Shown in pieces: positions 1 to 64,000 of a DNA stretch of 64,000 nt (position 1 is the stretch's first letter; every line of letters starts with the position of its first letter). The translations under genes and the position numbers were made by a program. The notes below the pieces were generated by a model, which saw only the letters and a list, made by a program, of their open reading frames with translations, was not told the origin of the DNA and ran no database searches. Origin of the DNA: Macrolepiota albuminosa (Eukaryota > Basidiomycota > Agaricomycetes > Agaricales > Agaricaceae); NCBI GenBank assembly GCA_027475525.1, contig JAMWFC010000062.1, positions 248,001 to 312,000 of the forward strand, written 5' to 3'.

Positions 1-2543
1 CACGATAGGCAGATACGCCTGTCAATGACCGGTTTTGTGTAACGCATTTCAAAGGACGAGGGTGCGTTTAACGACATATTTCCTCAAGATGCGAGGGAAA
101 AGATGACAGAAACATGTTTGTGGACGCGTATAAGAGGCCAGACATATGATGAGCATGAGGTTGTCATAGAGCAGGCTGAGGGAAAGAACTGTGGAGGTTC
201 AATTCCAGGATGATCGAAGGGGCGTTGTTGAAAATCGAGCAAGGAGGCTAGACTTTATAGACAGCAGATTTGTGGGCGCTTATAGACTCTGCTCTGTCCT
301 TCAAGACAATAGAAGACAAAAGCAGACTGTCATGTAAACTTAATGGAAACTGAAAGAACAAATCGGAGCTGGCACGACACTAATATCATCGCGTGATAAC
401 GTCAGTAACCGTCGGATGGACACACTCAACAAATGGAGGACACTGACTATTGTATTCGACCCTGATTTGAACGTCAAGTAGGTCCATAAACAACATGATT
501 TTGGTGTGTATTGTAGAAACAAAAACAACAAGAGTTCACATCTCAATTTGAAAGCGTTACTTGTATCTTGAGCGGGCTGTGGGTGTATCATGGCCGTTTG
601 ACTAGTTACCGTTTAACTCCCTGAAAATCCTCGAAAGAAAGAAAATCTCATTACCTTGTTGCCGCAAAGCGATGTCTATGGATTATGAATTTGACGCTCA
701 TTCCTGATGGGTGACTCTCAATGAGGGAAGAGATAAGATCGAGATAGGATCAACTCATATGATTGGCGGAAAGATATCTCTGGTTCAACCTTCCCCGGGC
801 CTTTCTGTTTTCCCATTCTTCGAGTTAATTGCAAGCAGCTTTCTATGAAACTGTTGATTTCAAAATCGCTGTTTATGGTGATTCATGAAACCTCCGACAG
901 CCATTTTTTGTTTTCATCCTTTACTTTTTTCACTCCACATGTCGCGCCTGTTCCAAAACGGAGGAAAATTTTGAATCTCAAGGTTTATAGGATCGTGCAA
1001 CGTTACGAAAGGAGGATTCTGCTGCCACTTTGAAACTCTTTTGAACTTTTTGAGCCATCTGGTTTGTTACCTTTCTTAGCGACCGAAGTTGTGAAGCATC
1101 GCATATGAAATGGCTTCAGAATCATCTAAAATGACCGTCAACCTTCCTCTATCGAATTTGATCTCATAGCGGCTCTGAACTCGTATGGACTGACAAGCGC
1201 AAACCCTTGCTAACTGCGACTGCGCCTCACTACTAGGGATCCTGCACCGTGGACTTTGACTGATACCGAATTCTATCTGCATTATCTGAGCTCGAAGATA
1301 CTGGTTGAGTTTGTTTGCGTCGTTCTTGTTCAACTCTACGTGGTCATATGGCTTGTGTTCTGCGTTGAAAATACTCGATGAAAGAGTGTGGAAATGATTG
1401 GGTGGAACACCAAGATTGATTCACCCCTGTCGTCCTTAAACATGAGCCCGCGTGGGAAAGGGAGAAAAGGAAGCATGGTGTTTATACTTCGTCGCCTCGT
1501 CTGGAGATTATGCCACGAATACCATGCTGTGGACAGAACATACAACGATATACTGGGGATCGTCTTATGTGGCAGTTGTGGCAGTTGATGTTCCTTTTTG
1601 AGGTTCCGTGTTTTGTTGGTTTCAAGGGGGTGGGGATCGTCTTATGTGGCAGTTGTGGCAGTTGATGTTCCTTTTTGAGGTTCCGTGTTTTGTTGGTTTC
1701 AAGGGGGTGCTTCTGTATGAAGAAGTGTTTCTCATACTTCCAGTACGTCTATTTTTGATTCTTTTGAGCATCAAAGGACTGGTTCTATCTGCATCATTCC
1801 ATTGATGAAATGTAGAGATGATGTTTGACCTGCCGGAGTCTCCGGTTATTAGCAGGCGTGTCGTCATCTCGGGAGCGATGTACCATGATCTAGACAAACT
1901 GTAGAATCAAACATTTCATTTTGATCTCTATGCTCATACTTTTTCCACGTTTGAAGCAAGCTGAACACCGCACCATATAAAGGCAATGGAATTTTGCTAG
2001 AGGTTCGACTCCGGGAAACGATGGCCGCATCCGAAAGAGGTGTGGTTTCACTGGGTATGGATGATGATGGAGTATTGTAAGACGTCGAAGAGAATCTGGA
2101 TTCCTTTGCTTAGGCTGGGAAAAGCAAGTGATGATCTTTCTTGACCTGAGGGCACATGAAAATCTCCTTGAGGCTCGCTGACAGACAATGAGAGTATCTA
2201 GACACATATCGTGCTTTATGCGCACTAAATTAAACATTAAATATCTCGCATTCCGCGAGTTTTGCTTGTACATATAACTATGTTAACCGACGAGAGACCT
2301 TCCCAAAAAGTATCAGCATGTACCGTATTCCTTTAAAGCCAGTTCTAAACATCCATCTTGACCTCTATGCAAGGTGCCCCAAGGTTTTTCTTTCCTGTAG
2401 ATCCCTGTTGATCAGAAAGTTGGGATGTGTCACAGGGGATGCTTACTCTAAGTCTATTCTGAAGAAGGGGAGTTGATATTCAAATATTGATACAAGTTCC
2501 GCGGATGCGTATCCGACAATCTATGTGTATACACAAAAGATGA
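1..2543. other. no supported gene
   Basis: Only short unsupported reading frames occur on both strands; none shows a recognisable motif, a good codon pattern or splice-linked continuation. The only clear structure is the 77-bp direct duplication at 1554. A region around 2004 resembles a tRNA B box but does not fold as a T arm. Confidence 0.6.
1554..1707. repeat. 77-bp direct duplication 1 (probable assembly artefact)
   Basis: Two abutting copies, the second starting at 1631. They lie in noncoding sequence and no substitution between copies is visible. Confidence 0.9.
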
Positions 2544-3051
2544 TCAGCGATCTAAGCCCACATGAGTGTCTGAGAAGCTACGAACAGCTTTCTGATACGG
2601 CTCTATAAAGTGTTCAAGCGACCCAACGAATGCCTTAACACCGGCGGCTTGTTCTTCCAACCTTGGTAAAGGCACGTTAATTGGTCGCCCTGGCCGGACC
2701 CTACTGGTCCATTTTTCTCCCTCTTGCACTAACCTATAAGCTATATCAGTCCTACACCTTCGTGCGGGGATACGTATCATCGTTGACCCACCTCCTATAC
2801 TCTCCAAGTTCTTCCTTGGTCAGGTGCCTCTGATATTTGCTGAACAAAGCTAGATATTCTTCCAGAGTCTGAAGCTTGACACAGGACGTCACCATCTCGT
2901 GGTAAGCCATACGGGTCCTGTGTTTCATCGAGGTCTGTCTCCATGCCTCAAGGTAGTTCCCGATAGCCACCACACTGAATAACACCAAAGCAGAGACTTC
3001 GACTACTGGCATGATGGATTGCCACGTCGCGCGAGAGAAGTCGAAACACAA
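2544..3051 (-). CDS. hypothetical small membrane protein, two exons
   Basis: Two overlapping minus-strand frames join cleanly if a 40-nt intron (2773 down to 2734, GTATCC...TATAG, with a CTGAT branch-like motif) is removed. Exons are 3051-2774 and 2733-2544, together 468 nt, giving 155 residues. Residues about 15-33 (MPVVEVSALVLFSVVAIGN) form one likely transmembrane helix near the N-terminus; the rest is hydrophilic and mostly helical (YLALFSKYQRHLTKEELGEY). I recognise no family. The intron is short even for a basidiomycete, so the model rests on phase continuity alone. The start is the first Met of the open frame. Confidence 0.5.
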
Positions 3052-3632
3052 TTCACTGCCAAGTCATACATACTCTGGGCTTTATATGGACTTGGATGGG
3101 CAGAGATATAGCCACAATGAAATTGTGACTGAGCAATAGCACAGTATTCTTATCAAAAACTCTGGTTTCTTCCGAGTCTGTGCCTTTGATCATCCAAACC
3201 CTTTTGGAATGTAAAGTGGATGCCCTAGGTGGATCATAATTGCGAAGCTTGTTGCCAACTTTTGTGCACAGCCATTTTCACAGCTTGTCACGTGATGCAC
3301 TGGGTGATTTACCCAGTGCAGTGTCGATCCATCGGGAGGTCTACCGTACTCTTCAGGTCAAAAATACCCAATGGCTAGTGGAAGCAGTCAAAAGAGAATT
3401 CCCTGCGCGAAAGATCTGTGATTTGTAACTGGCGGACCACGCGCGATAATAAGTCTGCTGAAAACCCCGCGTCGTCCATTTAACCATCGCCAACAGTTGC
3501 GGGTGAATTAACAACCAGACAGACATCTATTATCACAACACTGTGTCCATAAATATATGAAACTCCATTAAAATACAGTTCCTTGAAAAATGTCAATATG
3601 CGCTATTCCGCCCCTCCGCGAAAGAAAATTCG
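3052..3632. other. intergenic, nothing recognised
   Basis: Lies between the 5' end of the small membrane protein gene and the 3' end of CE4 deacetylase A. Short frames here have no motif. Near 3255-3425 there is an open frame of about 60 codons that I cannot support as a gene. Confidence 0.5.
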
Positions 3633-5087
3633 TCAACAACTCCACGAGCCCTGTTGAATGTTTAGCGTAAGCGTCAGAAATGGTCAGAAGGAACCATACG
3701 TCGTCAATTTCTGGTTCGCCAACAGTTTTGTATGCAGGCATGCCAAGGCATTCGGCGAGGGTAACAAGGTCGTATCCGGCAGCTTGGAGAGTGTCGATCG
3801 CGTGTGGGAGCACGACGTGGCTATATTTACGGGACAAATTATAAATACCAGGAATGATTAAACAACGGCTGAGAAGAAGACATACGCAGTGTCCTCTGAT
3901 GATGCCGAATTATCGCGTTTAATATGGAATGCAAAACTCACGATGCGTTAGGTGAGTGACTGACCGTATACTTCGTGGTGGAGTGCGAGAATGGTATCAG
4001 GGTGCTCTCGTACAAGCTTGTCATACAAGCGTATACTCTCCTTTGCGCTTTTCCCGATGGAGTCGCCCGAGCTATGTGTACAAGATTACTAAGACACCCC
4101 AAGGGGGCGTCGGTCCAAGAAAGTCTAGGACGTACTCGAAATCCCAATTGACAAGGGTTTGTCCTCGTTGATGTGCAACCTCGCGAACCATCTCATTATA
4201 TTCACCATAGGCTGTTGATCATATGATTATGCACCACAACACAAGATTAAAAGCCATGAAAACATACGTGGACGCACAAAGGCTGGAGAGGCGCCCGTTA
4301 GCCTCGTCAAAGCCTCTGTCCAAAAACATTACTCCAATCGGATTAATTCCATCACACGAGAACTCACGTTCGACCCGCCCAAACTCGTCATGGACTAAAC
4401 ACGCGGAGAGTTAGCTTTGAGTCTATTTTGACGTGAAGATGATCGAGTATATGTACGTTTATCCAACGACAGACTAGGCAGATGGGCATGGCTCCACGTG
4501 TGTGAAGCGACCTGATGGCCTTGGCTGTACGCATACTTGACCTGTTTCATTGCGCTCTCATCGTAGATGCAATCCCCTGTTTGACCCCTTCGTCATCCGA
4601 CTCGCTGGGATAAGGAACTTGGTCGCCTACAGTTATCACCGTCTGTATTAACGGTATGGCTTCAGCGATCGGACAAGCCAAGCCAAGCCAGGCAAGGCAA
4701 GGCAAGGCAAGGCAAGGCAAGGCAAAGCTAACTTACTAAAGAAGAACGTGCCCTTGGCATCAGCAGCAATTAGAGTTTTGCTAATGTTGTACCTGTAGAT
4801 TATCATCAGGTCATGCCACCCTAAGCTTTTCTCCCTCTACGTAATACGTTAAAAAAACCCCGATACTCACAAGTACTTCCACGGCCCGTCATCCTTTTAG
4901 TTATCTCGAAACTGAGAAAAACTAGATCGTCGTTATCGATAAGCGTGATCGTACTTACAAAGGTGAGAGCGACGGTGTTTGGGACGATGCAGCTCGTGAC
5001 GACTTGTGCGAGAGCGTGTTTGTGACGGACTGCTGTGGCTGAGGCGAAGCTAGCGAAAAAGAGCGTGAGCAGCGACGGCGCGAACAT
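3633..5087 (-). CDS. secreted polysaccharide (chitin) deacetylase, CE4 family, copy A
   Basis: CE4 enzymes remove N- or O-acetyl groups from polysaccharides such as chitin with a metal-dependent NodB fold, outside the cell or in the wall. The start at 5087 gives a signal peptide (MFAPSLLTLFFASFASATA). Motifs in order are ALTF|DDGP split by an intron, TFFF, NGNN-like and CIYDE, the metal-binding SHTWSH, RPPYG, WDF|DSGDS, and LALHHE in place of the usual LNHE. The C-terminus is SWSC-stop at 3633. I can follow splice sites for exon 1 (5087-4959), a 23-nt exon (4893-4871), exon 3 (4792-4737), a 10-nt exon near 3890 and a last intron ending before the SWSC codons. Exon sizes match copy B at 18.6 kb. 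No frame break is seen. About 250 residues are expected. Confidence 0.85.
4675..4727. repeat. pentanucleotide microsatellite (GGCAA)n in an intron of CE4 copy A
   Basis: Runs of GGCAA, preceded by related AGCCA units, sit in the intron after the TFFF exon, just inside the donor GTAAGT (4736-4731 on the minus strand). It does not touch coding sequence. Confidence 0.85.
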
Positions 5088-5370
5088 TTCGTAAAGGAAT
5101 CAGGGGATAGGATAGGGGAACAACAAACAGGGGGGGTGGGTGTGAAAAGAGAGGGGGAAAAAAAGGGGGGGGGGGGCGATTGCAAAGTCTTGCATGGACG
5201 CTCTTATAACGAGGGGGGAAGGAAACCCCTCCAAGATCCGTTTAACTGATCGCGGTTTGGATATCAAGCAGGCAGGGCATTCTTCATGGAAAAATGCATT
5301 GATAACACCTCGGTCGATATCATGCAACATGTATCAGCTGTTAACGAGATTCGGTGAGGGAAATCGTTGA

Positions 5371-5524
5371 AGCCTAAAGTAAAGCATTTGCAACATGTGG
5401 GCTCGAACAGGGCGGGTTCGAGGGAAGGCTCGAAGCAGGTTGGGGGTAGCCTAAAGTAAAGCATTTGCAACATGTGGGCTCGAACAGGGCGGGTTCGAGG
5501 GAAGGCTCGAAGCAGGTTGGGGGT
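5371..5524. repeat. 77-bp direct duplication 2 (probable assembly artefact)
   Basis: The second copy begins at 5448. Copies look identical and lie upstream of CE4 A. Confidence 0.9.
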
Positions 5525-6354
5525 TTCTGACGTTCTGTTCACTGCACTGTGGTCACTGCGCCGGGGAGCTAGCCATATATCGCAAGTCCTCCGGAAGTAC
5601 TTGTAAGAACCCAGGCAGTCAGTATTCAGGAGGCCATTCTAACTAGTACTTCGAGTTTCTAGACATGATGAGGTTATCAGAAGAGTAAGTTATGACACTT
5701 TGAATGAGCGATTTGAACCATGCTAGTGTTCAATATCAATGACTGTGCCGAACAGTGTTTGTGGGGGTGCGCGGCCGAACAGAGGGACACATAACGGATG
5801 GATGGATGGATTGACAACCGCGCCGCCTCCATCCATCATTTCTTCGCATGGCTCGGCCCTGAACGAGTCTCCCATCAACCCCCGGGCGCTTCCAAAGGTA
5901 GCAGCTGAGCAAGGTCGCGTGAGAGGTCCCAAACATATCTGAAACCACTTCGAAATCGAATACACATGTACATGGACTCTGGGTTGGTGTTCTGGGCGGA
6001 AAGAAACCAGTTCTATCGTCTATTTTCCAATCCAACGAAAGCGGAGTATAAACGTATAAACGCATAAGCCCAACCAGGCCCAACCGTTCTTCCCCTCACT
6101 GTCACTGATGGAACTGGAAACGTTCCGCGTCGGCAGTCAGAGATGGTTCCGTATATGGCGGTATAGAAAATATGCGCTTGGGCCCCCCAATCCACGTCCA
6201 CGGGTTCGACCGGCCGCGGACTCACTCTTGAGAGAAAAAGAGAACAAGGGGCACACGCGCCCATGCTTCTTTCGTCGCTTTATTTCCCAGGCCCTAAGAC
6301 ATGCTTTGGTGGGCGTTGAACGTTGGAATGTTGAAGCTTGAAGCTTGAAGTGGT

Positions 6355-6508
6355 GAAGCTCTTTGAACTTCTTGTCATACCTTCCCGAAGAGAAGACAAA
6401 GTGAGTGACAGACCATACATACATACATACAGAAGCTCTTTGAACTTCTTGTCATACCTTCCCGAAGAGAAGACAAAGTGAGTGACAGACCATACATACA
6501 TACATACA
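6355..6508. repeat. 77-bp direct duplication 3 (probable assembly artefact)
   Basis: The second copy begins at 6432. It ends in a CATA microsatellite, a place where a de Bruijn assembler would tend to break. Confidence 0.9.
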
Positions 6509-7447
6509 TATTTATGACTTTCGGCCCGTGCGATCACTGTTCCGTTCCGAGTGTTTTTTCGGGTATGTATGTGTGATCAATCAATCGATCACTGATGTCA
6601 AATAGGCACACGCAACCCGCGTCGATTTATCTGTAATACGTCTGGCTCGTCGAGACGATTTTGCCGGTAAAGGTACTGAGTTTACCGTGGAGAAAGGTGG
6701 AGACCGGGAATGCTGGAATGCTGACTGACAAAAAGACTTGTTAAAGTTATTTGGTAACAAGCGGTGTAGTTTAAACTATGTAAATCATGTAATTTTGAAC
6801 CAATTGCACCACCTCTCGAGCGCACCTCTGACAGATGGCATGGTTGCTTGTACGAGTAGGTTACGGATACACAAGTCCCTCGTAAGTGACTATGGATAGA
6901 TCAGGTACTTGTCGTCGAAGAGGACTTGTACTAGTCGCCAGGACAACTCAGTCACCTGTGGCTGGGTGCAAACAAAAGAGTAGTATGGCCTTGTGAAACC
7001 TGTACTTGTTGAAGTATGATGGTTACATTTGTTTGGAACAGCGATAGCAGCGTTACTTGTACGATTTTGACTGGCCGAAACAAGTGCTCCGTGATTGTAG
7101 TAGTCCATGGTGACAGAATATGTATACTCACAGACACGCCACGATACTGTAGCACTGTGTACTGTGGATTACCGATTTCTCTGCACATACACCGCGGTAG
7201 GCCGATTTCTTCTCGTTCAGTATTTACGTACGTTCGTTCGTGATATTCTTCACCATCTCAGCATCGCAAGGGGACAGTGCCTTGTTCACACACAAGTTCC
7301 GATGCTCCCAGGTTGGCCGTGTTCGCCGGCTTGACAACAGACACAAGTCAGGGAGACGCACGGTTCTCATAAAACAACATAGAAACCCGACTACCTGAAT
7401 TTCCAACATTACGTATGACATCGGCGTACATGTAACCTACCCTGTGT

Positions 7448-7601
7448 CCTGTACGAAAGAAGCCCCTGAACCTGTCAACCCTTTCGTACCTGGAAAATTG
7501 TCGCGCGCCCATTCGCTGATTGCTCCTGTACGAAAGAAGCCCCTGAACCTGTCAACCCTTTCGTACCTGGAAAATTGTCGCGCGCCCATTCGCTGATTGC
7601 T
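7448..7601. repeat. 77-bp direct duplication 4 (probable assembly artefact)
   Basis: The second copy begins at 7525, in noncoding sequence. Confidence 0.9.
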
Positions 7602-8434
7602 CGAAAATTTCGGCCAGGGAGAGTGTGAAAGAGAATGATAGAGGTAAGTGTTGATTTGATGGAAGACGTGCCGCGACTTGCCGCTGCGGGCTGTACGCGA
7701 ATTCAGTCGGCCAGTGATGTGATATTGAGGGAATACTTGTACTCGTTTTCACGGGACATGAGACAGCACTAGGCCTGACGTATGATTTTACGGGAGAAAG
7801 AGCGACCATGAGGCTTGAATCCGCGGGGGTACGCGAGCATGTCGCTAGGCCGCGCCATCTTTGTCAAACGGCATAAAATAATACTTACGTCACTCTGGCA
7901 GGACGGAATCACATCGGCACGAATCCTTGAAAAAATTACTTAATATTGCTGGCATGACTGCTAGGAGACACGCACGTGTCGGAACTGAGTGGGTCGGGGA
8001 CGGGCAATGTAAGTAAGAGAGGCAGGAAAGTAGTGCGACATGCCCTGGGCCTGGTTACCCCATATTTGTTTGACAAGGTTAAAATTAATGGCCACCAGGC
8101 GGGGCATGCGGGGAAGAGGACGATACACGTTATGATACACGCTTGAATGGTGGGACTGAGAGACAATGGAGAAGACTGGAGGGCCGGGCGTCATCTGACG
8201 GAGCCAGCGTGCATCGTGACCGGCAAAGGAGGGCCCCGTGATAAGTGATGCGGGTCCAGTGCGGACGGCCCGGTCTTCTGTCCAACAAGATCGATTATTT
8301 TTCCCAACCCTCTTTTTTCGCCAGCTTCTTTCTTCTTCTCGCCTATTTCTTGCGCCCTCGTCATCGTTCTCCACGACGAGGCCACCTGCTTCTCGACCCC
8401 CGAGGTCCGTGCGGTCTCTCTCTGACCAACGTCT

Positions 8435-11400
8435 ATGGCCCCCTCCTTCGAGTTTCCTGCCCCCGTGCTCTGCGTAGCCACAGACGTCGTTCGCCAGCTC
8501 GAGGGCGGCGACGCACTAACCGGTCTCTGGACATGTAAGTCTTTGTCGATGCCCGGTATCCTTGCCGAGTGCTTCGCTTACGCTTGTATCTTCTTCCAGT
8601 ATTCACCAAATGCAAGGCTAGTCTCGAAGACGGCCACAGTGCCGAGTGCTTCGCTTACGCTTGTATCTTCTTCCAGTATTCACCAAATGCAAGGCTAGTC
8701 TCGAAGACGGCCACAGACTCGAGAACATCTCCTGGCGACTCTGGCATCGTGAACTTGCAGCGACCACCCCCAGACCCGGCCGTGTTTCCGATTCGGAACA
8801 CAGCGGGGATGGCAATCAAATGCTCGATGCTAAAACTGCCATTGGTTACGAACAGGGGGGTAATTTTCCGAAGACGGAACATCTTCCAAGTACCCATGTC
8901 CCGCTGCCCCCGTATCCGATTCATTGTAAGTCGTTCTGTCAGTTAATTCTTGCCTTTTGACTTCCTTGCGCATATTCGTCGTTACACTCTCGCTCTTACC
9001 CCAACCCCGCATTAGCCTTTTGAATCACTGTAACCATCTATAACTTGTACTGATTTCTACTCAATTTGCCGTAGCATCTGTACCGCGTGCCCATCTTCAG
9101 TCACCCATGGTCACAACAGCTGGTTCCCTTACTCGTTGTAACGGCAACAGCTTTGGCAAAATCATCATCGACATGCTTCCCAATCCACTGCCATCAGCTA
9201 CACCGCATCCTTGCAAAGACCCAGCACAGACTGGATCGCCCTTGACATCTTCCGTATCACCTCAATCTTCCGCGCCTGCACCGACAGCCGACACACACTC
9301 TCTTCCAATACACTGTCATCTCCCTACTCCTGCTGCTTATGAACACTACCTGATGCCGCCGTCGACCGTGCCAGCTCAAACCTCACCTGAAGCTGACCCC
9401 CTCTTCCAAGTCCAAGTCCAAGTCCAAGTCGATCCCGCTCCTCCAAGCAACCCACCCCCACCGCTTCCCCAGCTCATCATCGTACATCCCACGCCCGGAC
9501 CGACTCCCCACCCCACGCCGCCGGCTTCACCGATTCTCGCATTCGGTGCCTCTTCGGGTACCTCCAAAGCAATCGATGCACCTTTCCCGGTGGCGGCGGC
9601 GGCGGCGGCGGAGCAGCTCGCATCTCCGAAGTTTACGTTGCACGCTGATACCAGCACGACGTCGTCGTCATCAGATTCCTCATCGACTTCGGGCCGAACC
9701 ACCACGCTTTCGCTGTCGGCCACGACGATCTCGGTTAATTCAGAGGCTGTCGCCGCACCGCAGACCAAACATGCCGCTAGCGCCGCTGTCGCTGTCAGTC
9801 TGGCGAATGGGAGCCGGGCCTCGTCGATTCATGTCGTTGCGCCACCGCCACTTTCAGGCACGACCACCACTGTTCTGACGAAACCGACGCCGACGCCGAC
9901 ACCCGCTGCGTCGGTGGTGAAGAAGGCCCACAGCAGTCCTCCAGTTCCGGCTGCAGATGCCGAACACTCACGTGCCCGGCCAAGGGCATCCGGGTCCCTA
10001 CGCCAGGCGAGCAGTGCGAGCAGCGTGGTGGGCAGCTCCAAAGGCGGCGACGAGCGGAGCAAAAGCAAGAGCCGGAGCCGGAGTCGTGGGCGCGCCGACG
10101 GGCCGGGGCGCGCGGGGCTCATGATGACTGCCGCCGGGGGCAAACGGGGCGGAGCCGGAGTCGTGGGCGCGCCGACGGGCCGGGGCGCGCGGGGCTCATG
10201 ATGACTGCCGCCGGGGGCAAACGGGGCCGGCGACGGCGGCGGCGGCGGGCGGCGGCGCACAGCGCGGGCGTGCGGTTGGCCTCCGGAAGAGTGTGTCGGG
10301 CAAGGGAGGAGGCTCGATGGGACGCACTGTTGTGCGGGATAAGAAGCCTACGTTTAATATTGGCTCGAATTCGGATGGTGGTTCGAAGAGTGTGGGGAGT
10401 GGGTCGAGTGTGTCGAATACGGTTAATGTGGATGTGGATGTGGATGGGGCGCGGCGCGAGGAGGAGGGGAAGATGGGGAAGACGAAGACGAGTGTGGGCG
10501 CGCCGCAGAGGCAGCAGTCGGCGTCCAAGTTGATGCCGCCGCCGTTGAGACATTTGTTGCCGGATCCTGCGACGGTGTTGCCTTCGAGGCAGCAGCAGCC
10601 GAGACGGACTATTGTACTTGCGACGAGTGATTCGGATGACGATTACGAGACGGAGAGTGATGTTACGGAGAGCGACTCTGAGCATGGTGGTGATGGAGCA
10701 CAGAGGGTGGAGGTCGAGGAAGAGGGTGATAATGCTGATTGGTCGAGCGAGGATCTGAGCAATGATGATGTGGAGTTTGTGCGGCGTGGAGGAGGTACAC
10801 AGCCGCGGTCGGGCGGCCACGACAAGAAGGGACACGTCCAACCACAGCATAGAAGCAACAGTACCGCAAATATCCCCTCTACTCATCACAATCACAATCA
10901 CAATCACAATCACAATCACGCGAATAGCAATAGCACGATTAACAACAATCGACAGCGTGGTGCTGCCCATCCTCATCACCTCTCGCGTGCGCAGCAATCT
11001 CGCAGGAACCACGCTGCCAACGCACAGTACGTCGTTGAACAAGCTGCTCTCGAGGCTGAACGGATACGAGACATGTTCGCCAAGAAACCAGTACCGAGCT
11101 CCGAGGACCTCGTGAAGCAGCGCACGAACAGTGTGGGGTTGCTGACACAGCTTATGCATCCAGATCCAGAAATATTCCCACCGAGCCATCCGTATCACCG
11201 TGGCCACAGCTCAGGGGACGTCAAGGGCACCCCCCGGGGGCTCGGGCTGCTCGGCGGGGGCTTGGAGATGACGAGGGCGAACTCCAACGCGAACGCGAAT
11301 GCGAATGTGAAGGTGAATGGAAACGAGGTTGGCGCGAGAGCTGCTGCTGCTGCTGCTGTTGCTGCGGTTGGCCAAGGGCAAGCTGGCGCTCGCGGTAAGA

Positions 11401-12347
11401 AACCCGGTGTGCAGCCGCCGCAGCGGAGGGCGAGTGCGGGCCCGGTGCCGGGGATCAACTTGCGCAAGAGCGCGGTCGCGACGCCTGTTGCTTCGCAGGT
11501 GCAGGTCGGGAGTGTGTCGAGCGTGTCGCGTGAGCCGGGCGAGGAAAGTGCGAGGGCGGACGACGGTGAGAAGAGCAGGAGGAGAGGCGGGGTGAATGGG
11601 GTGTATAGGCCCAAGGGGCGCCCGGCGGATCAGGAGATGGAGGATACGGAGAGCGAGGGGGAGAATGGGGATGCTGCGAATGAGATTTTGGTCTCGAAGA
11701 GCGTGGCGCAGGAGAAGCTGAAGGCGCTTGCCGCGCGTAAGGGTATTGTGCTCAATCAGCGTAGGGAGGAGGAGGAGGAGGAGGAGGGTGGGGATCCGAT
11801 GCCGAGTTGGGCGAGAGAGTCTGCGCTTGAGGCAAAGGGACGACGACGGACGAGTTCTAATCACCCTAGTCATGGTGATGCGCCAATGTCACGGCAACAG
11901 CAACAGTCGCAAGTGCCGGTACCGACACCGACACCTATACCCCTTGGCCACCCGTATAACCTTCCGCCAGCTGCTCCCCCCTCGACACCACGTACGACAC
12001 GTCGCCTCATGCTGCAGACGGAGATGTCGGAGAGCTTGCGGCGGAATTTGCTCTGGGAGCGACAAGTGAGCAAGGTGAATCTTGTGGTCAGGAGATCGTC
12101 AAGTGGAAGTGGATCATCCAGGAACGGGACGGTCCTTGGTGCCGCGCCTTTGAGGCCCCTGACCGGGTTACCCAGTCTCGTGCAGCTCACAGCAAAGCAA
12201 CCGGGGTCGGGAACTGGCAGTGGCAGTAATACACCCTCTCGAGAAAGGGGAGCAGCATCGGAGGAACAGGACAGAGAGGAACGGAAGATGAGGGCCCTCG
12301 CAAGGACTCGTAGTTGGGCAAATGAATTCCATTATACCGGCTGGTAG
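8435..12347 (+). CDS. DUF1752 / areA GATA-like domain protein, putative nuclear regulator
   Basis: Exon 1 (8435-8534) and exon 2 (from 8677) join to read GLWTLFTKCKASLEDG followed by RLENISWRLWHRE. This is the conserved block of the fungal DUF1752 family (Pfam 'areA GATA-like'). Exon 2 ends at 8925 and exon 3 starts at 9075, both in phase. The rest is long, low-complexity and rich in Ser/Pro/Ala, with RS-like (KSKSRSRSRG), poly-Glu and His-Asn runs. The conserved C-terminal part reads LRRNLLWERQ and ends FHYTGW-stop at 12347, consistent with a DUF3295-type tail. The family is linked to transcriptional or phosphatase regulation; the role here is inferred. The gene is hit by duplications at 8563 and 10073. 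A further 1-nt frame change near 10230 in a GC-rich tract is not explained by removing 77 nt, so the exact protein is uncertain there. Confidence 0.8.
8563..8716. repeat. 77-bp direct duplication 5 in intron 1/exon 2 of the DUF1752 gene
   Basis: The second copy starts at 8640. It duplicates the acceptor and the first codons of exon 2. Only the second acceptor (exon from 8677) gives the conserved FTKCKASLEDGHRLENISW block, so the first copy is surplus. Confidence 0.9.
10073..10227. repeat. 77-bp direct duplication 6 in the DUF1752 gene
   Basis: The second copy starts at 10150. It introduces an early stop and a frame change inside the RS-like region. The flanking sequence is extremely GC-rich. 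Confidence 0.9.
10884..10919 (+). repeat. hexanucleotide (CACAAT)n coding His-Asn run
   Basis: The repeat is translated in frame as alternating His-Asn within the disordered middle of the DUF1752 protein. Other coding low-complexity tracts are poly-Ala near 9595-9611 and poly-Glu near 11766-11787. Confidence 0.8.
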
Positions 12348-12463
12348 CTCGTGTGTTCGGTGTGGTGGACAGATTGACCCCCACAGGTAGTTGGGCAAAT
12401 GAATTCCATTATACCGGCTGGTAGCTCGTGTGTTCGGTGTGGTGGACAGATTGACCCCCACAG
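12310..12463. repeat. 77-bp direct duplication 7 at the 3' end of the DUF1752 gene
   Basis: The second copy starts at 12387. The stop codon at 12345-12347 lies in the first copy, so only the 3' UTR is lengthened. Confidence 0.9.
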
Positions 12464-13772
12464 ACTCTGTGCGCGATTTTTTCTTTTTTTCTTTTTTCTT
12501 TTTTTTTCATCTTTGGGTTTACTTGTATGTTTAAAACTCTCAATTGTGTCTCTACGCTTTCCATCCATCCCTTACACTCGTTACCATTCCGTAATTACTC
12601 ATTTGCCCCCGTTGAGCTTTTTTGATCAACGGTTCCAAGGCAATCCATCTACCGCATACTCCATTTTGTCTAGCATCGTTTGTTTGTTTTTTTCATGCTT
12701 TTTTTTTGGTTCTTTTCATCCATATCACCACCCCATCGTCGTCTTGACCATGTATATCAAGCTCACCCTCACAATATTACCTCGACATTGTAGTCGTAAT
12801 TATATTTCCTTAATAACTTCGAATTGTAAACAATCTCATATTCTCACACAATCCAGGAAACCATTTAGTTCCTTTGGGATAGGTGAAAAGTGAGTGCCGA
12901 CCTTCCTTTGATTTGCCTTTGGGCATAACTGCGACGTGAAACCCGCTACTTACGAATGCTACATACAACTCTGTGAGGAAAGTTCTACTCATAAACTTAT
13001 ACAAATACATCGATACATAGTACATACAACGCTGCTCTCGGCCCACTTCTTAGCTCTGTATTGTAGCTTGCCGGCGTTAAATAAATTTCATCATCATCAT
13101 CGAGTGTTACAGTCATTCTTCACATGACGGCCAGGGGGCGCTGTAACGTTTTGCCGAACCGCTACAGGCGCCCATCGAACGATCATCGCTTTCTTACGTT
13201 TAGATTGTACCCACGAGATGGTCGAAAATTAGGCGCTTGTTTCTGGCTGCGGTTGAGAATATGGCGGCCATAATGTCAAAAGTCTTCCAATTCTTTTCCC
13301 GCCGTCGCTGCGGTTTCATCTATCTCGACTCGCTTGTCGCCTAGCCCTGACTAGCGCGGGAGATATGTAGTGAATCCTTGAAACAACCTGCTTTTAGATA
13401 AGCATCACCGTATTCTCCCATGACACAATCCACAGCTATTTGCAGTAGCTACTTGGTTATTTTTACTTTCCTCGTGAGATCCTGTCAGTTTTACTCTTGC
13501 TGTTTATACTTGGTGCTGTATCACCCCGGCTCTAATATTTGGCCAATACAAAAAGTAAGAGACGTCCGCTTCCGCAGCTTGACGTTGTGATATCACCAAT
13601 GATTGGTTACGAGTCAGAAGAATCCTCGTTCTTCCATTATATATCGGTTTTTTTCCATCGAGACGCGTAATCAGGCGGCATGGATCAGGAACCGATGCGG
13701 AATCATTATTTATTTACTAAGACATTTTCCTTAAATTGAGGTCATCATTTCTAATCCCTCACTTTCCACACC
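12348..13772. other. 3' flank of DUF1752 gene and upstream region of the zinc-cluster gene
   Basis: T-rich stretches (12480-12510, 12670-12720) fit a 3' UTR and terminator region. A TTATATAT motif near 13637 lies about 135 nt before the next ATG. The frames here are T-rich and I do not support them as genes. Confidence 0.5.
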
Positions 13773-16700
13773 ATGTCCTCGAATGAGGAAGACTACAATG
13801 ACAATGATAGTCCTCAGACGGTCAAGAAACGGAAGATCCAACGTGCTTGCGACATCTGCCGCCGAAAGAAAAGTATGTGTAGCTATAATTTACTGTCCGA
13901 CAAGCTGACTCACCCTATTCCGTAGTTCGATGTAAGCCTAACATTTGTTCGTTGCTAAGATGATCAGTCAATCATCCGTGTGTAAGGCGATGGTGGTCAG
14001 ATGCCTGGGCACCGATGTTCGAATTGCATCGCCTACAACTTTGAATGCACCTACGTTGAAGCAGCCAAGGTGAGCCATGGGTCCTAAATAGTTTCCAGGC
14101 TAATCGGGATGTTATTTACAGAAACGTGGACCTCCTAAAGGGTGCGATAGTTTATGGGTCCTAAATAGTTTCCAGGCTAATCGGGATGTTATTTACAGAA
14201 ACGTGGACCTCCTAAAGGGTGCGATAGTTTCAATTCGTAACAATCGGATGCTCAACTACAACAGATACGTTGAGCGACTAGAAGGGCGTGTGGAGAAGCT
14301 AGAAAGGTGTTGAGCAAAGTGAGTCACAATTCAGGTCACGAGATAAGACTGAACCAACATCTGCCTTGAAGCTATATCCGGACTCGAACATTTGAAAGAA
14401 ATAGAGTCGTCGCGATACGGATGCTTGGCTTGTCGAATTCTCTCCTCAGCCTGCAGAAAAGTCTCATCCGACACCTTTGATCGTCCCTCCGCGGCATCCA
14501 TATGAAATTGCCACCTCCGTCATTAGAAAGGTTGCACAACCCGTGGATTTCCAAGTAGACGATGACTTCACCCATGTCATTCTCGCAGAAGATTTGAAAC
14601 GGCTTCATATCGGCGACATAGAAAAAAATAGGTTCTTTGGGAAATCGAGTGGTGCTATGCTTGTACATGCTGCGATGGAGTTAAAAAACGAGGCCACTGG
14701 TGGACAGGATGATATACGACGGCCTATTCTAGCCTCAAAGCGAGACAGATTCTGGACATTGGCTCCGGTAAGCTGTTCATCTCCAGAATGAACCCTCGTA
14801 TAGGATTTATTTTGAGTTTTAGTGGGAACGTATCACAGAAGTTCCAAAGGCTTCCTTTGTCTTTCCTGAGCCAGATCTCATGATGCACTTGATTGAACTC
14901 TACTTTTCAAAAGTGAATCTCTTTTGGCCTCTTCTTCATCGGCCGACGTTTGAAAAAGCTGTGACCGGGGAAATGCATCTTCATGACGATGATTTTGCTT
15001 CAGTGCTCTTGCTTGTCTGTGCCGTCGCCTCACGTTTTTCGGATGATCCTCGAATTCTACTAGATGGTAGTGAAGACTTGACTTCCGCTGGTTGGAGATG
15101 GTATCAACAAGTACAACTTGTCAAGAGGTCTGTTATCGCTCCACCGTCGCTTTGTGATCTACAGTATTACTGTGTAAGTGCATTTCACCTCTCTAACCTT
15201 TCTTTGTTAGAAATCTATCGGTGTGTATCTAGTTGTCAGTTATGTTTCTGCAAGGGTCTTGTGCACCGCAACAGTGCTGGACGTTGGTTGGCATAGGCAT
15301 ACGCATGGCACAGGATGTTGGTGCACATCGGAAAAAACATAATAACAAGGAGTTGACTGTGGAGGAGGAGCTATGGAAACGTGGGTTTTGGTAGGTCATG
15401 CTATTTTTCTCAATCTCTAGAATGATAAACAATGTCTGTTCTCTTTGCAGGGTGATGGTGTCAATAGATCGCATGGTTAGCTCTGCGTTGGGTCGACCGT
15501 GTGCTATTCAAGATGAAGAGTAGGATGCTTCGTCTTCTTTCCTTCAAGTGTATTTATCAAAGTTCTAGTTTCGACCTTGACTTCCCAATCGAATGCGATG
15601 ACGAATACTGGGAGCATCCTGATCCTGCCAAACGGTTTAGACAACCTCCAAATAAACCTTCATACGTTACAGGCTTCGTCACTTTACTCAAACTCAATCA
15701 AGTTCTTACAATAATCTTGCGTACTATAGTAAGCTCAATTTATTGTCTCACTTGTCGTGTCCTATCTTACCCTTTCAGTACTCAATCAATAAATCCAAGA
15801 TCATGCTCGGATTCGTGGGGAAACAATGGGAACAGCATATCGTCGCAGAACTTGATTCGGCGCTCAATAAATGGGTTGACTCTATACCTGACCATCGTAC
15901 GTCCTTCTTAGCTCTTCAGTACATATCACTCATACACATATGGAAGTTCGATGGGACCCTAACAGGGAAAATAGCATGTTTTTCCAGCAGTCCGTTTCTA
16001 TTTACTGCACTTACTACTATATCCAAATCCTCATTCATCGCTCGTTCATTCCATCGCCTCGTAAACCGTCTCCCTTGTCTTTCCCTTCCCTTGCTATATC
16101 CAAATCCTCATTCATCGCTCGTTCATTCCATCGCCTCGTAAACCGTCTCCCTTGTCTTTCCCTTCCCTTGCATTTGCACCAATGCTGCGCGATCATGCAG
16201 CCACATAATCGATGCACATAGACGCCGAGGTTTAGTTGCGCTACCTCATATCCAGGTACGGAATACGTCATCTTCGTCATAGGTATTCTCTTGTGATGCC
16301 TCCCAGATCGCTATATTTACCGCTGGTGTCGTGCTGCTCCTCAGCATCTGGAATAGCAAGCGCTTAGGGGCATCAATGGATTCGAGCAAAGAAATGGAAG
16401 ATGTCCACAAGTGCATGCAAGCCCTGCGGCTGTGTGAGACCAGGTGAGCCTTCCAGCCTTCTGCTTTCACGTGTCCTTATCTAGATATAGATGGATATCA
16501 GCGGGACGTCTATGGTAAGCTCTCTCTCGAAGAACCAGATATCTAGATGGACTGAGATACGGACTTGTAGGGACATTATGTATGAGTTGGCATTTGTCGG
16601 CGACTTACAGTTGCCAAACCCAAGCCCTCCAGTCAGTCACAAGCGTGATAGAGATTCTGAAAGCTCTGCAGGGTCCGTCACCACATCAACTCCTCCACCC

Positions 16701-17408
16701 TCGTCGGCAGAAGGTCCTCGGGCAATTGCTGGTACACGTCGTGTGGCCGCTAAGGCGCAGTCATCACTGCAGTTGAAATCAGAGCCTTCATATCCCCTAC
16801 CAGTCTACAGCAATGAGTTAGGAAGCATACCAATCAGTAGTCAGGGGCAGATGCAACAGCAACTCACTTGGGATATAGGGGAAGCCATCAGCAGCTCATC
16901 AATTTCTCCCTATTCATACCCCTTACCGTCTACCAGCAACTCACTTGGGATATAGGGGAAGCCATCAGCAGCTCATCAATTTCTCCCTATTCATACCCCT
17001 TACCGTCTACTCGCTTCCGCTTGACATGGACCTTTTCAATCAATGGACTTCAATTACGACACAACATTGGCTCAGTCAGCATCTTCGAGTTCATTGCAAA
17101 CGCCTTATGGTATCCATGTCGGCGGTGGAGGTAACGCGTTGGGTATGCAGCAGCTTATTGGGGTGCCGCCGGACCAGGCTTTGTTAGTTGAACCGGCACA
17201 AGGGCAGAATGTTCAAAAAGTGATTGACAATGACACAGTAGCAATGTGGTCTAACCCGCCTTGCGGTTTTGAGTGCGTCTTAACTGTCTTGACTTCACTG
17301 TTTTATGAACCTATATTGATTTCCATACATAGGTTGGATGATTGGGGTCTATACCTCTCAAATGTTAGTGAGCTCACTCATGGAGTGAACCACCCACCAG
17401 CTGGATAG
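13773..17408 (+). CDS. Zn2Cys6 transcription factor with Fungal_trans domain
   Basis: Exon 1 (13773-13872), a 6-nt exon (13926-13931) and exon 3 (13987-14069) join in phase to give CDICRRKKIRCDGGQ...CSNCIAYNFEC, a Gal4-type binuclear zinc cluster for DNA binding. KRGPPKG and a coiled linker (YVERLEGRVEKLER) follow. From about 14480 the middle-homology region is clear: FWPLLHRPTFEKAV, RWYQQVQLVKRS, GIRMAQDVGAHRKK, FPIECDDEYWEHPDPAKRF, GVVLLLSIWNSKR and YRWISAGRLWDI. The Ser/Pro-rich C-terminus ends LTHGVNHPPAG-stop at 17408. Duplications at 14077, 16018 and 16857 break frames artificially. In addition I cannot join the linker to the 14480 exon without a stop (around 14309 and 14391), so a real lesion or sequence error is possible. 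The target genes are unknown. Confidence 0.85.
14077..14230. repeat. 77-bp direct duplication 8 in the zinc-cluster gene
   Basis: The second copy starts at 14154. It doubles the intron 3 acceptor and the KRGPPKG codons. Confidence 0.9.
16018..16171. repeat. 77-bp direct duplication 9 in the zinc-cluster gene
   Basis: The second copy starts at 16095, inside the Fungal_trans region after FFQQSVSIYCTYY. Confidence 0.9.
16857..17010. repeat. 77-bp direct duplication 10 in the zinc-cluster gene
   Basis: The second copy starts at 16934, in the low-complexity C-terminal part (QQLTWDIGEAISSSS is encoded twice). Confidence 0.9.
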
Positions 17409-18616
17409 ATCGAATTTGGTTTCTGTATCCAAGCCATTGTTCTATTTGTCACCTCGTCAGCCTTACTTTCCTTCCATGGTCATCTTACAGTAGAAACGGT
17501 ATACACTCTTATCCCTTTCCTGCCAGTGTTTTGTTATTTTAACTTATATCACCTTCTCGCGTCGCGCAAATTCCACTTCTTCTTTCCACAACCTCAATCT
17601 TCAGTCTTGATGTCGAATCGCGATCTACAAGAATTGCCAAGTTGTCCGTTTGGCCTGAATCCCTATGGCGCAGTGAGGATCCATTCACAATTTGCCAACA
17701 ATAGCAAAGTTTTTCAACCCAGATTTTGAAGACCAAAAAGCGCGTTCCACCAATCATGATATATTTTCAGAGATGTGTCATACTGTGCGTGCGTCAATTT
17801 TCAATCTAACATATAGTTATCACTTCTTTACCTCGTTATGGCCAGCCCCCTAGTAGCGTCCGTGATGCGGCTTAGAGAACACGCATCCGAAGATCGTGGC
17901 AGCTTTGACGTGCTGGACAGACAAGGACAATTTACCAAACGGCAAATCGAGAGGGGCACCATGCCATAAGATGGTCATGCTAGTTTCGATCAACTTCGAG
18001 TCAACGTGGCTCGCCGATCCAGGTCCAATGAGGCTTCGTATTACCCGATATGACTAGTTCCAGAGATTATTCGTGGATGCCGGATATCTTACTATGCGAC
18101 TTTTGGAAGGCTGAGCTCTGGAGACATCTCCGCGTCGGGCAGAGGGACTCTCAAGTAGCCTCTGTATTTGTGATTGACTGAATGCCTATCGATACGCTAA
18201 AGTGACTCTGTTGAGAAGTAACGACCTTGCTTGCTGGTCACTGTTCACCCATGGTATTAATGTTCATGGAAGGTATGTTCGTTTTTTGGGTTTGTCTTCC
18301 CGCTAAATGGAAAAGTAGTTGCAGAAAAAAGATTTCGGATATATCGGTCCCCCACTGTCCCGTGTTTTCCGGATATCACTCGCGTTACAAGTTTGTGAGG
18401 TACGCCGGATATATCAAAATATTGGATTTTCTGATACTTGAGAATGATATAAGGAGTTGACCCCTGTCCCTTGCAGACCTTCCGGATATATCAAAATATT
18501 GGATTTTCTGATACTTGAGAATGATATAAGGAGTTGACCCCTGTCCCTTGCAGACCTTGAGGTGGATTTCTATCCTTTCTTTCTTTCCGTCAGCCACCTT
18601 CCCTATTCCCGCCGTC
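17409..18616. other. intergenic between zinc-cluster gene and CE4 copy B
   Basis: No gene is supported. It contains duplication 11 just upstream of CE4 B and a pyrimidine-rich stretch (18560-18612) leading into the CE4 B start. Confidence 0.6.
18405..18558. repeat. 77-bp direct duplication 11 in the CE4 B promoter region
   Basis: The second copy starts at 18482. It ends 58 nt before the CE4 B start codon, so the real promoter spacing is probably 77 nt shorter. Confidence 0.9.
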
Positions 18617-19969
18617 ATGCTGTCCAAGGCTTCTGTCTTTGCAACCGCTTGTCTTGCCCTCTCAACGGCAGTGACAGCGACCCCGCAGAAGAGGCAGTTG
18701 GCGCAGGTTATCACTGAGTGCACAGTACCAAATACGGCAGCACTAACTTTTGTGCGTCCTTTGATCCTCGTCTGTCTTGGAGGTTTCCTTATCTTCCTTG
18801 TTATATGATCAATAGGACGACGGTCCTTGGGTGTATCTGTGAGTTGACAACATGAAGGAAGCCGATGCTCGGGTTATTAATTCAACCGGGTTTAGCTACG
18901 ACGTTAGCAAGGCATTGGTGGCTGCCAATGCAACAGGGACATTTTTCTTTAGTACGTCACCTCTGTGTCATCAGGGATTACGCGACTGTGAACTGATTAC
19001 TTGGAATTTCCAGACGGTAACAATTGTGAGCATCCTCTGGATCACTCCGCAGCTTTCTGGACTGCACCTCCTTTGTAGACGAATGCATTTACAACGCGGA
19101 CGAAATTAAGCGTGTTCGCTATGCCTTTGACAAGGGTCATCAAGTCGCTTCACACACGTGGTCCCACAAGGATTTGACCACGCTCACCTGGGATCAAAGT
19201 GAGCACGAGTCCTAAACGCCGCGTACCTTTACACATGACTAAATCACGAAGTACATGACGAAATGTGGAGAGTTGAATGTAAGAAAAATCTCTTCTCGAG
19301 CGAAGTAATGCTGAGTTTTTGTGCAGTGGCCTTGTCGAGAATTGTTGGGGTTGTCCCGGCTTTCATGCGTCCTCGTAAATTTTCTAAGCCCATGAATGCC
19401 TTTCCATTGCTGATGCATAACAGCCTATGGTAACTACAATGATCTCGTCCGGCAGGCGTCAGCGGTTCGAGGCCAGAAGTTGGTCATCTGGGATTTCGAG
19501 TATGTGCTTGAGTTCATTGTGTAAGCTACGACTGATCAATTCAACCACATTAGCTCCGAAGATTCTATTGGCGCAACTCCTGCAGAAAGTGAGGCTAACT
19601 ATGACCAAGTGATTTCTGAGCGCCCCAACACTATCTTGGCCCTGAACCACGAAACTATCGGTAAGTATCCTGGACCCTTGAGACTGACCGGCTGACGAAT
19701 ACAAACTGCACCCCAGAAACTACTGTGTAAGTCTCGCGGTTGTGGAGCAATCATGAAACTAAATAATATACTCCTTCATCTAGCCACCAAGTCCTTCCTT
19801 ATGCGATCAAGAAACTACAGGCGGCTGGATATCGGCTTGTTTCTCTAGCTGAATGCGTCGGCCTCCCAGCTTACCAGAGCGTCGGTCCACGCGGTACCCC
19901 CGATGTGAGCGATTGGCCAAATTTTAACCTTACGATTACTCATTGCACTAGGCTTCTTGGACTTGTTAA
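18617..19969 (+). CDS. secreted polysaccharide (chitin) deacetylase, CE4 family, copy B
   Basis: I can place twelve exons: 18617-18751, 18816-18838, 18896-18951, 19014-19025, 19079-19198, 19252-19278, 19327-19374, 19424-19499, 19554-19660, 19717-19726, 19784-19904 and 19952-19969. Together they are 753 nt, 250 residues, all in phase with GT-AG introns. A signal peptide (MLSKASVFATACLALSTAVTA) opens the protein. CE4 motifs follow: TFDDGPW, TFFFNGNN, SHTWSH (metal His residues), RPPYG, WDFDSED and LNHE; the C-terminus is SWTC. All catalytic positions of the NodB domain are present, so it should be an active extracellular deacetylase of chitin or a related acetylated glycan. No membrane anchor or carbohydrate-binding module is seen. 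Five exons are 27 nt or shorter. Confidence 0.92.
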
Positions 19970-21329
19970 ACGTGATTGATCATCACTTCTTGTCGTTACT
20001 CGCCTCAGACCAAGAAATGCATGACCATGCCGATATTTGTTTGGTTCTTTCTTTTGGACTTATAGTAATTGGATTCTTGAATACCTTTCAAACAATACCA
20101 CTGGAAAAATGTACCTCTTGGACTCTTCTTCTTTTGTCTATCCTTACCATTATAAGCGGACAATCTATCATGTTTGTTTGAGGACCTGAAATTACGACGT
20201 TTGATTCGGCGGAGTTGTAAAGATATGCTCAGATATAACGAAATTAAATTGTCTGTCAAAAGTCTGACCCTATACGGGGGGGTTCGGACCCCTGGTACTT
20301 TTAAATGGCATGTCCTCCCTCAAAATTTGAGATTTTTTTCCAAAGCTCTCGGAGTGAGCTCTGTTTAATTATAGTTCCCAATTGAACACAACTAACTCTT
20401 AATATCTCAAGTTTGAATCTTTTTTCTACTCAAAATCTCGATTTGGCTATCTTATCTATCTATCGGATATATCTTATCTAAGTCCCTTTATATCTACTGT
20501 ATTTACCTCGTCCACGGATGTATGAGTCGTGATTCCCTTCAATCCAACGATGTCAACGATGTTATCGAACCGCAGCCTCAGCCTTGTCACGTAAAAAGTC
20601 ACGTAAAGCCGTAATTTTCTTGGTCATCATCGGAGCTACAGGAGAGACTGGATCCAAGTCCATACTTTCCTTGTATGCTCTGCGCCTTTGCTTGTTGGAT
20701 TGGAACTTTTTTTTTGGCATTAGCTTGTTTTTGTCTTTAACAACTTTTTTTGACATTTATAGCTTTTAAAGTGGGGTTCCTTCCAATTTTTGGTCGCTCC
20801 GAGAGGGGATCAAATGGAGATCACCAGAGACCTGTCAGGTCTATCTGTCCTGCACTGTATGTAATTTAAAAGGGTATCAGAATACAGAAAAAAAACTGGA
20901 GCGAGCCGACAATGCCGAATAGCATTGACAGTAACTCTACAGGCCGTAAGTGCTGAGATCAAGAATTAACTTTCGGAAAGTGAACCGAAAGTTCGAGGTC
21001 AAACTGAGTGACTGAGGACAATGAATAATTAGCAAATACTTTCTCGGCAGTAATATGCCCTAATTCGGGAGGAAGAGAGAAGCAATGAGGTTCAGGTAAA
21101 TGTCAACGACTTCCGAAGCAGTCGTGCTAGCAGCCGGACGTCAATCAAGCCACTTCCCAAAAGCGAACACCCCCGTTCAAACCCACACGTAGAAGGTGTA
21201 TGAACAGGAATAAGAAACAGCTCTTCGAAGGGTCATATGGCCCCGGCATGTGTCATCATAAAGATTGAAGGTCTAGAGGAAGAAGCGGGAAGGAGACTCA
21301 CTAGAGATACAGATTGCATTGGATATCAT
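19970..21329. other. intergenic, AT-rich in part, nothing firm
   Basis: 20190-20800 is AT-rich, with a short inverted match (CTCTCGGAG near 20347 and its complement near 20796). This could be a small transposon relic but is too short to prove. A basic 64-codon minus-strand frame (20562-20756) is seen but has no recognisable domain. Confidence 0.45.
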
Positions 21330-22953
21330 CTAGAAATCTTCGTCCTCTTCGTCGGTCAGCTCCTCTCCCCGCCGAACGCCATGATGCCGATGATAACCTT
21401 CGCGGCGAGCCCAGGACCGTCCATCAGTGTAGGGCATGATACGGAAAGGAATGAGAAGGGTATAAAGTGGACTAAGAATGTCATGGATCAGTCTGGAGAT
21501 TCAAAGACTGTTGCAAGAGTGGCACGCACTACCCGGCCTCTCCAATGTTGAAAAATAGTTGCAAGTTCTGGATTCTCCTGCGAATGGTTGCAAGAGTGGC
21601 ACGCACTACCCGGCCTCTCCAATGTTGAAAAATAGTTGCAAGTTCTGGATTCTCCTGCGAATGAAGTTCAGGAAGCTGTGCCACAAGTATACGGGGAGAG
21701 AAGAACACACCCGAGATCATAGGAGTTTATGAATGTCTGTAAGGGCAGGAAGCTGTGCCACAAGTATACGGGGAGAGAAGAACACACCCGAGATCATAGG
21801 AGTTTATGAATGTCTGTAAGGGTTGAGATGTCAATCCACCGAAATAGTAGATTTACAAACCTCTCCTCGCGAGTTCGCCTTTTGGTATACACTTCATGGT
21901 CTTGTCCCTCTACAGTGGTCTCGCCCATGGAAATACTCCACACATGGTACGAAAGCATGATACCGACCGCCAGGCAGAGGACAGCAGAAAGCAGGTATAT
22001 GATGATATACGCAATCGCAGGGACTCGGTATTCCCATTCTATCTGTCGTGAACAAGTCAGCAATATACTATAGTGCATTGATGAAAAAAGCGGACAAAGG
22101 TAATGCCCAATGCATCCAGGAGCTGCTTATATCCAAGCGCGGCGTAGCAGAAAGTGGACAGGACGAGATACGACCTGGCTGGTTTCAGCTGGGACACGCA
22201 GGATCAATTGACGAAACGCACAAAAAGAGGACAAAATGCCGTTCATTATGCAGCCCCACACATTGATTTATCCCTGTTCAAAGATGAGGAGCGAGCACCG
22301 ACCAGGAATATGACGACGCACACTGCTGCATATGAGAGGGATGACGAAGATTAAACACCGACAGAACTCACGGGACAATGGTGGTCATACTTGAGGACAC
22401 ATCGTTTGCAAATGCGACAGTGATGGGTCCGCTGACTGCCGGTGAGCGATGCGCGAAGAAGACAACAAGTCTACTCACTTCGGGTTTCATCTGGCCACAC
22501 TTACTACACTGCGTCGTTTCTGCTCGTGTAATATTCACAACCGACGACCATTTGACCCTACCCGTTAACGCAGTGCCCTTTCTTGGTCGACTCCTCTTCG
22601 CCCATAGAATATTGTGCGTTGGCTCTGCTGGAGGCTCATCAACGAATCCGGGTCGAACAGTGCACACGTAGAAATAGTGCATAAACAGGTTTAACGCGAT
22701 AATTGAGCATACTGGCAGCGTAATGATTTGAAAAGAAAGGTTAGGCATTATAACATTAACTGGAAAATTAGGTTAGTCAATCAATTCGAAATGAAAGTCG
22801 TGACACGTACGCACAAAAACAGACCGCCCCCATTGCCATTAGACAAATAGCGAGCCCCACAAAGAGCGGACCTGCCGCGCCAGTAATCTTATCTCCGGCT
22901 CTTTCTAAGGCTTTGAAGCAGCGAAACACGGTTTTCGAACAAGAATTGACCAT
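21330..22953 (-). CDS. DHHC-type protein S-palmitoyltransferase
   Basis: It transfers palmitate to cysteines of membrane proteins, probably in Golgi, vacuole or plasma membrane. Reading 3'-5' on the plus strand: the start at 22953 gives [20 protein letters not shown] and a first helix ([18 protein letters not shown]). A second helix lies in [20 protein letters not shown]. The cysteine-rich domain follows with [22 protein letters not shown] and [16 protein letters not shown]. Helices 3 and 4 follow ([21 protein letters not shown]), then [24 protein letters not shown] and an acidic end ([12 protein letters not shown]) with the stop at 21330. The Trp normally after DHHCP falls at an exon junction (22366/22270) that I cannot phase exactly. 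Duplications 12 and 13 sit in the 3' part. It resembles fungal Pfa-type enzymes; the substrate is unknown. Confidence 0.85.
21510..21663. repeat. 77-bp direct duplication 12 in the DHHC gene
   Basis: The second copy starts at 21587. The [12 protein letters not shown] codons appear twice on the minus strand, and the second reading runs into a stop. Confidence 0.9.
21669..21822. repeat. 77-bp direct duplication 13 in the DHHC gene
   Basis: The second copy starts at 21746, only 5 nt after duplication 12 ends. Together they add 154 nt to this gene. Confidence 0.9.
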
Positions 22954-23758
22954 GATGGTTGGGAAGTTGGTTTTTTGTTGCTTAAGGCATTGTTGCTGTT
23001 GACATCACCACCATCACGCATCACGATGGTCACATTATGAATCAATGAAACAAAAAATCATCAGTATCCGGCGGATCCGCCGAACGTGTAATCTTGAAAC
23101 TACCATTTTACGACACAACACTGGACTTTGATGTTCTCTATTTTCGAGTTACACGAGACTTCCTTCGAAGTCCCAACGAGTTTGCGTTCACTGGAACACA
23201 AGGACATTGTTGCTTGACTTTCATCATCTGCGAATCTCCTTTCCAATTACTTGGTACGCCCTAAAGCTCAAGCCTTCTCTTGGGCTACACTCACGAACAA
23301 CAGAATATCAATCTAATCTCTTGGCTTATCGCCTTACGTAATCGTCACACCAGACCGATTGCAAAAACTCTTCGTTTCCCAAATTGGGTGCTCTACTTAC
23401 TATGCCTCTGAGTTCTTAGCATTTGACCTTAATTGCCATAGCTTCATGCTAGCTCTTCTGATGATTTCTTTTGAGAAGTAATTCTATTATCTCTGTCGAA
23501 TTAACATCCAGTGAGCTGTCTGCTTGCTAGAGTTACGATTTGACCCTTGAAGCTTGATGTTACACCAACGGCAACGCATCTATGGCACGACCTATATATG
23601 CTGTTTTGACATGTCATTAAGGTACCTGTTAGATGCCCATGATCATGATCGACGTCAGTCTAAGCTCGCCAAGAAATTATAAACCTGCCTCATGTCTTTT
23701 GCAATTGATTCTCCCTTCCGTGCTGCTGTCCTGCGGATTCCTTTCTGTTTCCCCTACG
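22954..23758. other. divergent promoter region of DHHC gene and CE4 copy C
   Basis: No gene is supported. A TTATAAA motif at about 23677-23683 lies some 80 nt before the CE4 C ATG and fits a TATA box retained from the intact ancestor. Confidence 0.55.
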
Positions 23759-24055
23759 ATGCTCGTTACCTGGACTTTTGTATCTGCATTGGCTACACTT
23801 GCATCTGCAATACCTACCAGGCATGAGCTGGCCCAGGTTATTACAAAGTGCATGGTTTCAAACACAGCTGCACTGACTTTTGTGAGTGGAATATGACAAG
23901 TTACCAAGGTCCTTAATCTATCTGTAGGTGTCCTTGTTTCACTGATGAACAATTGATTATCTATTGCCTACATTTGGTCTGTCAGAAAAAATGTCAGTGA
24001 GACACTTCGTGTGGCTGGTGCAACCTGGACTTTCTTTTTAATGAGTGATACATCG
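23759..24055 (+). pseudogene. truncated CE4 polysaccharide deacetylase, copy C
   Basis: Exon 1 (23759-23881) encodes a signal peptide and LAQVITKCMVSNTAALTF followed by a GTGAGT donor, exactly as in copies A and B. The next exon should encode DDGPW but is corrupted: GTGTCCTTG sits where GGTCCTTGG is expected. A third exon-like stretch around 23985-24045 reads NVSETLRVAGATWTFFL, matching YDVSKALVAANATGTFFF of copy B. After that all similarity stops and CpG-poor repeat sequence begins. It cannot encode an active enzyme. Copy C marks the left edge of the transposon island. Confidence 0.8.
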
Positions 24056-25082
24056 TATATTTGAGTGAAATAACACAATAATTAGACTGGAGTTAAAGAT
24101 TTGAAGATGTTTTAGTTGTTGAAGAAAGACTTATATGACAGTTCTGGAAACCAGATATGTTATCAATCACTTAATCTTATCAGTTACCTTTTCTAGATAC
24201 CTCTCTTTTCACTACTACTGTGGCTTGCAATTGGTATTTGTCCATGTCTAAACTTTATTTATTTTTACCTAGATAATCTAAACATACACACAGCTACCCT
24301 CAGTTGTTCACACTATCTTGGAATGACTGAGGGTGAGCTTGTTATCTCTGTTTCATGTTACAGAATACTTATGACCATCTGTAGAAACTTACTGTATATT
24401 TTTACAAGTAATATATCAGTCATTCACACTATCTTGAAGTAGCTGAGGAAACTTACTGTATATTTCTACATTAGTATATAAGCAATAGATAAGATTGAAC
24501 ATAAATATTCTCTGGAGTTAAAGAATCAAAAATAACTTTTTCAGAAGCAATTGAGATTGTTTATTTGTATTGTATAAAATTATATAATATTTATCATTCA
24601 TTGTCTCTGATATAACAATAAATGTAAAGTAAAGGAACAAAGTGAGCATGATATGTAAGTGACCACCACTTACAGTATTTTTTCCATAATATCAAAAGTG
24701 CTGCAGTATTACAACAGTGATACAAAATCAAGAAATTTTAGAGTTCACACAAGACACAAGTATTCCAATAGTAGGATTATTATATATGTAAGGATGACCT
24801 CTGAAGGCTATAGCTCAGTTACATAGCTGGCAGAGGGAGATCCAAAGTATATTATATAAAATATATGCCAACAATGTCACAATAACTACTCACCTGGCAG
24901 AGGGAAATCCAAAGAGAACAAGTCTAGAAATTTGTCAGAGGACCAGTTTTCAGACTGTGTCTAACTCTATTCTGAGCTTAGTCTAATAACACACCCGTTT
25001 TTTAGCATATCCAAATAACCACTTGGCCCATCCTATTCTCTTTCATCTTCTAGTAGTCATATGCATAGACCCTACTCAGCAT
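24056..25082. other. AT-rich, CpG-depleted decayed repeat sequence
   Basis: By eye I find only one CG dinucleotide (near 24994) between 24061 and 25080. No coding frame is supported. It includes a reversed LTR fragment at 24787-24935 and is otherwise unassigned repeat debris. Confidence 0.6.
24787..24935 (-). mobile_element. LTR fragment of the E3 gypsy family, reversed
   Basis: It starts with TGTAAGG, the reverse of the LTR end CCTTACA. It then contains both copies of the CTGGCAGAGGGAAATCCAAAG-type motif, as found in the last 150 nt of E1/E3 LTRs, and is cut after AGAACAAGTCTAG. Confidence 0.7.
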
Positions 25083-25398
25083 TGATTATTGTTAGTCATA
25101 CTCTATTATATACTAGGGCCCAATTAGTTAAGCAGTATTAGTAATAGCACAGCTACCAATATAGTCTATAAAGGCAGCTTGTAGATAGAATATTTCCAGA
25201 CTAAACAAGAGCAGTATTCTTTTAGCCTATACACTGAATTTATTAGTAAGCTGTCTAGCAATGTCTGACTGCTTGATAAGCCTTGCTGGTTCCTTGCCTG
25301 TCTCTTGTTTGCCTCTATGCCTGTGCAACTCCTGCTTGTCACTGGTATTTGCTTACTCTGTAGAAGAAGTTCTGCAGATGTTGAGCATTTTCCTTACA
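25083..25398 (+). mobile_element. LTR-like repeat, family 4, copy 1
   Basis: It runs TGATTATTGTTAGTCATACTC to TTCCTTACA, with a TATAAAGG motif inside (about 25167). Related copies are at 26642-26950 (reversed) and 54259-54949 (split by a solo LTR). No target duplication is visible, so the ends are approximate. It is probably the LTR of an unidentified retroelement. Confidence 0.55.
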
Positions 25399-25915
25399 AG
25401 ATTTTCTATATCAGGACTAATGCTTTTAGGGCCTCAAAAGCATGGAAAACAACTGTACAGAACAACAGAAAAGTCTAACTCTAACTTAAATAGTGAAAAT
25501 TCTGAAATAAAGGATTGCACAAGCAAAGCAGAAAAATATAAGCCGTAATTAGACAATACTGAAGAAATTATACTTGTCTGAATGATAATCAGAAAACCAG
25601 AGCATTTCAGAGGCTAGAAGTAGTATTAATAGATAGAATTAGAAGGAGAAGAGCAGTAAAGTAGAAAAATGATAAAAAAATGGTAAAAATAAAGAGTCTT
25701 CTGACAAGTATACATTATTGAAAATTAGTAGTTACAGAGCAATGAGCTGAACATATGATGAATGCAAAAGAATAAAAAAATATAAATTGAATAAACTATA
25801 AGGACACAAGCAAAAAGATTGAATATAGGCATCAGAACACTTTAGTCATTATATTATAAACTGAGGTGAGTCTGTGTCTAAGCACACTCATATTCACAAT
25901 TATTAATCTAATAAC
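25399..25915. other. unassigned AT-rich sequence
   Basis: A-rich sequence between the family-4 LTR and E3. No coding frame or repeat relationship is recognised. Confidence 0.5.
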
Positions 25916-26488
25916 TGTCAGGGGACTTCTCATTTCTTCCTTCTTTTACTTCTTATCTCTTCACTCTCCTTTCATTCATTCTCTTATTTCTTCTGACATT
26001 ATCTCATTTTACTGTTTCTATTCTTTTAACACTATTTGTTAGTACTATTCTCAGCTCTTGAGGTGCTCTGGTTCTTTAGCTACCATTCAGACAAGTGGGG
26101 GCCCTTCAGCACTGCTTTCAGACTGCTTACATAAGCCAGAGTTTGAGAATTTGCTCCTTGTTTGTGCAATTGTTTGTGTAGGCAATTTTCAAGTTTTTAA
26201 GGTTTTGTTGTACTGTACAGTTGTTTTCCATGCTTTATTTGTGCAATTGTTTGTGTAGGCAATTTTCAAGTTTTTAAGGTTTTGTTGTACTGTACAGTTG
26301 TTTTCCATGCTTTAGAGGCCTTAAAAGCATCCAACCTGGCATAGGGAATCCCTAGACTTGTTCTCTTTGGATCTTCCTCTGCCAGGTGAGTAGTTATCAT
26401 GATATTGTCAGTATAGATTCTAATACACTTTGGATCTCCCTCTACCAGCTGTGTGACTGAGCCACAGCCTCCAGAGGGTGCCCTTACA
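25916..26488 (+). repeat. 5' LTR of E3
   Basis: It begins TGTCAGGGGACTTCTC and ends GTGCCCTTACA. It carries TATAAGCCA-like sequence near 26130 (ACATAAGCC here), the CTAGACTTGTTCTCTTTGG block and both TTTGGATYTYCCTCTRCCAG motifs. It is lengthened by duplication 14. Confidence 0.8.
26161..26314. repeat. 77-bp direct duplication 14 in the E3 5' LTR
   Basis: The second copy starts at 26238; the copies look identical. The 3' LTR has this segment only once, which supports an artefact. Confidence 0.9.
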
Positions 26489-26641
26489 ACAACTCTATCA
26501 ACAGGTATATAGAGAAATATAGTTGTTATACTACAGACTAAATAATTCTGTCAACACAAAATAGTCAGCCAAGTCAGAAAACTCTATTTAGTAATAATAA
26601 GCAAGAAGATAGTGAGGCATCAAATAAGATTTAGAATATTA

Positions 26642-26950
26642 TGTAAGAGAAAGATTTAATGTCTGTGAAATTCTTTTTACAGAGCTAGGTGACAAGCAGA
26701 AGTTAAGCAGGCATAGAAGCAAGCAGAAATTAGGCAAGAGACTGGCAAGGCTAATCAAGCAGTCAAATATTGCTAAACAGCTTACAGTAAGTTCAGTGTG
26801 TATGCCAGAAGAACACTGCTATTGTACAGCCTGGGATATTCTATCTACAGACTGCCTTTATATACTATATTAGTGGCTGTGCTATTACTAATATTGCTTA
26901 ATTAATTAGGCCTCAGTATGTATATAATAGAGTATGACTAACAATAATCA
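26642..26950 (-). mobile_element. LTR-like repeat, family 4, copy 2 (reversed) inside E3
   Basis: It reads TGTAAGAG...GACTAACAATAATCA, the reverse complement of the copy at 25083. It sits where E3 should have its leader and the first part of gag. 26489-26641 to its left is unassigned. Confidence 0.6.
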
Positions 26951-28013
26951 TGCCAATATTCCTTGTCCAGCACTCCCAGATGCATTTGTTGATGACTGAA
27001 TGATAGGTGAGCGTTTCCTGCAGTCCTGCATCACCTATATTCAGCTCAGTGGTGAGGCTTTCCCCTCTGATGCTCTCAAAATCACTTGGATTCTTTCTTA
27101 CATGAAGTCTGGGTGAGCTTTGACATATGCACTATGAATCTTTTGATGCTCTGGAGGAGTAGAGAGTTTTGGAAGTTGGGATCAGTTTGAGAAGGAGTTT
27201 TGGACAGAGTTCTTCCTCTTGGACCCTGCTAAGGTGGCAGCCCTCACTCTCCAAGATCCTCATTGATATGGGCAGGGGAAGCAGACCCTAGATGAGTATA
27301 TCGACTCCTTCAGAGCTCTTGCTGAACAGGCCTGCTATCCAGATGGTCTTCAGCTCTGTCTCACCTTCTGAGATGGCCTCCTTCCCTCTCTCATGGACCG
27401 GATCAAGCCTGCTATCCAGATGGTCTTTAGCTCTGTCTCACCTTCTGAGATGGCCTCCTTCCCTCTCTCATAGACCAGATTGACAGCATGGCTGAGGGAC
27501 AACCTGACAACATGAGTATTGAGACCTGGTATCAGGTAGCACAGGATCAGTGGCAGCTCATGGAGTTACAACATGAGCTCCACCATAGAACTGCCCCTTG
27601 CTCCACCTCACAGGCATCTTTTTCTGCTTGTCATCCCATCCAGCCTTCCCTTCCATTTTGTGCTCCACCCCCAGCTCAGGTACCTGTGGCATGTCCCCTC
27701 CCTCTTGGGGTACCTATGGATGTTGATGCCTCTTGTTAACGTTTCTCCCTTCCTCTCCTCTGTTGTCACTGTGGGAAGCCTGGTCACTTCACTCAATATT
27801 GTCCTCAGGGGTTGAAGATGCACTATCTCTCAGCTTTAGAGCAGGAAGAGCTCCTTCTCCAGCTCCTTGCTGCCCGAGACATTTGAGGAAACCCCTCTCC
27901 AGATGTACAGACTGAAACAGAACCTTTGGAGAAGTCCTTGGGTCCTGTGGAAGCTATAGCAGAACCATTGGATGGGTCCTTTGGTTCTGCAGGGGAGGAG
28001 TTTCAATAGAGCA
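26951..28013 (+). pseudogene. E3 gag remnant
   Basis: The capsid-like part matches the E1 Gag (IPDAYDGDRVTRERFLQSCL, RRSLDEYIDSFRAL), followed by a zinc knuckle. Readable pieces are ERFLQSCITYIQLS (27006 onward), LDEYIDSFRALAEQACYPDG and PLGVPMDVDASC. The zinc-knuckle region around 27757-27812 is CCHC-like. Stops replace Arg codons, e.g. TTCTGAGATGG where E1 has TTCCGGGAAGG. It is non-functional. Confidence 0.75.
27331..27484. repeat. 77-bp direct duplication 15, imperfect, in E3 gag
   Basis: The period is 77 nt (27331/27408), but the copies differ at about three transitions before diverging. Polishing with reads from other repeat copies could explain this; an old true duplication is less likely given the period. 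Confidence 0.7.
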
Positions 28014-28800
28014 ATGGATAAGTTGTATGCCTCCACTGCCTGGTGCTAATCAGTTTACATGTCTATTAGTAAAATCTTCTAATGTATCACTCCCTGTTCC
28101 TGATTCTCTGACTAAAACTATAAGCATCCCCTCCGACATACAAAATACTCTCTTGGTCCAAGCCTCAGCTAAGGCCTCCTCTCCTCCTTCTTCTGTCCAA
28201 TGACCACATGTCCCAGCTTAGGAACAACACCTTTTTTGCTGCTATGTTGTTGCCTCCACTCCCTCTTCCAACTCTCTGCATCTGAATGTGGAGATTGAGA
28301 CAACTGACACTCAGTAAACTCGAAGCATCATAGCTCTCTTAGACAGTGGTGCTACTGGACTCTTCCTGGACACCAATTATATGAAACAACACCAGCTCAC
28401 TACCTGACCCCTCTCTCACCCTATTCCAGTCTATAACATTGACGGTACACTCAATGAAGCTGGATCTATCTGCTCAGTAGTAGATTTAGTCCTTCATTAT
28501 CAGACTCATTCTGAGTGTGCTGTCTTTGCGGTCACCAGCCTAGAAAAGCAGGGCATGATACTTGGGTTCTCCTGGCTGCATGATCACAATTCTGAGATTG
28601 ACTGGGCCAAGAGTAAGGTGAGCATGAGCCGCTGCTCTTGATGGTGTTCCACATATGCCAAGGAAGTTAGAAAAGAGCATAAAGAGTTAGTCCATGAGTG
28701 TGCTGCTATCTGGGCTTGCCGAGTTGGACACTTCCTCTTTGCAGACCTCAACCTACTGGATCCTTCCTCCTTGGCATTCCCTTATAGAGAGGCCCTCTAT
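28014..28800 (+). pseudogene. E3 retropepsin remnant
   Basis: IIALLDSGATGLFLDTNY contains the aspartic protease DSG motif, followed by VYNIDGTLNEAGSI and MILGFSWLHDHNSEIDW, as in E1. In-frame stops flank it. This was the particle-maturing protease of the element. Confidence 0.75.
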
Positions 28801-31800
28801 GAAGACATTTGAGGTGTAGTGAGTGAAGCTCAGATGGAAGATGGACATGAGGGTGAATTTGGGTGTGCTCCTGACCCAGAGTCTTCAGACAAGGCTATTG
28901 AGACAGGTAATAGAATTTATGCAACTATCTTATGACCTCCACCAATGGTAGCAGAGATTAGAGCTAGCCAAACTACTTCCCAGCAGCTAGCTCAGGCATT
29001 TGCTGCTAACTCTGCTCCTAAGTCATTTCAAGATGCAGTTCCTTATCACCTGCAAGACTTTGAGGATGTTTTTTCTAAGGCATCATTTGACTCCCTGCCA
29101 GAGCATAAGCAGTGGGACCATGCAATCAAGCTTATGCCCAATGCTGAGCCTTCTAGCTGCAAGATCTATGTATCCTCTCTCTTCCAGAGAACAGAATGAG
29201 CTTGATGCCTTTTTGCAGGAGAATTTAAACTCTGGTTGCATCCATCCCTCAAAGTCTCCAATGGCCTCTGCAATCTTCTTCACTAAGAAGAAGGATGGAT
29301 CTCTATGTCTGGTTCAGGACTACCAAGTCTTGAATGTGATGACTGTGAAGAATCATTACTCCTTACTGCTCATTTCAGAGCTTGTCAACAACCTCTGAGG
29401 TGTGTGCTACTTTACCAAGTTGGATGTCTGCTGGGGCTACAACAATGTGCACACCAAAGAAAATGACAAGTGGAAAGCAGCATTTCAAACAAATCATGGA
29501 CTCTTTGAACCTCTGGTAATGTTCTTTGGCCTCACTAATAGCCCTGCCACCTTCCAGACTATGATGAATGACATTTTCCAAGACCTCATAGCAGAAAGTG
29601 TTGTGTGTGTATATCTTGATGATATTCTCATCTATACCAAGACTCTAGAGGAGCATTGTCGGATTACACACATTGTACTGGAACGTCTTTGCTAACACCA
29701 GCTCTATCTTAAGCCAGAGAAGTGTGAGTTTGAGCAGACTAAGGTTGAATATTTTGGACTGATCATCTCTCATAGAATGGCTAAGATGGACCCAGTCAAG
29801 GTGGCTGGTATGGTGGAGTGGCCAAAGCCTAAGAACAAAAAGGAGGTTCAGGCTTTTCTGGGTTTTACCAACTTCTACTGGAAGTTTATTCAGAATTTCT
29901 CATACTATGCCTGGCCCCTCTTTGATCTCACCACTAAGGACACTCCTTGGCACTGGGACGCAGCACAGCAGACAGCCTTTGATGCTCTCAAACAGGCAGT
30001 CATTTCAAAGCATGTCCTCTTATTTCCAGATAATGACTCTCCCTTCTGTATCAAAGCCGATAGCTCAGATTTTGCTACTGGAGCTGTTCTCTCTCAACAG
30101 TCAAGAGAGGATGGTAAGTGGCATCCTGTAGCTTTCTACTCCAAGAGTCTCAATGCCATGTAGCAAAATTATGAGATCCATGACAAGGAGATGCTGGCTA
30201 TCATTTGGTTATTTGAGAAGTGGCAACATTTCTTTGAGGGTGCTAGGCATAAATTTGAGGTGTGGACTGATCACAAGAACTTAGAGTACTTTCAGACAGC
30301 CAAGAAACCTAACTGCCAACAGGCTCAGTGGTCTCTGTATCTGGCCAACTTTGACTTTTCTCTGCATCACAAATCTAACATTTCTTTGAGGGTGCTAGGC
30401 ATAAATTTGAGATGTGGACTGATCACAAGAACTTAGAGTACTTTCAGACAGCCAAGAAACTTAACTGCCAACAGGCTCAGTAGTCCCTGTATCTGGCCAA
30501 CTTTGACTTTTCTCTGCATCACAAATCTAGATGGAGCATGGGCAAGCCAGACGCACTTTCTAGGTGAGCAGACCATAGTTCAGGAGCTAGTGACAATGAC
30601 AATATTGTAGTCCTGAAGCCAGAACTATTTTCTATCTATGCTCTAGAAGGTGTGGTTAGCCAGAGAGAAGAAATGAGCATCCTTTGAGACATCCAACAAG
30701 GTAACTAGGAAGGTGCTCAAAAAGATCTGGTAGCCAAGGCTGCCATGGCCTTGCATGCTTGAGAGAAAACTGAAGTGAAGTCCATCCACACCAATGAGTG
30801 GTCTTTGGAGAATGGTCTTCTCACCTTCCAGGAATGCATTTATGTTCCCAACCTGCCAGACCTCTGGAGGCAGATTGTGGGACAGCATCATGACTCTTGA
30901 GTTGCAGGACATCCTGGCAGATAGAAGACACTGGAGCTGGTCTCGTGGAATTACTGGTGGCCTCAAATGTCACAGTATATTGGCTTTTATATCTCCACTT
31001 GTGACCTTTGCCTTTGAACTAAGCCTTGTTGTTAGCCTCCTATGGGACAGCTTCATCCATTGCCTATTACAGCTAAGTATTGGAGTGTGGCCTCAGTAGA
31101 CTTTATTGTTGAGTTACCAGACTCTCATGGATATGATGCAATTATGGTAGTAGTGGATCTCTATGGCAAGCATGCTCATTTTATTCCAACACACACTACT
31201 TGCTCAGCCATGGATGCTGCTAATCTGTACTAGAAGCATATCTGGAAACTCCATGGGTTGTCAGATGCTTATGTCTCTGACCATGGACCTCAGTTTGTGG
31301 CAGAGTTTACTAGAGAACTGTATTGTCTCCTCCATGTCAAACTCCACACTTTCACAGCCTACCACCTCTAGTCTGATGGCCAGACTGAGCATGTCAACTA
31401 GGAGCTAGAACAGTATCTCCAGCTCTTTTGCAATGAATGACAGGATGACTGGGATGACCTATTACCAGAGACAGAGTTTCAATACAACAACTGTGTACAT
31501 ACTGCCACCCAGATGTCTCCTTTCCTTCTAGATACTGGTCGACACCCTTGAATGGGATTCAAGCCTTGTGGACGACCTTCAGAGAATGAAGCTGTCAACA
31601 AGTTCATAGATCAGATAAAGGCAGCCTAGGAGGAAGCCAAGGCTGCTTTAGCTAAGGCAAAGAATGACATGGCCTGCTACTATGATTGTGGATGAACTCC
31701 AGCCCCCAAGTACAAGCCTGGACATCAAATCTACCTAAATGCCTCTGACATTGCTACCACCTGACCTTCTCAGAAGCTCTCTCACTATCATCTAGGATCC

Positions 31801-32233
31801 TTTTCTATAGTAAGACAAGTAGGTCCACTAGCCTATTGACTCAAGCTGCCTAGTGGAATAAGTCGACTCTATCTAGTCTTCAATGTAGTGAAGCTCTCTC
31901 CAGCTCCAGAGGATCCAATCCCAGGTCAACATCCACAGCCACCTCCACCTCCAGTTCTGATAGACAACCAAGAAGAGTATGAAGTGGAGCGAATCCTGGA
32001 TAGCTGACTCTTTAGGAACAAGCTTTAGTTCAAGGTCAAGTGGAAGGACTATAAAATCAAGGACATCTCCTGGAAGCCACAAGAGAATGTCCATGCCTCT
32101 ACTCTAGTCCAGGAATTCTATTGACAGCATCCCAATGCTCCCCAAACAATCAGAGGCCTCTATTCTCTTTTCAAGGTAGACCAGGCCATCCAAAACTACT
32201 TCTATCCAGCACGTCGAGATGCCGCACTTTAGA
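28801..32233 (+). pseudogene. E3 RT-RNase H-integrase-chromodomain remnant
   Basis: The RT active site [16 protein letters not shown] (about 29610) and the fingers block IKKKDG-like TKKKDGSLCLVQDYQ are legible. RNase H (IKADSSDFATGAVLSQQ) and integrase (VDFIVELPDSHGYDAIMVVVDLYGKHAHF; SDHGPQFVAEF) follow. The chromodomain (YEVERILDS, FKVKWKDYKIKDISWKP) is at about 31975-32100. Many TGA/TAG codons stand where E1 has CGG, CGA or CAG. A 152-bp tandem duplication disrupts the RNase H part. It is not functional. Confidence 0.85.
30226..30529 (+). repeat. 152-bp tandem duplication with sequence divergence in E3 RNase H
   Basis: AACATTTCTTTGAGGGTGCT occurs at 30226 and again at 30378. The copies differ at several transitions (e.g. 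GAGGTGTGG versus GAGATGTGG, AAACCTAAC versus AAACTTAAC). Unlike the 77-bp set, this has aged and is a true duplication. Confidence 0.8.
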
Positions 32234-32243
32234 GGGAGGGTGA

Positions 32244-32839
32244 TGTCAGAGGACTCCTCATTTCTTCCTTTTCTCACTCTTTATCTCTTCACTCTCCCTT
32301 CATTCATTCTCTTTTTTCTTCTGATATTATTTCATTTTACTGTTTCTATTCTTTCAACACTATCTGTTAATACTACTCTCAGCCCTTGAGGTGCTCTGGT
32401 TCTTTAGCTACCATTCAGACAAGTGTGGGCCCTTCAGCACTGCTTCCAGACTGCTTATATAAGCCAGAGTTTGCCTTTCTGACTTCTAAAGTCCAGAGTT
32501 TTCCTGCCTTGTTTGCACAGTTGTTTGGTTAGTCAATTTTTGAGTTTTTAAGGTTTTGTTGTATTGTACAGTTGTTTCCCATACTTCAGAAGCCCCAGAA
32601 GCATCCAACCTGGCATAGGGAATCCTTAGACTTGTTCTCTTTGGATCTCCCTCTGCCAGGTTTCAGAAGCCCCAGAAGCATCCAACCTGGCATAGGGAAT
32701 CCTTAGACTTGTTCTCTTTGGATCTCCCTCTGCCAGGTAAGTAGTTATTATGATATTGTCAGTACATACTCTAATACACTTTGGATCTTCCTCTGCCAGC
32801 TGTGTGACTGAGCCACAGCCTCTAGAGATCGCCCTTACA
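32244..32839 (+). repeat. 3' LTR of E3
   Basis: It follows the purine tract GAGGGAGGGTGA, a polypurine tract like that of E1. It begins TGTCAGAGGACTCC and ends ATCGCCCTTACA. It is enlarged by duplication 16. Confidence 0.8.
32585..32738. repeat. 77-bp direct duplication 16 in the E3 3' LTR
   Basis: The second copy starts at 32662 and looks identical. The 5' LTR lacks this particular duplication. Confidence 0.9.
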
Positions 32840-32961
32840 CCATGCTTTGATTTTTGTTGAGCCACACATCTTCTTCTTTTTTGCATTATCTAATTTTGTG
32901 CAAACATCTCCAATTTCATGACATGCCAACATGCAATGTGATTAGAAGCACTAACCTCAGC

Positions 32962-34062
32962 TCAGAGATGTGAGACAGTTTTTTTGTATGCTTTCATTTG
33001 TCTGCAAAGAAGGCAAATTTTGGAAAAAAGCTCAAAAGAACTTTTTTGTTCATTTTGAGCAAGTAAGGCTGAAGATAGCTGGGAATTAAGAATGATGGAT
33101 AAGTTGGCAGCAGAAGATGAATGACGTGTCATCATGCTTGTGTTCTGAAAACCTGAAAAATGGATCTGTGTTTCTTCATCAACATTACTCCCTTCCAGCA
33201 CACTTTCCTTTTGTTTTTTTTTTTCATTATCCATTTCCTCATTGTATTCAAAGTTGGAGGTATCTGAATTAGTAAAGTCTGTGGAAGGAGAACTGGGCAC
33301 CTCATGAGGATATATCTCAGGAACATGTGTCTGAGTTGATGAAGCCATACTTAGTGCAAAGTCTTCTGGAGTAAAGAGTGAAGGATTTAAAGATTCTGTT
33401 CCAGTAGCTCAAAAAAGATGTTTGAATGAGTTCAGGTGTCAAAACACCTCACACAGCCATATACTTGTGAATGATATTATAACAGTCTATTTCAATCTCT
33501 GCTGCAATGTGTTCTGAGCAGTGATCGGACCACTGGTGTTGAATAGATGAGTAGATAGCAATATCCAAAGGCTGGAGTTTATATGTAGTTTTTGATGGTA
33601 GACACAAAACAATAATGTCATGTTTATATGCTTTACGCTGTATAGCATCGGTCTCATAGAAGGTATGTCCATCAACTAGCAAAATGACTAGAATGTCTTC
33701 TGTCACTCTGCAAGATTTTGCAAATGGAGCAAAAACTTTTTCCAACCATAAAACAGCAAGTTTGCAATCAGTCTATCCAGAGTCTGAAGTAGCAACACTA
33801 AAAAGTAATCAGTTTACTTGAACTTACAAAATCAAAGACATTTTACCTTTCAATTCCTTCAAGATCACAAATGATGGTGGAAGAGAATCTTCAGCAGCAG
33901 ATACATATTCCATGATAGTGGCAAGCTCTAAATTGTTACTTTGAATATAATATTGTTGTTTTCAATGTCTAAAATAAAAATTATTTTTGACTATTGTTTT
34001 GACGATCTCCTCCATACTGCAATCCTTTTTTGTCTATATTCCATTTGTGCTCAGGTGGTATA
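32962..34062 (-). pseudogene. pogo transposase, DDE and C-terminal part
   Basis: Starting next to E1, the minus strand reads PPEHKWNIDKKGLQYGG, the IWNMDEKG motif with the first catalytic Asp. Near 33660-33690 it reads ILVILLVDGHTFYE, the second Asp block, then LPSKTTYKLQPLDIAIYSSI, the conserved HTTHxLQPLD block. The tail (from 33348 down) is Ser/Asp/Glu-rich. Several stop codons make it inactive. The enzyme would cut and paste the element at TA sites. Confidence 0.75.
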
Positions 34063-34383
34063 TGTCAGGGGACTCCTCGCTCTTGTCTGGTCACAATTTC
34101 CTTTTCCAGAGTTTCTGGAGAACTCCGGAGCATTTCCCGCGCCCCGGAGTTCTCCCGGCCTCCCGGAGCTAGCCGTTGGATACTGTACAGTCGTTCCCAC
34201 GCCTGTCTGCCCCCGTACTGATGTGCCGCACTGGCAGAGGAATCCTTAGACTTGTTCTCTTTGGATTTCCCTCTGCCAGGTGATTAGTTATTGATTGTAC
34301 TGTCGTTACTGGCTCTAATATACTTTGGATTTCCCTCTGCCAGTTGTGTGATAGTGCCACAACCTCTGGAGGTCGCCCTTACA
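34063..34383 (+). repeat. 5' LTR of E1
   Basis: TGTCAGGGGACTCC...CGCCCTTACA. It contains AGACTTGTTCT (34248-34258), the reverse complement of the primer-binding site, and two copies of TTTGGATTTCCCTCTGCCAG (34260 and 34325). Confidence 0.95.
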
Positions 34384-34385
34384 GC

Positions 34386-34396
34386 AGAACAAGTCT
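34386..34396 (+). promoter_or_regulatory. primer-binding site of E1, self-priming type
   Basis: AGAACAAGTCT begins 2 nt after the LTR and is perfectly complementary to AGACTTGTTCT inside the LTR. In Tf1 of fission yeast the first 11 nt of the mRNA anneal to the PBS and prime reverse transcription. The same arrangement is inferred here, which would place the transcript 5' end near 34248. Confidence 0.7.
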
Positions 34397-34491
34397 CCTA
34401 ATTCCGGTCTGGAAGCCCCCCATAGCCGTCAGAAGAATTCTCTGGCTCCTATCTGCCGCTTCTCCACCAGTTTTAAGCATCTGGACCTTCT

Positions 34492-35813
34492 ATGTCTCAG
34501 CTTGCCTCTTCAGACACTCCTCCGGACGCTACAGCTCCTCAGGATGAAGCCTGGACTTGCTTGCTCCACCTAGAGGCTCAAGTGCAGCTTACTCAAGCTT
34601 CCCTCACTCACCACACCGCCGAACTCTCCACCCTCCGACAAACCACTGAAACCATCTCCGACTCCCTCCGGGCACTCCTAGAGCGTCTCAACACCACTCC
34701 CTTGGTTGCTACCGCAACCCCAGCAGCGGCACTGCCCCCCGCTGTTCAGCCATCCTCTCCGAATCCTCTGAGGACCCAAGGGACCCCACGTGCGCTCCTC
34801 CCCCGACCAGCAATCCCAGATGCCTATGATGGCGACCGCGTGACCAGAGAACGATTTCTACAGTCGTGCCTCACCTATATGCAGCTCTGCAGGGACGACT
34901 TCGTCTCGGACGACCTGAAAATCGCATGGGTTCTCTCCTACATGAAGTCTGGGAGAGCGGCCACCTACGCACTGCGGGTTTTCCGACGCCCCTGAAAATC
35001 GCATGGGTTCTCTCCTACATGAAGTCTGGGAGAGCGGCCACCTACGCACTGCGGGTTTTCCGACGCCCTGGAGGTGTTGCGGGGTTTGCAAACTGGGCCG
35101 CATTTGAGCAGGAGTTCCGGGACAAGTTCTTCCCCCGGAACCCAGCCAAGGCAGCTGCGCTGGTCCTCCGAGACAGGGATCAATACGGACAAGGGAGGCG
35201 CTCGCTGGACGAATACATTGACTCCTTCCGGGCACTAGTTGAGCAGGCCGGGTACCCCGATGGACTGCAACTCTGCCTCACCTTCCGGGAAGGGCTCCAA
35301 TCCACTCTGATGGAGCGTATTGACAACCTTGCAGAAGGACGTCCAGCCGACAACCAAGTCGCCTCCTGGTACTGAGTGGCCCGGGACCAGTGGCAGCTCA
35401 TGGAACTTAAGCGCAGCCTGCGCCAAGCTCCGGCCACGGCAACAGCCCTGCGTCCTCGGATCCCTCTCCCCCGTCCCGTAGCAGCTGTGTTCCACCCTCC
35501 CAGCCTCCCAGCTCCCTCCGCAGGGCCCACACTGCCCCTGGGGGCACCTATGGATGTGGACTCCTCCCGCCAGCGTGCCAACCTACCTCTTCTGTGCCAG
35601 CGCTGCGGCACCCCCGGTCACTTTGCACGCCGTTGCCCGCTGGGCCTCAAGGTGCATTACCTAGCCCCGGAGGAGCAGGAAGAGCTACTCCTGCAGCTCC
35701 TGGCAGCCAAGGACGCAGCCGGAGCACCCTCTCCAGACACGGCAGCGCCGGAGGCCCGGGAGCAGGAGCGGAGTGCGGATGCGTCAGAAGGAGGGAGCCC
35801 GGAGGATTTTTAG
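34492..35813 (+). CDS. E1 Gag
   Basis: The ATG at 34492 starts MSQLASSDTPPDATAPQDEA, then a helical stretch (EAQVQLTQASLTHHTAELST) and the capsid core (PDAYDGDRVTRERFLQSCL; EFRDKFFPRNPAKAAALVL; LTFREGLQSTLMERIDNLAE). A CCHC zinc knuckle CQRCGTPGHFARRC near 35598 would bind RNA. Discounting duplication 17, the frame continues, but a TGA stands at 35373-35375 where E3 has CAG-GTA context. The frame reopens immediately and ends TAG at 35811-35813. It forms the virus-like particle shell. Confidence 0.85.
34914..35067. repeat. 77-bp direct duplication 17 in E1 gag
   Basis: The second copy starts at 34991 (KIAWVLSYMKSGRAATYALR is encoded twice). Removing one copy brings both halves of gag into one frame. 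Confidence 0.92.
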
Positions 35814-36654
35814 AGGAGCGACGGGTGAAGAGTACGCCCCCGTCGCTTGGTGCAAATCGATTTGTATGTCTGTCCATAGAAGAGCCCAATACAACCCCTG
35901 AGGACACTTTGGCACCTACGATCGTAAGCCCACCCCTCGACGTATCTAAAAGCCCCCCGGCCTCGCCGACTCCTCCTGCCAGGCCCCCTCGACCCCGCAT
36001 CCCTGCCTGGCAACGTCGCCTTCCGAGGCGCTACGTGGTAGCCTCAACACCCTCGACCAACTCGCTCTGGCTAAAGGTGGAGGTCGAAACAACTGACACA
36101 CAGCAGACCCGGAGCGTGACTGCTCTTCTAGATTCCGGAGCCACCGGGCTCTTTGTGGATGCTGACTACGTGGCCCGACACCAACTCACGACTCGCCCTC
36201 TCCCTTCCCCAATTCCGGTCTACAATATTGACGGTACCCCCAATGAAGCAGGCTCCATCCGCGCCGTTGTAGACCTGGTTCTGCCCCAATTCCGGTCTAC
36301 AATATTGACGGTACCCTCAATGAAGCAGGCTCCATCCGCGCCGTTGTAGACCTGGTTCTGCGCTATCGGGCCCACGCCGAGCGTGCCACCTTTGCAGTCA
36401 CCAGCTTGGGAAAGCAGGATATGATCCTGGGATACACGTGGCTCCAGGAGCACAACCCGGAGATAGACTGGACTACCAGAGAGGTGAGCATGAGTCGGTG
36501 CCCCCAACGCTGCGCCACCTGTGCGAAGGAGGCAAGGATAGAGTGGCGCACCGCTGTGCGGGAAACGCGCAGCCATCCAGGCCTGCCAGGCAGGGCACAT
36601 CCCCTTCGCCGACCTCGACCTGTTGGATCCTCCGCCCCTGGCGTTCCCTCATAG
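35804..36654 (+). CDS. E1 retropepsin and pol N-terminal part
   Basis: This frame is -1 relative to Gag and overlaps its end. It reads FLEERRVKSTPPSLGANRFV, a Pro-rich linker, then TALLDSGATGLFVDADYV (aspartic protease DSG), VYNIDGTPNEAGSIRAV, and after duplication 18 TSLGKQDMILGYTWLQEHNP. The frame is lost near 36563 by about one extra nucleotide relative to E3 and continues in the next frame (AGHIPFADLDLLDPP in the E1 version). The protease cuts the polyprotein into mature proteins. Confidence 0.8.
36207..36360. repeat. 77-bp direct duplication 18, one mismatch, in E1 protease
   Basis: The second copy starts at 36284. Copies differ at one position (GGTACCCCC versus GGTACCCTC). Confidence 0.85.
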
Positions 36655-39600
36655 AGAGGCCCTCTATGAGGACGACAGGCACAGCGGTGGAGAGGCCACC
36701 ATGGAAGACGGTCGCGAAGGAGAATTCCTGCCAGTCCCGGACCCGGAATTACCAGACAAGGCCATTGAGGTAGGGGACCGCATCTATGCCACAGCGTTGC
36801 GTCCGCCGCCATCGGCAGAGGAGATCTGGGCCAGCAGGCCATTGAGGTAGGGGACCGCATCTATGCCACAGCGTTGCGTCCGCCGCCATCGGCAGAGGAG
36901 ATCTGGGCCAGCCAGACCACTTCCCAACGGTTGGCCCAGGCCTTCGCCACCAATACCTCGCCTTGCCCATTCCGGGATACTGTCCCGGGCCACCTGCACG
37001 ACTTTGAGGACGTTTTCTCCAAGGCCTCGTTTGATTCTCTCCCAGAGCGCAAGCAGTGGGATCATGCCATCGAGCTCCTACCAGACTCAAAGCCGGCCAA
37101 CTGCAAGGTGTACCCACTGGCGCCCAAGGAGCAGGATGAACTAGATGCCTTCCTCCGGGAAAATCTCGAAACTGGAAGAATTCGACCCTCAAAGTCGCCG
37201 ATGGCCTCCCCGGTGTTTTTCATCAAGAAGAAGGATGGCACCCTCCGGTTGGTCCAAGATTATCGTGTGCTTAATGCGATGACCATCAAGAACCGCTACC
37301 CGCTCCCTCTCATCTCAGAACTCATTAACAACCTCCGGGGTGCACGCTACTTCACCAAGTTGGACGTCCGCTGGGGCTACAACAATGTGCGCATCCAGGA
37401 GGGAGACAAGTGGAAGGCTGCGTTTCGGACCAACCGGGGCCTGTTTGAACCATTGGTAATGTTCTTCGGGCTCACCAACAGCCCCGCCACCTTTCAAACC
37501 ATGATGAATGACATATTCCGGGACCTCATAGCAGATGGGGTGGTGTGTGTGTACCTGGACGATATCCTCATCTACACCAAGACGCTAGAGGAGCACCGCC
37601 GGATCACCCGCATAGTCCTAGACCGCCTCCGCCAGTATCAGCTCTACCTCAAACCGGAGAAATGTGAGTTCAAGAAAACTCAGATCGAGTACCTCGGGCT
37701 CATCATCTCTCACGGTATGGCGGAGATGGACCCGGTGAAGGTGGCCGGCATTACGCAGTGGCCAGAGCCCCGGAACAAGAAGGAGGTACAGGCCTTCCTG
37801 GGGTTCACCAACTTCTACCGGCGGTTCATCCAGGACTTTTCCCACCACGCACGGCCCCTCTTTGACCTCACCCGGAAGGAGGCAGCCTGGACTTGGGGTG
37901 ATGCGGAGCAACAGGCCTTTGATGCCCTGAAGCGAGCCGTCACCTCCAAGCCGGTGCTCTTCTTCCCAGATGACGATCAGCCTTTCCGAGTCGAGGCAGA
38001 CAGTTCCGACTTTGCTACCGGCGCCGTCCTGTCCCAGCAATCCCCGGGGGATGGCAAGTGGCATCCGGTGGCCTTCTACTCTAAGAGCCTCAATGCCGTG
38101 GAGCGGAACTATGAGATCCACGACAAGGAGATGCTGGCAATCATCCGGTCACTAGAGGAGTGGCGCCACTTCCTGGAGGGGGCCCGGCACAAGTTCGAAG
38201 TCTGGACAGACCACAAGAACTTGGAGTACTTCCGGACAGCAAAGAAGCTCAACCGCCACCAGGCCTGGTGGTCCCTCTACCTTGCCAACTTTGACTTCTC
38301 ACTGCATCACAGGCCAGGGAGGTCCATGGGGAAGCCCGATGCCCTATCCAGGCGTGCTGACCATGGCTCCAGGGCCGGAGACAATGACAACATCACCCTC
38401 CTACAACCGGAGCTGTTCGCCATCCGGGCACTGGAGGGGATATCCGCCCAGGGAGACGAGCTCGACATTCTCCGGGATATCCGTCGGGGGAACCGGGAGG
38501 GGATGCAGGAGGACTCCGTGGCCAAGGCCGCCTTGGCTCTACGGTCTCATCGCCCCACGGGCACGAGGGCAGTGCATGCCAACGAGTGGAGTCTCCAAGA
38601 CGGCCTCCTCACCTACCACGGCCGCATCTATGTACCCAACGACCCGGAGCTCCGGCAACGCATTGTTGAGCAACACCACGACTCCCGCATTGCCGGGCAC
38701 CCCGGGCGCTGGAAGACGCTGGAACTTGTGTCCCGGAACTACTGGTGGCCCCAGATGTCGAGATACATAGGCTCCTACACCAGCACCTGTGATCTCTGCC
38801 TCCGGACCAAGCCCCAGCGCCGTCTCCCTACCGGTCAGCTGCACTCCTTGCCGATGCCCGCAGAACGGTGGAGCGTGGCCTCTGTGGACTTCATTGTGGA
38901 GCTTCCGGACGCACATGGCTACGATGCTATCCTGGTGGTCGTGGACCTCTATGGCAAACAGGCTCACTTCATTCCGACCCACACGACCTGCTCCGCCATG
39001 GGTGCCGCCAACCTGTACTGAAAGAATGTCTGGAAACTCCACGGCCTTTCCGATGCGTACGTGTCCGACCAGGGCCCACAGTTTGTTGCAGAGTTCACCC
39101 GGGAGCTCTACCGCCTCCTGCATGTGAAGCTCCACACCTCCACTGTCTACCACCCGCAATCCGACGGCCAGACCAAACGTGTTAACCAGGAGCTTGAGCA
39201 ATACCTGCAGCTATTCTGCAACGAGCGTCAGGACGACTGGGATGAGCTCCTGCCGGAGGCAGAATTCCAGTACAACAACCATGTCCATGCCTCGACGCAG
39301 GTATCACCCTTCTTCCTTGACACAGGGCGGCACCCCCGGATGGGTTTTGAACCACGCACACGGCGGTCGGAGAACAAATCGGTCAACGAGTTTGTGGATC
39401 GCATGCAGAAGGCACAGGAGGAGGCGAAGGCTGCGCTAACTAAGGCAAAGGACGACATGGCACGATACTACAACATCGCATGCAGAAGGCACAGGAGGAG
39501 GCGAAGGCTGCGCTAACTAAGGCAAAGGACGACATGGCACGATACTACAACTGGGGCTGGACACCAGCTCCCAAGTACAAGCCCAGAGACCGCGTATTCC

Positions 39601-40097
39601 TGGATGCCTCCGACATCTCCACCACGCGACCCTCAAAGAAGCTGTCTCATCGTCAACTGGGGCCATACCCCATTGAGCGTCAGGTGGGGCCCCTAGCCTA
39701 CCGACTCCGGCTGCCTGCGGGCATGCGCCAACTCCACCCGGTCTTCAACGTGGCCAAGCTTTCTCCGGCCCCGGAAGACCCCATCCCCGGGCGACAAGCA
39801 CCGCCGCCGCCTCCGCCAGTCCTAGCAGACAGCAGGGTGGAGTACGAAGTGGAGAAGATCTTGGACAGCCGCTTATTCCATGGGAAGCTACAGTACAAGG
39901 TGAAGTGGAAGGGCTATGGTATCGAAGACATCTCCTGGGAGCCATCTGAAGACGTCCACGCCCCAGCTCTCACCTGGGACTTCCACCGCCGGCACCCTGA
40001 GGCCCCGCGAACCATACGGGGAGTTTACCCCCTTTCTCTAGCGGATCAGGCCATCCGCGAGTTCTTCTACCCGGCACGTCGAGACGCCGTGCCCTAA
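36623..40097 (+). CDS. E1 reverse transcriptase-RNase H-integrase with chromodomain
   Basis: [51 protein letters not shown] (YLDD at about 37551). RNase [29 protein letters not shown]. Integrase: an HHCC finger (HHDSRIAGHPG...CDLC), VDFIVELPDAHGYDAILVVVD, SDQGPQFVAEF, HPQSDGQTKRVNQELEQYL. The chromodomain near 39840-39960 (YEVEKILDSR, YKVKWKGYGIEDISWEP) marks it as a chromovirus that may target modified chromatin. An in-frame TGA at 39019-39021 (CGA in a plausible ancestor) interrupts integrase. Duplications 19 and 20 shift the frame by two and are restored when one copy is ignored. The stop is at 40095-40097. Confidence 0.9.
36759..36912. repeat. 77-bp direct duplication 19 in E1 pol
   Basis: The second copy starts at 36836 (AIEVGDRIYATALRPPPSAE is encoded twice in different frames). 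Confidence 0.92.
39398..39551. repeat. 77-bp direct duplication 20 in E1 pol
   Basis: The second copy starts at 39475. It joins frame 39061-39516 to frame 39480-40097 when removed. It is the last member of the set; none is seen to the right of it. Confidence 0.92.
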
Positions 40098-40108
40098 AGG
40101 GGGGGTGA
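40094..40108 (+). promoter_or_regulatory. polypurine tract of E1
   Basis: CTAAAGGGGGGGTGA lies directly before the 3' LTR. This is the expected primer for plus-strand DNA synthesis. Confidence 0.75.
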
Positions 40109-40429
40109 TGTCAGGGGACTCCTCGCTCTTGTCTGGTCACAATTTCCTTTTCCAGAGTTTCCGGAGAACTCCGGAGCATTTCCCGTGCCCCGGAGTTCTC
40201 CCAGCCTCCCGGAGCTAGCCGTTGGATACTGTACAGTCGTTCCCATGCCCGTCCGCCCCCGTACTGATGTGCCGCACTGGCAGAGGAATCCTTAGACTTG
40301 TTCTCTTTGGATTTCCCTCTGCCAGGTGATTAGTTATTGATTGTACTGTCGTTACTGGCTCTAATATACTTTGGATTTCCCTCTGCCAGTTGTGTGATAG
40401 TGCCGCAACCTCTGGAGGTCGCCCTTACA
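40109..40429 (+). repeat. 3' LTR of E1
   Basis: It is the same length as the 5' LTR, TGTCAGG...CCTTACA, followed by GTATA. Confidence 0.95.
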
Positions 40430-41000
40430 GTATACCTGAAGGGTAATGCTTCTCCAAATCATTTCAGTGATTATAATAATCACAAATAGTTGCAGGATTA
40501 AAATTTTTTGCTTATTTTGGATCTAGTCTGCTCAGTTTTGCTGTTACAATAGCTGGATATTATTGCAGAAATTGATAGCACCAATTCTTTTCTGGCATAG
40601 TACCACAAATCTCCTGGATATATCCATGCAAAGTCAAAATTGAAAAAGGTTCACCTGAGATCATGGCCTTATCTGTCTAAGCAAGAAGAACCTGTTCTTA
40701 TTCTGCAGACAAAAGCTGACATTTTTCATATCCCTTGTAATATAATTGATGCTTATTGCAAGATCTGTCACTCAGAGTTTTTGGGTTGACCTATAAGTAA
40801 TGTATTTTCAGCACTTATCAACCGATAAACAATTAGCACTGACCTTAAGTTCACGAGCAGCCTCAGCATAAGACAAGTAAATCCTATTATTAACCTCTTA
40901 AATAGCTGTCTAAAGTCACTCTTCGTAGTTCCTAAAGCATTGCAGACAGCAAGATGGTGCTATAAAACATGACAAAAAGTTGTGTGATAAAGAGCTAATT
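40430..41000 (-). pseudogene. pogo transposase, N-terminal part
   Basis: On the minus strand the helix-turn-helix region reads SYAEAARELKVS with RPKTLSD. The CENPB-type region follows (MISGEPFSILTLHGYIQEIC, MPEKNWCYQFLQ, LSRLDPK, NFNPATICDYYNH), ending HYPSGI at the GTATA junction with E1. Multiple stops are present. The protein continues as PPEHKWNIDKKG at 34062 on the other side of E1. 41000-41260 is unassigned AT-rich sequence. Confidence 0.75.
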
Positions 41001-41451
41001 GATGGAAACACAACGTAGATGCAAAAGAATTTTAGACTCCACCCTGCTGCTGAATCGGCAGGCATGACAACTGGCTTTATCCATTTATACTAAGAGACTC
41101 AGCAACAAGACATTGTCTCACCCCAGACTAAGTCGGAAACACATCAAGTATGTTATATTACATTGTATATCTTGTTTGAATTACTAATGATGGCTGGTTG
41201 TGGCAAAACATTGTTTTGTCTGACTCAGAGGAAACTCTGAACTAAAGGGGTAGAATAGTATCTAAGCCAAAAAATTGTAAATAATCAGATGACATACAAC
41301 TGTATCCTGGCTTTATAATGATACATAGATCATGTGATTTGAACAAGAACTTGCTGATTAAAAAATCAAACAAAATATTCAATTATTGAAGCAGTTTTTT
41401 AACCCACTTTAATTTACTTTAATTTTCATATCTAGTACTTAATATGGCCTC

Positions 41452-41560
41452 CATTTGCCTTTATAACTGCTTTGATCCTTCTAGGCATGCTCTCTATAAG
41501 GCTTTGGCACACCTCTGGTGATATTTCATTCTACTTCTTGATCACTCTCTCCTACAACTC
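41452..41560 (-). pseudogene. Tc1 transposase, C-terminal end
   Basis: The minus strand reads NEISPEVCQSLIESMPRRIK, AVIKANGGHIKY-stop. This is the typical end of fungal Tc1/mariner transposases (SMPRRIQAVIKAKGGHTKY type). Confidence 0.8.
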
Positions 41561-42298
41561 TGTCAGGTTCCGCTGAATCGGGGGCTTTCCGGGAAAGCGA
41601 CGCCCTTACGATGCGGACTTGATCTACGGATACTCGGGTGTCTGGAACTCCGGGGCTGGGACTCCGGGGTTCAAGACGAGGACAGGGTAATCCCGGGAGA
41701 GGGGACTAGAGTCCGGGGGTTTTGGATGAAAGTGGCTGGGAGTTAGAGGGGGTCGAGTCGTGAACCGGAGGTTCTAAGACGAGACCAAGTTAGTAACTTA
41801 AGAGTCGCGAAGTGCGTACCAAACTTATAGCACGCGAATGCTAAGGCGTGCCAGTCGAAGCGTACCAAACGAGGCGTACCAGTCAAACAAAAGGGCACGC
41901 AATATCCAAGTAACAGTTATGCAATATCAAGACTACCGAATACAACAAGGGACTACGCTATAAGTACTACGGGATCGGGTCTCGGGGTTCCGGGATGTCT
42001 GGGATGGGTTCCGGGGGTTATTGAGTAGCGGCAGGGGCTGTATACCGGGATCGCGCGTGTGGGGCGCGCGATCAATTGGCGCGGATGGAGCCGTGATGCG
42101 TGATGCGTGATAGCCGGCACGAGTCGCGTGATCTGGTCGTTGATCGGGGCTAGTGATGGCTGATGGCGGTCCTTGATGCGCGTGATGGCGGTGTCGGCGG
42201 TCGTGATGGCGGGGCGTGTCCTGTGGGGTCGGAGGGAGGGTCCCGGAGGGTGTTCCGGGGGTGTCCCGGGGTGGGCCCGGAGGGGAGGGGTCGTGACA
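41561..42298 (-). repeat. 3' LTR of E2
   Basis: Plus-strand ends are TGTCAGGTTCCG and GGGGTCGTGACA. It contains a palindromic CGCGCGTGTGGGGCGCGCG and several GTGATGCG-type short repeats. Plus-strand transcription of the antisense gene could start here. Confidence 0.95.
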
Positions 42299-42314
42299 TC
42301 ACCCCCCCCTCAGC
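42299..42314 (-). promoter_or_regulatory. polypurine tract of E2
   Basis: Read on the minus strand, GCTGAGGGGGGGGTGA abuts the 3' LTR. Confidence 0.75.
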
Positions 42315-42424
42315 GCCGAGACCCTCCGAGGCGCGCGTAGCCGGTGGTTCGGACCGGGGGTCAACCGTGGGATCCGGCGCCTGACCTGCCACGTATCGAA
42401 AAAAATTTCCCATCAAACTCAACC

Positions 42425-44181
42425 ATGTCGCGAACACCGACGCATTCGCCGACGCCCCCTCAAACGAACGAGGTCGCGCCCCTCATGGCGTGGGAAGCCC
42501 GGGACGCGCGTTACCGGGCTCGCCTTGACCGGGAGCGCGTGGCGGCGCTTGTGGAGCAGCGTGAGTACTCCCGCGCCGACCCCTTACCCCACTGACCTTT
42601 CCTTTTCAGAACAACGCAACGTTCCGGCCCCGGAGGCGGGTCCCAGCCGACTCCCGGAGTCAATTCCCGAGGCTGGCCCCAGCGCCCCCCCGGAGCCCTC
42701 TCCGAGTCGCCCCGCGCCGACTTCCGCGCGAATGACCGTACGCCCTCCCCGTCCTCAGCCCCCTCCTCGCCCGAGATTGCCTGCCCCTCGTTTCCGCCGC
42801 TCCCGGATGGCGATAGGGACCGTGGCCGAGGTCCCGGAGGGCCAACGTGTCGCGTGGGCGGATGCCACGCAGGAGCTATTCGAGGAGGCCCTGGAGAGGC
42901 TCCGGGGACTGCCCACTCACGCTTGGTGCGTGAATAACGGTCCGGTGAGTTGTGCCCTTACCTAGGTTCCCTATTGCTGACTTCGGTGCAGTGCTTGCAC
43001 TGCGCCCGCCGGGGGGTGCTCTGCACCTTCGAGGTCCCAAGCCCCTCGTCCCGCCGGGACACGGCCGTGTGCGAGGCTTGCCGCCTCAATCACGAGCGCT
43101 GTTCCGTGTCGGCGCTGTGGAGGGCGCGTTCTGTCGCCCGGGAGCAGGGATGGCCGCTGGGGGGAGTTACCCGGAGGATGGAGGTGGAGGAGCGTGATTG
43201 GGTGGCGGAGCCGGCGGGGGAGCCGGTGGAGCCGGTGGGGGAGGGGCCTGCAGCGCCCGTAGAGGTGTCCAGCGGGGGATCGGGGAGGCGGGGGGTCGTC
43301 CGGGTGGGGGGCCGGGGCCGGCCCGTGGTGTTGATCACGCGCCGGGCCCCTCGGTCCGTTGCCCGGGGGCAGGGGGGCCACCTGGACAAGGGGAAGCGGC
43401 GGGCGTCGCCCAGCCCCTCCCCGGGGCCCTCCAAGAGGGCGCGCCTGCCCTTGGAGACCCCGTCTCCGGTTTCGCCCCCGCGCCTGTCCCCAGCAATCTT
43501 CTCTCCTTTGTCCGGGGGGCTCCTGGCAGGCGACGCCGAGGTCGCGCGGGAACAGGCCGAAGGGGGCCGCGGGGAGGAGATGAGGGAGGAAGTGGCGGCC
43601 GGGAGGGTTCCGGAGGGGGATCGGGGGGAGGGGATTCGCCGGGACCTGGAGGAGGCCAGGGTCGCCCGGGGAGAGGCAGAGGCGGAGCTGGAGGCGCTGC
43701 GAGCCAGGTTGGGGCAGGGAGTGGGGATCCCAGAGAGGGTCACCCCGGGGCAGGAGCTGGTGGAGGGGCTGCGCCGCGATGTGGTGATCGCGCGCATGGC
43801 CTCATTGAGTGAGTCTCCTGTCATCACTTGTCCCCTTTGCTGACGTCTCCAGGCTGGGCCCGGGAGCACCGCTCGCTCCTGGACGGGGCCGCCGTGGCGC
43901 TGGCTGCGTTGCAGGAGGGGCAACGCCCAGAGCTGACGACCCCCGGGGTGGAACGCGGTCTCGATCTCCTGGGGCGGCTGGTGGGGGCCCACCGGCGAAG
44001 GAACGTGCCTGCCCCGGGGTCCTGGTTCGAGCGCGTACTGGACGAGGGTGAGCCCCTTCCGTCCTGGGATGCGCTGGCCGAAGAAGTGTGGCGGGAGCAG
44101 GGTCCAGGGGGGATGGGGGAAGACTTCTGGGGTTGGCCGAGGGGAGGGGAGGGTGAGGGTAGCTCGGGGCCCCAGCTCTAG
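42425..44181 (+). CDS. antisense zinc-cluster/coiled-coil protein gene carried inside E2
   Basis: Four exons (42425-42560, 42610-42944, 42992-43808, 43853-44181) join in phase through three short GT-AG introns (GTGAGT donors; TTTTCAG, GTGCAG and CTCCAG acceptors), giving 1617 nt and 538 residues. The N-terminus is Pro/Arg-rich. Then CLHCARRGVLC, 15 residues, CEACRLNHERC: C-x2-C-x6-C-x15-C-x2-C-x6-C, the spacing of Gal4-type Zn2Cys6 clusters. A basic KGKRRASPSPSPGPSKRAR (possible nuclear signal) and an acidic, probably coiled-coil part (RRDLEEARVARGEAEAELEA) follow. The tail contains WAREHRSLLDGAAVALAAL and ends SSGPQL. It runs opposite to gag-pol and stops 163 nt from the pol end. Function is unknown; a DNA-binding or dimerising nuclear protein is inferred. 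Confidence 0.75.
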
Positions 44182-44344
44182 GGGTGCCGTTTTTCTTGTT
44201 GATTCCTCGTTATCTTGACCCGTAGCTGTAGTATACTGTAACTGTAGTAAAATGTATATACTTATTCGCCGTGGTAAAAGAAAAGATGATGTAAGTAAAG
44301 TAGCGGGGAAGCTGGGAAGAGTACCTTGCCCAGAATCCGGGGTA

Positions 44345-45300
44345 CTACTGTGAAAAAAGGGTAAAGAAGGGGTAAAATCTTAGAAAGAGAAAGCAGAAAG
44401 TATACATGGGAGTTGAATCCCTACTGAGCCCAGAGGCGGGGGTTACGCCCACTATTGCCGTCTGTGAGTCCTGCGCCCGGGGGGGTCGTTTCCCGGGTGC
44501 CGTTGTTGAAAGTCCCGGAGTTTGTCGAGGGCGCCTTCGAGGTTTCGGCGCGGTTCCCAAGTGTCGTCTTCCGGGCCGTATCCCTTCCATCGTACGAGGA
44601 AATGGGGTCGTCCACGAGGTTCCGGGAGTCGAGGATGTCTTCAACCTCGTAGTGGTATTCGTCCTCGACCTCGACCGGGGGAGGGGGTTCGGGGCGTCGT
44701 TCGGGAAAGGGTCCGGGGGGTGTCGTTCCAGGAGGCGGACGTGGAATACCGGGTGCAGACCTTTTAGTCCCGGGGGGAGCTCGATCTTGTAGGCGTGGGA
44801 TGAGACCTTCTTCAATATTTTGAACGGGCCGAGGCGCTTGTGATCGAGTTTTGGGGAGGGCCGGCGGGTGCGGAGGTGTCGTCGATCTAACCATACCTTT
44901 GTCCCGGGGGCCCAGTCGGGGGTGTCTTCCCGTTTCCGGTCGGCGTGTTTCACGTAGGCCCGGTTTGCGATGTCGATCTCCTCCCGGAGAAACTCGTGCA
45001 GGGATTGGAGATCCCGGGCGACCTCATGGGCGGCGTGCGACGGGATGTCCCGGAGCGAGAGCGTCAGTCGAGGGTGGTATCCCTTGTTGGCAAAGAAGGG
45101 CGATACCCCGGTGGCAGAGTGCGACGTGTTGTTGTACGTGAACTCAGCCAGGGGGAGCTCGGCGCGCCAGTCGTCCTGCAAGTAGTTGACGTATAACCAG
45201 AGGTACTGCTCGAGGGACTGGTTGACCCTTTCGGTTTGGCTGTCGGTTTCGGGGTGGTAGGCGGTAGAGAGGTTAGTTTTACTTCAAGTGCCTTACACAG
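44345..45300 (-). CDS. E2 integrase C-terminal part and chromodomain
   Basis: The frame starting upstream reads [19 protein letters not shown] (after a 1-nt shift at about 45277 from the main pol frame). It continues [42 protein letters not shown] and [14 protein letters not shown]. The chromodomain starts [13 protein letters not shown] and continues, in another frame after about 44605, [17 protein letters not shown]. Two apparent 1-nt indels in such a young element may be sequencing errors. Confidence 0.8.
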
Positions 45301-47265
45301 GGAAGTCCAAAACTTGGACACGAAGAGGGGACCACGGTCGGAGACGATGTCGTCCGGGAGTCCATGTTTGGCGAAAACGTGCTCGAGGAACAGCCGGGCG
45401 AAGTCCGGGGCGGTATCCGTGGTGTGACAGGGTAGGAAGATGCCCTGTTTGGTCAGCCTGCACACAACGACGAGAATAGCATCGAACCCTTCAGATTCCG
45501 GGAGCTCGACGATGTGGTCCAGAGATATTGAGGACCAGGGGCGTCGTCCGACCGGCAGGGGTTTCAGGAGTCCGTACGGTCGGTGTCGGGGGACCTTGGC
45601 CCGGAGGCAGGGCTCGCATGATCGAATGTAGCGGGTCACGTCCTTCTTCAACCCTGGCCAAAAGTAAGTCCGGGAGATGAGCTGGAGGGTCTTACGTATT
45701 CCAGGATGTCCCCGGAGCTTGTGGTCGTGGTGTTGACGGAGGACGTCGTAGCGAAGTCGGGCGTGATCCGGGACGTAGATGCGGCCGTCCCGGAGGAGGA
45801 GTTTTTCGTCGGGGGACAGGGAGAAGGCGGGGTCCCGGTCGGTTCCATCCGGGGGGTTGCGGGGGTCGTGATCGGTGAAGTACTTGTCTCGGGGGGCGCG
45901 GCGAATCTGACTCAGGGTCCCTTCCTCGTTTAAGATCAGTAAGGCATTCAAATGTTCGGGAGGGATCACCACGCGATGATTGAATGCATTACGTTCCGCC
46001 TCGAACGACTTCTTGGGGTAGACATCCGGTCGGCGGGTGAGGGCGTCGGGCTTGGCGCCAAGTCGTCCCGGGCGGTATTGGATCGTGAAGTCGTATTCCG
46101 AGAGGATCTCGGACCATCGGGCCTGCCGTCGACTGAGTTGCTTGGTCGTGGTGAAGTACTGCAGGTTATTATGATCCGAGTAGACCTGGATCCGGTGTCG
46201 GGCTCCCTCGAGGTAGGCTCGCCACTGCTTGAAGGCTTCGACGATGGCGAGAAGTTCCTTGTCGTAGATGTCGTAGTTGAGCTCGGCGTCGATCATGGAC
46301 CGGGTGTAGAAGGCGACTGGCCGGGGCTCCCCGCCGCCAGGTTCCATCTGCGAGAGGATCCCGGCGATGGCGTAGTCGGAGGCGTCACATTCCAGGATGA
46401 TCGGGAGGGCCGGGTCGTAGTGCCGGAGTACCGGGGCGACTGTGAAAGCCTCCTTGAGCAAGTTAAAGACGCTCTGGCACTTACTGTCCCAGTTCCAGGC
46501 GATGTCCTTGCGCGTGAGCCGGTTGAGGGGTTTCGTAATCCCGGAGTAGTTGTCTATAAACCTCCGGTAGAAGTTAGCGAAACCCAGGAAGGACTGTACT
46601 TCCTTGACGTTCCGGGGCTGCGGCCAGTTGACGATGGCCTCGACCTTGTGGGGGTCCATGCGAACGCCATTCGGGGATACTATGACGCCAAGATACTCAA
46701 CCTCTTCCGTATGGAATGAACACTTCTCGGGCTTGGCGTGGAGATTGTGCTCCCGGAGGCGTTCGAGGACTTGCCGGACGTGCTTCTGGTGATCCTCCTT
46801 CGAGTCGGAATAGATGAGGATGTCGTCCAGGTAGACTATCACGAAGACGTCGCTCATGTCGTGGAAGATGTCGTTCATGAAGTATTGGAACGTGGCGGGG
46901 GAGTTAGTCATTCCGAAAGGCATTACAAGGTACTCAAACAGACCATACCGCGTGCGGAACGCGGTTTTCCACTCGTGTCCCGGGGCGATGCGGACGTTGT
47001 TGTAACCGGAGCGGAGGTCGATCTTCGTGTAGACCTTGGCACTGCGAAGCCGATCGACCAGATCGCCGATGAGCGGGAGCGGGTAGCGGTTCTTCTTGGT
47101 GATCTTGTTGAGTCCCCGGTAGTCGACACAGAGTCGGAGCGAGCCGTCCTTCTTCTTGGCGAATAGAACCGGGGCTCCGGCGGCGGAGGCGGAGGGTCGG
47201 ATGAATCCCTTACCGAGCATTTCGTCGAGGTAGTCCTTGAGAGCCCGGAGTTCGACCTCCGACAT
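45064..47265 (-). CDS. E2 reverse transcriptase-RNase H-integrase
   Basis: One open minus-strand frame. [56 protein letters not shown] (YLDD). RNase [31 protein letters not shown]. The integrase finger is [11 protein letters not shown]...CEPC; the core is [20 protein letters not shown] and [15 protein letters not shown]. After KALEVKL (about 45280) the frame is lost by one nucleotide. It copies the element RNA into DNA and inserts it. Confidence 0.9.
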
Positions 47266-48334
47266 GTTGTAGACCTTGCCGAAAGGGGGGGTGGCTCCTT
47301 CCTCGAGGTCGATGGTGTGATCATAGGGGCGATGAGGGGGATCTCCTTGGCGTCTCCTTCGGAGAATACGTCAGCGAACTCGTGATACTCCGGGGGAACT
47401 ACTTCTCGGAGGATTTGCTCCTCGGTTTTTGTTCCGGGGGAATAGCGTCCCCTCGTAGGTGTTCTTCCGGGAGAGAAGGTGAGGTGTGCAGCTGAAACGT
47501 GGGAGTCCCTTCCCTCATGAGGCGGGCGAAGGGGGCGGCCCCAATGATCTTGATGTCGAGTGCGCTCGGGTCGGTCGGGGTCGCGGAGGCATCGGCCGGA
47601 GCGGGTGTGACGCGTGTCTGAGACCGGCAGGGGTAGTTCGGCCCTTTGTACTTGTTCCGAGGAATGTTTGGGGGTCGATCAGGGGCCTTGAGGTCTCGGA
47701 CGGGCGTGGGTGAGGCATGCGCGGGGGGCGCGGCAGTCGTCCCGGGGGTGTCGGGCGTCGGGTCGCCTCCTAGGGCTCGGAGGTGCACGGCGGTCGAGGG
47801 GTGGTCTTCGGGTCCCGGGAAGGTCATGGTGAGCGTCCTCCAATCGATGTCGGGGTTCGTGTCGCGCAGCCAGGGCAGTCCCAGCACCATCGGGGTCGAT
47901 TCGTGAAGTCGCGTGACCAGGAAGTCGGAAGTGAACTCGTAGTTGTTGTCCAGGGTCACGCGTCCCGAGTGAGACCTTTGGATGGGGCCGGAGGAGGAGG
48001 GGGTGCCGTCGAGGCGTTGCAGGCGGAGGGGCTGGTCGAGGGAGTCGTGGGGGAGGTCGAGAGCGTCGCTGATGAATACTCCGGTGGCTCCGCTGTCGAT
48101 AAGGGCCGATATCGGTCCCGGGGCGCCGTCCAGCCTGGCATTGATGACGAAGGATCGGGACGAGCGGGACTGGAGTCCGGGGGTGGTGGGGGCTCGTCCG
48201 GGGGGTCCTTCGGGGTTGGTTTTGAGGAGTGGGGGATGTCGAAGGGGAGTTGCTGGTCGTCGGGGGTCGGGTCCCGGGTCAGGCGAAGGGTGAGGTGTCG
48301 CCAATCGATGCGGGGGTTGGTGTCTCGGAGCCAC
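47266..48334 (-). CDS. E2 second retropepsin domain and linker to RT
   Basis: The minus strand reads [19 protein letters not shown], then [16 protein letters not shown] (catalytic DSG, about 48090), [20 protein letters not shown] and [18 protein letters not shown]. The Pro-rich linker and [14 protein letters not shown] follow. A frame change near 47400 leads into the region [20 protein letters not shown] that starts RT. Confidence 0.8.
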
Positions 48335-48600
48335 GGGAGCCCTAGGACCAGGGGTGCGGAAGGGTGAAGTTTGGTCACCAGCATCCGGAGGGTGTGAGTC
48401 TGTCCGTTGGCGAAGGTAACGGGCATACGCACAAAGTGGGTGATGTCCCCCGCCGAAGAGGCGTCTCCATCAAAGAGGCAGAGTTACCGGGACCGGGAGT
48501 CGCTGGGCGGGTTCCGGGGCGAGGGTAGACCATGCTTCGTCGATGAAGTTGTCGGTGGCGCCACTGTCGACGAGGGTGTTGAGGGGAGTTCCAGAGGGGG
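47956..48600 (-). CDS. E2 first retropepsin domain
   Basis: The minus strand reads PLNTLVDSGATDNFIDEAW (catalytic DSG at about 48560). After a frame change near 48475 it reads [19 protein letters not shown] and [18 protein letters not shown]. Order and spacing match the second domain about 465 nt downstream, so protease has been duplicated in tandem. Confidence 0.75.
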
Positions 48601-49912
48601 TGAGGCGGGTTTTGAGGAGGAGGGAGTGCGAAGAGTGGGAGGGTAGGTAAGCCGTGAGGGTGTCCTGTATGAGTGTCGTAGAGCGAAGGTGTGAGACCGG
48701 GGCGGAGAAGACGTCGGGGTCGATTCCGCGATTTAGGGCGTCTTCCGGGTCTAAATCGCCGGGTCGTTTTCCGAATACTCGTAGGTAGCGTCCTCCCCTC
48801 GAAGGTCCAGGTGGCACGTCCCATGACCTGTCGTTTGGGGCACTCGGAGATGAAGTGATCTTTCTCACCACAGAGTATGCAGACGCCCTCCCTTCTCCGT
48901 CGTTCCTGCACATCCGTCGGGACCTCGATCCAGGGTTGTCCCTTCTTTTGAAGCCGGTTGGCTCGGAGGGCCTCCTCGTCCCGTTCGTCGTCGAAATCGA
49001 AGTCTTCGGGGTCTCCCGGGGGTTCCTCGGGGCTTGGCGCGTCGCCCGGGTCTTGGGTGGCCACGGCGGCGTTGAGCTGGGCCTGGGGGCGGGTGCCGCT
49101 GCCGGGGTTAGCATTGGGCGGGCCGCGACTCACCGGGGGTCGGCCGCCAGGGAACGCGGGGGGACCGGGGTTTCGACCTTGAGGGTTGGGAGCTTCGCCG
49201 GAGGGCCAAGGGGGTCCTCCTCTGGGGTTCCAGGGGGGTCGGGAGTTCGAATACTCGCTGCGGTCTTCCCAGTAGCGCTGGTCATCTGCATGACGAGGGC
49301 CTTGTATCCGTCGTAGGAGGGTTGTTTCGGGGCGAGTCGGAGGACGTCCTTGATACGTTGTGGGAGGGCGCGGCGGAGGGCGTACCGGAGGGCGCTGTAA
49401 TTCCAACCTGTCTCGTAAGCTTCCTTTTCAAAACGTACGATGAAGGTAGTGAAACGTTCTTCAGAGCGCATCCGGAGGTTGAAGAGGTTGTCCTCGGCCT
49501 CGGCCACGGTGTCGTATATCCCGAATTTCCCGGAGAACTCGTCGACGAAGGCTTGCCAGCGAGCGAGTGCCGGGTTGTTGGGGTCGAACTGGATGAGGGC
49601 CATGTAGTGATCGAAGGCGATCCCCTGGAGGTACGACGCGGCAAAGGCCACCCGGGAGCTGTCAACCTGAAACGTGAGCGGCTTTGCCTGAAACGTATTA
49701 AGACACTGAGTGAGGAAGGTACGCCATTTTCGGGGGTCCCGGCCCGTGAACGCATCAGGTTTCTGAATGTCTAGGCGTCCTTCGCGGGCGAGGGCGTCGC
49801 GAGCGTCGTCCGGTCCGGCAGCGTTACGGGGAGGGGGGCCAGCGTTGTAATAGTAGTAGTAATGATTACCCCCCCCTCCTGAGGAGGAAAAGCACCAAGG
49901 GCGGGGCCCCAC
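48600..49912 (-). CDS. E2 Gag capsid and zinc knuckle
   Basis: Capsid: KPDAFTGRDPRKWRTFLTQC, FAASYLQGIAFDHYMALIQF, DEFSGKFGIYDTVAEAEDNL, FEKEAYETGWNYSALRYAL. The zinc knuckle CILCGEKDHFISEC (C-x2-C-x4-H-x4-C) is at about 48860-48900 in a different frame. At least one frame change (between 49130 and 49400) separates capsid from knuckle. It forms the particle and packages RNA. Confidence 0.8.
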
Positions 49913-50178
49913 CCGCCGGGAGGTCCTCCTCCGGGCGGCTCACCTGGGGGTCCACGCCCGGGAGGCCCGTTGTCCCAAGGGGGTTCGTTCCTGCCAGGAG
50001 GGGGGCCGGGTCTCCACGCCGGGAGTGGCGGAGGTGGAGGGCCTGGGGGTCGTCCTCGAGGTTCAGCTGGGGGTGGCGGAGGCGGTCGGGGAGGGTTCGG
50101 CGGTGTCGGGTCGGGCGGAGGGGGGTTAGGTGCTGGGTCGGGTGCCGGGTTGCGCGGGGGACGTTCGTTCCGGGAGGG

Positions 50179-51477
50179 TCAGGCTTGCATCGGAGGTCGC
50201 GGGGGGTTCCGTAGGTCGAAGTGGGGTGGCGGATCGCGGCGGAAGTTGCGTTCCGGAGGGACCGGGGCGGACGTGGCGGGCGGTGCTGGTGCCGGGGCGG
50301 GCGCGGGCGCGGGACGTTGTTCGTTGTTATCGCGCGTGAGCTCGTCAATGTAGCATAACGTGTCGTCCGTACTAGGGGTGTCCACCCGGGCTGTACCGGG
50401 GTTCGTCGGGGCCGGGGGTCGGGCGTTGTCTGTTCGCGGGAGGGGTTCCAGGGGTCTTTGAGGCTGTCCCCAGGTCTCGAAGGTACTAGGAACGGAGTTA
50501 GCCCTGCAGCGAGTTGACAAGCCTACCGTGCGAGCAGCGGGTTGATCGAAGAGGCCTCCCGTCGGGTTGAGGGACCGTAGTATGGCTGAGGCGTTCTGCC
50601 GTTCTTCCCGTTGCCGTTGCTCCGGAGTGGGGACCGTGGGGGCTGCCGGGACTGCTGGGGCCGGTTCCGGGGGTTCCCGTCGAACGTGAATCGAGCGACC
50701 TGGGTCCGCGGGGTCGTTGAGGGGTCGAGGGGAGGGGGACGCGTGGACTTCGTCGAGCAGTTGCTGTAATTCTTCCCGGAGGATCGTGTTGCGCCTATAC
50801 TTTACCATGGTTTGCTCCGGGAGTTCTCCTCGCGTGAGGCGATCCCCGAATTCGACCAGGCAGTGAGCCCATTCCTCCGGAGTGCCTTCGAAGTCGTCGT
50901 GCCCGAATTCCACGAGCAGCGTCCTCGTCCGTTGCGCGAAGTCCTCCGGTGAGATCCTGAGGGAGCGGAGTATCTCGTCCCGTTGCCGTTCATACTCCTC
51001 GAGGCGTCGTCGTCCCATTGGCGAGGGAGGCGTTCGAGCGGGTGGAGCGGCGGCCGGGTGATGACGAGGGGGGTAGTCGGGGTAGGGGGGTCCTCGGGGT
51101 TCTCGGGGTTGGGGGACGGGGCGCTGGTAACCGTAGTAGGGGGTGGGTGCAAAGGGGCCCTCGCTGGGGGGAATCGGGCGAGGCCCACTGGGTACAGGAG
51201 GGGTCTCCGGCAGGCCCCCGGGAATGCTCCGGTACGAGGGGACCTCCACGGGTCGTGCCATGGCTAGGTTGGGCGGAGGGGCCCAACTGGCTGAGGGCCC
51301 CAGATCATAGAAGGATGGGTCGGGGGCCCAGTGGCGGTGGAGGTACTGAGGTTCGTATGGGAGGGGTGGGTAGACAGGGCGGGGGGTCTGTGCGGAGTAG
51401 TGGTCGGGTACCGGGCGTCCGTAAGGGTCGGTCTGGTACCCCGTGGGGTAGTAGGTGTGAGTATACGTAGCCATCAA
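50179..51477 (-). CDS. E2 Gag N-terminal, Pro/Tyr-rich part
   Basis: A 432-codon frame starts 30 nt inside the 5' LTR edge (MMATYTHTYYPTGYQTDPYG). It is rich in Pro, Arg and Tyr, with a helical stretch ILRSLRISPEDFAQRTRTLL, EEWAHCLVEFGDRLTRGELP and TILREELQQLLDEV. It ends in a Pro-Ala-rich tail. The following 270 nt to the capsid frame are Gly/Pro coding in mixed frames, so the link to capsid is unresolved. Its place directly after the PBS argues it is the start of Gag. Confidence 0.65.
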   Translation of the reverse strand: MMATYTHTYYPTGYQTDPYGRPVPDHYSAQTPRPVYPPLPYEPQYLHRHWAPDPSFYDLGPSASWAPPPNLAMARPVEVPSYRSIPGGLPETPPVPSGPRPIPPSEGPFAPTPYYGYQRPVPQPREPRGPPYPDYPPRHHPAAAPPARTPPSPMGRRRLEEYERQRDEILRSLRISPEDFAQRTRTLLVEFGHDDFEGTPEEWAHCLVEFGDRLTRGELPEQTMVKYRRNTILREELQQLLDEVHASPSPRPLNDPADPGRSIHVRREPPEPAPAVPAAPTVPTPEQRQREERQNASAILRSLNPTGGLFDQPAARTVGLSTRCRANSVPSTFETWGQPQRPLEPLPRTDNARPPAPTNPGTARVDTPSTDDTLCYIDELTRDNNEQRPAPAPAPAPAPPATSAPVPPERNFRRDPPPHFDLRNPPRPPMQA

Positions 51478-51494
51478 GAACGGTGTAAGGAAAG

Positions 51495-51506
51495 AGTCTT
51501 GATATT
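51495..51506 (-). promoter_or_regulatory. primer-binding site of E2, self-priming type
   Basis: On the minus strand AATATCAAGACT lies 1 nt from the 5' LTR. The complementary 12-mer is inside the LTR (plus-strand AATATCAAGACT at 51870-51881), the Tf1-like arrangement also seen in E1. Confidence 0.7.
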
Positions 51507-51507
51507 A

Positions 51508-52245
51508 TGTCAGGTTCCGCTGAATCGGGGGCTTTCCGGGAAAGCGACGCCCTTACGATGCGGACTTGATCTACGGATACTCGGGTGTCTGGAACTCCGG
51601 GGCTGGGACTCCGGGGTTCAAGACGAGGACAGGGTAATCCCGGGAGAGGGGACTAGAGTCCGGGGGTTTTGGATGAAAGTGGCTGGGAGTTAGAGGGGGT
51701 CGAGTCGTGAACCGGAGGTTCTAAGACGAGACCAAGTTAGTAACTTAAGAGTCGCGAAGTGCGTACCAAACTTATAGCACGCGAATGCTAAGGCGTGCCA
51801 GTCGAAGCGTACCAAACGAGGCGTACCAGTCAAACAAAAGGGCACGCAATATCCAAGTAACAGTTATGCAATATCAAGACTACCGAATACAACAAGGGAC
51901 TACGCTATAAGTACTACGGGATCGGGTCTCGGGGTTCCGGGATGTCTGGGATGGGTTCCGGGGGTTATTGAGTAGCGGCAGGGGCTGTATACCGGGATCG
52001 CGCGTGTGGGGCGCGCGATCAATTGGCGCGGATGGAGCCGTGATGCGTGATGCGTGATAGCCGGCACGAGTCGCGTGATCTGGTCGTTGATCGGGGCTGG
52101 TGATGGCTGATGGCGGTCCTTGATGCGCGTGATGGCGGTGTCGGCGGTCGTGATGGCGGGGCGTGTCCTGTGGGGTCGGAGGGAGGGTCCCGGAGGGTGT
52201 TCCGGGGGTGTCCCGGGGTGGGCCCGGAGGGGAGGGGTCGTGACA
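51508..52245 (-). repeat. 5' LTR of E2
   Basis: 738 nt, one visible difference from the left LTR (CTGGTGATGG here, CTAGTGATGG there). Confidence 0.95.
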
Positions 52246-53160
52246 AACTCATGCACTTCTTTAGAGGGTACCTCATACTCCAAAAGTTTGTGCTTGATGT
52301 AAACCCAAAGGTGTTCAATGTGATAGAGGTTAGAGGATTGGGCAGGCCAAGATATTGCAATAATGTTGTTATCAGAAAGCTAGGTTGTTGCCCATTGAAA
52401 GGTGTGTTTTGAGTCATTGTCCTGCTGAAAATATTGTTCTTCCTCTTCAATTTCCAACTTTTCAAAGCTTTCTACCACTCTCTCATTCAAAATCTCACAA
52501 TACTGTGCAGCATCCATCTTCTCCTGAACTTCTATGAGCTTCCCTACTTCATTCCAACCCATGCAGCCCCATACCATTAAATTGTTTCCTCCATGCTTGA
52601 CAGTTGGTATAGTAGTATGGTCAGATAGTAGTTCTCCTGGAATTTTCCACACATATACCTTCTCATTTGATTCAATTCAATTAATCTTTGTCTTATCACT
52701 CTACAAAACCCTTTTCCAATCTTCTACTGTCCAGTTTTTTATGATACTGAGCAAACTTGAGCATGAGAACTTCCTTCTTTGTTGCTAAGCAAAAACCTGC
52801 CTTCTTCAATGCATTTCTGACTGTCTGAGGATTGACAGGACTAGAAATGACAGAATTAATGAACTGTGTAGCTTGAACAGCATTATCCAGCTTCTCAGTA
52901 GTAATTTGACAAATAATAGACTATTTATCATATACTGTAAGCTTGGAAGGATGATCTCCAGGATGATTCTCTGTGTTGCTCTTCAGTTCTTTGCTGATTT
53001 TCTCTACAGTGCCCTTTCCCAGGCCAGCTTTTGCTTGGATTTGATGCTGAAAATATCCCTTATTAAGGAAAGAAACAACAGAAGAGCAATTGATAGCAGA
53101 AATAGGTTGCATGATAGTGGTAAAGTGTCAAAAAGGAAGTTGAACATGTCAAATTAGTAT
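52246..53160 (-). pseudogene. Tc1 transposase, main part
   Basis: Right of E2 the minus strand reads SDKTKIN (first Asp block, WSDETK type), KVYVWKIPGELLSD, LMVWGCMGWNEVGKLIEVQE, FQQDNDSKHTFQWATT (second Asp) and IEHLWVYIKHKLLEYEVPSK (catalytic Glu in IEHLW). Trp codons are changed to TAG or TGA (e.g. before SDKTK). An N-terminal helix-turn-helix-like stretch lies near 52930-53110. It is inactive. Confidence 0.8.
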
Positions 53161-53462
53161 AAACAAGGTCACATGACATTGTTTATACTTCCCACAAGGT
53201 GTTTCCATCTTCTACTGCTGAAAAGTATTGAGAAAATATGAAAATTAAAGTGAGTCAAAAAACTGCCTCAATGATTGAATATTTTGTTTGATTTATTAAT
53301 CAGCAAGTTCTTGTTCAAATCACATGATCTATACATTATTATAAAGCCAGGATGCAGTTGTATATCATGTGATTTTTTATGATTTTTGCTTAAGTAAGTG
53401 TTGCACACCATGTGAATCTTTCTAAAAAGGCCAAACGTTGATGCAGTTTTTTGAGCCAGTGT

Positions 53463-54088
53463 AGTATATATAGACATAAAATGATAATCAAAAAAAGAAG
53501 CAATAACTATACATATATTTATAGTCAAAGATAGTTATAATCATAAGAATTACACCTCTCTCTATTTTAAAAAGAACAGTTACTAATAAGAAAAAAAAAT
53601 ACAGTATAAGACAATTAGTTAGTAAAAGAAACTGCTCACATGGATGTGTCAAAAATTCAGTGAGAAAAGCTATAGTGGCAGGCATATAGTGAAAGAAAAC
53701 AGATCAAGCTGACCCTTTACTATTTTCTGCCAATCACATGTCAAGAGCTTCATTGTTTGCAAGTTCCTTTTCCAATTTCTACTTGTCATGCTCAGAGCCA
53801 TAACTATAGAAACAAATTAAATATTGCCATTCTTTACCACAACATCAAGAGTCAACAATCTTTTTTACAAAGTGTGTTTAAAAATCTATATCAGATACAA
53901 ATACTAGATTTGGTTTTTTGAACTTTTGAGAAGAGAAAAAATTAGCATTATTTTTATTAAAAAATAATAATTTTAAAGTATAATATTGCCTATATCTCTC
54001 AGAGTTATTTGGTCAAAAAATATGACATTTGATGACTTGGAGTTTACATCTGGCACTATGAAGAGACAGTTATAGTATAGCATGAGTT
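53463..54088. other. AT-rich repeat debris
   Basis: 53505-53552 (AATAACTATACATATATTTA... ending AATTACA) recurs in similar form at about 56963-57013, so these are two copies of one unidentified repeat. No coding frame is supported. Confidence 0.5.
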
Positions 54089-54258
54089 TGTCAGAGGACT
54101 CCTCATTTCTTCTCTCTTTCACATTTATTCTCTTTTTTTTTGTTTTTTTTATTTCTTCTGTCATTCTCTCACTTTACTGTTTTTATTCTTTTAATACTAT
54201 AGTGCTCTGATTCTTTAGCTATCATTCAGACAAATTTGACTCTTTAACACTAGGCTAA
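54089..54258 (+). mobile_element. truncated E3-family LTR
   Basis: It starts TGTCAGAGGACTCCTC and follows the E3 LTR to CATTCAGACAA, then decays and joins the family-4 LTR. Confidence 0.7.
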
Positions 54259-54949
54259 ACAATAGCAGTGTTCTTCTGGCCTACACACTGAACCTACTAT
54301 AAACTGTCTAGTGATGTCTGATTGTAGCCTTGCTAGTTCTTTGCCTGACTCTTGCTTGCTTCTACACCCACTCAACTCCTGCTTGTCACTGGTGCTTGTT
54401 GGCTCTGTGTCAGGGGACTCCTCATTTCTTCCTTCTTTCACTCCTTATTTCTTCTGCTCTCCTTTCATTCATTCTCTTATTTCTTCTGACATTATTTCAT
54501 TTTACTATTTCTATTCTTTCAACACTATCTGTTAGTACTATTCTCAGCCCTTGAGGTGCTCTGGTTCTTTAGCTACCATTCAGACAAGTGTGGGCCCCTC
54601 AGCACCACTTCCAGACTGCTTATATAAGCCAGAGTTTGCCAGAGTTTGCCTCTTATTTGTGCAATTGTTTGTGTAGGCAATTTTCAAGTTTTTAAGGTTT
54701 TGTTGTACTGTACAGTTGTTTCCCATGCTTCAGAGGCCCCAGAAGTGTCCAACCTGGCATAGGAAATCCCTAGACTTGTTCTCTTTGGATCTCCCTCTGC
54801 CAGGTGAGTAGTTATTATGATATTGTCAGTACATACTCTAATACACTTTGGATCTCCCTCTGCCAGCTGTGTGACTGAGCCACAGCCCCTAGAGGTTGCC
54901 CTTACACTCTGTAGAAGGAGTTTTGCAGATGTTAAGTGTTTCTCTTACA
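54259..54949 (+). mobile_element. family-4 LTR split by a solo LTR
   Basis: 54259-54407 and 54907-54949 together match the copy at 25200-25398 (CTAAACAATAGCAGTGTTCT ... TTTCTCTTACA). The break is the solo LTR with duplicated CTCTG. Confidence 0.7.
54408..54906 (+). mobile_element. solo LTR of the E3 family
   Basis: 499 nt, TGTCAGGGGACTCCTC...GCCCTTACA, flanked by CTCTG at 54403-54407 and 54907-54911. It shows what an E3 LTR looks like without a 77-bp duplication. It arose by LTR-LTR recombination that deleted the inside of an element. Confidence 0.9.
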
Positions 54950-57700
54950 GTTTTGTTGATTTTTCATGTTATTCTGATTTCTTCTTTTAATTTTATCTCT
55001 TTTTGCCTAACCTACTATCTGCTTTAATTCTATCTACAGTCTACTCTCCTCTACTACAACAGATGCAAATTTTTGGTTCTTGGTCAGGCAAAAGGTATTT
55101 CAACTGAATTTCTTTCATAAAAGCAGTAAATGACAGCTTTACAGTGTGATTATGCTAACCTGCAATGAATGCATACAATAATTTTTGATGCCAACAAGGA
55201 GGCACCACATCTGATCATCTTCTTCAATCTTCTTTGTGTTGAAAAAATCAAGACATATAGTTTTATAGTTTTTCATGATTCTTCTCCATCAAGATAGGCA
55301 GTTTTGTATAACAATCTTTAACAGTAGCTTGTTTGGATCCAGCTTCTGCATTTGAAGACATTACACAACAAACAGAAGATCAGGACAAAGAACTGTCTAA
55401 AGAAAGCACATGTTTATGTATAGGACAAAAAGAAGTCAAAGTAAGAACAATGTCCTGAGTTTGGCCAGCTAATACAGTTAAGTACAGGTGTTGACTCTAA
55501 TGTGGTCAGTGTTAAAACTAAAGAGAGATAGAGCTCCTTCTGTTTATGCATGATATTATGTATAGGGCAAGCAGTAGCTATCAAAGATATACAAAGAAGT
55601 ATGATAATTAGAACTGATGACATGGTGTTTAGGTCAAAAAGTAAACTCCATATTATATGTGCCAAAAAAAATACCAAACTAAAAGTTCAAAACAATTTTT
55701 CTATAATAATGCAAGAACTGTTTTGGCATAGACAAGATGATGATGTAAGGAGCATTCAGGGTTGATAGTACTGGTAATTTGATCAGCCTATGATAGCAAA
55801 GGTTGCTATTGTCAAAAAAGTGTAGGACTGCATCTTTATTCAAGAGAAAACCAACCAGTGATAGGACCTCACATAGGCTAGATGCATCAATGGCAGGCTT
55901 GGCATCAGCTCTGGACACCTTGCCACACTCATTCCAAACTTGGTGCATGCAATTTATCCATTTTAAGCCATTTCTGACAGCCACACATAGCAAGCAATAT
56001 ACCTGATTAGTGATAGCATCAACAGCAGCTGAAGTGACAAGTGACAGTGGGCATCACACCGTTGGCAAGCATTGACAGATGGCATCACTCAGGCAGCACG
56101 TGGTATTGCTAGCTGGTGGCAGTGCTTATGAGTAGGAATGATGGTAATTCTCTGCGACTGACAGCCTGGCATTTCACCTTGGTGCCTGGCACTGCTTAGT
56201 GCCTTCTTGTTACTTGGACAGACAGTATTCTCATTAACTTCTCAATATTTAGTTTAATGCATGGCAATTACTTACACTCTTTCCAGTTCGCTGCTCCTTG
56301 GCGATGGCAAACTCATTTTTACCATAAATATTTACTGTGGTCACTAGTTAGAAAAAGAACAGAGTACCCTGTTTACACCCCTCAGTTCACCCTATGGTTT
56401 AGATTTCTTCTGAGCTGACTAAGTTCATAGTCACCAACTGTCTGAACACCCTTAGCCTGCTTGCTGCAGTTACGCTTATGGAATCCACTCACCTTGCATC
56501 TACAGCAGGCATTATGCAGCTTAGCCATTGCTAAGCCTCTCATTTCCTTGCCATGTCTTCTGCCACACTTACTCGTATTTGCATCTCCCTCACTTAGGTG
56601 CACTTCGTTGTTAGCACACTATCCTTACTGCATATCCCTTGCCAGACACTCTTACTGACTTGCACCAAATCTTGCCATTTAACTCATTTCTGACTTGTTC
56701 TCTGGGAACTGCCCAGGACTCCCTCAAAACTTAGCATGCCCAATGCATTTATTATACAGGTCAGTAGCCGTAAACCATATCTGCTACTGATCTACTTTTG
56801 AGCATCATCACCAGACAATAGAACATTGCTATATTCTCAAGCAAGAGCAAAGAATGTATGTATGTAGACACAAGATAATGATCAAAAAAAGGGGAAAAAA
56901 AGTAAGTTTCCAGAGGGATCAGGTGGCAGATATAAGGGAGATGGAAGCAAACATGGAAGAGCAATAACTATAATATATCTATAGTCAAAGGTAGTTGTAA
57001 TTGTAGGAATTACACTGAGATCTAAATTCTATGGTACTCTCATTGCATGCAAATACATATTGCTGTCTTTTATGTTTGTATTTCATGAATACAACAATTT
57101 AATGTAGAAGCATGCTAAACAGTTATGTTTGACATTATACATCTAAGATATAGTAGACTTAAATTATACTCTTCATCCTCCACAACTTTACAAGACATTC
57201 CATGCTGCACAAGCTCTTTGGAGATACCATTACATACAAATGAGTGAAAGGATATAGAGGTGGTGGGTAGAACACCAGTAATGTGACTTTTTGCTTAGAA
57301 ACCAATCCTTGGTGACTCACACGACTGTAGTCAACAGGACAGACAATGTGTTCTTGATATCCATACTAGAAATGGCCTATACAGGCATTACAATATATCA
57401 CAAAACATCAACCATTTCTATGGCTAACAGATGGGTGATTATGGAAAACATGCCATTTTGATCGCCAGCTGGCAAAACCCGGCGTGGCGAAATGGTAACC
57501 TATTACCATCAACACTAGCCCCAAACTGCTTCCAAGCTCGGCTCACAATTTCATCAGACCTGGAACCCGAGCCTGGCTGTCTATTGATGACTGGGAACCA
57601 CTACGTAAGTCGGTTACCCATGCCACTCCATGGCTTACTCATCTGTCGACTATAATGGGGCATTCTACCAGATGTTTTGTAAGGTCAGTGAATGACCGTT
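54950..57700. other. AT-rich decayed repeat region
   Basis: Minus-strand frames at 55414-55677 and 55679-55993 look like remnants of one transposase-sized protein (VRNGLKWINCMHQVWNECGK; LSLVGFLLNKDAVLHFF), but I cannot name the family. A frame at 56382-56603 (-) carries CCRCKVSGFHKRNC, similar to the zinc knuckle at the end of some transposases. CpG becomes more common again to the right of 57440. Confidence 0.4.
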
Positions 57701-57737
57701 TGGGAATTTTTTGCCTGCAAAGTAGATGGCGTACATG

Positions 57738-57745
57738 TATAAATA
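57738..57745 (+). promoter_or_regulatory. TATA box of GST gene 1
   Basis: TATAAATA, 74 nt upstream of the ATG at 57819, a usual distance for a fungal core promoter with a short leader. Confidence 0.6.
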
Positions 57746-57818
57746 ACCCGCCTGTCGTTTAGGCATTCTGCCTACCACTTCACTCTCTAGCATCCTTACA
57801 ACTACATTGACATCCATC

Positions 57819-58675
57819 ATGGTGTTGAAACTATTCGGATCTCCTGTCTCCACTTGCACTCGTCGAGTCGCTGTTCTCATGTATGAAAAAATGATACCCT
57901 TTGAACTCGTTCAAGTCGATGTGGCCAAGGGTGAGCACAAGTCTGCTGCCTATACTGAGAAGCAGCCTTTCGGTCAAATCCCGTACCTTGTGAGCAATCT
58001 CGGTAACCATCTTGTTCCTAGTTGATGATGACGCAAGGATGACGACGGCTTCATTGTCTATGAGAGTCGTGCCATCTGCCGCTACCTCGAGGACAAGTTT
58101 CCCAACCAGGGCCCCAAACTGATGCCCACCGACCCTAAAAAGAGGGCTATCTTTGAGCAGGCCGCATCTGTCGAGGTCGCCAATTTTGACGCCTATGCAA
58201 GTAAAGCTGTTTCTGAGATGCTCTTCAAGCCGTGGGTGGAGTTCCTAGTATTAGATCACATGCGAATTTACACTCCTTCGTCAGACTCCGTGGCATGAAA
58301 TCCGACAAGGATGTCTTCGATAACCTCATCAAGGAACTCGACAATAGGCTTAAGGTTTACGACGTCATTCTCTCCAAGCAGAAGTACACAGCTGGTGATG
58401 TACGAAATCTTACTGGTGAATGCATGCTACCAGACTGATAGAAAAATTAGGAATTTACCCTAGTTGATATCTTCCATCTCTCTTATGGTGCGCTCCTTGA
58501 GGCTGCCGGAAGCAAGATTATGTACGACGAAAAACACCCCAATGTTGTTAGGTATGGATTGTCCTACTTTTCAGAAGTAAAGTTAATGACGTAACGGTTT
58601 AGGTGGTGGAAGGATATTACCGCTCGTAAATCCTGGCAGGCTGTAAAGGATACTGTCGTCGGAATCAAAGCTTAA
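57819..58675 (+). CDS. glutathione S-transferase, phi/Gst1-like, copy 1
   Basis: Five exons: 57819-57989, 58038-58231, 58285-58399, 58451-58551 and 58603-58675, 654 nt, 217 residues, all GT-AG and in phase. The N-terminal thioredoxin-like domain reads LKLFGSPVSTCTRRVAVLMY, KQPFGQIPYL (cis-Pro), DDDGFIVYESRAICRYLEDK (glutathione-binding ES motif). The helical C-terminal domain has NFDAYASKAV, YDVILSKQKYTAGDEFTLVD, RWWKDITARKSW. The enzyme conjugates glutathione to electrophiles in the cytosol, or serves as a peroxidase or ligand carrier. Ser in SPVSTCTRR may be the catalytic residue. The start is fixed by length and by copy 2. No lesions are seen. Confidence 0.9.
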
Positions 58676-61295
58676 ACAACAGGAAGTAAATATCTACTTT
58701 CTTTTGAGCCAATGACCCAATCTACATGTCAAGAGTTACATAGGTCATTACCTGGAATCTTCCATATTAGCTATCATGTCATGAGAACAATTACAAACTT
58801 TCACATACTGTCCAGCGAAGTGCGCCTTGATCGGACTCAACCATGCGCTACTGTTCCCATGTTATGGCTTCGTACAAGTTCAGAAGTGTATTCAAATGGC
58901 CAAATGAGGATTTGACAGCGCCGAGCGACTGTATATAAGCCACATTATCCCAGTTATGTTGTGTACACGGATTGCAATTAATTTGTGGGACCTTTAAATC
59001 TAAGTTGATACCAACGGATCTCCATAGATCGTTTTCCATGTCGGGTTGGGGTGAGCTTGCTTCAGGGGGCAACTTGTACGATGGAACCACACAGACCTCA
59101 GTGGAAATGAACAGACTGGCGGCTATCACGAGGGTGCTTATCCTCTCCGCATCTGACAATGTCCTCAAAGTATCCAAACAGTAGGTGTAAGGTATATCAT
59201 TGAATAAAAGAAGACCCTCCTCAGAGATAAGTCATTGCCTAGAAATCCCTTCAAGGACTAGTTTATTTTGCTGGAGAATTTCGTTCCTTCAGTAACCGTC
59301 AGACACGTAAAATTGAATGTGAATCAGATACATTGTGTCTCAAGATTGTGTGAGTACTTGATGCTATTTACTAGGATCTGTTTCCCATATCATCACTCGA
59401 CATACCTTTCTGAAGACAATAGACGACGTAATCAGGAAGACCAGATATATTTCCATACCTATTGAATTGTATTATTCTTACAATCGCTTCAGAATGCCTC
59501 AAGGGCGCAACGTTAACGACTTTGCTCTTGGATGTCACCTTAGCTTGAGCAGCTTCCTTTGTTTCATTTCGTTGTAGCACTACATCGCAAAGCCTAAATT
59601 ATCGTCTAGTAGGGGTTACCACGAGTTATGTGGAGGGAACAAAAATTCATCTCTGCGCATCATTTGAATTGGAAAACATGTTTCAGAGTGACTCCGATTG
59701 CAATGCATGACCGTTGTGGTCGTGGATGGCCTAAGTGATAGATCGAATACAAAGTCGACTGAACCGAAGTCGGGGTGTAGGAGTGGACGTCGGGGAAATG
59801 GAATGGGTCTCGGAAAAACAGAGTACGAGTAACCAGCGTTCGACCGAGTAAAATAATAGAAGTTTGCCTAGCCTTAGAGTAACGCGGGTTTCAAGTGCAG
59901 AGTCGAGAGAGAGACGTCGTCAAGGCCCCAGTTTTGGAGGCCCGATAGCGATAGGGAGATAAATTGCAAGTTTAGACGAGTCGCCGAGTACAAGAGGAGT
60001 CCGAAGGGTGAAGACAAGCAAGATGCCGAACAGCCGTCAAAGCCAAGAGAGAATGCCGAGTTTACGAGGTCCTGGTACGGGAAAGCTATCAAGGACAATG
60101 CCGAGGCACAGTTCAGAGAATAGAAGCCGAGAGTAAAATGCCGTCAGCCGTCCAGTGCCGAAGACAAAGATCAAAGATGCCGATAGCCGAGTTAGATGCC
60201 GATACGCCGAATTGCTGAACAGTCGAGACAGAGCAAACCAGACGAGACACGAGAACAGTTTAAACCTGACTCAAGTTCCGAGAACGTGGGGTACGAAAAC
60301 CTATCTTTATTCTATTAATTACATCCTTTTATACTTTTTCCGACGTTCCCTAGGTGTCTTGTACTCTTCCAGATTTAAGTTTCTACCGTTATTCGGTCTC
60401 ATAATTCTTTCGTCATCCAAACTCTATCACGTCTATTACACCGAAATAAGCTTTTCGTCCGTTGGTCGGTTTCGGAATAAGGTTTCGGTCGTCGATCTGT
60501 CTTCAGAGGACCGGTGACCTTGGAAGTGAATACTTCGCATCCTCTAAAAGAAATGGAAAAATTTTGATTTCTTGCTGTAATCCTAGAATCATCAAATCAG
60601 ATAAAAGAAGTAACGTTGAGTCGAAGTTAAAGTGAAGTAATATATAGAGTTCCTTATCTATCATGTAGTCGTTATGTAGTTAGAGTATCTGAATATTCGG
60701 ATACGTCGGATCATTACTTCAAATATGTCACAATATTAACTCCTTGAATCTTGTTGAAGGAACTCGCGATCACGCAATCGTTGCTCGCTATTCATGGATC
60801 TTCTTGGCATATCTAAAACGCAGGACTGCTAGTCACTACCCTCACATTTTAACATTATCCCAGTGGTTAATTGATGGTCTCCAAAGCCGAAATCATACCA
60901 TTATTTTCTTTGAAATTAGGGTCTGATTATGGCGAACACATGTACAGCCCACTGCACTATCCACATGCACCGACTCGCTGCTGTTGACATGATCTACATA
61001 ATCTGGCTTTTCTGCTGATTTCTCAGAAGAAAAAATCACTTTGACACGTTACTTTATTATGATTATTGGTCACGTCTTCAGAATGGTCTGGGATGCAAAA
61101 CCGGTTCCCATACTGGTATACCAACAGCTCAGATGATTATCCGCCTCGGACGGATCATAATGCGTTATCTTCAGTTTCCTTCTGCAAAATTGAGCAATAA
61201 AAGGTAATGAAATAAATCTCGTCAAGTCAAGGTATCCTTCCTTTCTGCCCCCCCCCCCTCGGCTTACATTTCCATAATCTTCATTGGCATTACTC
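58676..61295. other. intergenic between the two GST genes
   Basis: No gene is firmly supported. A minus-strand frame (58848-59177, 109 codons) has a hydrophobic stretch but no family. 59960-60240 is strewn with the short motif GCCGA(G/A), resembling parts of basidiomycete LTRs; no ends or target duplication were found. CAATAAAAGG at about 61194 may be the GST 2 TATA element. Confidence 0.5.
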
Positions 61296-62201
61296 ATGGT
61301 GTTTAAACTCTATGGAGCTGGTCGCACCACTAGCGTACGTCGAGTCGCTGCTTTCATGCGTGAGAAGAATATACCTTTCGAACTCGTTCATGTCGACGTG
61401 GCGCATGGTGAACACAAGTCTGCTTGTTATATGGATAAGCATCCTTTTGGCCTGGTCCCGTACCTCGTGAGTGAATTATTTGAATACATGAAGGTATTGG
61501 AATGTTTAAAACGATTTATTTATAGGACGACGACGGCTTCATTATCTACGAAAGCCGTGCTATTTGCCGCTACCTCGAGGACAAGTTCCCGAACCAGGGC
61601 CCTAAACTCATCCCTACAGATCCTAAGAAGAAGGCTATCTTTGAACAGGCTGCCTCAGTTGAGGTCGCCTATTTCGACGCTTTTGCCAAAAAGGCTGTTG
61701 ACGAGAAGATCTTTAAGCCGTAAGTACATGACATACTCCTTGTGGTTACGTGCGATTACTATAAGTATCAAATACGAATTAAACTTCCATTTATCAGACG
61801 GCGCGGTTTAACTCCTGACCTGGCGGTCTTTGACAGCTCTATCGTCGAACTCGACAAGATACTTGATGTCTATGAAACCATTCTTTCCAAGCAACTATAC
61901 GCTGCTGGTGATGTACGAAATAAGTGTTCAGTGGTTCACACTGCGACCCTACTCACAGAATAATTGTAGGAATTTACGCTGGTTGATATCTTTCATCTTC
62001 CTGAAGGCTGGCTCCTCGAGGCTGCTGGAAGTAATATTATGTACGATGAAAAACGTCCCAACGTCCTCAGGTATGAACGAACGCACCTAGTTTCTCTAAA
62101 AAATGATAAGATTGACGCAAGGACTTAGGTGGTGGAAGGACATTAGCAATCGCGATTCTTGGCAAGGAATTAAAGATGGTGTCGTTGGACAGAATACCTG
62201 A
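61296..62201 (+). CDS. glutathione S-transferase, phi/Gst1-like, copy 2
   Basis: Exons 61296-61466, 61526-61719, 61798-61912, 61970-62070 and 62129-62201 have exactly the lengths of copy 1 (171, 194, 115, 101, 73 nt), so 217 residues. It reads MVFKLYGAGRTTSVRRVAAF, KHPFGLVPYLDDDGFIIYES, RAICRYLEDKFPNQGPKL, SKQLYAAGDEFTLVDIFHLP, RWWKDISNRDSW. The N-terminal active-site stretch differs most (AGRTTSVRR versus SPVSTCTRR), which may mean different substrates. An in-frame ATG at 61284 exists, but homology favours 61296. It is a tandem duplicate of copy 1, both on the plus strand. Confidence 0.9.
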
Positions 62202-64000
62202 ATAGGTCATTCATTCAGATACATGACTCCCCTTTGGACCATTCAATGTATCTGATGCTCAAATCAGATCTTTTCCATGCAAAGACATTATGAACAATCC
62301 CAGTTCGTAGCAGAGAGTTAGATCTCGTGTTGTCAGGTATAGTATCCCGTTAGACCATCATTAAAACACATGTCTTCCTTTCTGAACAAATGAATGTACT
62401 TCCTACAGACGTATCTGATGCTCAAACTAGGCAGAATACAAAGAGTATTTATTGTTCAAACAGAATGCATAATCAGAACATCTATCTCCAAAAGCATGCC
62501 TTCTGTCTGAGCTTATGAACCGATGTATCTAACGTTCAAATTAGGATATACGGATACATCACAATGAGATACCTCACCCAACCATGTCACGAGAACGTCC
62601 GACAGTACTCATTCATATAAGCATAAAAACTGTCCAGCTGACCCCCAAATTCATCCCGGTGGGCTTTGAGCGGACTCGACTCGATACCTTCTCAAAATAC
62701 GCACGAATCCGAGGAACGCTTAAAGCGCTCAATGTCACAAGGGGAGGGGGCACAGAAACGCTGCTCTTGCATGAGCTCCCCTACCTATCTCACGTGGCCA
62801 CCCACGCTCTTCCTCCAACTCGTCTCACGCCTGTCGATCTACAGGTTTTTCAGAAACTGAAGTTGACGACGGATTTCCCAAGCAGATCCCAGATCCAATC
62901 CAGTCATAATACAGGCGCGACAAATCTGTAAGAACATATCGTTGGCCCCACTGCCTTGGCTTAGTTTGCGTGTACTGCGAGGACATCGCGAGATACCTGG
63001 AGTTGGTGTACATTGCAACTGTTGTAGAATATCTTCCTTCCGATGATTTAATCGGAATTTTGATACCAGATCGTGATAGCACACCTTTTTTTCTCAGCGC
63101 GTCTTCGGAGGGAACGACACACGCTGTCCAGGTGTGTGAAGATCGTATGCCGCCCATAGGCCAGGAAGGTTGAGACTGTTGTGAGTGATTGAAAGAGAGA
63201 ATGCGGAAGGGCTCAAACTCAGCATTGGCGCGGTGATTGAAACTGTGCGTATGATACAAACATTCCACGACGAGACTTAGAGCTTAAAGGTTATTAAAGT
63301 TTCGATGCAGGGTTTCCTTGCTGCCATCCCCAGGATGATGCGCGCATGAATAGCTCAGCGACCCCACGATAAAGAATCAAAGTTGGCCGATATTGTGGCT
63401 TGCAGCGATAGAGCGAGCCGTATACACGGGAACGAAAGATTAATGTTGACGGCCACTGCAACCGAGATAGCAAATTCAATCGAGTTTTTTCTCTCTATTT
63501 TTTTTTTCATTTTTATTATATGGATAGCCACAGTGATTCAATATTACACAGGCCGTGGTATGCGGAGGTAAAGTAAAGGTAAAAGTTCCCATGGCTTTTT
63601 TAGTTTTTTTTTTGTTGTCGATTGTGATTAAATCTCGTTTGCAGCTCGAGATCTGGAGCTCTCCGGGACGCGTTGTGTCGAGGGTTTTGACTGCCTATGT
63701 CGTCACTATTTCCTATTTTACTTCTACCTACTTGATTACTAATGCACGATTTTCTCGGCTTACCTCAGTTGTTTCCCATATTGTTGGTTACATCTGAGGT
63801 ATGCATTGTTATTAAACCCCACTTATACTTATAACTAATTTACTCTACAGTTATTACTTACGTCTCTATTATAACACGTTGGGCGTTGGATATACGAGAC
63901 GCACGAGACGCACAGAAGCTCCGCGTTGCAGGATGAAAGACGATCAGGATGATTCATGCATGGATGACTCAGCGCGCGTCCCTCCGATAAGGGATCAGGA
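62202..64000. other. right end of window, no firm gene
   Basis: The 3' flank of GST 2 shows loose repeats of GTATCTGATGCTCAAA (62250-62550). A 147-codon minus-strand frame at 62825-63268 is the best coding candidate but has no recognised domain and may be chance. 63490-63620 has T-rich tracts. Confidence 0.4.

Follow-up and report, generated by a model that had tools for sequence, protein, structure and literature searches.

The window (the whole 64,000-nt stretch of DNA analysed here) holds a Ty3-type retrotransposon, E2, on its minus strand, with a second, intron-bearing gene on the plus strand between the end of pol and the 3′ LTR (Table 1). The two LTRs are 738 bp each and 99.86% identical, with one mismatch by self-BLAST, and a 5-bp target duplication, GAGTT, lies outside both of them. 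Minus-strand frames match the Pfam families Retrotrans_gag, RVP_2, RVT_1, RT_RNaseH, Integrase_H2C2, and SH3_Tf2-1, in the order gag, protease, reverse transcriptase (RT), RNase H, and integrase. The rve family falls under the Pfam cut-off in this frame-broken copy, in which gag-pol is spread over several frames, and the end of pol looks chromodomain-like when read by eye. With these repeats and this duplication, E2 is a young Ty3-type element, as the preliminary description had it.

E2 is probably self-primed, because its PBS (51494–51507, minus strand) and its LTR (51881–51870) are complementary over 12 nt. Self-complementarity between the LTR and the bases on the PBS side is characteristic of self-primed elements of the Tf1 type. 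E2 resembles Tf1/sushi-type Ty3 elements in this complementarity and in the SH3_Tf2-1 end of its integrase; unlike E2, the known self-primed members of that group, to our knowledge, normally carry gag-pol alone. In E2, the region 47399–49129 (minus strand) contains two tandem protease-like DSGAT stretches, each followed by a 12-residue stretch; the two pieces are 45–51% identical where aligned, and RVP_2 matches only the second. The whole element lies between the arms of a 159-nt inverted repeat (41270–41428 and 53229–53387, 87% complementary), which are perhaps part of something older that received the E2 insertion. Rfam has no match within 41400–52400.

The second gene is antisense to pol: its start codon is 126 bp inward of the 3′ LTR, and its stop codon faces the end of pol, i.e., the two are arranged tail to tail. 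Joining its four exons gives a protein of 538 residues, which confirms the spliced plus-strand frame initially proposed for this interval. Two alternative acceptors of intron 2 in the window also keep the frame, but with loss of cysteines. The leader, 126 bp long, shows less divergence than the coding exons next to it and has an A/T block right before the start codon.

Table 1. Features of E2 and of its antisense gene, in window coordinates
Feature	Position	Strand	Basis or detail
3′ LTR of E2, 738 bp	41561..42298	-	self-BLAST; GAGTT target duplication
Leader, putative 5′ UTR/promoter of the antisense gene	42299..42424	+	contains polypurine tract (on -); promoter role putative
Exon 1	42425..42560	+	begins MSRTPTHSPTPP
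Intron 1	42561..42609	+	GT-AG; branch-point-like CTGAC
Exon 2	42610..42944	+	
Intron 2	42945..42991	+	phase 0, right before the first cysteine
Exon 3	42992..43808	+	six-cysteine module, basic patch, coil
Cysteine module, residues 158-194	42992..43102	+	C-x2-C-x6-C-x15-C-x2-C-x6-C; variable positions 165, 167, 169, 174, 189
Basic patch, residues 290-309	43388..43447	+	KGKRRASPSPSPGPSKRARL; NLS-like; similar patch in most Termitomyces rows
Intron 3	43809..43852	+	
Exon 4	43853..44181	+	conserved C-terminal part (WAREHR..LLDG, HRRRN.PAPGSW); stop 44179-44181
Spacer, AT-richer	44182..44421	.	between the convergent 3′ ends of the antisense gene and pol
pol: RT, RNase H, integrase, SH3 end	44345..47370	-	split over frames; Pfam RVT_1, RT_RNaseH, Integrase_H2C2, SH3_Tf2-1
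5′ LTR of E2	51508..52245	-	self-BLAST; GAGTT target duplication
Probable self-primer, 12 nt in the LTR; predicted 5′ end of genomic RNA	51870..51881	-	complementarity to bases beside the 5′ LTR

The antisense gene across copies of the element

Copies were collected in three ways. First, a search of the 100-Mb genome with the DNA of the gene gave at least 63 pieces (40 of 657 candidates scored), which fall in the window and 39 other places; these near copies (L009–L047) were picked by similarity to the antisense gene, so the divergence of the gene among them is an underestimate. Second, four distant copies (L048–L051) were picked through P0001, a Termitomyces protein. Third, the 40 best pol matches (96–100% identity, 40 of 702 candidates scored, window included) form a sample picked independently of the gene. 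In this last set, the gene is present by coordinates in 24 copies, and its protein is matched in 15 of the remaining 16 (in 1-kb pieces); at least part of the gene is therefore found in 39 of the 40, the exception (L056) having 100 N, i.e., an assembly gap. Judged from this sample, the antisense gene belongs to the element family and is nearly universal among its copies. The hits lie at the same place in relatives of E2, and a one-off insertion is rejected; of the three outcomes named at the outset as undoing the proposal, this one and a lack of frame conservation across copies were checked, and neither undid it.

All 39 near copies match as far as the inner edge of the LTR, and an LTR was detected beside 37 of them (all except L020 and L021). 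In the distant copies, pol is 96–100% identical to that of the window over the stretch from RT to integrase and runs in the opposite orientation to the gene; the part of pol retrieved at L048 is unbroken where that of the window is interrupted. Downstream of a more distant version of the gene, at L088 and L089, pol is 81–86% identical, again tail to tail. It is very improbable, in our view, that the gene is a passenger, whether a recently captured host gene or a nested insertion. Its introns are host-like and six-cysteine proteins are abundant in fungi, as such a passenger would have it, but the gene accompanies almost every pol-chosen copy, is under constraint, and is related to genes of several Termitomyces, one of which shows the same arrangement. 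Recent capture is largely refuted; ancient capture is possible.

The introns were compared in an alignment of 40 rows on the window (the window and the 39 near copies). Introns 1, 2, and 3 have GT-AG boundaries in 39, 39, and 35 of the 40 rows, respectively, which bears out the three canonical short introns of the preliminary description. Their interiors and lengths vary (49–52, 46–48, and 44–46 nt, with one row longer by a 77-nt duplication in intron 1 and one in intron 3), and a branch-point-like CTRAY site is found close to the acceptor in 38 of 39, 39 of 39, and 35 of 35 of the GT-AG rows. Departures from GT-AG are point changes in L018 and L015; in L022 and L040–L043 they are gaps, truncations, or larger deletions. 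Clean intron loss was seen in none of the 40 rows and four distant copies.

Constraint on the protein is apparent from dN/dS across E2 copies, a check proposed from the start. Relative to the window, the spliced frame has a dN/dS of 0.20–0.34 in 38 of the 39 copies and of 0.50 in L042, a truncated copy; the two shifted forward frames have values of 0.77–1.92, and the best reverse frame values of 0.34–0.66. The antisense frame is open over 529–556 codons in 11 of the 40 rows, window included; the full frame is missing in the other 29, in some through 77-nt duplications arising in assembly and in others through ordinary decay. All four distant copies are open over 539–560 codons, have all three introns, and encode proteins 63–76% identical to that of the window. 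By these comparative measures, the antisense frame is a real gene and not a product of chance, because GT-AG boundaries and CTRAY sites are kept within variable introns and dN/dS is low. We give next to no credence to the converse, i.e., that the sense strand is the coding strand and the antisense frame its by-product. The minus strand is open over 429 codons in the window (43090–44379), and over 359–433 codons in 7 of 15 intact copies, but in the other 8 this sense stretch shrinks to 257–292 codons while the spliced antisense frame is still whole. Moreover, for all 39 copies dN/dS is higher in the best reverse frame than in the antisense gene, the GC-rich third positions of the antisense frame (0.81–0.87) suit a coding role for that frame, and sense-strand coding leaves the intron pattern unexplained. 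Sense-strand coding was rejected on the shrinking stretches and the higher reverse-frame dN/dS.

Divergence of the gene relative to its element

The antisense gene is hypervariable in comparison with the LTR and pol of its own element, an observation absent from the preliminary description. Sliding identity along the four distant copies is 85–98% in the LTR and 86–100% in pol, versus 67–85% in the gene and 62–76% in the end of the gene and the spacer, with the shifts falling near the start codon and within the spacer. The gene has a median dS of 0.37, versus 0.16 in pol (703 pairs from 38 rows, leaving out L042 and L045, which have too little pol), and its value is the larger in 641 pairs. For L031, the gene dS is 0.58 versus a pol dS of 0.073; for the closest copies (L009, L010, L019–L022, L026, and L027), pol dS is as large as gene dS or larger.

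Assembly collapse or repeat chimeras might produce a uniform pol beside a variable gene. The window has 18 exact 77-nt tandem duplications and 25 of the 39 near copies have 62, and these units are most likely an assembly artefact, i.e., unmerged 77-base overlaps. We nevertheless consider this explanation improbable, since the contrast persists in copies without such duplications, the frames of the distant copies are intact, and divergent alleles of the gene are present in Termitomyces assemblies too. Copies without 77-nt duplications number 14 of the 39 near and three of the four distant ones; a clean set of 12 comprises eight of these 14, the three distant copies, and the window (six were excluded: two that contain N, two near-duplicates, and two carrying a deletion). 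Mean pairwise difference in the clean set is 3.8% in pol (11 copies), 9.9% in the leader, 16–22% in exons, 31–35% in introns, and 27% in the spacer, i.e., divergence in the antisense gene is about four to six times that in pol. The duplications of the window lie at 1554, 5371, 6355, 7447, 8563, 10073, 12310, 14077, 16017, 16857, 18405, 21510, 21669, 26161, 32585, 34914, 36759, and 39398; they break frames, including those of the neighbouring element E1, and none is in E2.

The alleles appear to be mosaic, because neighbouring sites are more compatible with one another than permuted sites, as recombination predicts. None of 1000 permutations reaches the observed value among 30 distinct copies (six copies dropped, duplicates merged), and none of 200 does so in the 12 clean copies. 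The mosaics could partly be assembly joins.

Distances between copies in different parts of the element were also correlated (35 copies, 200 permutations). LTR and pol distances are correlated with each other (r 0.39–0.50). Distances in exons 1–2 follow those in U3 and the leader weakly (r 0.14 and 0.28), and distances in the C-terminal half follow pol and LTR (r 0.19–0.44); the gene is therefore not wholly unlinked from the element. Distances in the cysteine module track none of U3, U5/R, and pol (r −0.05 to 0.08, not significant). This lack of covariation argues against co-evolution of the module with its own LTR and against a repressor matched to that LTR; host targets are still candidates.

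The encoded protein and its relatives

The six cysteines have exactly the spacing first claimed for them and form two C-x2-C-x6-C halves, i.e., the Zn2Cys6 pattern. The usual Zn2Cys6 linker is 5–12 residues. Like fungal Zn2Cys6 factors, the antisense protein combines the two halves with a basic region and a predicted coiled coil downstream; unlike them, it has a 15-residue linker, a coil that lies far downstream, and a profile score below the cut-off. Against Pfam Zn_clus (PF00172), it has an E value of 0.019 and 15.5 bits versus a cut-off of 21, with the match out of register, and 6 of 24 relatives match Zn_clus at E up to 0.1 (best 0.0052). Membership in Zn_clus is not supported by profile, the score being under the curated cut-off. 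The term “zinc-cluster” in the preliminary description thus holds for the motif and fails for the profile. Pfam hits on the protein at E up to 1 include neither the TRP28 domain nor bZIP, and a sequence search of the PDB with the cysteine module gave no match.

The module was matched in 77 of 80 sequences. Eight were dropped for stops, frame breaks, gaps, or substituted cysteines (as in L024, L080, and L085), leaving 69 rows, 53 of them distinct in DNA, in which the invariance of the cysteines reflects the choice of rows. In these rows, residues 165, 169, and 189 take 8, 9, and 8 different amino acids, respectively, and most of their neighbours are nearly fixed. A codon model of the module gives an omega of 0.21 overall, with no codon reaching the threshold of 3.84 for positive selection (largest value 2.4); posterior values, which vary with a coarse grid, were set aside. 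Placed by its distance from the first cysteine, residue 165 would match the base-contacting Lys18 of Gal4; this match may serve as a lead only, the Pfam match being weak and out of register.

Downstream of the module, the claimed basic patch is present and NLS-like (Table 1). The acidic, coiled-coil-like tail of the preliminary description needs qualifying: residues 345–420 are mildly acidic (19 D/E versus 13 K/R), the matching part of P0001 is predicted with low confidence to form long helices, and a conserved C-terminal part then follows. The AlphaFold model of P0001 (24 Termitomyces sequences; mean pLDDT 59.6, pTM 0.30) has short helices by the first cysteines, a disordered linker, helices at 255–331 and 337–395, and a helical end, all at low confidence. 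Foldseek found no convincing fold match to this model (best E 5.0), and a PDB search with the whole profile gave weak matches, mostly to coiled coils (best E 0.037).

A search with the single protein found one relative, a Termitomyces protein, and a search with region 138–232 found none at E up to 1. With a six-sequence profile that includes P0001, at least 37 proteins were found among the best 7991 candidates, all from Termitomyces, with E values from 4e-154 to 4.5e-12. In an alignment of 14 sequences (12 Termitomyces proteins and two proteins of this genome), most rows share the cysteine module, the GKRRAS..GPSKR patch, and the WAREHR-LLDG/HRRR end. In their annotated form, P0002 and P0024 have no module, the second half of the module is missing from P0022, and P0010 has tyrosine in place of one cysteine.

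One relative, P0008 of Termitomyces sp. T112, is 727 residues long, and over the final 199 of these it is similar to integrase read from the reverse strand: that of L048 at 50% identity (E 4e-40), those of L088 and L089, and that of the window at 44726–45178 (E 2e-31). P0008 runs from the antisense gene into the back strand of integrase, and therefore the same tail-to-tail order is present in another fungus, in this one case. The public gene model of P0008, which fuses the two, is probably an annotation error.

Known systems and a possible role

Plant Ty3 elements and deltaretroviruses are already known to carry antisense accessory genes. Retand, Grande, and RIRE2 of plants carry antisense ORFs with a TRP28 domain (PF04195), and a role of these ORFs in regulation is proposed in PMC11963269. 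As in E2, where 39 of the 40 pol-chosen copies have the gene, the ORF of Retand-type elements lies between pol and the 3′ LTR in nearly all copies, and its product is a proposed DNA-binding regulator of unknown function (PMC11963269). Unlike E2, these are non-chromovirus elements of plants with a TRP28 domain, which is absent from the Pfam hits of the E2 protein, and the accessible text of PMC11963269 makes no mention of introns, versus three in the E2 gene. HBZ of HTLV-1, likewise antisense, is spliced, derives from the 3′ LTR, and was shown to inhibit Tax-dependent activation (PMC1459196). It shares with the E2 gene a place beside the 3′ LTR and splicing, which in E2 is supported by comparison of copies; it differs in being a retroviral bZIP protein with its first exon in the LTR. 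HBZ transcripts start in the LTR (PMC1459196), and those of the E2 gene would start in the 3′ LTR or the leader. In yeasts, the copy number of Ty1 is controlled by element-derived antisense RNA or truncated Gag (PMC7175516). Ty1 and Tf2 resemble E2 as fungal LTR elements with element-derived antisense transcripts, which E2 would also have; their antisense products are presented as RNAs rather than as a spliced coding gene in the 3′ region, and those of Ty1 begin in gag (PMC7175516).

The best reading is that the E2 gene would be a regulator analogous to the Retand antisense ORFs and HBZ, by analogy and not by sequence relation. Among the papers listed in the literature survey (titles and the starts of abstracts, and passages on fungal elements), none describes an antisense gene for a protein in an LTR element of a fungus. 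The antisense gene of E2 bears introns, is constrained, is nearly universal in sampled copies, is present in Termitomyces, and is hypervariable. It makes the purpose of antisense retrotransposon genes testable in fungi.

The fixed place of the gene, its constraint, its retained introns, and its Termitomyces relatives support the proposal of an accessory protein that was captured or evolved; that overall reading stands as regards a fixed, constrained accessory gene and falls short as regards the Zn2Cys6 profile score. We lean toward an accessory nuclear regulator that acts in trans, is transcribed from the 3′ LTR or leader, has its introns removed, and has variants that are favoured when rare. 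Transcription would probably run from the 3′ LTR or the leader toward pol, and the three short introns would be spliced out, as the comparison of copies supports. The introns would persist because the sense RNA is the template for new copies, and they cannot be spliced out of that strand. The product would be a nuclear protein, as the NLS-like patch suggests, with a six-cysteine module that probably binds zinc, a long coiled coil that may mediate pairing, and a conserved helical end. It would act in trans on nucleic acid or chromatin, most likely regulating element expression or copy number; the DNA-binding regulator of the preliminary description is a candidate role of this kind. High divergence and mosaics would stem from recombination between elements and from favoured rare variants, which might escape repression or recognition keyed to common ones.

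Alternatively, the protein may act on the host, through nuclear import, chromatin targeting of integration, or silencing suppression, with its variation reflecting an arms race with host factors. The independence of the cysteine module from LTR and pol and the deep allelic divergence agree with such a role, and the NLS-like patch and the chromodomain-like end of pol (read by eye) fit one at chromatin; however, no codon is significantly positively selected and no host target is known, and we regard this alternative as rather unlikely. More tentatively than the trans-acting regulator, the gene could also be a hypervariable cassette for identity or immunity, i.e., an element-encoded recogniser in the nucleus, with negative frequency dependence maintaining its allelic diversity and template switching reshuffling alleles among copies, comparable to the repressor regions that differ between otherwise similar phages. 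If the gene were such a cassette, variation at residue 165 may change what is recognised.
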